Assembly (NCBI GenBank): GCA_019429385.1 | Contig: JAHYIS010000028.1 | Location: 1 to 35,894, forward strand | Direction of reading: 5' to 3' | DNA from: ANME-2 cluster archaeon | GTDB lineage: Archaea > Halobacteriota > Methanosarcinia > Methanosarcinales > Methanocomedenaceae | Length of the DNA stretch: 35,894 bases | Shown here: one piece after another, positions 1-35,894 of the stretch | How positions within the stretch are numbered: position 1 is the stretch's first letter | Layout: each line of letters begins with the position of its first letter | Made by a program: the position numbers and the translations under genes | The notes under the pieces: generated by a model | The model's database searches: none | What the model saw: only the letters and a program-made list of their open reading frames with translations | Told to the model about the DNA's origin: nothing

Positions 1-277
1 TAGGGTGTATTCCTCCCAGTACAACCTTTTTCCCCATTTGTCTTAACAAATCGCCTAATCTGTAACACCAAGTAATGGTAGCGGTCATTGAGCTCAGGCA
101 GATGAGGTCGGCATCGATATCTTCTGGTCTGGGTTCGTGGATGTTGGCATCGATTAATTCGAGTTCAACACCGGACATAGCTTTTACCGTGAGAGCTCCT
201 AAGTAATCGAGAATAGGGGGTACCATAGGTACACGACCTGAAAAGGGAAACGGGGGAGAAATGATAATTACTTTCAT
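1..277 (-). CDS. Cobalamin-binding radical SAM protein, N-terminal part (cut by window edge)
   Basis: The reverse strand reads from an ATG at 277 to the window edge, 92 codons, with no stop. The start is MKVIIISPPFPFSGRVP, followed by a Rossmann-like segment with VELELIDANIHEP, DLICLSSMTATITW and KKVVLGGIHP. This is the classic N-terminal B12-binding domain of B12-dependent radical SAM proteins; the radical SAM CxxxCxxC core would lie outside the window. The substrate cannot be read from this part. The gene starts 10 bases after the stop of the membrane protein at 288-641, so the two are probably cotranscribed. No clear Shine-Dalgarno site is visible before the ATG. The family call is firm; the specific role is unknown. 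Confidence 0.8.
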   Translation of the reverse strand, partial: MKVIIISPPFPFSGRVPMVPPILDYLGALTVKAMSGVELELIDANIHEPRPEDIDADLICLSSMTATITWCYRLGDLLRQMGKKVVLGGIHP

Positions 278-287
278 GAGTATAATT

Positions 288-641
288 TTAGTGGAATGCC
301 ATGCTGTATCCCAGATACGCACCGATGCCAAAAATGACCAGGAGGATAACGTGCTTGGTTATCAGCATCTTCCTGCGGGCCTGTTCTGTTTCTTCCCCAT
401 AGAAGTTATCCACATATGTAAAAGACCGAATTCCCCCTGTGGCAAAGATGATTAGAACAGCTGCGATAGTGGTCCAGAAGAAGAAGCGTTCCAGGATATT
501 GAGTGGTTCTGCAATTGTTTGATATTCGTGATGGAATCTATGCAGGGAATAAATGACTATCATGGCCGCTAGCCAGAAACCGGTAGCAAGGTCGTGAATA
601 AATCCATTCAGGACAACCATAGTATGTTTGAGATTAAACAT
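288..641 (-). CDS. Small histidine-rich integral membrane protein, three to four helices
   Basis: A 117-residue protein with hydrophobic stretches near residues 15-33, 50-70 and 92-114. Histidines sit at or near the membrane segments: one in GFIHDLATG, a cluster in YSLHRFHHEY, one in ITKHVILL, and the last residue. Such spacing is seen in small b-type haem or copper-handling membrane proteins, but I cannot assign a family. The start at 641 is supported by AAAGGTGGATC about 3 bases upstream, close to the archaeal Shine-Dalgarno consensus. A charged loop with GEETEQARRK separates helices 2 and 3. It precedes the cobalamin radical SAM gene by 10 bases on the same strand. Confidence 0.65.
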   Translation of the reverse strand: MFNLKHTMVVLNGFIHDLATGFWLAAMIVIYSLHRFHHEYQTIAEPLNILERFFFWTTIAAVLIIFATGGIRSFTYVDNFYGEETEQARRKMLITKHVILLVIFGIGAYLGYSMAFH

Positions 642-883
642 TTTGATCCACCTTTAATTTCAGTCATATTACAATTATATTTCACTGATGGTACTGTTCA
701 ACAGGTCTGCCAGCACATTTGCATAACCAGTGGTTGATATGTTCCCTTTTTCTTTAAATATCTGCCTTTATAATTTCAAGCAGGTACCTTCCTTTACCTT
801 GAGCCTGTTGAAAATATACTATGTCATTACCGGTTCGACAAAAACCTTTATCAACCCCTCCCCCCATAAATCCCCCACCAATC
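642..883. promoter_or_regulatory. Divergent promoter region with C-rich stretch before the U32 gene
   Basis: This 242-base gap separates two divergent genes and I see no gene in it. TATA-like elements on the plus strand are TTTAAATA around 753-760 and CTTTATCA around 845-852. The second lies about 35 bases upstream of the ATG at 884, so the transcript would have almost no leader. A run of three C-tracts spans about 855-877 immediately before the start codon. No Shine-Dalgarno site precedes 884, consistent with near-leaderless translation. Confidence 0.4.
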
Positions 884-1936
884 ATGAAAAAGAAACTCTA
901 TGTGCCCCATCCCGGACATTATGAAGGGCTGGAGCAGTTACTGGCTGACTCAAAGAACATTTATTCAATTTATATGGCAGGTTCCCCGGATTATATAGGC
1001 ACGGGCCGCGTCAATCTGGGGCATGCAAGTCTTGAGGAGATTGCCAGACATACTCAATACTGCCATAATAAGGGTGTCAAGATAGAGATGGTGCTGAACA
1101 GTTCGTGCATGGGCGGCCAGCAGCTTACTCCTGAAGGATATAATCTCCTCCACTGGTACCTTTCAAACCTCGAAGAGATTGGTGTCGACACGGTAGTGGT
1201 AGCTGATCCTTACCTTGTAGAAATGTTGGACCAGGAGTTCAATATCCCGTCAGTGGTCAGTGTACTCGCATTCGTGGACAGCCCCCAGAAAGCCGAGTTC
1301 TATGAACAACTGGGTGCTTCGTCCATTGTGGTGGACTCGAACGTGAACCGTCATTTCGACGTGCTGGAAGCTATCAGGGATGCAGTTGACTGCGAGCTAA
1401 AACTGCTTGTCAATGAAGGTTGCCTGTACCGCTGTCCATTCAGGTACGCCCACTTTAATTTCTTCTCTCATGTTAACGGACCGCCCCCACGTCCCAATGT
1501 CCAGGATGACTATTATTACAACAAGTGCCTCACGCTGCGCATCAAAGACCCCTCACTTATCATCAAATCACCATTTATCAGACCGGAAGACCTTCCGGAA
1601 TATGCTCATATTACAGACGTTTTCAAGATAGGCGGGCGCTCACATTTATTGAACTGGATACTGAACTGTGTAGACGCCTATGCCAGTGAGAGTTATGATG
1701 GCAACCTGATGGACCTGATGGACTGTCCAAAGGACCTGGTAGACCTGTTCAATATACCTAACAGGGCACTTGACGGTGCTATCAAACAGTGGAAGCAACA
1801 CAGTACAGTATGCCACACCTGCGGTTATTGCCAGCGCCTTACAGAGAAGGTTACACAAATGTACAGCCGTATGGGTACTCCTGATGAAAAGCTTGAGCAA
1901 TGGATTACATTAACCAAAAAAGGGATTGATACCTGA
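884..1936 (+). CDS. Peptidase U32 family protein, probable Fe-S protein
   Basis: A 350-residue protein. The U32 signature NEGCLYRCPFRYAH lies at residues 177-190, giving Cys180 and Cys184. Further cysteines lie at 215 and in a C-terminal CHTCGYC motif (310, 313, 316). U32 members such as UbiU/UbiV and TrhP are not simple peptidases; several bind a 4Fe-4S cluster and take part in hydroxylation, so an Fe-S protein is a reasonable inference. The N-terminal half is TIM-barrel-like (GASSIVVDSNV, VVSVLAFVDSP). An in-frame ATG at 821 would add 21 residues including a proline run (PPPINPPP); I prefer 884, where the family-like MKKKLYVPHPGHYEG begins. It ends in a TGATG overlap with the next gene. Confidence 0.75.
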   Translation: MKKKLYVPHPGHYEGLEQLLADSKNIYSIYMAGSPDYIGTGRVNLGHASLEEIARHTQYCHNKGVKIEMVLNSSCMGGQQLTPEGYNLLHWYLSNLEEIGVDTVVVADPYLVEMLDQEFNIPSVVSVLAFVDSPQKAEFYEQLGASSIVVDSNVNRHFDVLEAIRDAVDCELKLLVNEGCLYRCPFRYAHFNFFSHVNGPPPRPNVQDDYYYNKCLTLRIKDPSLIIKSPFIRPEDLPEYAHITDVFKIGGRSHLLNWILNCVDAYASESYDGNLMDLMDCPKDLVDLFNIPNRALDGAIKQWKQHSTVCHTCGYCQRLTEKVTQMYSRMGTPDEKLEQWITLTKKGIDT

Positions 1937-2322
1937 TGACACTGGATAATCTTCTTAAAACCAGAGCTGACCTGGAGGAACGTATCAGGAAGCTTATCGG
2001 CCGGGCAGCAATGATCATTGAACTTGACCTGTTTGCACTCCCCTGTGGCTGTTCGGGATATACGGCAAATACTCGCGGTCTGGGCCTGGACGACCTGGAA
2101 GTTTTCGAGGAACATTTTCTCAAATTGTTACATGAAAGTGCTCAAGCTGTGGATGTATCACCGGGTTTTGTGTTTGCCAGGATAATCCCGGGCACGCAGG
2201 AAATTGCTGCCCTGAATGTACGCGAACTGTGCCCGCGCTGCTACTCGGATTTCGCAGCAACCAGCGGAAAACGTCCCAGACCGGATATCTATATATTCCA
2301 TCTTGCAAGACGGAAACGATAG
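1936..2322 (+). CDS. Conserved small archaeal protein with CGC and CPRC motifs
   Basis: A 128-residue protein whose ATG shares one base with the stop of the U32 gene, so translational coupling is likely. The N-terminus is a charged helix (RADLEERIRKLIGRAAMI). It carries CGCSGY near residue 38 and ELCPRCYSDF near residue 97, four cysteines that could form a metal site. The C-terminus is basic (LARRKR). It may be one of the small DUFs restricted to methanogens and relatives, but I do not recognise it securely and assign no function. The coupling suggests it serves the U32 protein, for example in cluster or substrate handling; that is inference only. Confidence 0.7.
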   Translation: MTLDNLLKTRADLEERIRKLIGRAAMIIELDLFALPCGCSGYTANTRGLGLDDLEVFEEHFLKLLHESAQAVDVSPGFVFARIIPGTQEIAALNVRELCPRCYSDFAATSGKRPRPDIYIFHLARRKR

Positions 2323-2514
2323 TTTCACAATAGTACATTATCAGAAAAATAAATATATATAGACATATTATATATAATAAAATACAGATGAGCAATTATT
2401 ATTTATCATATTGGAAATCGTATCATATAATATATATTTATTTAAAATCGTTATTCATAACGATAAAAAATGCATGTACCAAGTAATTAGTATGTTAAAG
2501 AGGGGATATCTAAA
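2323..2514 (+). promoter_or_regulatory. AT-rich intergenic promoter region
   Basis: A 192-base gap, very AT-rich, with several overlapping TATA-like runs (around 2347-2377 and 2424-2446). I cannot choose one start site. The Shine-Dalgarno site of the next gene, GAGGGGAT at 2500-2507, stands 7 bases before a TTG start. No gene is seen here. Confidence 0.4.
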
Positions 2515-3759
2515 TTGAATAAAAACCGTATTTTAGGATATATCCTATTGTTGTTTTTCTTCCTGGTCCTGTCAGCGGGCAGTGTAAGTGCAGATGATAT
2601 ATATGATGAGAAAATTTCAGAAGGGGACGGCTATCAGATTAACAACTATTTTATTGAAGTGTCTGACATTACCTCATTAGATGGTTCCCTATCACTGGAT
2701 ATAAACATCTACCAATTAAAATCAGATGGTACAAATGACAAATTAACTGTGTCAAAGACCATTGAAAATAAAAAAAAACGAGTGAAATATCTTAGCGGTT
2801 CAGTTGAAATACTGGTGAATGAAAAGAACCTCTCCTCACAGTATGCAATTGTGGATATCAAAACCACAGGTATAAGTGTGGAATATAAAAAAGCAGTTTC
2901 CGGCGGTGTTTCAAATGCGATGTATATCGGGGAACCATCCCTCACACTTACAAAAGAAGTGGATAAATCCTCAGTCGATATCGGAGACACTATCAGAATA
3001 ACTATCAAAGCCAGAAATACCGGTAGCGGTACTGCAAAGCGCATCAGCATTGATCCAGGCATCACACCGGGTTTTACCTTTAAGTCCAGTATATACACCA
3101 CGTATCCGACAGATTTGCCTGTTGGGACTTCATATACGCAGATGTATATCTATGAGGTCGAAGCTGCCAAAAGCGGCACTTATACTCTCAGCCCTGCCAT
3201 TGCCACCTATTCTTCTTCTGTGTTCGGAGATGATTATACAGCAACATCTACCCGGCCAATTGTGACGGTAGCTGAAGAAAAAGTGGAAACATCTGACCTT
3301 GAGCTGACAATATCCCAGGACAAGACCAAATTAAAGCGCGATGAAAAGATCACATTTACCGTATATGTCAAGAACTTAAAGGACGTACCAGCCTCCACTA
3401 TTAAGATCACTCCAGTTATTCCGGCGAACTTAACGTATGTTTCAGGCTCAGAAGATGTTGATATAATAGCTGAAAAACCCATTATTCAGAAAAGCATCTA
3501 TGGAGCCAGATATGAGGATGAGTACAAGTTCACATTCAAAGCTGGAGGTATCGGAGCTAACAACCTGACAGTAAAATTGACATATAATAACGGCGTAGAA
3601 GATATTACTAAAGAAGTGACTTCGGAAATGTTCTACGTTCAAAAGGGTAAATATGATTATCTTGCTGAATATCCTGTTTACGTTTACATTACTCCAGTGT
3701 TTATTATTATTGCCATAGCAGGTTGGTTGCACTGGAGACGCAGTCAGTTCAGGATGTAA
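2515..3759 (+). CDS. Secreted, C-terminally membrane-anchored protein with tandem DUF11/CARDB-like beta domains
   Basis: A 414-residue protein starting with TTG, chosen because GAGGGGAT lies 7 bases upstream and a signal peptide starts there (basic NKNR, hydrophobic core ILLLFFFLVLS, cleavage likely near SVSAD). Two related beta-sandwich segments follow: SLTLTKEVDKSSVDIGDTI near residue 143 and LELTISQDKTKLKRDEKIT near residue 262. Each continues with NTGSGTAKRI or NLKDVPASTI type strands, as in archaeal CARDB/DUF11 surface repeats. A single helix (VYVYITPVFIIIAIAGWL) and a basic tail WRRSQFRM close the protein, so the body faces outward. It precedes the tubulin-like gene by 24 bases, probably in one operon. 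Confidence 0.75.
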   Translation: MNKNRILGYILLLFFFLVLSAGSVSADDIYDEKISEGDGYQINNYFIEVSDITSLDGSLSLDINIYQLKSDGTNDKLTVSKTIENKKKRVKYLSGSVEILVNEKNLSSQYAIVDIKTTGISVEYKKAVSGGVSNAMYIGEPSLTLTKEVDKSSVDIGDTIRITIKARNTGSGTAKRISIDPGITPGFTFKSSIYTTYPTDLPVGTSYTQMYIYEVEAAKSGTYTLSPAIATYSSSVFGDDYTATSTRPIVTVAEEKVETSDLELTISQDKTKLKRDEKITFTVYVKNLKDVPASTIKITPVIPANLTYVSGSEDVDIIAEKPIIQKSIYGARYEDEYKFTFKAGGIGANNLTVKLTYNNGVEDITKEVTSEMFYVQKGKYDYLAEYPVYVYITPVFIIIAIAGWLHWRRSQFRM

Positions 3760-3783
3760 AAAAATGATTAGGAGGATTTTTAA

Positions 3784-4887
3784 TTGTTAAATGTCTTAAT
3801 GGTTGGGACCGGTCAGTGCGGCAACCGAATTCTGGATGCAGTTAATAGGGAAGCCTTTGGCGGTGGCAAATTCTCAAAATACTATTCCCGCCAGAAATTT
3901 CCCTCGAGAGTTGAGACCATTGCGATAAACACCGCTATCAATGACCTCAAGGAAATGAGTTATACAAAAGCGAAAGACCGAATCCATATCCCGAACCTGC
4001 ACGGTGTAGGTGCAAACCGCATTGTGGGTAAACAGTGTTTTACTGACAACAAGGACCTTATAATGAGGAACATATCGGAAAGAGGGGATTTTGATGTTGG
4101 TTTTGTCATTACATCTACATCAGGTGGTACAGGTTCATCATTTACCCCACTTCTGGTAAAAGAATTAAAGGCACGATATGATTTTCCCATTTATTCTGTT
4201 GTGGTCCTGCCATTCAGGGAAGAGGGTACCATATATCTCCAGAACTCTGCGTTTTGTTTAAAAGAAATGTATGACAGTGGAACTGATGGCATAATACTGG
4301 CAGATAACCAGTTCCTGAAAGATGCTGGTGGAGACATACAGAGTGCCTATGACGGCATAAACAACATGATATCTGAAAGGTTATTGTTTTTACTTGAAGC
4401 CCTTGACAGTGAAATGATGATGGTAACTGACCTGGGTGATTTCCAAACGGTGATGTCTGGTGGAGCTGGTTTTGCCACTATGGGATTTGCAAAGGGCGAT
4501 GGGAAGAACTCGATCCGTTCTGTCATCCATGACAGTCTTTCTCCCAGTGGTCTGCTGTTTTCCTCGAATGTCTTCGAAGAAGGTAGCAGAGCTATGATAA
4601 TCATGAGAGGCGACCGCAAGTACCTGAGCATTGATGATATTTCAGGTGAGATCGATAAACTGTCATCCCATATCGGTCATGTGTTCAAAGGAGTTATTAT
4701 CAGAAACGGAGAGTTACCAAAAGTCCTCTCTGTATTGACGCTGGAGACCACAGCAGAACTTGAAAATCTGTACGCTCTTGCGGTCGAAGCCATCCAGATA
4801 GAAAAAGATAAACGTGACCGTATGGCTATACGAAAAGAAGCAGATACAACATTCTCCAAAATCGAGGGACTGGAACCACAATACTAA
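3784..4887 (+). CDS. cetZ: Tubulin/FtsZ superfamily GTPase, CetZ-like
   Basis: A 367-residue protein starting with TTG 6 bases after AGGAGGAT (3770-3777). The nucleotide-binding N-terminus is VLMVGTGQCGNRIL (residues 4-17); GQCGN is the spelling typical of eukaryotic tubulins. The phosphate loop is TSTSGGTGSSF (about 110-120). A T7-like loop, VTDLGDFQTVMSGGAG, retains two acidic residues in the place of FtsZ catalytic aspartates, so polymer-dependent GTP hydrolysis is plausible. CetZ proteins affect cell shape and motility in haloarchaea rather than division itself. The overall length suits CetZ. A non-canonical FtsZ-like group is the alternative. The upstream neighbour is a surface-anchored protein, which fits an envelope or shape role. 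Confidence 0.75.
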   Translation: MLNVLMVGTGQCGNRILDAVNREAFGGGKFSKYYSRQKFPSRVETIAINTAINDLKEMSYTKAKDRIHIPNLHGVGANRIVGKQCFTDNKDLIMRNISERGDFDVGFVITSTSGGTGSSFTPLLVKELKARYDFPIYSVVVLPFREEGTIYLQNSAFCLKEMYDSGTDGIILADNQFLKDAGGDIQSAYDGINNMISERLLFLLEALDSEMMMVTDLGDFQTVMSGGAGFATMGFAKGDGKNSIRSVIHDSLSPSGLLFSSNVFEEGSRAMIIMRGDRKYLSIDDISGEIDKLSSHIGHVFKGVIIRNGELPKVLSVLTLETTAELENLYALAVEAIQIEKDKRDRMAIRKEADTTFSKIEGLEPQY

Positions 4888-5025
4888 TAATTACATAACT
4901 GTTGACCTGGAATGGGTATAGTTCACGTGCGTATTCGACCTGATACGTATAGGTGAGTTTAGATTGGTTTTTTCAAAAAGCTTTATCAAATTAGAAGACC
5001 ATATATAGCTATGAGGTTAATCTAA
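4888..5025 (+). promoter_or_regulatory. Promoter and ribosome binding site of the regulator-helicase cluster
   Basis: A TATA-like box, CTTTATCAAA at 4981-4990, lies about 40 bases upstream of the ATG at 5026. The predicted start of transcription near 5010 would leave a short leader holding GAGGT at 5013-5017. A second AT box (ATATATAG) lies at 5001-5008. Confidence 0.45.
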
Positions 5026-5535
5026 ATGGGTAAACGAACTCGTATAATTAATGATCCGTCGGATCTGGTTCCACTATTACGTACTTTCGGGTCCGATACT
5101 CACAAGAAAGTTTTTGATCATCTTCTGGTTGATTGGTACACTGAAGATGAGCTTAAGGAAATGCTCAAATTTGACGTGGAAGAAGGTCTTTCAATATTGA
5201 AGAAGAGTGGGTTGATCGAAAGCAAATGGCGAATGCCTGAACCAGGACAAACACCTACAAAAGAATATCATACCTCCTATTCTAAGATACAGGTAAACTT
5301 CCAGTGTTCAATTGAAGATCTTGCCGACCTGCTTATGATAACATTTACTTGTGACGACGATATCAGGAATATGATGGAACAGATCGAAACTGAAGTGGTC
5401 AATGGTAACCAGTCCATGACCGGTCTGTCAAGAGTGGTGGGGACCAGTCCGTTATATTTAAGAGGTATTGCACGGCGTTCCAATAAATTACTTGTTAAAG
5501 GTCAGAGAATCGAATTTGTCGGTGCTCTTGAATGA
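5026..5535 (+). CDS. ArsR-type winged-helix transcriptional regulator
   Basis: A 169-residue protein. Residues 15-70 fit a winged helix-turn-helix: LLRTFGSDTHKKVFDHLLVD, then a DELKEMLKFD helix, then SILKKSGLIESKW. The wing region contains EYHTSYSKIQVNF. The C-terminal half (EDLADLLMITFTCDDDI onward) is a conserved extension seen in euryarchaeal ArsR-like regulators and may be the sensing or dimerization part. I see no obvious metal-binding cysteine cluster. It overlaps the next regulator by 4 bases (ATGA), so the two are made together and may act as a pair. Confidence 0.65.
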   Translation: MGKRTRIINDPSDLVPLLRTFGSDTHKKVFDHLLVDWYTEDELKEMLKFDVEEGLSILKKSGLIESKWRMPEPGQTPTKEYHTSYSKIQVNFQCSIEDLADLLMITFTCDDDIRNMMEQIETEVVNGNQSMTGLSRVVGTSPLYLRGIARRSNKLLVKGQRIEFVGALE

Positions 5536-6317
5536 TAGACTTACTTCACAGCAAAAAAGAAAGCACCAAATTTCAAATCCTTGTGGAGATCGCGGCACAC
5601 CAGCCCAATGTTCGACAAAAAGAGATTGCAGATAAAGTAGGTATAACTCCCCAGGCAGTTTCTGAATATATCAAGGAACTTACCGATGAAGGTCTGATAT
5701 TTTCCGATGGCAGGGTACGTTATAAAGTTACCAAGAATGGGATTGAATGGGTGCTTGAACGAACGGCTGAGTTGAAGCGGTATTCCAAATACGTAATGGA
5801 AGATATCATAAGCCATGTTTCTGTTTGGACAGCCATTGCAGATGATGATAATAAGTCAGGCCAGAAAGTATCGATTTTGATGCGTGAAGGATTATTGTAT
5901 GCCACAACGTACCGGGAAGGTTCTGCGAGCGGTGTCCTGACCTCGGATGTCAGGGCAGGCGAGGATGTAGGAGTGACTGACCTGCATGGTATGATAGAAC
6001 TGGATGATGTGAAAATAACAGTATGCAAAGTGCCCAGGGTGGAGCGAGGCGGTTCCAGGAATGTCAATCTTGAGATGTTACGTGAACTCACCGTGGATGC
6101 AAAGTATTTATGCGTGCTGGGTGTGGAATCATTGATCGCATTGCGCAGTATCGGCAGGGAACCCAATATCATGTTCGGGACCAGGGAATCGGTGGTGGAG
6201 GCAGCTTTTCATGGTTTATCTTCAGTTGTGGTATCTGTAGATGAAGAAGTACCACCACTATTGAACAGGCTTGAATCCGAAGGTCTGTCGTATGACCTTC
6301 ATGACCTTCGTAAATGA
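5532..6317 (+). CDS. MarR-like winged-helix regulator with C-terminal ligand-type domain (COG1497 type)
   Basis: A 261-residue protein. Residues 10-75 form a winged helix: LVEIAAHQPNVRQKEIADKV, the recognition helix TPQAVSEYIKELTDEGLI, and a wing SDGRVRYKVTKNG. The remaining 180 residues form a separate alpha/beta domain (KVSILMREGLLYATTYR, GEDVGVTDLHGMIELDDVKI) that probably binds a ligand or mediates assembly. This layout is conserved in archaea and annotated as a predicted transcriptional regulator; the target genes are unknown. It starts inside the stop of the preceding regulator and ends 12 bases before the helicase gene, so all three are likely one operon. Confidence 0.65.
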   Translation: MIDLLHSKKESTKFQILVEIAAHQPNVRQKEIADKVGITPQAVSEYIKELTDEGLIFSDGRVRYKVTKNGIEWVLERTAELKRYSKYVMEDIISHVSVWTAIADDDNKSGQKVSILMREGLLYATTYREGSASGVLTSDVRAGEDVGVTDLHGMIELDDVKITVCKVPRVERGGSRNVNLEMLRELTVDAKYLCVLGVESLIALRSIGREPNIMFGTRESVVEAAFHGLSSVVVSVDEEVPPLLNRLESEGLSYDLHDLRK

Positions 6318-6329
6318 TTATTTTTCACA

Positions 6330-8792
6330 ATGTCGTTCATAGTTTTAATAAGACCGACCAGGGCAGCCGTCGAACTGTTGATATTGAAGGATGGCAGCAG
6401 TACTGCATCGATACATGGTATCCTCTTTTTAAAGCATAGTTCAAAAGGCCCCCGGCCTTTTAAGTTCCGGGTCGTTGAAGATGGTGGCGAAAAAGTAATG
6501 GCTCCGTCTGAAGCCATAGACCTGTTACGCATGGCAGACCTGATACTGGTTTCCGGACACGGGGACGAGACATCTGAAAAGGATTTCCTGAAGATGCTGG
6601 AAGGGTACCACCTGAACCATGAACGGGTGGAAGTCTGCCGTACCTGCCTGTCAGATGGACGGTTCACGCCTGTGGATAAGGGTTCTATCAGGTACCGGGG
6701 CGAATTTATTTGTGAGAACTGCGGTTTATCGGAACTGCACAGGGAAATAAACCTTTGCGGCAGGCGGATGGGTGAAGAGGGGATTGAAAGATTGTTCCAT
6801 CAATTGCTCAGGACACGCGACCTGAACCGCATGCTGGTGTTGCTGGACCCAAAAAAGATGGACAGAGAACTTACCTTTTTCGATGATATCCAGGCAAGTT
6901 CACAGGTAAACCTGCTACAATCAAAGGACCTGGATGTGGATGAACGCCTGAAAAACATCCTTCCCGTTACGCTGCTACCGGTCCAGTCACTTTCCATTGC
7001 ATCAGGATTGCTCAAGGGTAAGAACCAGCTGGTGGTTTCTGCCACTGCTACCGGTAAGACCCTGGTGGGCGAGATGGCCGGGGTGAACAATATCCTGGCC
7101 GGCAAAGGTAAAATGCTGTTCCTGGTACCCCTGGTAGCACTTGCCAACCAGAAGTATGACCAGTTCAGGAAAAAATACCAATCACTTGGACTTTCTACGG
7201 CCATTCGGGTGGGACAGAGCCGAATCGGTGGTGGGAAGGGAAACCGGATGCGCACATCGCTTGATTCAGATATCATAGTTGGTACCTATGAGGGAATCGA
7301 CTACCTGTTGCGCACGGGTGGCAGGCGCAGGATGGGCATGGTTGGGACGGTGGTTATGGACGAAGTGCACATGATACAGGACCCTGAACGGGGGCCACGA
7401 CTGGACGGGCTGATTGCCAGGCTCAGGTACCTGTACCCCAAATGCCAGTTCATCTATCTATCTGCCACAGTGGGTGAACCGGGCAGGCTTGCAGGTGCCC
7501 TTGACAGCACGCTTATCGAATATGAGGAGCGGCCTATACCTCTGGAGCGTCACCTGATATTTGGCGGACCCACCGAAAAGCTGCGTCTCATAAACCAGCT
7601 GGCCCGGGAAGAATATGACCGAAAGTCATCGAAGGGTTTCAGGGGACAGACCATCGTATTTACCAATTCCAGGCATAACTGTCACCGTTTGTCAGATGCA
7701 TTGCAGATCCATTCGGCTGCTTATCATGCGGGCCTGCCGTACCAGCAGCGCAGGCGCATCGAGCAGGAGTTTGGAAATGCCCGGCTCCCGGTAGTCGTGA
7801 CCACTGCCGCCCTGGCTGCAGGTGTGGATTTCCCTGCGTCGCAGGTGATATTCGAGGGGCTGGCTATGGGTATTGAATGGCTGGGCCAGGGCGAGTTCCT
7901 GCAGATGCAGGGACGTGCGGGCAGGCCTGATTATCACGATCGGGGTGTGGTGGTGCTAATGGCTGAGCCTGATAAGAGTTTCGGGAAAGGGGAGAGTGAA
8001 GATAAGGTGGCATTTCGGCTGCTCAGGGGAGTCGTTGCTCCTATTGAAGTTGAGTCCGGCGAGGATGCCGTGCTTGAACAGGTGGCGGTATCTGCGGCTG
8101 TTTGGGATGATTTGAATATTATCAGGACAGTGGAGTCGTCCAGGATCGGCGGCGGGGATGCGGACTATCTGGTTGGCAAGCTGCAGGATATGGGTTATGT
8201 AAATGTATCGGGAACCAGAGTGCAGCTCACCAGTATGGGAAGGATAATGGTGAAGCATTTCCTGAATCCTGAGCAGGTCGATGTGATCAAGGATGGGATA
8301 GAGTCAGGACAGGGGCCTGATGAGATTGTTACCGGGCTGGCAGTGTTTGACAGGGCGTTCTTTGTTGGAGCTGACCGTATTGCTGCCAGTTTGAATATGC
8401 GGCTGCCGTCCAGGGTGTTCCAGGGTGGTGCAATGGAAATGGCATTATCAGGTGAGAGCCTGGCGAGGCTGGATAGTGCAACTCAGAGGAAGATGGTGAA
8501 TTTTGCCAGGGATTTTTTAAGCTGCACGTGCAAGGGTTCGCCTTATTGCGGCTGTCCGGAGCGGAAATTTTCCTGGAAACTGATGGAGATGAGGTGTGAA
8601 GGGCTATCTGCAGGAGGGATAATTGACGAGCTGACCTCCCGGTATGGTGTGTTTGCCTATGCTGGTGATGTGATGGAATATCTTGAGTTTGCAGCCAGGA
8701 ACCTGGAGGCTGTGGGGGAGGTGGCTCAGGTGCTGGGGGATGAGGGGATGGTGAAGCGGGCTGAGGGGTTATTGGAGTGTATTGTGGGGTAA
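6330..8792 (+). CDS. Archaea-specific superfamily II DEAD/DEAH-box helicase (COG1202, Ski2-like, DUF5814 type)
   Basis: An 820-residue ATP-dependent nucleic-acid helicase. An N-terminal domain carries a CxxC...CxxC zinc site (Cys103, 106, 128, 131). The helicase core follows: SATATGKT (237-244, motif I), VMDEVHMI (motif II), IYLSATVGEP (motif III), IVFTNSRHNCHRL (motif IV), TTAALAAGVDFP (motif V) and QMQGRAGRPDY (motif VI). The Q-motif-like region is LLPVQSLSIASGLL. A cysteine cluster CTCKGSPYCGC lies near residue 730, with a conserved archaeal C-terminal domain after the core. No strong Shine-Dalgarno site precedes the ATG, in keeping with coupling to the upstream gene. The substrate (DNA or RNA) is not evident. 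Confidence 0.85.
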   Translation: MSFIVLIRPTRAAVELLILKDGSSTASIHGILFLKHSSKGPRPFKFRVVEDGGEKVMAPSEAIDLLRMADLILVSGHGDETSEKDFLKMLEGYHLNHERVEVCRTCLSDGRFTPVDKGSIRYRGEFICENCGLSELHREINLCGRRMGEEGIERLFHQLLRTRDLNRMLVLLDPKKMDRELTFFDDIQASSQVNLLQSKDLDVDERLKNILPVTLLPVQSLSIASGLLKGKNQLVVSATATGKTLVGEMAGVNNILAGKGKMLFLVPLVALANQKYDQFRKKYQSLGLSTAIRVGQSRIGGGKGNRMRTSLDSDIIVGTYEGIDYLLRTGGRRRMGMVGTVVMDEVHMIQDPERGPRLDGLIARLRYLYPKCQFIYLSATVGEPGRLAGALDSTLIEYEERPIPLERHLIFGGPTEKLRLINQLAREEYDRKSSKGFRGQTIVFTNSRHNCHRLSDALQIHSAAYHAGLPYQQRRRIEQEFGNARLPVVVTTAALAAGVDFPASQVIFEGLAMGIEWLGQGEFLQMQGRAGRPDYHDRGVVVLMAEPDKSFGKGESEDKVAFRLLRGVVAPIEVESGEDAVLEQVAVSAAVWDDLNIIRTVESSRIGGGDADYLVGKLQDMGYVNVSGTRVQLTSMGRIMVKHFLNPEQVDVIKDGIESGQGPDEIVTGLAVFDRAFFVGADRIAASLNMRLPSRVFQGGAMEMALSGESLARLDSATQRKMVNFARDFLSCTCKGSPYCGCPERKFSWKLMEMRCEGLSAGGIIDELTSRYGVFAYAGDVMEYLEFAARNLEAVGEVAQVLGDEGMVKRAEGLLECIVG

Positions 8793-8911
8793 GGAACATT
8801 GGATTAGCATTATCATCGCCCGTTAATATTATATAGAAGTACAAACAGTTAGAAGTGTTCTTATTATACAATATAACACCATTTAGTTACTATCTCTGGA
8901 GGAAATAATCT
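8793..8911 (+). promoter_or_regulatory. Thermosome promoter and ribosome binding site
   Basis: The gap holds AT-rich boxes (TTATATAG around 8829-8836 and TTATTATACAATATAA around 8861-8876) and a strong Shine-Dalgarno site GGAGG at 8898-8902, 9 bases before the ATG at 8912. The spacing suggests a leader of a few tens of bases. No operator is recognised. Confidence 0.45.
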
Positions 8912-10564
8912 ATGTCAGGAATGGGCGGACAGCCAATAATTATCATTGACCCGGGTAAATCAAGGACGACAGGCCGGGATGCACAATCCATGAACATTAC
9001 AGCAGCAAAAGCAATTGCCGATGCTGTGAAAACCACCCTGGGTCCAAAAGGAATGGACAAGATGCTGGTAAACGCTGTAGGAGACGTCATGATAACGAAT
9101 GACGGTGCAGCCATCTTAAAGCAGATCGATGTGCAGCATCCGGCTGCTATGATGATGGTGCAGATATCAAAGACCCAGGAACAGGAAGCGGGAGATGGTA
9201 CTACCAGCGCAGTTGTGCTCGCAGGCGAACTGCTTACCCAGGCCCAGAAATTGATCGAACTTGAGGTTCATCCTACATTGATAGTCAGCGGATACAAACT
9301 GGCAGCAAAAAAAGCACAGGAAATCCTGAAATCTACTGCCATACAGGTTTCAGAGGATGACAATGAAATGCTCAGAAAGATCGCTCTTACCGCACTTTCC
9401 GGAAAAGGGAGCGAAATGGCACATGATAATCTGGCAGACCTTTGCGTGGAAGCCATCAAGGCAATAACAGACAAGTTCCAGACCGATATCAAACATAATA
9501 TCCAGATAATCCATCAAAAAGGCGGGTCCATCAAAGATACCAAACTCATTAAGGGTATGGTCATTGACAAGGCCAGGGCCCATAACAACATGCCAAAATT
9601 GATCACAAATGCAAAGATTGCTGTGCTGGATGTGGGTATTGAGGTACAGAAGACGTCTACAAGTTCCAAGATAAAGATATCTACCGTGGAACAGATGGAT
9701 GAAGCATACCATGAAGAATACCAGACCGTGAAGGACCAGGTGGACAGTCTGGTTAAAGCCGGAGTGAACGTGGTGGTCACAGAAAAGGGCATTGATGATA
9801 TTTCCCTTCATTATTTGGGCAAACTGAACATTTTGGCCATTAGAAGAGTGAAAGAAGATGATATCAAAAGAATTGTCCGCGCCACTGGTGCTGTTGTGCG
9901 CTCCAATACAACTGATATTTCTCCGGGCGACCTGGGTTCTGCCGAGATAGTGGAAGAGAGGGGACTTGGTAATTACAAGATGATGTATTTCGAAGGGTGC
10001 GAAAATCCGAAAGCAGTTACCATAATGGTTCACAGCGGTGCTGATTATATCACTGAAGAAGTGGAGCGAGCCCTGGATGATGCCCTGAGTGTCGTCAAGG
10101 TAGTGCTGGATGAGAAGAATATCATGTTTGGAGGCGGCGCACCCGAAATTGAAACAGCAATGCAGCTGCGCGAGTACGCCTCATCCCTTCAGGGACGAGA
10201 ACAACTGGCCGTTTCAGCATTTGCCGATGCAATGGAAGGAATTCCACGTGTTCTTGCAGAGAATGGAGGACTTGACCCTGTTGATATCCTGACAGAACTG
10301 CGTTCCGAACATAAGAAAGGCAACAAGACCGTTGGCCTGAACGCAATTACCGGCAAGGTCATGGATATGAAGGAGACCAGTGTAGTGGAACCTTTGAAGG
10401 TGAAGATACAGTCTATTAAATCTGCCACCGATGCAGCCTCAATGATACTGAGGGTGGATGATGTATTTGCATCAAAATATACTGGTCTCATGGACGTCAA
10501 ACCCGAGCACAGGGTGGATAGTTATGATGGTATCCAGGCACCGGATATTGGGGACGATTATTAG
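8912..10564 (+). CDS. thsA: Thermosome subunit (group II chaperonin)
   Basis: A 550-residue ATP-dependent protein-folding chaperonin that assembles into double rings with a built-in lid. Diagnostic motifs are TTLGPKGMDKMLV, VMITNDGAAIL and QEQEAGDGTTSAVVLAGELL (the Asp of GDGTT is catalytic), and near the C-terminus MFGGGAPEIE and LDPVDILTELRSEH. The C-terminus PDIGDDY lacks the GGM-repeat tail of some homologues. The letter A in the symbol is conventional, since several paralogues are usual in Methanosarcinales and I cannot tell which this is. It lies directly upstream of grpE-dnaK-dnaJ, 51 bases away, so a shared stress-related transcript is possible. Confidence 0.95.
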   Translation: MSGMGGQPIIIIDPGKSRTTGRDAQSMNITAAKAIADAVKTTLGPKGMDKMLVNAVGDVMITNDGAAILKQIDVQHPAAMMMVQISKTQEQEAGDGTTSAVVLAGELLTQAQKLIELEVHPTLIVSGYKLAAKKAQEILKSTAIQVSEDDNEMLRKIALTALSGKGSEMAHDNLADLCVEAIKAITDKFQTDIKHNIQIIHQKGGSIKDTKLIKGMVIDKARAHNNMPKLITNAKIAVLDVGIEVQKTSTSSKIKISTVEQMDEAYHEEYQTVKDQVDSLVKAGVNVVVTEKGIDDISLHYLGKLNILAIRRVKEDDIKRIVRATGAVVRSNTTDISPGDLGSAEIVEERGLGNYKMMYFEGCENPKAVTIMVHSGADYITEEVERALDDALSVVKVVLDEKNIMFGGGAPEIETAMQLREYASSLQGREQLAVSAFADAMEGIPRVLAENGGLDPVDILTELRSEHKKGNKTVGLNAITGKVMDMKETSVVEPLKVKIQSIKSATDAASMILRVDDVFASKYTGLMDVKPEHRVDSYDGIQAPDIGDDY

Positions 10565-10615
10565 AAATGGGGATTGCCACGAGAGTATTGAATCTGAATC
10601 CTGCAGAGGCTTGAA

Positions 10616-11263
10616 ATGGTAAAAAAGAATAAGGTTGAGGTTAACCTATCAAAAGATGAGACAGATGAACCTGAGGAAGAGATTACGATGTCTAAAGGCA
10701 AGAAACAGCGTAGCTCAAAGGGGAAAATGACGGTTGAGGACCAGTCTTTGGATAAGGGGCGGTCTGAAGAAGATAGTGAGGAGTGCTCACTTGAAAAATT
10801 AGCCTGTGAACTGTCTGAATCCAGGGCACTTGCACTGGATTACCTGAACCATCTCCAGCGCCTTACGGCAGAGTTTGACAATTATAAAAAACGGATAGAT
10901 AAAGAACGGACAGAGATCATCGAATATGCAAACGTTAACCTTGTGGCAGAACTTATTGATGTGATGGAGAACATGGAGCGGGGGATTGCCAGCGCCAGGG
11001 AGTCACAGGACAGGGATTCCATTTTGAAGGGGATGGAAATGGTGTATAACCAGTTGAAAAGCATCCTTGAATCAAAAGGTCTTGAACCCATTGATGCAGT
11101 AGGGCAGAAGTTTGACCATCAATGTCATGACGCGATGATGAAGGAAAACTCTGACGAGTGCCCCGACAATACTGTGTTAGAAGAGTTCCAGCGGGGATAT
11201 AGGATAAAGGGCAGAGTGGTTCGATATTCAAAGGTAAAGATATCAGAGAAAAAAGAAAAATAG
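10616..11263 (+). CDS. grpE: GrpE nucleotide exchange factor
   Basis: A 215-residue co-chaperone that releases ADP from DnaK. The first 60 residues are highly charged and low in complexity (DETDEPEEEITMSKGKKQRSS). A long helix follows with LQRLTAEFDNYKKRIDKER (about residues 80-98). The C-terminal beta domain contains GLEPIDAVGQKFDHQCHDAM and the closing GYRIKGRVVRYSKVKISE, the GrpE signature. The start at 10616 has GAGG about 10 bases upstream; an internal Met at 10688 is a weaker alternative. It sits between the thermosome and dnaK genes. Homology is to bacterial GrpE, reflecting the accepted bacterial origin of archaeal Hsp70 systems. Confidence 0.93.
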   Translation: MVKKNKVEVNLSKDETDEPEEEITMSKGKKQRSSKGKMTVEDQSLDKGRSEEDSEECSLEKLACELSESRALALDYLNHLQRLTAEFDNYKKRIDKERTEIIEYANVNLVAELIDVMENMERGIASARESQDRDSILKGMEMVYNQLKSILESKGLEPIDAVGQKFDHQCHDAMMKENSDECPDNTVLEEFQRGYRIKGRVVRYSKVKISEKKEK

Positions 11264-11313
11264 TTGATAAATATAAGAATGTACTAATCTAAACAGATGA
11301 GGTGAAGTATTAA

Positions 11314-13164
11314 ATGGGAAAGATAATAGGAATTGACCTGGGAACTAGCAATTCGGCGGCTGCAGCTCTTGTCGGTGGCCGTCCAACGATAATACCCAGT
11401 GCAGAAGGCACAAGTGTTGGCGGAAAGGCATTCCCGTCAGTGGTGGCTTTCACCAAGGATGGGCAGAAACTGGTTGGGGAACCAGCCCGCAGACAGGCAG
11501 TAAGCAATCCGGAAGGCACGATAATGGCCATCAAACGGAAGATGGGAACGAATGAAAAGATAGACATCAGGGGTAAGGAATTCACTCCCCAGGATATATC
11601 TGCTTTTATTCTGCAGAAAATCAAGCAGGACGCTGAAGCGCACCTTGGAGACAAAGTAGAGAAGGCGGTCATAACCGTACCTGCATATTTCAATGATAAC
11701 CAGAGACAGGCCACCAAGGATGCGGGCGAGATAGCGGGTCTTGAAGTAATACGTATCATAAATGAGCCCACAGCAGCATCACTGGCATATGGACTTGATA
11801 AGAAGGGCGACCAGGAAATACTGGTGTACGATTTCGGTGGCGGTACCCTTGATGTTACTATTATGGAAATGGGCGGTGGTGTGTTCGAAGTAAAATCCAC
11901 TTCAGGTGATACCCAGTTGGGTGGTACTGATATGGATAAGATCCTCATAGATTACATTGCAGAGGATTTCAAATCAAAAGAAGGAATTGACCTTCGGAAA
12001 GATAAGACCGCTGTTCAACGCCTGCGGGAAGCTGCAGAGAAGGCAAAGATCGAACTTTCGACCACAATGCAGACGTCCATCAACCTGCCGTTCATCACAG
12101 CTGACCAGGCAGGACCCAAACATCTTGAGATGAACCTTACAAGATCCAAACTGGAAGAGCTGGTCATGCCTGTAATAGTGAAGACACGACAACCTTTGGA
12201 ACAGGCTATCAAGGATGCAGGATTGAAGACCTCAGACATTACTACGGTCATTCTGGTGGGTGGACCCACCCGGATGCCGGTGGTGAAGAAGTTCGTTAGC
12301 GATGTGGTTGGCAGGGAGCCGGAACGTGGTGTTGACCCTATGGAATGCGTGGCAATGGGTGCAGCGATACAGGCCGGTGTGCTGGAAGGCGAGGTCAAGG
12401 ATGTGCTGTTGCTTGACGTAACACCGCTGTCCCTTGGTATTGAGACCCTGGGTAGTGTTTCAACCCAGCTCATCGAGCGCAATACCACGATTCCCACCAG
12501 GAAGAGCCAGATATTCAGCACAGCTGCTGATAACCAGACCTCAGTGGACATTCATGTACTCCAGGGTGAGCGTGCCATGGCGGCAGACAATACTACGCTG
12601 GGACGTTTCACTCTTATAGGAATTCCTATGGCGCCAAGGGGTATTCCCCAGATTGAAGTGACCTTTGACATTGATGCCAATGGTATCATTCATGTAACTG
12701 CTAAGGACCTGGGTACCAATAAAGAGCAGAAGATAACCATCACTTCTACCCATAAGCTTTCAGAGGATGAGATAAGGAAGAAGATGGATGATGCCAAGCA
12801 GTATGAGGAACAGGATAAGAAGATAAAGGAACTGATCGAGATTAAGAATCAGGCAGATACTCTGGCCTATACTACTGAGAAAGCCCTTTCCGACCTGGGT
12901 GATAAGGTACCTGATAAAGAGCGCACGTCTATTACAGAGAAGATAGCGAAGACAAGGGAAGCCATCAAAAGCGATAACAAGGATACTATCCAGACGGCTA
13001 TCGATGAACTCACCAAGGAGATGCAGAAGATCAGCACGAAGATATACGAGCAGGCTGCACAAGAGCAGGCTGCTGCTGGTACTGAACCCGAACATGAGGG
13101 TGAGACCGGAAATGACAATGTAGTAGATGCTGAGTACGAAGTTGTAGACGAGGATAAGGATTAA
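11314..13164 (+). CDS. dnaK: DnaK (Hsp70) molecular chaperone
   Basis: A 616-residue Hsp70. ATPase motifs are [15 protein letters not shown] (4-18), [17 protein letters not shown], the phosphate-2 loop [15 protein letters not shown] and [12 protein letters not shown]. The linker [18 protein letters not shown] leads into the substrate-binding domain with [17 protein letters not shown]. The N-terminal ATPase quadrant looks short, as in Gram-positive and archaeal DnaK rather than proteobacterial DnaK. The C-terminus is Gln/Ala-rich then acidic ([13 protein letters not shown]). GAGGTGA at 11299-11305 supports the start. Its stop codon lies inside a perfect 12-bp hairpin that may limit transcription into dnaJ. 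Confidence 0.96.
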
Positions 13165-13199
13165 TTACTAATCCTTATCCTTTTGTTTATTTTTTTTTA
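13152..13199 (+). terminator. Strong hairpin plus T-tract overlapping the dnaK stop codon
   Basis: Perfect 12-bp stem GGATAAGGATTA (13152-13163) / TAATCCTTATCC (13169-13180) with the 5-base loop ATTAC, followed by a T-rich tract to about 13198. The dnaK TAA is at 13162-13164. It has the form of an intrinsic terminator. dnaJ begins only 14 bases after the T-tract, so partial termination or an mRNA 3'-end stabiliser is likely. Confidence 0.6.
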
Positions 13200-13212
13200 A
13201 AAATGATCTCAC

Positions 13213-14376
13213 ATGGCTGATAAACGCGATTATTACGAAATCCTGGGTGTTGACAAGAGCATTTCCGGAGATGAACTGAAGAAGGCTTACCGGAAGCTGG
13301 CCTTACAGTATCACCCTGACCGCAACAAAGATGCTGGTGCTGAGGAGAAGTTCAAAGAGATTAGCGAAGCTTACGGTGTACTCAGTGATTCTGAAAAACG
13401 TGCCAAATATGACCAGTATGGACATGTGGGTGTTGACGGGCGCTGGAGCCAGGAGGATATATTCAGGGATGTGAATTTTGAAGATATATTCAGAGGTTTT
13501 GGCGGAGGTGGTGGAGGTTTTAGCAGCAGTATCTTTGATACGATATTTGGCGGTGGAAGCCGCAGGCGTGGCGGACCCCAGCGGGGTTCGGACCTGAGGA
13601 TCGACCTTGCCATATCATTTGAGGAAGCCTACAAAGGAGTTGAAAAGTCCATCAAACTGCCAAGGACCGAGAACTGTTCCACCTGCAAGGGCAGCGGTGC
13701 CAAACCAGGTACCGAACCCAGGACCTGTAAGACCTGTGGCGGCAGCGGCCAGACAACCCGTGCACAGCAGACGCCATTTGGCCAGTTCATGACTACCAGT
13801 ACCTGTCCCACCTGTCGAGGCCAGGGCAAAGTGGTGGATGACCCATGCATTGAATGCCACGGCAGCGGCAAAGTGCAGATAAAACGTACAATAAAGGTGA
13901 CGATACCTGCCGGTATTGACAGTGGCTCACGCATGCGGGTCACCGGAGAGGGCGAGCACGGCTCAGCTGGCGGGCCTCCGGGTGACCTGTTCGTGGATAT
14001 TTACGTAAAACCCCATAAGTTGTTCAAGCGGGTGGGTAATGATGTTCTGGTGGGGGCGGACATCAGTTTTACCCAGGCAGCAATGGGTGACGAGATTACG
14101 GTGCCTACGGTGGACGGTAAGGTGAAGTTGAAAGTTCCGGCCGGTACACAGCCAGGAGCGACGTTTCGGGTTAAGGATAAGGGCATGCCCAATATCCATG
14201 GGTACGGGCAGGGGGATTTGCATGTGCAGGTGAATGTGAAGGTACCCAAGAAACTTGATGCAAAACAGAAAGAACTGCTGCGGGAGTTTGCGAAGGCCAG
14301 CGGGGAGAAGCCTGCAAAAGAGAATGAGAAGGGGCTTTTCGAAAAAGTAGTTGATGGGGTAAAGGAAAAGATCTAA
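13213..14376 (+). CDS. dnaJ: DnaJ (Hsp40) co-chaperone, type I
   Basis: A 387-residue co-chaperone that stimulates the DnaK ATPase. It begins with a J domain ([21 protein letters not shown] with the essential [20 protein letters not shown]). A Gly/Phe-rich linker ([11 protein letters not shown]) follows. Four zinc-binding repeats come next: [24 protein letters not shown] and CIECHGSG. The C-terminal substrate-binding domains contain [19 protein letters not shown] and [18 protein letters not shown]. All elements of a full type I DnaJ are present. The start codon lies soon after the dnaK hairpin and no good Shine-Dalgarno site is visible, so its translation may be weaker than that of dnaK. Confidence 0.96.
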
Positions 14377-14736
14377 AAGGCCGGAATTTTTTTACCCTCT
14401 ATTATTCTTAATGAAATAAAAAAAAGAATTTCGAGGTATGAACCTCGAAATTATCTGCAGTTATAACCTGACCTTCCGGGTTTTATAGACTACTTATAAA
14501 ATAGTTCTTCTGGCTATTTGATATTTTACCATGATTGGGAAACTTCATCTTACTTTCCATTAACTACTCAAAAATAGCAGTACTATCCTGCGTGAAACTT
14601 CACAGTATGCATTACAGAAGTAAAAACAAACACGAAAATCCTCCCTTCGGTCGGATTAACTTGAGTACAAAAAGGTATACTTTATGTACCATTAAAAAAT
14701 GAATGGGGGAATATTGCCCGCCTTTTTCTCATATCC
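14377..14736. other. Convergent intergenic region between dnaJ and purC
   Basis: About 360 bases between two converging genes. After dnaJ comes a run of T residues (around 14388-14394) suited to archaeal termination. A perfect 11-bp hairpin with loop ATGA lies at 14427-14452. Near 14705-14719 a GGG...CCC element with a central AATATT lies just beyond the purC stop and is followed on the minus strand by a T run. No open reading frame of note and no tRNA were seen; a small RNA on the minus strand cannot be excluded. Confidence 0.45.
14411..14452 (-). terminator. Perfect 11-bp hairpin followed by T-tract on the minus strand
   Basis: Arms AATTTCGAGGT (14427-14437) and ACCTCGAAATT (14442-14452) pair perfectly around the loop at 14438-14441. 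Read on the minus strand, the hairpin is followed by about eight T residues (complement of 14418-14425). It could end a minus-strand transcript, although it lies about 285 bases beyond the purC stop. Confidence 0.45.
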
Positions 14737-15453
14737 TCACACAAATAGTTCAGGCACGATCCTGCGCGCAACTTCCCTGTAAGCCGCAGCCAGGTCACCT
14801 TTATCGAACCTGAACACATCCTTGTCCAGCGAATTCCCGGTCTCCTTATCCCACAGCCGGCAGGTATCACAGGATATCTCATCACCCAGCACAATCTCAC
14901 TACCCCTGCGCCCGAACTCAACCTTGAAATCCGGCAGGATCAATCCCCGCTCATCCAGGTATGACCTCAGGATATCATTAATTTTAAGCGCGGTTTCCCG
15001 TATCTGTGCAAGTTCTTCCCTGGTTGCAAGCCCCAGCGCCACGGCAATATCCTCGTTGAGCATGGGGTCATGGCGCGAATCGTCCTTATAGTCCATCACG
15101 ATCACAGGTTCATCCAGTACCTGGCTCTCCTCAAAAGGATACTTGCGGGTCATAGAACCAGCAGCAATATTGCGGACGATCACCTCTACCAGGATAATCT
15201 GAACGGTATCCACAAGCATCTCGTGGTCGGACACCATCTCCCGGTAATGGGTCTTGATACCATTCTCTTCCAGAAGTTCGAATACCTTTTTGGATATCTG
15301 GGCATTATAATACCCTTTCTTCGGCACTTCAGCTTTCTTTTCCCCGTCAAACGCTGTAAGGCTGTCCCTGAAATCCATTATCAACAGATTCGGGTCTTCG
15401 GTGCGGTAAATAGTCTTTGCCTTTCCTGAATACAACTCGTCTGTCTTCTTCAC
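14737..15453 (-). CDS. purC: Phosphoribosylaminoimidazole-succinocarboxamide (SAICAR) synthase
   Basis: A 238-residue enzyme that joins aspartate to CAIR using ATP in purine synthesis. Visible motifs are [16 protein letters not shown] (ATP-binding strand), [68 protein letters not shown] and [15 protein letters not shown]. The length is normal for the family. GAGGTTGAT just upstream of the ATG at 15453 supports the start. About 50 bases separate it from the ligase gene upstream, with an AT-rich stretch near 15496-15504, so it may have its own promoter. Another purine gene, purA, lies about 13 kb away. Confidence 0.96.
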
Positions 15454-15504
15454 ATAATCAACCTCGCGGGAGAAAATAATTGATGTGCATGAAACATTAT
15501 AATA

Positions 15505-16404
15505 CTACCCATCAACTTCCCTCATCACATACCTGACAATATCAGCGGTCACGTCAATACCGCATGCTTCAAATATACCCCTGCCCGATGGCGTACCGTT
15601 CACCTCAAGGATACTCAACCCTTCCTCCCCTTCTATAAGGTCCACCCCGGCATACACCGCACCTACAGCCCTTACAGCTCTGCATGCCAGCTCTTTTATC
15701 TCAGGTGACATTGGGCAATGTTCGGGTGCTCCACCCTGTGATAAATTGTTTATCCATGAACCGGGAGGAGCATTTCGGTATATAGCTCCTGATACCTGTC
15801 CGTCCACCACAAATACCCTGATATCCCGTCCCGGATTCGGTATATACTGCTGCAGGTATAATACCCCCCTGCGCTCCAGGTGCTTCATGAGTCGTGTTTT
15901 TGAACTATCATCGTCCACCACGCATTGAATATCCAGGCCCTTAAAACCAAATATAGGTTTTATCACAGCCTTCCCCCAATCCCTGACTACATTGACCGCT
16001 GTATCAAGGTCAGAAGTGAGAATAGTATCGGGAGTGGATAGGCCCTGTTGCTTGAACAGGTACGATGACAGGTATTTATTGGCCGCCCCCTGAATAGCCA
16101 TGGGCGGATTTACAATCGTTATCCCCTGTTCATCCAGATTGCACAGTACATCGAACCGGTAGGACATCCCTTCAGTATCAGTGCCACCACTACTACCACC
16201 CCCGCCTACATCGCGCACAATGACCGCATCCAGCGACCCGAGGTTCATATCCCCTGCCACCAGTTCCGTCTCCCCCAGCATCCGGGTGGTAACATCATGC
16301 AACCTGAACACAAAAGGTGACCCACCTGCTCTGCCCACTGCTTCATATAATGCACGGGCTGTCCAGTCCTGAGGGTCGGTAACAGCTATGCCGATACGTC
16401 TCAC
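15505..16404 (-). CDS. mptN: RimK-family ATP-grasp ligase, probable tetrahydromethanopterin:L-glutamate ligase
   Basis: A 299-residue ATP-grasp enzyme. ATP-grasp elements are KYLSSYLFKQQGLSTPDT, AVIKPIFGFKGLDIQCV (phosphate-binding loop), YLQQYIPNPGRDIRVFVVDG and the metal-binding end SILEVNGTPSGRGIFEACG. The RimK/MptN/CofF group adds glutamate to cofactors or proteins. In methanogens MptN makes tetrahydrosarcinapterin and CofF extends F420, so these are the best guesses and I cannot separate them by eye. An unusual Gly/Ser loop (DVGGGGSSGGTDTEG) sits in the N-terminal domain. The gene overlaps the upstream DUF434 gene by 4 bases. Confidence 0.75.
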   Translation of the reverse strand: MRRIGIAVTDPQDWTARALYEAVGRAGGSPFVFRLHDVTTRMLGETELVAGDMNLGSLDAVIVRDVGGGGSSGGTDTEGMSYRFDVLCNLDEQGITIVNPPMAIQGAANKYLSSYLFKQQGLSTPDTILTSDLDTAVNVVRDWGKAVIKPIFGFKGLDIQCVVDDDSSKTRLMKHLERRGVLYLQQYIPNPGRDIRVFVVDGQVSGAIYRNAPPGSWINNLSQGGAPEHCPMSPEIKELACRAVRAVGAVYAGVDLIEGEEGLSILEVNGTPSGRGIFEACGIDVTADIVRYVMREVDG

Positions 16405-17093
16405 GACAGCAATCCCCCTATCATGACCGGGCTTCTATTCAATTCTTCCAGCACCCTGGCCTGGATATTCACCACGGTATTTACTGCATCAATAATAGTA
16501 CCGTCCGAAGTGGCCACTATCTTCCTGCAATGCTTGAGGTCATGATCAACGTGCCTGGAAGTCCTGGCATGGCCATTAATACCGAATGTTCCTATCCTTT
16601 CACCTACCCATTTCGCCAGGTCCCCGCTCCTGCTGATCTGGCTGTCAAAGAGGAACTCCACCCTGCCCGATTCACAATGTGACAGCTGTCCGAGTATGGA
16701 ATCCAATGCCTTTACTGTCTCATCAGAGCACCGGTAATTCCTGAACACGCCCCTGGTATCCCTGATAAACCCATCATCACAAAGGTAAACCGGTTCACCT
16801 TTGAGTGCGGATTCCACACCGATAAGTACATTATACCCGTCCACCCAAATTTCTTCACCAGCCAATTCCCTCCATTCAATGGTCTTACTTTTCCGTGCCC
16901 TGGCTACGCTATCAGTGTAGATGACCCTGCCGAACACATGACGGATAGTGATATCCAGTCGGTAATGATTACACACATACGTAATTGCACTGGCCCGTGG
17001 ATACCCCCTTTCCAGCAGGAATCTGATATCATATACAGCCCTGTCCTCACCAGGAATATGAGCCCCAGTCATTCCCTCCACATGCATGGTCAA
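16401..17093 (-). CDS. DUF434/DUF5616 (COG2454-type) protein with PIN/NYN-like nuclease features
   Basis: A 230-residue protein. The N-terminal DUF434-like part holds VYDIRFLLERGYPRASAITYVCNHYRL. The C-terminal part has WVDGYNVLIGVESAL, VEFLFDSQISRSG and KIVATSDGTIIDAVNTVV. Three aspartates at the ends of hydrophobic strands (VDGYN, LFDSQ, ATSDG), the last followed by another Asp, resemble the acidic active site of NYN/PIN-fold RNases. The family is conserved in archaea and its function is undescribed as far as I know. It overlaps pelota upstream and the RimK-like gene downstream by 4 bases each, so the three are tightly coupled. A link to ribosome rescue is inference. Confidence 0.7.
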   Translation of the reverse strand: MTMHVEGMTGAHIPGEDRAVYDIRFLLERGYPRASAITYVCNHYRLDITIRHVFGRVIYTDSVARARKSKTIEWRELAGEEIWVDGYNVLIGVESALKGEPVYLCDDGFIRDTRGVFRNYRCSDETVKALDSILGQLSHCESGRVEFLFDSQISRSGDLAKWVGERIGTFGINGHARTSRHVDHDLKHCRKIVATSDGTIIDAVNTVVNIQARVLEELNRSPVMIGGLLS

Positions 17094-18139
17094 TACTCCA
17101 TTTTGAACCGTAATAGTGCAGCAATTCCGCCCAGACCGTGCAGCCTGTGACCGGGTTCGAATTCGGTACTGAACACCACCACTTTGCCCCGGCTTTGTTC
17201 AATGCTCAGGATGAATGCATCAATATTTTCCCCTTTCTCCCGTCCCTCCCTGAGCAGTTCATCAGTGATAAGCAGCGTACCCACTGCACCCATATCCCTG
17301 GCCCGGCTCACTGCATCCCACCCGTAAGCTACGGCCCCGTCGGTTGCGATGCGCTCCATCAACTCTTCCAGGAGCATTGCTTCCCTGGCAATCCTTGACT
17401 CTTCCACTATCCTGTCAACAGCACCCCGCCGAAGCACTTCCTGGTAACCGGAAACGCCGATGGTTATGGTATCTTCGGTCCGGGCCCTGGCTGCCAGTTC
17501 GGGTTTGTTTGTTTTCAGGGTTTTGAGGAAATCGTCTTTCGTAAATCCTGGCCCGGCCACGATAACGGCTTCACTCCCGCCTGCAGCCTGTTCAAGCTGG
17601 GCAATGACCTGGGCAAAAAAATCTTCCCTGTGGCTGGATTCGCCTTTACCTGACCCGGTTTTGACATGTGAATAATCCTCAACCCCGAACTGCCTAAGAA
17701 GTCCGATGGACGCCTCCCCCTCTTCAATGGTCAGGATGACCACCCGGGGACGTTTTGCTGCAGCTTCAGCTTCCTTTATTCGCTCAAGCTGGTCGCTCTT
17801 CCAGGTTTTTGTTACCGAAAGATTCGTACCTTCTTCAATATTCAGGGTGTGATAGGCACTTACATCCTGCCCGCTCTCGATCACGCCATGCAGGCGCAAC
17901 CGGTTTGAGAATTTGTGGAACTCGATGTTTTCTATGCGCACCCCCAGACGCATGGGTTTTTTCTCCATCTTTTCAGGTCTGAGCTTATCGGTAGCTCCCT
18001 CCACCTTACGTTTGGTAAGCGCGAAAACCAGATCGCCTGGCTCAACAATATATTTCAGGTGCCACAGGTCGTCAAGGGACTCCGGTGTAAGAGCGATCTC
18101 GCCGTCCCTGCCTTTGAGGTTCCTTTTGGTTACTTTCAT
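17090..18139 (-). CDS. pelA: mRNA surveillance protein pelota
   Basis: A 349-residue homologue of eRF1 that rescues stalled ribosomes, working with aEF1A and ABCE1. Domain 1 (about 1-130) is the Sm-like N-terminal domain (WHLKYIVEPGDLVFALTKRKVEG, MRLGVRIENIEFHKFSNRLRLHG). Domain 2 (about 130-260) has VVILTIEEGEASIGLLRQFG and AVIVAGPGFTKDDFLKTL and lacks the GGQ motif, as expected for pelota. Domain 3 (about 260-349) has AVAYGWDAVSRARDMGAVGTLLITDELL and ends GLGGIAALLRFKMEY. It heads a three-gene overlapping operon. An AT-rich stretch upstream (18165-18180) may hold its promoter; no Shine-Dalgarno site is visible. Confidence 0.96.
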   Translation of the reverse strand: MKVTKRNLKGRDGEIALTPESLDDLWHLKYIVEPGDLVFALTKRKVEGATDKLRPEKMEKKPMRLGVRIENIEFHKFSNRLRLHGVIESGQDVSAYHTLNIEEGTNLSVTKTWKSDQLERIKEAEAAAKRPRVVILTIEEGEASIGLLRQFGVEDYSHVKTGSGKGESSHREDFFAQVIAQLEQAAGGSEAVIVAGPGFTKDDFLKTLKTNKPELAARARTEDTITIGVSGYQEVLRRGAVDRIVEESRIAREAMLLEELMERIATDGAVAYGWDAVSRARDMGAVGTLLITDELLREGREKGENIDAFILSIEQSRGKVVVFSTEFEPGHRLHGLGGIAALLRFKMEY

Positions 18140-18291
18140 CTAAAACCTATAGTGTACTGGTAGGTTATGTTATTTGCTGTTGGATTTTTCAAATATGGGG
18201 GGAAAGATACGAGCTGCAAGCCCTTACAGTAAATAGCACTGAAGGTTTATTTGCAGCGGTTTAAAGCTCAGGTCCAGTTGCAGAGATATAG

Positions 18292-19236
18292 TTACGGTAG
18301 TTTACTTATTGTGACATCCACGCAGGTTTTCAGGATCTCCTGTACATCCCCGCCTTCCACATCCAGCCCGGCAGCCCCGTCATGTCCGCCACCTGTGCCG
18401 CAGAACTGTTTACTGACCTCATCCAGTATCTGGCCAAGGTTTACCCCTGCATCAATGGCATTACGCCTTGCCCTGCCGCTAATTCTGACAATACCATCTT
18501 TGTCGGCACCCACAAAGGAAACATCTGCCCCTACATGTGTCAATATACCGGCTGCTGTTCCTCCAAATGAACTAATGGTACTGGTAACGATAAGCCAGTC
18601 ACCTTTGCGATGTACCTGTGCCCTCAGTGCTGCTTTAAGTAAGGCTATCCTCATGCTGATATCCTGGGGGGTTGATGCCAGCAGGTCTACCACTTCGCCA
18701 TATTCCACACCACTGGCCTCGATAATTTCTGCAAGCGTCCTGAACGAATCAGGATTTGCGTATTTGAAATTACCCGTGTCGGTAATGATGCCGGCTATGA
18801 GCGCAATGGCAGATTTCCTCATCACAGGAGCTTCCATGAACGTGAGAATATCAAAAACGATCTCTGCAGTCGAACTGGCGGTACGGTGTATGTAGAACTC
18901 GGCATCATCCTTAATAGCACAGGTGGAATGGTGGTCGATAACTGCATATTCTTTCAGTACGATTCCATTCAACTGGGCCAGCGTACTGGTATCCACAACC
19001 ACAGTCAGGTCATAGTCTGAAGTATCGGGCATTTCAATAACTTCAATATCCAGTGTCTTGATTAACGTAGCAGCTACCCGGTTGCAACCATCGACTATTC
19101 CAACAGTGCCACCCAGAGATTGAGCTAAGGTATAGGCACTGCCAATCGCATCGGGGTCAGCGTTGCGGTGGCACAGAAATAATATATTATTATAATCCAG
19201 GAGCCGATTATAAAAACCGGACTCATCTACTTCCAT
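18292..19236 (-). CDS. DHH/DHHA1 family phosphoesterase
   Basis: A 314-residue phosphoesterase, related to NrnA/RecJ-like enzymes. Metal-binding motifs are CHRNADPDAIGS (His23, Asp27, Asp29), VVDTS (Asp82), VIDHHST (Asp101-His103) and a later GIITDTGNF. The DHHA1 substrate-binding domain ends with FCGTGGGHDGAAGLDV. Likely substrates are short oligonucleotides or linear dinucleotides; I cannot decide between nanoRNase, single-stranded nuclease and pAp phosphatase activity. It is the last gene of the exosome/proteasome superoperon, 26 bases after prefoldin beta. The 152 bases after it hold the pelA upstream region and no gene. Confidence 0.88.
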   Translation of the reverse strand: MEVDESGFYNRLLDYNNILFLCHRNADPDAIGSAYTLAQSLGGTVGIVDGCNRVAATLIKTLDIEVIEMPDTSDYDLTVVVDTSTLAQLNGIVLKEYAVIDHHSTCAIKDDAEFYIHRTASSTAEIVFDILTFMEAPVMRKSAIALIAGIITDTGNFKYANPDSFRTLAEIIEASGVEYGEVVDLLASTPQDISMRIALLKAALRAQVHRKGDWLIVTSTISSFGGTAAGILTHVGADVSFVGADKDGIVRISGRARRNAIDAGVNLGQILDEVSKQFCGTGGGHDGAAGLDVEGGDVQEILKTCVDVTISKLP

Positions 19237-19262
19237 GGCTCGTATGCCCTCGATGCAGGCAC

Positions 19263-19625
19263 TTATTCAGCATTCATTGCTGGAGAGCCAACAGAAGTCT
19301 TCAACTGGTCCTGTAATTGGGTGAATCTCTTGTGGATTCGTTCTTCCTGCCGGTTTATGGTCTGAAGTCTGAGACCTAAAGTCACTTTCTTTTCCTTCAG
19401 TTCTTCCGTTGTTTTAACCATATCTGTTTTTATCATCAGGTTGCCCACATTTTTATAGACCGGCACATCATTTCCAAGCTTTTCAAGCTCTTCAAGTGCC
19501 ATCTCAGATTCTTTCAACATGATCTCAAGCTGGTTTTTCTGTTGTGCCAGAACCTGCGCTTGTTGTTGAACCTGCTGTATTTGTGCAATCTGGTTTTGGA
19601 CCTGGGGTGGTAATTCTCCGCTCAT
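19263..19625 (-). CDS. pfdB: Prefoldin subunit beta
   Basis: A 120-residue subunit of the jellyfish-shaped hexameric prefoldin that delivers nascent chains to the thermosome. The N-terminal helix is LPPQVQNQIAQIQQVQQQAQ and a second strand KQNQLEIMLKESEMALEEL follows. The central hairpin is VPVYKNVGNLMIKTDMVKTTEELKEK, the classic prefoldin beta sequence. The C-terminal coiled-coil helix is RLQTINRQEERIHKRFTQLQ. Length and layout are normal. It sits between Pcc1 and the DHH gene, its usual place in euryarchaeal superoperons. The thermosome is encoded about 10 kb away on the other strand. Confidence 0.95.
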   Translation of the reverse strand: MSGELPPQVQNQIAQIQQVQQQAQVLAQQKNQLEIMLKESEMALEELEKLGNDVPVYKNVGNLMIKTDMVKTTEELKEKKVTLGLRLQTINRQEERIHKRFTQLQDQLKTSVGSPAMNAE

Positions 19626-19678
19626 CGTAATTCACGCTCAGTTGTATAATTTGATTTCAACATGGCACAATACTACTT

Positions 19679-19918
19679 CTATTTTTCTATTGCCATGCTC
19701 ATATCATCTGCTATCTTTACCAGCCGTAGCCATCCATTCAGTGCCGCTCTCATTGAGACCAGGTCGTGGGAGCGTATCTTGAGAATCAGTTCACTTCCCT
19801 GTATGGCAAGCTGTGAACTGGTACGCTGATGGGAAGCATCCAGTTCAGGTAAAAGTGACTGATAGATAACATCGATAAACCCGGGCATTTCAAAAATAAA
19901 TTCAGATTCGACTTCCAC
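19679..19918 (-). CDS. pcc1: KEOPS complex subunit Pcc1
   Basis: A 79-residue protein starting at GTG, chosen because GAGGGAG lies 6 bases upstream and the family-like VESEFIFEMPG begins there. Pcc1 is the dimerization subunit of KEOPS, which makes the universal t6A modification on ANN-decoding tRNAs. The body shows VIYQSLLPELDASHQRTSSQLAIQ in the first half and the signature SMRAALNGWLRLVKIADDM in the last helix. Pcc1 is commonly found beside prefoldin beta and RpoP in this superoperon. A 118-base spacer, long for this operon, separates it from rpoP and contains a small ORF with a strong purine-rich site. Confidence 0.85.
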   Translation of the reverse strand: MEVESEFIFEMPGFIDVIYQSLLPELDASHQRTSSQLAIQGSELILKIRSHDLVSMRAALNGWLRLVKIADDMSMAIEK

Positions 19919-20000
19919 AACAAACTCCCTCGGGCAAAGTCGAACCAGAATATGACTGCCTGAAGATGAAGGTATTGGAGGAGATATAGTATCCCCTCAT
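19902..20000 (-). CDS. Possible 32-codon upstream ORF in the rpoP-pcc1 spacer
   Basis: On the minus strand an ATG at 20000 opens 32 codons and ends in TGA at 19902-19904, overlapping the first 17 bases of pcc1 in another frame. It is preceded by a triple AAGG repeat (complement of about 20001-20017) that could act as a Shine-Dalgarno site. The peptide starts MRGYYISSNTF and has two adjacent cysteines near its end. No family is recognised. It could be a translational coupler or leader peptide for pcc1, or chance. Confidence 0.25.
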   Translation of the reverse strand: MRGYYISSNTFIFRQSYSGSTLPEGVCCGSRI

Positions 20001-20036
20001 TCCTTTCCTTTCCTTTCGTATTAGGTAAGGCCTGAC

Positions 20037-20174
20037 CTAAACCGCTTCTACCTTCTTGATAAGGGTAGGTCTCTCTTTTATCAGAATCCTGTGCCCGCAG
20101 TATTGGCACCGGATACCCATTACTTCGTAGTCTATCTCCACCGAATGCTTACACCTTGTACATATATATCCCAT
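20037..20174 (-). CDS. rpoP: DNA-directed RNA polymerase subunit P (Rpb12/RpoP)
   Basis: A 45-residue zinc-ribbon subunit of archaeal RNA polymerase. It begins [14 protein letters not shown] and continues with [14 protein letters not shown], giving the pattern CxxC...CxxC, and ends [12 protein letters not shown] with a TAG stop. GGTGAGG lies just upstream of the ATG at 20174, an excellent Shine-Dalgarno site. The subunit sits near the Rpo3/Rpo10/Rpo11 platform of the enzyme. It lies between rpl37ae (72 bases upstream) and pcc1, its conserved archaeal position. Confidence 0.93.
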
Positions 20175-20247
20175 TTGACCTCACCTCGGGATTGGTCTGG
20201 AAAGCAGTTTCATCTTAAGTAGTATCCTTTTCAAGACGAACCGTATC

Positions 20248-20607
20248 TCAATTGGCATTAAAGCCTTGGTTTGTTTGTTCCAGTTCCATTTCACCGGATT
20301 CTGGTTCCAGGTCCTCGAACATGATACCAGTCTCCATAGCCTTCTTAACGGACCGGGTTACTGCAAGACCCATGGACGTATTTGGCACATATGTACCTCC
20401 AGTGAACGTATGGTCGCACTTCTTGCAGTTCCAAATGCCAGTATCAGTGCGGCGTATTGTCATCAAACCACACTTTGGACACTTGTAATCCTGTCTCATG
20501 CGCTCTTCGATATTTGCTACCAGTTTACGGACCTTTCTACCGTAACGGACACCAAACCTGCCTGCTGAACGTGTTTTATGACCTTTTCGCGTGTATTTCT
20601 TTGCCAT
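20248..20607 (-). CDS. rpl37ae: 50S ribosomal protein L37Ae
   Basis: A 119-residue ribosomal protein. The basic N-terminus is AKKYTRKGHKTRSAGRFGVRYG, followed by the C4 zinc finger KCPKCGLMTIRRTDTGIWNCKKCDHTF split as CPKC and CKKC, then GGTYVPNTSMG. It binds large-subunit rRNA. The protein is longer than the usual 90 or so residues: after AVTRSVKKAMETG it carries an acidic tail (EDLEPESGEMELEQ) ending FNAN. It starts 3 bases after the rrp42 stop, as expected in a tight operon. Confidence 0.95.
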   Translation of the reverse strand: MAKKYTRKGHKTRSAGRFGVRYGRKVRKLVANIEERMRQDYKCPKCGLMTIRRTDTGIWNCKKCDHTFTGGTYVPNTSMGLAVTRSVKKAMETGIMFEDLEPESGEMELEQTNQGFNAN

Positions 20608-20610
20608 GAC

Positions 20611-21390
20611 CTAAATCTCCAGGAATTTTTCTCTAATCTCCTGCGCTTTTCTGCAGGATACATCTACGATATAATTTATCTGATCAACGGTAAGCGAACC
20701 ATTTCCGCTTTTCTGCATGCCTGCGATGGCACCTTCCTGATTGGAAATGACGGTCAGCTTGCAATCTGCAACCCGTTCCTCTTCCATGGACGGATCGAAC
20801 ACGATCCCGCCACCAATATCCACTGCTGTCACTGACACCGGTATATCTCTCATGGGTAAAGGCATATCTTCGCCAATACCATAGCGCTCACCAGGTATCG
20901 TGGCTGTGAGAAGTGCTGCAATCGCACCCAGTGAAGCTGCATCATTGAGATTTCCACCGTCATCCAGTACATGGACGTCAATGAAGACCATCCAGACTTG
21001 CTCTCCCTCCTTAATGCACAGCTTCTTTAAATCGATTGCGCCTGATTCACGGACACCCCTGTCAGTCACCCTGGCAAGTTCAATGGCATTCTCCCTGGGA
21101 GGACCGGATTCGAATTCAGGGGATGCTAAAGGTATCAGCTCCAGACTGGTGATGATAACACCCACATCAGGAGTGTCGGGGAACGGTGTACCGGGCTGAA
21201 TCTTCACACCGGCAATTATCTTGGTATCGCCGATCTCCACCCGGGCAGACCCTTCAGCCTTATCGATGATACCCGTCTCAATGAAAATGTTCCTTGTCTC
21301 TTCAGGTTTACGACCGTCAAGTCGCTCGCCTTTCAACATCAAACGAATTAATTGATCTTTCTGTACTATTGAAACGATCTGTTTATTCAT
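20611..21390 (-). CDS. rrp42: Exosome complex subunit Rrp42
   Basis: A 259-residue RNase PH-fold protein and the non-catalytic partner of Rrp41 in the hexameric archaeal exosome ring, which degrades or tails RNA. It begins [19 protein letters not shown], with [18 protein letters not shown]. Also visible are [59 protein letters not shown] and the final [15 protein letters not shown] place the start at 21390: GGAGG lies 9 bases upstream, and the ATG overlaps the rrp41 stop region by 8 bases. An upstream in-frame Met 11 codons earlier, inside rrp41, is less likely. Confidence 0.95.
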
Positions 21391-22321
21391 AGGAATCATC
21401 CTCCAGTATGTCAAGTTCCTCAAGTGATTCCTCAGCTTCTTCGGAGATGTCTTCCTCTACATCCATTTTATCAATATCACTATCCTCGGCAACCATATCA
21501 TCCAAATTTTCAGGTGCAGTATTAACATCTTCTGATGGAACATTTTCGTTGGTCTTTACGACCTCTTCCACAGACGGTGCTTCAGTTTCTTTTTCGATAG
21601 TGCCTTGCATTTTCGCAAAATGATCCCGCAGTGCCTGTCTCTGTTTTTCATACACTTGCCGGCAACCTTCCTGCGCCATTTTAAGACCGGTCTTCAGCTC
21701 TTCAGGCGTAAGGTGACCATCCATTTGTAACAGGGTTATCTTTCCATCCGGTGTCATTGCAATAGGTACATCAGCCTGTCCGTAATTGTCCTCATCTTTG
21801 TTCAGGTCCACTACAAGAGTATTATCCACTTTTCCAAATGCACATGCACTGACCAGACCCCGCATGGGGATACCTGCATCGGCAAGGGCGACAGATGCTG
21901 CGTTAAGAGCAGCTGTCCTGGTCCCTGCATCTGCCTGCAACACTTCAACAAAAATATCGATTGCGGATTTCGGGAAATATTCGGTGAAAACCTGGTCCTC
22001 AAGTGCTTCCCGGCTGACCTTTGATATTTCAGTGCTCCGACGGTCAGGTCCGGGTCGCTTTCGGTCCTCTACCGAGAACGAAGCCATATTGTACTTATAT
22101 CTCACAATGGCCCTGGTCGATTCCTGTTGATGTCTGGGATGTACTTCCCTGGGCCCATAAACTGCTGCAATTACCTTGTTCTTACCGAATTCAAGATAAC
22201 ATGAACCATCAGCTCTCGCCAGTACACCGACTTCAATCTTAATGTCGCGTATCTGGTCAAATTTTCTACCGTCAAGACGTAAACCATTTTCGTCTATGAA
22301 CTTTTCTGGTTTGTCGCTCAT
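21383..22321 (-). CDS. rrp41: Exosome complex catalytic subunit Rrp41 with long acidic tail
   Basis: A 312-residue phosphorolytic 3'-5' RNase of the archaeal exosome. RNase PH motifs are [44 protein letters not shown] (93-100, phosphate and RNA binding), [16 protein letters not shown] and [15 protein letters not shown], in which Asp184 corresponds to the known catalytic Asp. Homologues usually end near 240-260 residues. This one adds about 75 residues from [15 protein letters not shown] onward, rich in Glu and Asp and ending [10 protein letters not shown], probably disordered. It follows rrp4 by 34 bases and overlaps rrp42. Confidence 0.96.
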
Positions 22322-22355
22322 TTCATTATTCCTCTTTTGTATAAATATAACTCAT

Positions 22356-23063
22356 TCAGTCCAGGAGTTGATTCAAAATATCCGGACTTTCTGGCTCTTC
22401 TTTCTGCTCTTTGACTTTCCCTTTCAACAGCCTGCCAATACGTTCTGTAAGTCCTTGATTATGGGCTTCCTTTTCAATGACATGTATGGCTTCCACTACC
22501 CTGGCTATTTCTTTGTCTTTACCTGTTATCCAGACAACTCCATTCTGCCCAACAAAGATATTACAGTTCGTTTCCTTTTTCAACATGGAGATCATGGAAC
22601 CCCCCCTTCCGATCACTCTTGGCACTTTAACAGGTGATATCTCCATAAGTATTCCGTTATTGATAATCATAGATCTGTTATTGCGCATGGTCAGGTCCAC
22701 GAACATTGAAGGGGTAAGGTCATTTACCATTACCATTACTGAATCCCCGACAGTCAGATATTTGCTCATTTCACTGGAATCAATTCGTTTTGGATATTCT
22801 GATGAATTAAGCCACCCTTCATAGGGGGACCTGATATCAAGTACCCAGTTTGAGAACGTGACCGATTTGACTGTACCTATAATCATATCATTTTTTGATG
22901 GGACATATATTCCCGACAACGGAACTACACGGACCTTATCTTTTTCACTGGCAACTCCATACAATTTCGCATATATTTTCCCGTCTCGTACATAGGTCCC
23001 GTCACCTGCTTTCTTAACATCATTTGATAAAAAATCGCCCGGGACTACTATTTTTTTATTCAT
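22356..23063 (-). CDS. rrp4: Exosome RNA-binding cap subunit Rrp4
   Basis: A 235-residue cap protein that sits on the Rrp41-Rrp42 ring and guides RNA into its pore. The N-terminal domain has KKIVVPGDFLSNDVKKAGDGTY. The S1 domain has DMIIGTVKSVTFSNWVLDIRSPYEGWL, then VGDSVMVMVNDL. The KH domain is SPVKVPRVIGRGGSMISMLKKE with GQNGVVWITG. The C-terminus is basic then acidic (GKVKEQKEEPESPDILNQLLD). The start at 23063 matches the family. It lies between SBDS and rrp41, the conserved order. Confidence 0.95.
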   Translation of the reverse strand: MNKKIVVPGDFLSNDVKKAGDGTYVRDGKIYAKLYGVASEKDKVRVVPLSGIYVPSKNDMIIGTVKSVTFSNWVLDIRSPYEGWLNSSEYPKRIDSSEMSKYLTVGDSVMVMVNDLTPSMFVDLTMRNNRSMIINNGILMEISPVKVPRVIGRGGSMISMLKKETNCNIFVGQNGVVWITGKDKEIARVVEAIHVIEKEAHNQGLTERIGRLLKGKVKEQKEEPESPDILNQLLD

Positions 23064-23101
23064 TTTAACCTCTAATCAACATTATACTATTTTTCCGACA
23101 A

Positions 23102-23797
23102 TCACTTTAAAATACGTATCTCGGCAGTTCCCTTTGTCAAATGATTTACGAGACCAAAGAAATCATCTTGCATACCCGCAGGAATGGTGACTACACCGAT
23201 CCAGCTACCATCTTTTTGCCATTCTTCTTTACTCAACGTTCCGAATTTAGATATGCTTCCATAAGACTTTGGGGCATAATCCATATCGATCCGGACTGCA
23301 ATATTGATTTCTTCGAATCGGATAGGTATGATAGGTCGAATCGCCTTCATCACTATCGTTACCTGTTCATCAACACTTTTCAAAGGGTCGATATGCACGC
23401 GCGCTTCTTCCATTGCACGTTCAATTCGGTTCGGAGGGTGTGGTGTCCTGGTTTGCGGGTTAATAGCATTGGCCGCAATAAAGGTAATTATCCTTCGTTT
23501 CTTCTCTTCAAGTATGGCTTTGCGCTGCTCAGTGGTCAGATGTATTTCGCCGTGCAGGATGATCTGCCTGGCAATTTCAAAAACATCCTGTGTTTTGAAT
23601 GTGTTCTCAATATCCTGTTCTGCCGGTCGGTCTCCCCGGCTGGCATTTTCGAATATATCTTCTACTGCCAGTATTTTTCCAATATCTATCTCATCACCGC
23701 GTTTTAAGGATAATGCTCCATCAGGGTCTACCAACACTTCGTACTGCTTGTCCCCCTTCTTCAGTCTGGCAATTACAGCATCGTCTAGTGTGACCAT
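23102..23797 (-). CDS. Ribosome maturation factor SBDS (Sdo1)
   Basis: A 231-residue homologue of Shwachman-Bodian-Diamond protein, which in eukaryotes helps release eIF6 from new 60S subunits. The N-terminal FYSH domain is VTLDDAVIARLKKGDKQYEVLVDPDGAL, then EDIFENASRGDRPAEQDIE. The middle domain has TEQRKAILEEKKRRIITFIAANAINPQT and the C-terminal domain RFEEINIAVRIDMDY. I choose the second Met (23797), because family members begin MVxLDxAV and an AGGT lies about 9 bases before it; the in-frame ATG at 23806 would add three residues. It sits between psmA and rrp4. Confidence 0.95.
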   Translation of the reverse strand: MVTLDDAVIARLKKGDKQYEVLVDPDGALSLKRGDEIDIGKILAVEDIFENASRGDRPAEQDIENTFKTQDVFEIARQIILHGEIHLTTEQRKAILEEKKRRIITFIAANAINPQTRTPHPPNRIERAMEEARVHIDPLKSVDEQVTIVMKAIRPIIPIRFEEINIAVRIDMDYAPKSYGSISKFGTLSKEEWQKDGSWIGVVTIPAGMQDDFFGLVNHLTKGTAEIRILK

Positions 23798-23828
23798 ATT
23801 CAACATACCTAAAAAAAATCAGGTCAAT

Positions 23829-24629
23829 TTATTCCTCTTTTCCTTCTTTCTGGGATTCTGCTTTTACATCGGTTGACTTATCACCAGAATCCTTATCGTC
23901 AGAATGGGAATCCAATACTCTCTTGACATAATCGGCAACTTCCTGGGGTTCAAGTTTCTTAAACTGCTTTGATTGCAGTTCTACAACACCAACTTCTATG
24001 GTAGATGCATCGAACCTTCCTTCAGTGGTATTGTGTAAAGCCTCAAGACCCAGTATTATGGCAGCATCGAGTTTGATGTCATCAGAATATTTTTCCTCAA
24101 AGACTTCCATTACCTCTGCCCGGCCTGCACCAATACCCGTGGCCTTGTATTCCAGCAGTGCACCGCTGGGGTCGGTTTCGAAGAGCCTTGCTTCGCTATC
24201 CTCAACACCGGCTATCAAAAGAGCTGTACCGAAAGGCCTTACGCCACCATACTGGGTATATGTCTGTTTGAAATCGCAAATTTTCTTAGACAGGACTTCT
24301 ACCCCTATGGGTTCGTCATACGATACTTTGTTAACCTGTGCTTCTACTCTCGCCCTGTCTATCAGAGCCCTGGCATCGGCTACTAAACCTGAGGTCGCAG
24401 CTCCCATGTGGTCATCTATCTGGAATATCTTTTCAATAGATTCTGCCACCAGCAGTTTGCTTGTCACTCGCTTATCCACAAGCAGTGCAACGCCGTCAAC
24501 GGCTTTTACCCCCACGGCAGTGGTGCCCCGCTTAACAGCTTCGCGGGCATATTCGACCTGGAACAACCTTCCGTCAGGACTAAACACCGTGATAGCCCTG
24601 TCATAGCCCATTTGTGGTGCCATCTGCAT
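23829..24629 (-). CDS. psmA: Proteasome subunit alpha
   Basis: A 266-residue subunit of the outer rings of the 20S proteasome, forming the gate and the docking site for ATPases. It begins [21 protein letters not shown], then [21 protein letters not shown], the hallmark N-terminal gate and H0 helix. [23 protein letters not shown] and [17 protein letters not shown] follow. The C-terminus is an acidic, Lys/Ser-rich tail ([13 protein letters not shown]) ending KEGKEE. I choose the ATG at 24629 since GGAG lies about 10 bases upstream; an upstream TTG at 24638 is too close to that site. It starts 1 base after the rnp2 stop. Confidence 0.96.
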
Positions 24630-24630
24630 A

Positions 24631-25185
24631 TTATTCAATCTCCTTATATGTTAAATCAAAAACCGTTATACCAAAATATCTGGTATCTGAATTATTTAGT
24701 GTTTCTTCATAGTGAGAGGTGTCGGGTAATATATCCATTTCGTTGTTAACCCTTCGGATAATCTTGCCTGAAATCGCCAAGTTGGCTATGAAAAATTCAC
24801 ACTCTTCCAATTCTGCGGTTCTTTCTCTTTCTGGTTCGACCTGCTTTATGTCTTTGATTAGTAAATAGTTTTGGGTTGTTGCACGTACTGTGCCCGAAAC
24901 CCCAAGAACTTTTATCCTCACCCGTACACCCTTAACGGATGAAACTGATGCCATTATACCCCTTACCTCCCAGACCTTGTTTGCAGCACATTGCATGATG
25001 CCACTGCATTCGTCAAAAGCCAGCAAGCGCATACCCAGTTCACTGCTACCGACATCACCAATAAGCGCTATTGCCGCGATGTTCAGCTCATATATAAGCT
25101 CACGCCGGGAAATTTCGTCTTCAGACGCTAGTGAAAAAGCCAGGTAGCGTTTTGATTCACGCAAGGTGGGGGGTAATATCTTCAT
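24631..25185 (-). CDS. rnp2: Ribonuclease P protein component 2 (Pop5)
   Basis: A 184-residue Pop5-like subunit of archaeal RNase P, which matures tRNA 5' ends together with the RNA subunit; Pop5 pairs with Rpp30. The N-terminus [20 protein letters not shown] is the family signature, followed by [28 protein letters not shown] and [32 protein letters not shown]. The region after about residue 120 is an extension beyond many homologues ([15 protein letters not shown] and a tail with [11 protein letters not shown]). Its start overlaps the rnp3 stop by 4 bases, so the two partners are coupled. Confidence 0.88.
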
Positions 25186-25895
25186 TCCACTACCTCCACG
25201 CCTTCCATGATCCGGTTGCGGTCTGTATTACGCCTGATAATACTTTGCGGCACTATCGAAAGTGAATGCAGTGCTTCATCCTGTGTCATTCCAAAGAACA
25301 TGGCCAGTGCCATCATCTCCCTTGGGGTGCGCAGGTCGTAATGGGACCTGGCATTGCTGGTTATGACCATGGGTACGCCATGTTTCCTGGCAAGCACGAG
25401 GTTTTGTCGCATAGCAGCCAGGACTTTGATCCTGCTACCGCCTCTTTGCATTATCAGTGCATCCATATTGAAATCCACGGAAACACCGTTATCTGCAGCT
25501 GCCTTAGCAAGCACGTGGTTCAGGGGTTTCCCCTGAGCTGTGGGGTGGGCCAGGATGTCCACTTTTCCATTCTCGACTGCAGCACGGTTTATATCTTCAT
25601 TTCCCCCGCCGATGATGATAAAGTCCACATTCCCCCTCAACCTGTTTACTTCTTTGGTGAGTTTTGATACACTTTCTACCTGGATCTCGATACCCGTATA
25701 TACTTCAAAGTTTTTGAGAGCCGGATGGGGAATATCATGTTTGTGAAGGGTGTTGTTCCTGTTGAAAGAGGTCAGGCAAATTCCTGAATATCCCAGATCA
25801 TTTGCTTCCAGTGCCAACCTGGACGGGGAATCTGCACAGTCGGGGAGGGAGTGAACATTTAAATCGTAGAATCTTGATCGCTTTAATACACCCAT
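25182..25895 (-). CDS. rnp3: Ribonuclease P protein component 3 (Rpp30)
   Basis: A 237-residue Rpp30-like, PHP/TIM-barrel-fold subunit of RNase P that pairs with Pop5 and activates the RNA. Motifs are FYDLNVHSLPDCADSP, LEANDLGYSGICLTSFN, VYTGIEIQVESVSKL, VDILAHPTAQGKPLNHVLAKAAADNGVSVDFN and GVPMVITSNARSHYDLRTPREM. It starts 2 bases after the COG1325 stop and overlaps rnp2. The length is normal. The other RNase P proteins and RNA are not in this window. Confidence 0.93.
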   Translation of the reverse strand: MGVLKRSRFYDLNVHSLPDCADSPSRLALEANDLGYSGICLTSFNRNNTLHKHDIPHPALKNFEVYTGIEIQVESVSKLTKEVNRLRGNVDFIIIGGGNEDINRAAVENGKVDILAHPTAQGKPLNHVLAKAAADNGVSVDFNMDALIMQRGGSRIKVLAAMRQNLVLARKHGVPMVITSNARSHYDLRTPREMMALAMFFGMTQDEALHSLSIVPQSIIRRNTDRNRIMEGVEVVE

Positions 25896-25897
25896 GG

Positions 25898-26353
25898 TCA
25901 GTCCTCTTTGCCAAACATTTCCCTGGCCGCTTCAATTGCAGCTTCGCGCCTGGCCGGATATACTTCAATCTTGATTCTTAAAAGCACGGCATCTGATGAG
26001 CTGGTTATTACCAGTTTGCCATGGTATGCTTCCTGTTTGTCAAACCGTATGAACAGGTTGCAATCATCATCCACCCTGCGTGGCAGTTCATTGATGAGTC
26101 TCTCTATGCCGGCAACTCCCAGGTTTTGCCTGATAAGGTCAGTTATATACTGGCAGTCTTTTTTCTTTTTCACTTCAGCTTCCATTACGATAATAGGATT
26201 ACCATGATACCCTTGTGCAACGGTTTCGTGAACTATGTCAGAACCATCCTTTTCGGAATCATACGACGGGAGAAATAAATCCAGGGCTGACCTGACCTTT
26301 TCCGGGTCTTCCGTTGCCTGGGCAGTGGTTCGCAGGGCGATATAATGCATCAT
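25898..26353 (-). CDS. COG1325 / DUF54-type RNA-binding protein (predicted exosome-associated)
   Basis: A 151-residue protein. Visible features are YIALRTTAQATEDPEKVRSALDLFLP, an Ile/Val strand PIIVMEAEVKKKKDC, LINELPRRVDDDCNLFIRFDKQEAY and the closing LRIKIEVYPARREAAIEAAREMF. This family sits between L15e and the RNase P genes in many euryarchaea and was predicted from context to bind RNA and assist the exosome. I know of no demonstrated activity. There are two adjacent Met codons at the start (26353 and 26350) and no clear Shine-Dalgarno site. Confidence 0.85.
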   Translation of the reverse strand: MMHYIALRTTAQATEDPEKVRSALDLFLPSYDSEKDGSDIVHETVAQGYHGNPIIVMEAEVKKKKDCQYITDLIRQNLGVAGIERLINELPRRVDDDCNLFIRFDKQEAYHGKLVITSSSDAVLLRIKIEVYPARREAAIEAAREMFGKED

Positions 26354-26411
26354 GCTTGAAGCTAATTGATGCTAAAACACATAAAAATGAAAGGACGTGA
26401 GGTGGATAACC

Positions 26412-27002
26412 TCACTTTCCAATATTGCCCCGGGACCTGATACTGGGTCTGTTCTTCTCAGTACCATTACCCCGTTTGCGCTGACCTCTGCCTTTGATGC
26501 CGGCACTTGTCTTGCCCCTGAATACCCTGCCTTTCTGGGCCGGTTCGCACAGCCAGTTCAGGTTGGGGTCGCTCTTTATGACAGGGTGGCTGATATCCAC
26601 CATGATGATTTCGTACCATTTATGTTTGCCATCTTCTCCGACCCAGTACGAGTTAAGTACCTGCAGGTTGGGGAATCTGCGTGCTGCCCGCTCTTCTGCC
26701 ATGCGCTGGATGCTTTTGCCACGGGTGATTTTTGTCATACCCATGCGTTTGGTCCTGCGGCCCCTGATGTAACGTGATTTGCGTGCGCCACCGCGCCTGA
26801 TACTCACCCTTGCCATGACGATACCCTGCTTGGCCTTGTAGCCAAGACCCCGGGCGCGGTCAAGGCGGGTGGGTTTTTCTATCCTCTGTACCGATGCTTC
26901 ACGTCTCCATTCCTGGAGTCTGTGCCATCTCAGTTCGTGTACATACGTCTCATCAGGATTTTTCCAGGCGTCCCTGATGTAACCATACATTGATTTTGCC
27001 AT
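26412..27002 (-). CDS. rpl15e: 50S ribosomal protein L15e
   Basis: A 196-residue basic ribosomal protein of the large subunit. It starts [20 protein letters not shown], and continues with [37 protein letters not shown] as family blocks ([17 protein letters not shown]), VRIRRGG-like [19 protein letters not shown] and [22 protein letters not shown] use the Met at 27002; an upstream in-frame Met 12 codons earlier would add [12 protein letters not shown], which is not family-like. It is the first gene of the superoperon and is preceded by a long, hairpin-containing leader. Confidence 0.95.
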
Positions 27003-27281
27003 GTTTCGTAATCTCCAAATAGTGTGTCCATGTTTCACGGTTCAGCCCACGGGGGCCACATCCCTGCGGGACGTATCCCGCCAATGAAACCGGCATGTTT
27101 TGTGGGGCTTATAGATACGTTAATGGGTAATAAAGGTTGGGGAAGCCATATCTTTATAAAAAATTCCGGCACTAATCCTAAAGCATATTTAGAATACTGT
27201 CCCGAAATTCAAGATATTCACACGATGTTAAAGAGAACTACAATTATTTGCATGGGCATTGATTGCGCAGATAACCTTTAT
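27003..27281 (-). promoter_or_regulatory. Promoter and structured leader upstream of the L15e superoperon
   Basis: A TATA-like box, TTTTTTATAAAG on the minus strand, lies around 27151-27162, about 150 bases from the L15e start. The intervening leader includes a perfect 6-bp hairpin GCGGGA/TCCCGC with loop CGTA (27066-27081), flanked by complementary AGCCCAC and GTGGGGCT segments about 60 bases apart. A long structured leader before a ribosomal protein gene invites regulation, but this is unproven. The rest of the gap to 27281 is featureless. Confidence 0.4.
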
Positions 27282-28244
27282 TCAAACATAGGTAAGCGGA
27301 TGGTACTCCATCCTTTCCCCGCAACCGGAACACTCAGCAAAACCGCTATGGGGAATTACCGTAACCTCCTTTGAACATTTTGTGCAGACGATAGAATCCC
27401 CTATCTTTAGCCGCTCTTCCACTACCGCAAGTATCCTGTGTGCTGTCCGGAAGATATGCTCCCTGTACCGGGTAGCAATATAATAACTGACCAGAGCCAG
27501 CAATATTCCCCCAACCAGGTCAGTTATCCAGTGGATGCCAAGGTACAATGTTGAGAACAGGATGGCAAGAGTTGAAACAATAGAGAACACCTTGTATCTC
27601 TCAAGGTTTGTCCTGAACACAACGACCAGTGTTGCCATAATAGATAGTGCGGCATGCAGGCTGGGAAAATCATTGTCAAGAAGTGGGTCAGCTATCCTTA
27701 CCCCATGCTCGATGATGGGGCTCAGGTCATACAACAATGTAGAGACATTGGGGAGGGTATGTCCGGTAACAGCAATCGGTATAAAGATGTAGAAAGGAAA
27801 GGCTACAATGTATATTAGTATAAATGCAATGGTATATTCTTCAAGGGCATGCAGGTTGCGGGTATATATCAGGACAATGAACGTAAAAACCATCAGGAAA
27901 GAAAAGGCCATGAGATATACGAAGGCTGTAAGGTATGTTAGCAGGGGTGTTGCAAAACTCTGGAAATGGCTTACAAGATCGCCCTCTATCATAACAAGAT
28001 ATCCCGTATAATCTGCATTTACCCTCGGACCCAGGGCATTTACAATATATGACTGGGACTGCATAAGTATATAGACAAGGAATGCACAAACGAAAAATGG
28101 CCCGAATCCGATCAGGAACCTGCGCGGGGAAATACGGCCATATTGTTTCTTCACTTCCCCGGGAATAAGAAGACGAAACCCGGCCATTGTCATCAATGCA
28201 AGAAGCGGCAGCATAATCACGGTCATAAGATACGTCGAAGTCAT
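27282..28244 (-). CDS. PAP2/Aur1-like membrane phosphatase or transferase with C-terminal zinc ribbon
   Basis: A 320-residue polytopic membrane protein. PAP2 active-site motifs are DNDFPSLHAALS (PSxxH) and STLYLGIHWITDLVGG (SxxxxxHxxxD). Six or more hydrophobic helices are visible, as in the Aur1/Ipt1-like inositol phosphotransferase branch, so it may remove or transfer phosphate groups on isoprenoid lipids. After the last helix a soluble tail carries CTKCSKEV and CSGCGERM, a CxxC...CxxC zinc ribbon. I choose the start at 28244 because AGGAGGAT lies 3 bases upstream; longer upstream starts would overlap purA. It is divergent from purA. Confidence 0.8.
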   Translation of the reverse strand: MTSTYLMTVIMLPLLALMTMAGFRLLIPGEVKKQYGRISPRRFLIGFGPFFVCAFLVYILMQSQSYIVNALGPRVNADYTGYLVMIEGDLVSHFQSFATPLLTYLTAFVYLMAFSFLMVFTFIVLIYTRNLHALEEYTIAFILIYIVAFPFYIFIPIAVTGHTLPNVSTLLYDLSPIIEHGVRIADPLLDNDFPSLHAALSIMATLVVVFRTNLERYKVFSIVSTLAILFSTLYLGIHWITDLVGGILLALVSYYIATRYREHIFRTAHRILAVVEERLKIGDSIVCTKCSKEVTVIPHSGFAECSGCGERMEYHPLTYV

Positions 28245-28353
28245 TCCATCCTCCTGAACTGCTTCTATTAAATCGTCGAATATTAAGGTTTGTGCAATTC
28301 CCCCCTGAAAAATCAAAATCTTATTATCTAATAATCTCATTATACGTGGCATT
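28245..28353. promoter_or_regulatory. Divergent promoter region between the PAP2 gene and purA
   Basis: A 109-base gap. On the minus strand AGGAGGAT (complement of 28248-28255) serves the PAP2 gene. On the plus strand an AT-rich box around 28317-28332 lies near 25-30 bases from the purA ATG, suggesting a leaderless purA transcript, since no Shine-Dalgarno site is visible there. Confidence 0.35.
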
Positions 28354-29625
28354 ATGTTCACCATAATTACAGGTTCCCAGTTCGGGGATGAAGGTAAGGG
28401 CAAGATCGTTGACCTCATGGCAGGGCAATATGACCTCATCGTGCGATTCCAGGGCGGCGATAACGCAGGTCATACCGTAGTCGTGAACGGTAAAATATAC
28501 AAGTTACACCTCACCCCATCTGGTGTCCTGTACAATGCCAGGTTACTCATCGGCCCCGGTACCGTACTGAATCCCCAGACCCTTGCCCGGGAACTTGATA
28601 CCCTTGCAGCGGACGGTACCATGGTAGACGAAAAGAAGCTGGGCATAGATGCAAAGACCAGTATCATCATGCCGTACCATGTGGAACTTGACGGCCTGGG
28701 CGAGTCGGCACGCACAGAGAAGATAGGTACCACCAAACGGGGTATCGGCTATGCTTATATTGACAAGGTTGCACGGGACGAAATACAGATGGCAGACCTG
28801 GCCGACGAGGTGCGGCTGCGCAAGCGGCTCAAAGAACTATCTCCCTTAAAAGCGGCCCAGATACAGAGTATGGGCGGAGATCCCCATATCATGGAAGACG
28901 AGTCCTGGATCAGACAGTATATAGAACTGGGTCGCAGGTTCGCACCTTATATCGCCGATGTATCCCATGAAGTTAACACCGCCCTTGATGCAGGTAAGAA
29001 CGTGCTTGCAGAGGGCGCCCAGGGTGCATTCCTTGACGTGATACACGGCACCCAGAAATTCGTAACTTCATCTTCATGTATCGCAGGTTCTGCCTGTGCT
29101 AATCTGGGCGTGGGACCCACACGGGTGGATGAAGTGCTGGGAATTGTCAAGGCCTACATCACCCGCGTGGGTGAAGGGCCACTACCCACCGAACTTCTGG
29201 ACACGACGGGAGAACAGATACAAAAAGCAGGTGGTGAATTCGGCACAACCACTGGCCGTCCAAGACGCTGTGGCTGGTTCGACCTGCCGCTGGCTAAAAA
29301 ATCAGTAGCACTTAACGGTTATACTCATATAGCACTGACCAAACTCGACGTGCTGTCCAATATACACCCCCTGAGGATCTGCATGGCATACGAACTGGAT
29401 GGCGTAAGACTGGATTATCCGCCTGAATCCACATCTGACCTGGCCCGCTGCAAACCTGTGTATGAAAACCTGGATGGCTGGGACGAAGACCTTACAGGCA
29501 TTCTGGCCATGGACGACCTGCCAGCTGCTGCCCGTGAATATGTAGATAAACTTGAGTCCCTCATGGGTGTTCCATTCAGATATATATCAGTGGGACCGGG
29601 AAGGGAACAGACATTTATAAAATGA
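28354..29625 (+). CDS. purA: Adenylosuccinate synthetase
   Basis: A 423-residue enzyme converting IMP, GTP and aspartate to adenylosuccinate, the first committed step to AMP. Motifs are FTIITGSQFGDEGKGKIVD (P-loop), VRFQGGDNAGHTVVV (IMP-binding), GTTKRGIGYAYIDKVAR, EGAQGAFLDVIHGTQKFVTSS, GVGPTRVDEVLGIVKAYITRVGEGPLPTEL, TTGRPRRCGWFDLPL and TKLDVLSN near the C-terminus. The length is that of bacterial and Methanosarcina-type enzymes, not the short form of some thermophilic archaea. It is followed by cdc48 after 29 bases; purC is elsewhere in the window. Confidence 0.97.
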   Translation: MFTIITGSQFGDEGKGKIVDLMAGQYDLIVRFQGGDNAGHTVVVNGKIYKLHLTPSGVLYNARLLIGPGTVLNPQTLARELDTLAADGTMVDEKKLGIDAKTSIIMPYHVELDGLGESARTEKIGTTKRGIGYAYIDKVARDEIQMADLADEVRLRKRLKELSPLKAAQIQSMGGDPHIMEDESWIRQYIELGRRFAPYIADVSHEVNTALDAGKNVLAEGAQGAFLDVIHGTQKFVTSSSCIAGSACANLGVGPTRVDEVLGIVKAYITRVGEGPLPTELLDTTGEQIQKAGGEFGTTTGRPRRCGWFDLPLAKKSVALNGYTHIALTKLDVLSNIHPLRICMAYELDGVRLDYPPESTSDLARCKPVYENLDGWDEDLTGILAMDDLPAAAREYVDKLESLMGVPFRYISVGPGREQTFIK

Positions 29626-29654
29626 TTGCCAATATTTAGTATGGGATTTGTGGA

Positions 29655-31943
29655 ATGGACTCTTTGAGCAGTGATGTTGTTGAACCCATCAAGTTGAAGG
29701 TAGCGGAGGCTGACCAGAGGGATGTGGGAAAGGGCGTGGTGCGTATCGATGAGAAGAACCGCACGAAATTAGGCATCAATGTTTTTGATGTCCTGGAGAT
29801 AAAGGGGGATAGGGTTACTTCTGCTATCGTGGGCCGGGCATATCCTGCCGATGAAGGAATGGATATCATTCGCATGGACGGCCTGACACGGACCAATGCC
29901 AGGACCGGTATCGGGGAATTTGTGGACGTGAAAAAGGCCCAATGGTATGAAGCCCGGAAAGTAACTCTCGCTCCAGTTGCCAATAATATCAGGATATTTG
30001 CTCCCAGCGATAGCCTTCGGGTCATATTCCAGCACAAGACCGTGAGCAAAGGAGATATAATCTCTTCAACCAGTTTGCGTAAGCAACGGTATGAAACACT
30101 GGCAGGAGACACGGTGCTTGACGATATCCTGCACGGCTTTTTAGGTGGTCCTTCCTTTGGATTGGGTGAGATTAAACTGCAGGTGGTTTCTACAAATCCT
30201 GGCGGTATAGTCAAGATAACTGACATCACTGAGCTCGAAATGCTTCCCGAAGCAGTGGAATTCCCTGAACAGGTTATTCCCGAGGTCATGTATGAAGACC
30301 TGGGCGGCATCAAACCCGCGCTGACCCGGGTGAGGGAAATTATTGAACTCCCCCTCAAACATCCCGAACTGTTCAGCAGGCTGGGTATTGAGCCGCCCAG
30401 AGGTGTACTGCTTCACGGTCCGCCCGGCACTGGCAAGACAATGCTGGCCAAGGCAGTGGCCAATGAGTCCAATGTGTATTTTATTACTATAAACGGGCCC
30501 GAGATCGTAAGCAAATATTACGGTGAGAGCGAACAGCGTCTTCGCGAGGTGTTCGATGAAGCTGAAAAGAACGCACCCAGTATCGTGTTCATTGATGAGA
30601 TAGATTCCATTGCTCCCAAGCGGGCAGAGGTTACGGGTGAGGTGGAGCGCAGGGTGGTGGCGCAGTTACTGTCTTTGATGGACGGCCTGAAGTCACGCAA
30701 GAATGTTATTGTCATCGGCGCCACGAACCGGCCAGAGGCATTAGATATGGCACTGCGGCGGCCTGGCCGGTTCGACAGAGAGGTCGAGCTGCGGGTCCCT
30801 GATACCGAAGGACGGCTCGAGATATTCCAGATTCATACCAGGGGTATGCCGCTTACTCCTGATGCCGACCTGAACCAGCTTGCGGAAATATCGTACGGGT
30901 TTGTAGGGGCCGATATCGCAGCATTGGTCAGGGAGGCGGCCATGAATGCACTGCGCAGAGTACTGCCTGATATTGACCTGGAACAACAGGAGATACCAAA
31001 GGAAGTGCTTGAAAAACTCCAGGTGACCTTGAATGATTTTGAGGAGGCCATGAAAGAGGTGCAGCCTTCGGCACTCAGAGAGATACTCTTTGAAATACCC
31101 AATGTAACCTGGGACGATATCGGCGGTCTTGGTGATGTTAAAGAGCAACTGCGCGAGGCTGTGGAATGGCCTCTTCGTTTCGGGGCATCATTCAGGCGTA
31201 TCGGTGTTGAATCGTCAAGAGGCATTCTGCTGTACGGCCCCCCTGGCACGGGTAAGACCATGCTGGCAAAGGCTATTGCAAACGAATCAGATGCTAATTT
31301 CATCACTGCCAAGGGCAGCGACCTGCTGTCCAAGTGGTACGGGGAAAGTGAGAAACATATTGCTGAGGTGTTCAAGCGCGCCCGCCAGGTGGCGCCTGCC
31401 ATAGTGTTCCTGGACGAGCTGGACGCATTGGCGCCTATCAGGGGGGCTGCTGCCGGTGAACCCCAGGTGACGGAGCGGATCGTGAACCAGCTGCTCTCTG
31501 AGCTGGACGGGCTGGAGGAACTGCGGGGCGTGGTGGTGATTGGCGCCACGAACCGGCCTGATATCATTGACCCGGCATTGATAAGGCCGGGGAGGTTCGA
31601 TGAACTTATCATGGTACCTGTGCCTGACAAAATTACGAGGAAAAAGATATTCCAGGTACATACCAGGAAAATGGCACTGGACAGGGACATTGATATCGAT
31701 ACCCTGGTAGAACTGACTGACGAATACACAGGTGCCGATATTGCAGCAGTCTGTAAAAAGGCGGGTAAGTTCGCTTTGCGCGAGAATATGGATTGCGAGT
31801 GTGTCAGTCAAAAACATTTCATTGCCGCCGTTGAGGATACAGGACCCAGTGTAACACCTGATACGATGAAGTATTACGAGAGCCTGAAATCCGAATTACG
31901 CAAGAAACGCTCAAAACAGATAGAGTCCGGAATATACGTTTAG
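29655..31943 (+). CDS. cdc48: CDC48/VCP AAA+ ATPase
   Basis: A 762-residue double-ring AAA+ unfoldase. The N domain (1-190) has [21 protein letters not shown]1 has [21 protein letters not shown], Walker [18 protein letters not shown], Walker [12 protein letters not shown] and sensor/Arg-finger region [14 protein letters not shown]2 has [22 protein letters not shown], Walker [18 protein letters not shown], Walker [12 protein letters not shown] and [16 protein letters not shown]. It ends SGIYV, where I-Y-V fits the HbYX motif used by archaeal ATPases to dock on and open the 20S proteasome, whose alpha subunit is also encoded in this window. Confidence 0.96.
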
Positions 31944-31959
31944 CGTCACGGGGAGCATT

Positions 31960-32970
31960 ATGATACATGAAGCAGTACTGTTCGACAGGCTGGAGAACGG
32001 TAAGGTACAGTGCCACGTTTGCGCGCATGAGTGTACGATCGCAAAAGGCAGGTCAGGTATTTGCGGCGTCAGAGAGAACCGGGACGGCACTTTGTTCACC
32101 CTGATTTACAATACCGTCTCCAGCGAGGCTGTTGACCCTATCGAAAAAAAGCCCCTGTACCATTTCCTGCCCGGGACGCTCAGTTATTCCCAGGGTACAA
32201 TCGGGTGCAATTTCAGGTGTAAGCATTGCCAGAACTGGACCATCTCACAGGTAAGCCTGGAGAATGCATATACCAGCGAGATTACGCCAGATGAGTCAGT
32301 GGCACGGGCTGTGGGTGCGGGGTGCGCCAGCATGTCCTGGACCTACAATGAGCCTACCATCTGGCACGAGTTCACTCATGATTCTGCAAGACTGGCCCAC
32401 GAAGCAGGCCTCAAGACCGTATACGTGACCAACGGCTATATTACCGAGGAGGCATTGCGGGATATCTCCCCGCACCTGGATGCTTTCAGGGTGGATATCA
32501 AGTCTTTCAGGGATGAGTTTTACCGGAAAGTGTGCGGAGCACACCTGCAGCCAGTACTGGATTCGGCTGTAGTGGCACGGGAGCTGGGCATGCATATCGA
32601 GGTGGTCAATCTTATCATCCCCGGCCAGAATGATGATCCTGCAGAAACACTGGCTCTTATCGAATGGGTCCGGGATAACCTGGGTATCCAGACCCCGGTC
32701 CATTTCACGAGGTTCCACCCCATGTACAAAATGGAGGATGCTTCACCTACGCCTATAATTACTCTTGAGAAGGCATGGCAGATGGCAAAGGATGCGGGCC
32801 TGGAGTATCCGTATGTAGGTAATGTGGCAGGGCACGAGTTTGAGAACACGTACTGTCCGGACTGCAGGACATTGCTCATTGACAGGTCCGGGTATCGTAT
32901 TGTGGGGAATGTCATCACACAGGATACTACGTGCCCGAAATGCGGATACAGCATTTCGATTGTTATGTAG
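31960..32970 (+). CDS. amrS: AmmeMemoRadiSam-type radical SAM protein (AmrS)
   Basis: A 336-residue radical SAM enzyme. An N-terminal cysteine cluster is CHVCAHECTIAKGRSGICGVRENRDG in outline (CxxCxxxC...C). The catalytic cluster is CNFRCKHCQNW (CxxxCxxC). SYSQGTIGC, SWTYNEPTIWHEF, YVTNGYITEEALRDISPHLDAFRVDIKSF and HFTRFHPMYKM follow in the order typical of the PflA-like COG1180 group. The C-terminus is a CxxC...CxxC zinc ribbon (CPDC, CPKC). The AmmeMemoRadiSam family is conserved in archaea; its activity in this organism is unknown. It lies 16 bases after cdc48, so cotranscription is likely. Neither the Memo nor the AMMECR1 partner is here. Confidence 0.9.
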   Translation: MIHEAVLFDRLENGKVQCHVCAHECTIAKGRSGICGVRENRDGTLFTLIYNTVSSEAVDPIEKKPLYHFLPGTLSYSQGTIGCNFRCKHCQNWTISQVSLENAYTSEITPDESVARAVGAGCASMSWTYNEPTIWHEFTHDSARLAHEAGLKTVYVTNGYITEEALRDISPHLDAFRVDIKSFRDEFYRKVCGAHLQPVLDSAVVARELGMHIEVVNLIIPGQNDDPAETLALIEWVRDNLGIQTPVHFTRFHPMYKMEDASPTPIITLEKAWQMAKDAGLEYPYVGNVAGHEFENTYCPDCRTLLIDRSGYRIVGNVITQDTTCPKCGYSISIVM

Positions 32971-33076
32971 TACAGTGTAAATTGGTCCGGCATCATTTTC
33001 CATGAAACGTCAAGCAAAGAATGGTTCATACCATCCTTGTTAAGGAAGACTATTTATTAAAGGATGTCTTAACTAA

Positions 33077-33682
33077 ATGGAAATGGATATTCCAGCAATT
33101 ATCAGCTCAGACACTTTTGAACTTATCTTCATCCCGATCTTGATTTTCTGTGCCAGGGCTTTAGACGTATCCATAGGGACCATCCGCATCATATTTGTTA
33201 CCCGTGGACGGAGATTACTTGCCCCTCTGCTTGGGTTTTGTGAGATCATGATCTGGTTGCTTGCAATCGGGTCTGTTATGCAGAACTTTACCAATCCACT
33301 CTATTACATTGCCTATGCAGGAGGTTTCAGTCTCGGGAATTTTATGGGGATAATGATTGAAGATAAACTGGCTATGGGTACGGTGGCTGTACGAATAATT
33401 ACCGTAAAGGATGCCGGGCTGCTCATAGAACAACTAACGTCAAAAGGGTATGGAGTGACCAGCCTGGATGCAATGGGCGCTACCGGGCAAAAAGTAATGA
33501 TCATTTTCACGATCATTAAGCGCAAGGACCTCCAGAACGTTGTTGAAGTGATAACAGAATTCAATCCGCTGGCGTTCTATTCGGTACAGGAGGTTCGGGC
33601 TATAAATAAAGGGGTGTTCCCGGTGGAAAGACCATTCTATCAGGAAAAATTCCTGAGCTCATTGAAGAATAAGCAAAAATGA
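33077..33682 (+). CDS. UPF0316 family membrane protein (DUF5698 + DUF2179)
   Basis: A 201-residue protein. Three hydrophobic helices lie in the first 95 residues (FELIFIPILIFCARALDVSIG, LLAPLLGFCEIMIWLLAIG, LYYIAYAGGFSLGNFMG), with the family motif RALDVSIGTIRIIFVTRGRR. A cytoplasmic DUF2179-like domain follows (AVRIITVKDAGLLIEQLTSKGYGVT and a KVMIIFTIIKRKDLQNVVEVI strand-helix). Similar modules in bacterial YitT/YebE-like proteins suggest ligand or ion sensing, but the function is unknown. A TATA-like TATTTATTAA at 33051-33060 lies close to the ATG, suggesting a leaderless mRNA. Confidence 0.85.
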   Translation: MEMDIPAIISSDTFELIFIPILIFCARALDVSIGTIRIIFVTRGRRLLAPLLGFCEIMIWLLAIGSVMQNFTNPLYYIAYAGGFSLGNFMGIMIEDKLAMGTVAVRIITVKDAGLLIEQLTSKGYGVTSLDAMGATGQKVMIIFTIIKRKDLQNVVEVITEFNPLAFYSVQEVRAINKGVFPVERPFYQEKFLSSLKNKQK

Positions 33683-33822
33683 TGCTTTGTGTCGTACCTA
33701 AAATCCTGTGGGATCGATATTTGTTGAATATCTGTTTTAACAGATAGGGGAATGAGACTTCATCAGGGCCCGCTCTATCGGATATCACCGTGTGGTTGAC
33801 ATATTTCAGATACGGATAGGCA

Positions 33823-33850
33823 AAATCGTTAAGTATACGATTTAATAAAT
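33823..33850 (+). promoter_or_regulatory. Inverted repeat overlapping the TATA box of the UPF0175/DUF3368 operon
   Basis: AAATCGT (33823-33829) and ACGATTT (33837-33843) form a perfect 7-bp inverted repeat with a 7-base spacer. The right arm runs into TTTAATAAAT (33841-33850), the probable TATA box of the antitoxin gene at 33865. Antitoxins usually repress their own promoters, so this is a natural operator candidate. The rest of 33683-33822 holds nothing I can recognise. Confidence 0.4.
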
Positions 33851-33864
33851 TGTAATACTATACC

Positions 33865-34170
33865 ATGAAGACCATATCAGTACGGCTGCCAGAGCAATAT
33901 ATCCATGATATTGAAGACGCGGCCGGACAGGAACTAATAGACAAGGGCACCATGCTTCGCAAGCTCATAGGGAACGGCCTTGAGGAATACCGCATCAAAA
34001 AGGCACTGGAATCTTATTCAGAGGGAAAGATATCCCTGTGGAAGGCGGCTGGCAAGGCAGGAATAACTTACCGGGCAGCCCTTGAGGAACTGAAGATACG
34101 AAATATTCCGTTCAGGTATGAAAAAGAGGACCTGGATGTGGATATTGATTGGGCTTTGCAGGAAAAATGA
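33865..34170 (+). CDS. UPF0175 family antitoxin
   Basis: A 101-residue protein. The N-terminus TISVRLPEQYIHDIEDAAGQEL resembles a ribbon-helix-helix DNA-binding strand and helix (RLPEQ). The UPF0175 part is ALESYSEGKISLWKAAGKAG and TYRAALEELKIRNIPFRYEKEDL. UPF0175 proteins are the predicted antitoxins of DUF3368 PIN-like toxins. The stop overlaps the start of the toxin gene (ATGA). A near-copy of its last codons and of this junction reappears at 35628-35653. Confidence 0.85.
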   Translation: MKTISVRLPEQYIHDIEDAAGQELIDKGTMLRKLIGNGLEEYRIKKALESYSEGKISLWKAAGKAGITYRAALEELKIRNIPFRYEKEDLDVDIDWALQEK

Positions 34171-34667
34171 CTGTTAGTAATTCAGGTCCGTTAATCCACC
34201 TTGCCATGATTGGTAGGTTGGACCTTTTAGAATCTCTTTTTGGCAGGGTTATTATCCCATGCACCGTCAAAACCGAAGTAGTTGACCGAGGAAAAGAAGA
34301 GGGTAAGGCTGATGCTTTTCTGGTTGAGGGGGAGATTGAGAATGGGTGGATTGTTGTTGAAGATGCTATTAATGGTGGGGCTGAAGATATCGCAGACAGC
34401 GCGGGCATTGAATTAGGAGAGGCCCAAGCCATTATGCTGGCCAGGAGCGAGAAATGCCTGGTCTTGCTGGATGACCTGGCAGCAAGAAGATTTGCAATAG
34501 GATTGGGGTTGGAGGTTACGGGTTCTATTGGTGTGCTGGTAAGGGCAGTTAAAGTGGGGTTAATATCCAGGAACGAGGGGCTGGATGCTCTGGAGAAACT
34601 GGCGCGGGTTATGTGGCTCAGTGTGGGGGTGTATGAGGATGTGCGGAAGGTTGTTGAGGGGTTATAA
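34167..34667 (+). CDS. DUF3368 PIN-like toxin
   Basis: A 166-residue protein starting at the ATG that overlaps the antitoxin stop. It begins MTVSNSGPLIHLAMIGRLDLL, the standard DUF3368 opening, then VIIPCTVKTEVVDRGKEEG, SAGIELGEAQAIMLARSEKCLVLLDDLAARRFA and GSIGVLVRAVKVGLI. DUF3368 proteins are distant PIN-domain RNases; Glu in CTVKTEVVD, Glu in LGEAQAI and the Asp pair in LLDDLAARR are candidate acidic residues. The usual first Asp is replaced by Asn (SNSG), common in this family. An upstream in-frame ATG at 34149 is inside the antitoxin gene and rejected. Confidence 0.85.
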   Translation: MTVSNSGPLIHLAMIGRLDLLESLFGRVIIPCTVKTEVVDRGKEEGKADAFLVEGEIENGWIVVEDAINGGAEDIADSAGIELGEAQAIMLARSEKCLVLLDDLAARRFAIGLGLEVTGSIGVLVRAVKVGLISRNEGLDALEKLARVMWLSVGVYEDVRKVVEGL

Positions 34668-34684
34668 TTGAAAGGTGGGTTTCT

Positions 34685-34867
34685 ATGGATGATGAGCATA
34701 AAAGCGAAATGAATACCGCTACCAAACTCTACAAGGAAGGGAAGATTACTCTCAGGGAAGCTTCTGATATTACAGGAATCCCTTTAAGGGATATTCTCCA
34801 TAAGTTCAGCAAAATGGGTTTATACATCAGGTATGATGAAGATGAGTTAAAGGAAGATATTGAATGA
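34685..34867 (+). CDS. Short UPF0175-type antitoxin, without intact toxin
   Basis: A 60-residue protein containing the UPF0175 core: TKLYKEGKITLREASDITGI, PLRDILHKFSKMGLYIRYDEDEL. It lacks the N-terminal DNA-binding strand seen in the gene at 33865. It lies 17 bases after the DUF3368 toxin gene. Its stop overlaps an ATG in the same ATGA arrangement as the intact pair, but the toxin frame behind it ends after 18 codons. It may be a leftover antitoxin or a second protective antitoxin. Confidence 0.75.
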   Translation: MDDEHKSEMNTATKLYKEGKITLREASDITGIPLRDILHKFSKMGLYIRYDEDELKEDIE

Positions 34868-34920
34868 CTGTGATATCTGATTCACGACATTTTTGTATTT
34901 TACAATATTGTTTTTTTTAA
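34864..34920 (+). pseudogene. Stub of a DUF3368 toxin gene
   Basis: The ATG overlapping the stop of the short UPF0175 gene opens 18 codons beginning MTVISDS, which matches the MTVSNSG / MTVxSDS opening of DUF3368 toxins, then runs into unrelated codons and a stop. The remaining 150 or so codons of such a toxin are absent. Only 7 residues are shared, so this rests on position and motif together. Confidence 0.5.
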
Positions 34921-34936
34921 ATAGTCCAATTTGAAA

Positions 34937-35326
34937 TCACAATTTCTGGTGAATTATAAGCACATCACCAAGTTTCTCAAAATCAGAATCGGCTGTTACA
35001 AGTTCTGAATCCATGGCTTTTGCACAGGCGTAAATCAATGCATCCATAGCATGTAGTTTATACTGGATGGAAAGGTCTGCCGCAGACCGGGAAATATCTT
35101 TATCGAGATTAATAACTATACTCCTGTCTTCTACGAAAGTAAGAGCGTCTTCCATATCTCCTTCAAAACCATCCCTCATCAATTTGCGTTTGATTTCAAA
35201 AATGGATATTACCGAGGTGTAGAGCATACTGTTTGACTCAATAATCGTTTTTACCTGCTTGCTGGTGGCGAAAAAATAGGACAACCAGGCGGATGAATCC
35301 ATCAGTTTACATTCTGTCTTCTTCAT
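34937..35326 (-). CDS. vapC: PIN-domain toxin (VapC-like)
   Basis: A 129-residue predicted ribonuclease. The acidic PIN residues are Asp in LMDSSAWLSYF, Glu in ISIFEIKRKL, Asp in HAMDALIYACAKA and Asp in VTADSDFEKLG. The start at 35326 overlaps the antitoxin gene by 20 bases and has AGGT about 8 bases upstream; a start at 35302 (MDSSAW) is also possible. The gene is on the opposite strand from the UPF0175/DUF3368 genes, so it forms a separate toxin-antitoxin unit. Confidence 0.85.
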   Translation of the reverse strand: MKKTECKLMDSSAWLSYFFATSKQVKTIIESNSMLYTSVISIFEIKRKLMRDGFEGDMEDALTFVEDRSIVINLDKDISRSAADLSIQYKLHAMDALIYACAKAMDSELVTADSDFEKLGDVLIIHQKL

Positions 35327-35510
35327 CCCGCAGACCTTCCAGTACTTCATCCATTGATTTTGTCCCCAGGGCACCGTACATTGACTTCTTTTGTTTCAGG
35401 CTTTTTTTCAGCATCCACTGGATGACATCTTCATAGGTGGGCAAGTCAAGGTTCTTTTTGAGCTGCTTTAAGGTTTGGCGTGTTGAGTCAGTAATTTGGA
35501 TTGTGGTCAT
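35307..35510 (-). CDS. vapB: VapB-like antitoxin
   Basis: A 67-residue protein. The N-terminus TTIQITDSTRQTLKQLKKNL fits a ribbon-helix-helix DNA-binding domain. The middle YEDVIQWMLKKSLKQKKS is the dimer helix, and the C-terminal MDEVLEGLRDEEDRM is acidic, as expected for the segment that wraps the toxin. It overlaps the PIN gene and is the first gene of this minus-strand unit. Confidence 0.75.
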   Translation of the reverse strand: MTTIQITDSTRQTLKQLKKNLDLPTYEDVIQWMLKKSLKQKKSMYGALGTKSMDEVLEGLRDEEDRM

Positions 35511-35522
35511 TGGGTTATATGT

Positions 35523-35533
35523 TATAGGCTATA
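35523..35533 (-). promoter_or_regulatory. Palindrome in the vapBC promoter
   Basis: TATAG-G-CTATA is a perfect 5+1+5 palindrome 13 bases upstream of the antitoxin start and within an AT-rich promoter-like stretch (35517-35550). It may be the antitoxin operator or simply part of a TATA box. Confidence 0.3.
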
Positions 35534-35790
35534 GTATTAATAATTTACTAGATTTATTGTATTTACGTTTGATTAAAAATAAGGTCGTGTCCCAGATTTA
35601 TTGAACAGGCACTGTGCACGTTTGACCGGGCTTTGCAGGAAAAATGACTGTTATTTTTTATCTGTTTCTGCCGTGTTCAACTACAATATTACTCTTAACC
35701 GATGACCCATGTATTTTATTTACATAACCGAATTTCGAAATGTTTAAATTACAATACATTAGTAGATATTATAGCCAGTTGACTGAAGAA
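35534..35790. other. Intergenic stretch with toxin-antitoxin remnant
   Basis: About 257 bases without a convincing gene. It holds the 26-bp repeat described separately and, on the plus strand, a frame that reads FDRALQEK then stop, resembling the antitoxin end WALQEK. A TATA-like TTTAAATTA lies around 35742-35750, upstream of the small ORF at 35791. Confidence 0.4.
35628..35653 (+). repeat. 26-bp exact copy of the UPF0175/DUF3368 gene junction
   Basis: The 26 bases here are identical to 34151-34176, which span the last antitoxin codons and the first toxin codons (GGGCTTTGCAGG followed by AAAAATGACTGTTA). Upstream, the match fades but keeps a TTGA. It encodes the end of an antitoxin-like frame and an overlapping ATG whose frame is not toxin-like beyond MTV. 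It looks like a scar of another, lost cassette or of a local duplication. Confidence 0.7.
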
Positions 35791-35889
35791 ATGGATGGAA
35801 AATATATGGGAGAGAAAATGCCGGATAAGATGAAAAACTGTAATGAAGAGAGCTATTACAGGCCTACGGTACTTAAGTCCGAGGTATAG
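35791..35889 (+). CDS. Small 32-codon ORF with a C-terminal YYRPTVL motif
   Basis: From the ATG at 35791 to TAG at 35887-35889. The peptide begins MDGKYMGEKMPDKM, has one cysteine and ends YYRPTVLKSEV. A TATA-like box lies about 45 bases upstream; the Shine-Dalgarno site is weak. YxxP motifs of this sort occur in leaders of some ribosomally made, modified peptides and are bound by RRE domains, but no maturation enzyme is visible before the window edge. It may be a real precursor peptide or chance. Confidence 0.35.
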   Translation: MDGKYMGEKMPDKMKNCNEESYYRPTVLKSEV

Positions 35890-35894
35890 TGACT

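Follow-up and report, generated by a model that had tools for sequence, protein, structure and literature searches.

The window, i.e., the whole 35,894-nucleotide stretch of DNA analyzed here from an ANME-2 cluster archaeon, carries pelA, a DUF434-DUF5616 gene and a gene for a RimK-type ATP-grasp ligase side by side on the minus strand. The list of open reading frames bears out this order and the shared strand. The product of pelA (17090..18139) is pelota, which matched TIGR00111 at 322.9 bits and contains the eRF1_1, eRF1_3 and eRF1_2 domains. Pelota acts in mRNA surveillance and ribosome rescue. Downstream of pelA follow the DUF434-DUF5616 gene (16401..17087), hereafter the DUF gene, whose product is a predicted PIN-like nuclease as judged from the reading frame, PF04256 and PF18481 matches, start comparison and predicted structure, then the ligase gene (15505..16404), and next purC, encoding SAICAR synthetase (14737..15453; PF01259). 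Upstream of pelA, and likewise on the minus strand, lie a DHH/DHHA1 phosphoesterase gene found by domain scan (18292..19236) and a stretch with genes for a prefoldin subunit, L37ae and exosome-type proteins (19263..23063), assigned by domain scan, gene order and conservation. The sole exosome-type stretch that was scanned (20611-21423) contains RNase PH domains, and from gene order we take the exosome-type genes to be Rrp42, Rrp41 and Rrp4. In ANME-2 relatives, the exosome-type cluster, the DHH gene, pelA, the DUF gene, an MptN-like gene and purC form a single long run, corresponding to 14737-23063 of the window. Proximity of exosome genes to pelA was rejected as a general trait, as no exosome-side gene was found in the stretch of about 16 kb surrounding pelA in 20 other genomes. 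Elsewhere in the window, an eL15-Euryarchaeota ribosomal protein leader was found at 27034-27080 (49.7 bits), and a scan for bacterial-type promoters and terminators gave results at chance level, as expected for an archaeon. A profile search found one DUF5616 gene in the whole genome of the window, and the closest kin of its protein are those of ANME-2 cluster archaea (loci L034-L039; 72-80% identity).

The junctions on the two sides of the DUF gene differ in how well the initial annotation described them. An overlap of 4 bases with pelA needs a TTG start at 17093, whereas the relatives point to an ATG at 17087. The pelA stop reads TACTGA in L040-L044, which abolishes the TTG start there, and an ATG is located 2 nt past the pelA stop in 11 of 12 genomes (the window and L034-L044), with L039 having TTG at this position. 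Because the TTG is missing in L040-L044 and the ATG is kept in 11 of the 12, we assign the start to the ATG at 17087, and the geometry of pelA and the DUF gene is likely a 2-nt gap. A genuine ATGA overlap of the two genes occurs in the more distant L074. On the other side, the 4-base overlap of the DUF gene with the ligase gene is real (GTGA, 16401-16404), and all 11 near relatives (L034-L044), as well as L078 and L089, retain it in the form of GTGA or ATGA.

At E ≤ 1, Pfam detects DUF434 and DUF5616 alone in the DUF protein, and it names the family and assigns no function. With residues counted from the TTG codon (17093), the DUF434 domain comprises residues 18-70 (16884..17042, minus strand; PF04256) and is helical and basic by conservation and structure. 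R56 of this domain is invariant, and R51, R67 and K70 are conserved for the most part, as judged by count for R67 and K70. Compared alone, it gave homeodomain-like or HTH-like structural matches, which are weak (Z ≤ 4.6). The DUF5616 domain (residues 76-212; 16458..16868, minus strand; PF18481) is an alpha/beta core with a PIN-like predicted structure. The motifs VDGYN, LFDSQ and ATSDG noted by the initial annotation are present, and the alignment of 146 distinct homologues bears out the conservation of their Asp residues: Asp85 of VDGYN, at the end of the first core strand (16839..16841), is found in 146/146 homologues, Asp150 of LFDSQ (16644..16646) in 145/146, with one Glu, and Asp197 of ATSDG (16503..16505) in 146/146. 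Two further residues, Asp112 of the DDGFIRD hairpin (16758..16760) and Asp183 (16545..16547), had been missed and are each conserved in 146/146; all five codons lie on the minus strand. The presumed active site would thus comprise five near-invariant Asp, which exceeds the minimum of three conserved acidic residues by which the PIN-like superfamily is recognized.

The AlphaFold2 model of the DUF protein, made with 45 homologues as input, has a mean pLDDT of 90.9 and a pTM of 0.86. The top Foldseek match was FEN1 (E = 3.2e-3); none was found at E ≤ 0.001, and the list also included proteins that are not nucleases, e.g., PRPP synthetase and eIF2B. After realignment of the top 1000 chains, EXO1, FEN1 and GEN1 filled the first eleven rows with Z of 8.0-9.4, and these matches have an rmsd of 2.8-4.6 Å over 123-131 residues, covering residues 59-220 or so of the model. 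Rae1/YacP (5mq8) matched with a Z of 6.7, an rmsd of 3.7 Å over 112 residues and 18% identity, and a Z below 8 may reflect a merely common arrangement.

Similarity to the FEN1/XPG N-terminal nuclease region was also found by hhalign. The core matched archaeal FEN1 (23 sequences) with a probability of 78% (78.3) and a score of 41.2, and the match, about 60 columns long, takes in the first Asp with its surroundings and the hairpin after it. By query version, the FEN1 probability ranged from 46.6 to 78.3%, the lower value belonging to an earlier version. The best score among 12 controls, i.e., 10 unrelated families and two reversed decoys, was 17.7 for the same query and 21.2 (probability 1.5%) across three query versions. 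Archaeal NYN proteins reached probabilities of 0.6-0.9%, which is inside the control range. For an earlier profile comparison, the candidate frames, some of which lay on the wrong strand, were reduced by the motif filter from 29 to 23 for FEN1 and from 42 to 16 for NYN. No Pfam match of NYN or NYN_YacP to the DUF protein was found at E ≤ 1, and a sequence profile search of the PDB returned nothing significant, the best match being FEN1 2izo (E = 0.35).

The PIN-like reading stands because of the predicted fold, the acid pattern and the FEN1 profile similarity taken together. In the model, the core of the DUF protein is PIN-like and has the fold that defines the superfamily. A PIN-like fold was anticipated by the initial annotation, and by profile the protein is nearer to the FEN1 type than to the NYN type. 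The PIN-like superfamily is the most fitting place for DUF434-DUF5616, as a member that is so far uncharacterised. In the literature collection searched, no paper treating the family was found for DUF434, DUF5616, COG2454, PF18481 and PF04256, and it is possible that a PIN-like classification was made earlier; PMC4431377, which came up for DUF434, concerns DUF4343 instead. The protein is likely a nuclease of some kind and, if it is one, its substrate is probably RNA rather than DNA. We read it as probably a metal-dependent nuclease with a PIN-like core that would act on RNA and is not obligately coupled to pelota.

The neighbours of the DUF gene bear on its possible substrate. In the survey, the gene was located by HMM in 140/140 regions, and raw neighbour counts hint at a connection to translation. 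Several Methanosarcinaceae loci have Pth2 and TruD beyond MptN, and a Trm5-type gene is found at +1 in 11 Halobacteriota and 2 Asgard loci. In Asgard archaea, the ribosomal stalk operon L11-L1-L10-P1 lies closely upstream of the DUF gene, often with AlaS or LeuS near; ribosomal L10 is among the three genes preceding it in 16 of the 20 Asgard regions (L136-L155). LeuS is also beside the DUF gene in a third archaeal phylum, overlapping it in L230, and Elp3 overlaps it in L243. Neighbours without a role in translation include fumarase (Methanothrix), TFB (L231), a TPP enzyme (L108), a CobB-like protein (L244), a GNAT acetyltransferase (L246), PAC2-like proteins, MptN and PINA. In L238, L240 and L241, three genomes of another archaeal phylum, the DUF gene shares about 4 bases with the PINA-like gene (PIN, ATPase and KH by the scan of L238), so that two PIN-type proteins are coupled there. 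On a Treponema plasmid (L033, around position 6000), the homologue is situated amid immunity-type and leucine-rich-repeat genes.

Because Trm5, LeuS, AlaS, Elp3, Pth2, TruD and the stalk operon adjoin the gene in separate lineages, the protein might be a nuclease for maturation or quality control of tRNA or rRNA, unrelated to mRNA decay. However, no substrate is indicated, and DUF5616 is patchy in occurrence (56 of 246 genomes of the window's phylum; 22 of 119 and 14 of 23 genomes of two further sampled groups), which would be unexpected of a maturation step that is essential, and we regard this alternative as somewhat unlikely. The sampled regions come from the window's phylum, Asgard archaea, a third archaeal phylum and bacterial plasmids. 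DUF5616 matches were found in Methanosarcina acetivorans and Sulfolobus acidocaldarius, the DUF gene is also carried by Flammeovirga, Hymenobacter and Treponema, and no DUF relatives were found in viral contigs, phages or PADLOC.

EXO1, FEN1 and GEN1, the closest folds, are DNA nucleases, and this counts against an RNA nuclease. With the top structural and profile matches falling on these enzymes, and including the strand, VDGYN and the hairpin region, the DUF protein could be a short FEN1-like enzyme, i.e., a structure-specific DNA nuclease that serves repair or replication. Such an enzyme would nevertheless differ from FEN1 in its architecture: Pfam shows DUF434 and DUF5616 only, no XPG_I or H3TH region was found after the core at E ≤ 1, and there is seemingly no room for an H3TH region as the protein ends 33 residues past Asp197. 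Additionally, XPG_N (FEN1) is already present in 31 of the 31 genomes searched, and the annotated neighbour clusters contain no recurring gene for repair or replication. A role as DNA nuclease is unlikely in our view.

The initial annotation suggested that the DUF protein is the nuclease arm of archaeal no-go decay, with pelota sensing the stall and the DUF protein cutting the mRNA. To our knowledge, it is not settled which enzyme cuts mRNA on stalled archaeal ribosomes. According to an older proposal, pelota itself cuts the mRNA (PMC2613156), and in yeast no-go decay a separate A-site endonuclease, Cue2, is described as cutting with an SMR domain (PMC9841427). Besides this precedent, the suggestion is favoured by the PIN-like fold, by the exosome genes just upstream in the same run, and by the conserved adjacency and tight spacing to pelA in ANME-2 and L074. 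In total, pelA adjoins the DUF gene in 12 of 80 loci (L034-L044 and L074), the 80 having been retained out of 527 relatives from a single genome collection. A motif filter used on the loci missed L013, and L022 and L262 belong to one genome. A tree built from 72 of the 146 distinct sequences places all the linked loci in one clade of 14 rows (98/91 support), which also holds L078 and L089, where the two genes are unlinked, and adjacency is kept among DUF proteins about 45-82% identical to that of the window (window, L034-L044 and L074). Judged by gene order, the adjacency is more than chance and conserved, yet only inside one clade.

Genome counts within the window's phylum also weigh against a general partnership. 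Pelota is above cut-off in 236 of 246 genomes, and with DUF5616 in 56 this leaves at least 180 genomes that have pelota without DUF5616; the control Haloferax volcanii is likewise without it. One genome of the same order, G206, has pelota and no DUF5616 match, as against 32 members of the same family (f2) with one. Among the 56 positive genomes, the two genes are side by side in only two (G000 and G236), on the same contig at least 77 kb apart in 20, and on different contigs in 30, where linkage across the break is possible for some. For G110, G171 and G211 the full pelota position was not listed, with no pelA in the 14-15 kb around the DUF gene, and the listing for G027 has no match above the pelota cut-off. 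Beyond the phylum, no pelA was found near the DUF gene in 20 Asgard regions (from 20 of 22 positive genomes), 13 regions of the third archaeal phylum (from 13 of 14) or three bacterial plasmid loci. Homologues also occur in bacteria, where pelota is not expected; TIGR00111 matched 4 of 14 control genomes, all 4 archaeal, and a distant pelota relative, Balon, is reported to exist in bacteria (PMC10901736). The pelA linkage thus does not recur outside the lineage, and for this reason the suggested nuclease arm is not supported as a general function. We consider a dedicated arm of pelota-dependent no-go decay improbable, although the protein may have this role within the ANME-2 clade itself.

The junction with the ligase gene is more widespread than that with pelA, which is a further point against a dedicated pelota partner. 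The ligase matched the MptN (tetrahydromethanopterin:alpha-L-glutamate ligase) model NF040720 at 331 bits, under the 350-bit cut-off, and since the second-best match in the genome reaches 42.8 bits, we regard it as the best MptN candidate of the genome and not as a ribosomal-protein modifier. In ANME-2, GoM-Arc1 and JdFR-19 types, an MptN-like gene overlaps or touches the DUF gene. Although 26 of the 78 loci that could be placed (L097 and L110 left out) have such a gene at +1 and 28 have one within +3, which makes MptN the commonest partner, a pterin-linked role or a mere operon passenger is very improbable, as many archaea and three bacterial records have no MptN beside the DUF gene and a role in pterin metabolism is not obvious for a nuclease-like active site.

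We favour, with modest confidence for the reading as a whole, a stand-alone two-domain PIN-like nuclease that is independent of pelota and has RNA as substrate. The independence is indicated by the linkage being confined to one clade, the genomes with pelota only and the bacterial homologues. In such an enzyme, the five Asp (85, 112, 150, 183 and 197) would bind Mg2+ or Mn2+ and cut the phosphodiester bond, while the helical DUF434 domain would hold the nucleic acid, presumably RNA. The protein would act as a cellular enzyme whose gene is often, not always, beside translation or tRNA genes, and it could plausibly cut mRNA on the ribosome, as Rae1 does, or process tRNA or rRNA. In ANME-2, where the pelA-DUF-mptN-purC run lies behind the exosome genes, co-expression with pelota is possible. 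A bolder version, which we consider rather improbable, would make the family an ancient mRNA endonuclease that works at the ribosome in archaea and in some bacteria, equivalent to Rae1 and Cue2 but with a PIN core of the FEN1 type; in ANME-2, the genes for exosome, pelota and nuclease would form a complete no-go decay module. With its wide distribution, its credible PIN-like site and several translation genes among its neighbours, this uncharacterised family is a concrete RNA nuclease candidate, which is open to testing in culturable hosts, e.g., Methanosarcina acetivorans and Sulfolobus acidocaldarius.

Among known systems, Cue2/NONU-1, the endonuclease of eukaryotic no-go decay, would be the functional counterpart if the initial annotation were right; the SMR fold of Cue2 is unrelated to the PIN-like fold. 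The NYN nucleases (PF01936; MARF1, CRISPR NYN and LabA-like proteins) share the PIN-domain-like superfamily with the DUF protein and are described as having three essential Asp (PMC11346440), but differ from it in that profile similarity is at control level. Rae1/YacP (PF05991) may resemble the DUF protein in its PIN-like fold, and the YacP family was found in none of 100 genomes searched from the window's phylum. Rae1 is not known to have a DUF434 domain. In Bacillus subtilis, Rae1 is described as a ribosomal A-site endoribonuclease acting on mRNA (PMC6613710). The N-terminal region of FEN1/XPG (PF00752; archaeal FEN1) resembles the DUF protein in the PIN-like core with the first-Asp segment and the hairpin. 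Unlike FEN1, the DUF protein is without the H3TH or C-terminal DNA-binding part and has an extra basic helical DUF434 domain at its N-terminus, and its hairpin carries the invariant-type DDGFxRD where archaeal FEN1 has G..TSHLSG.
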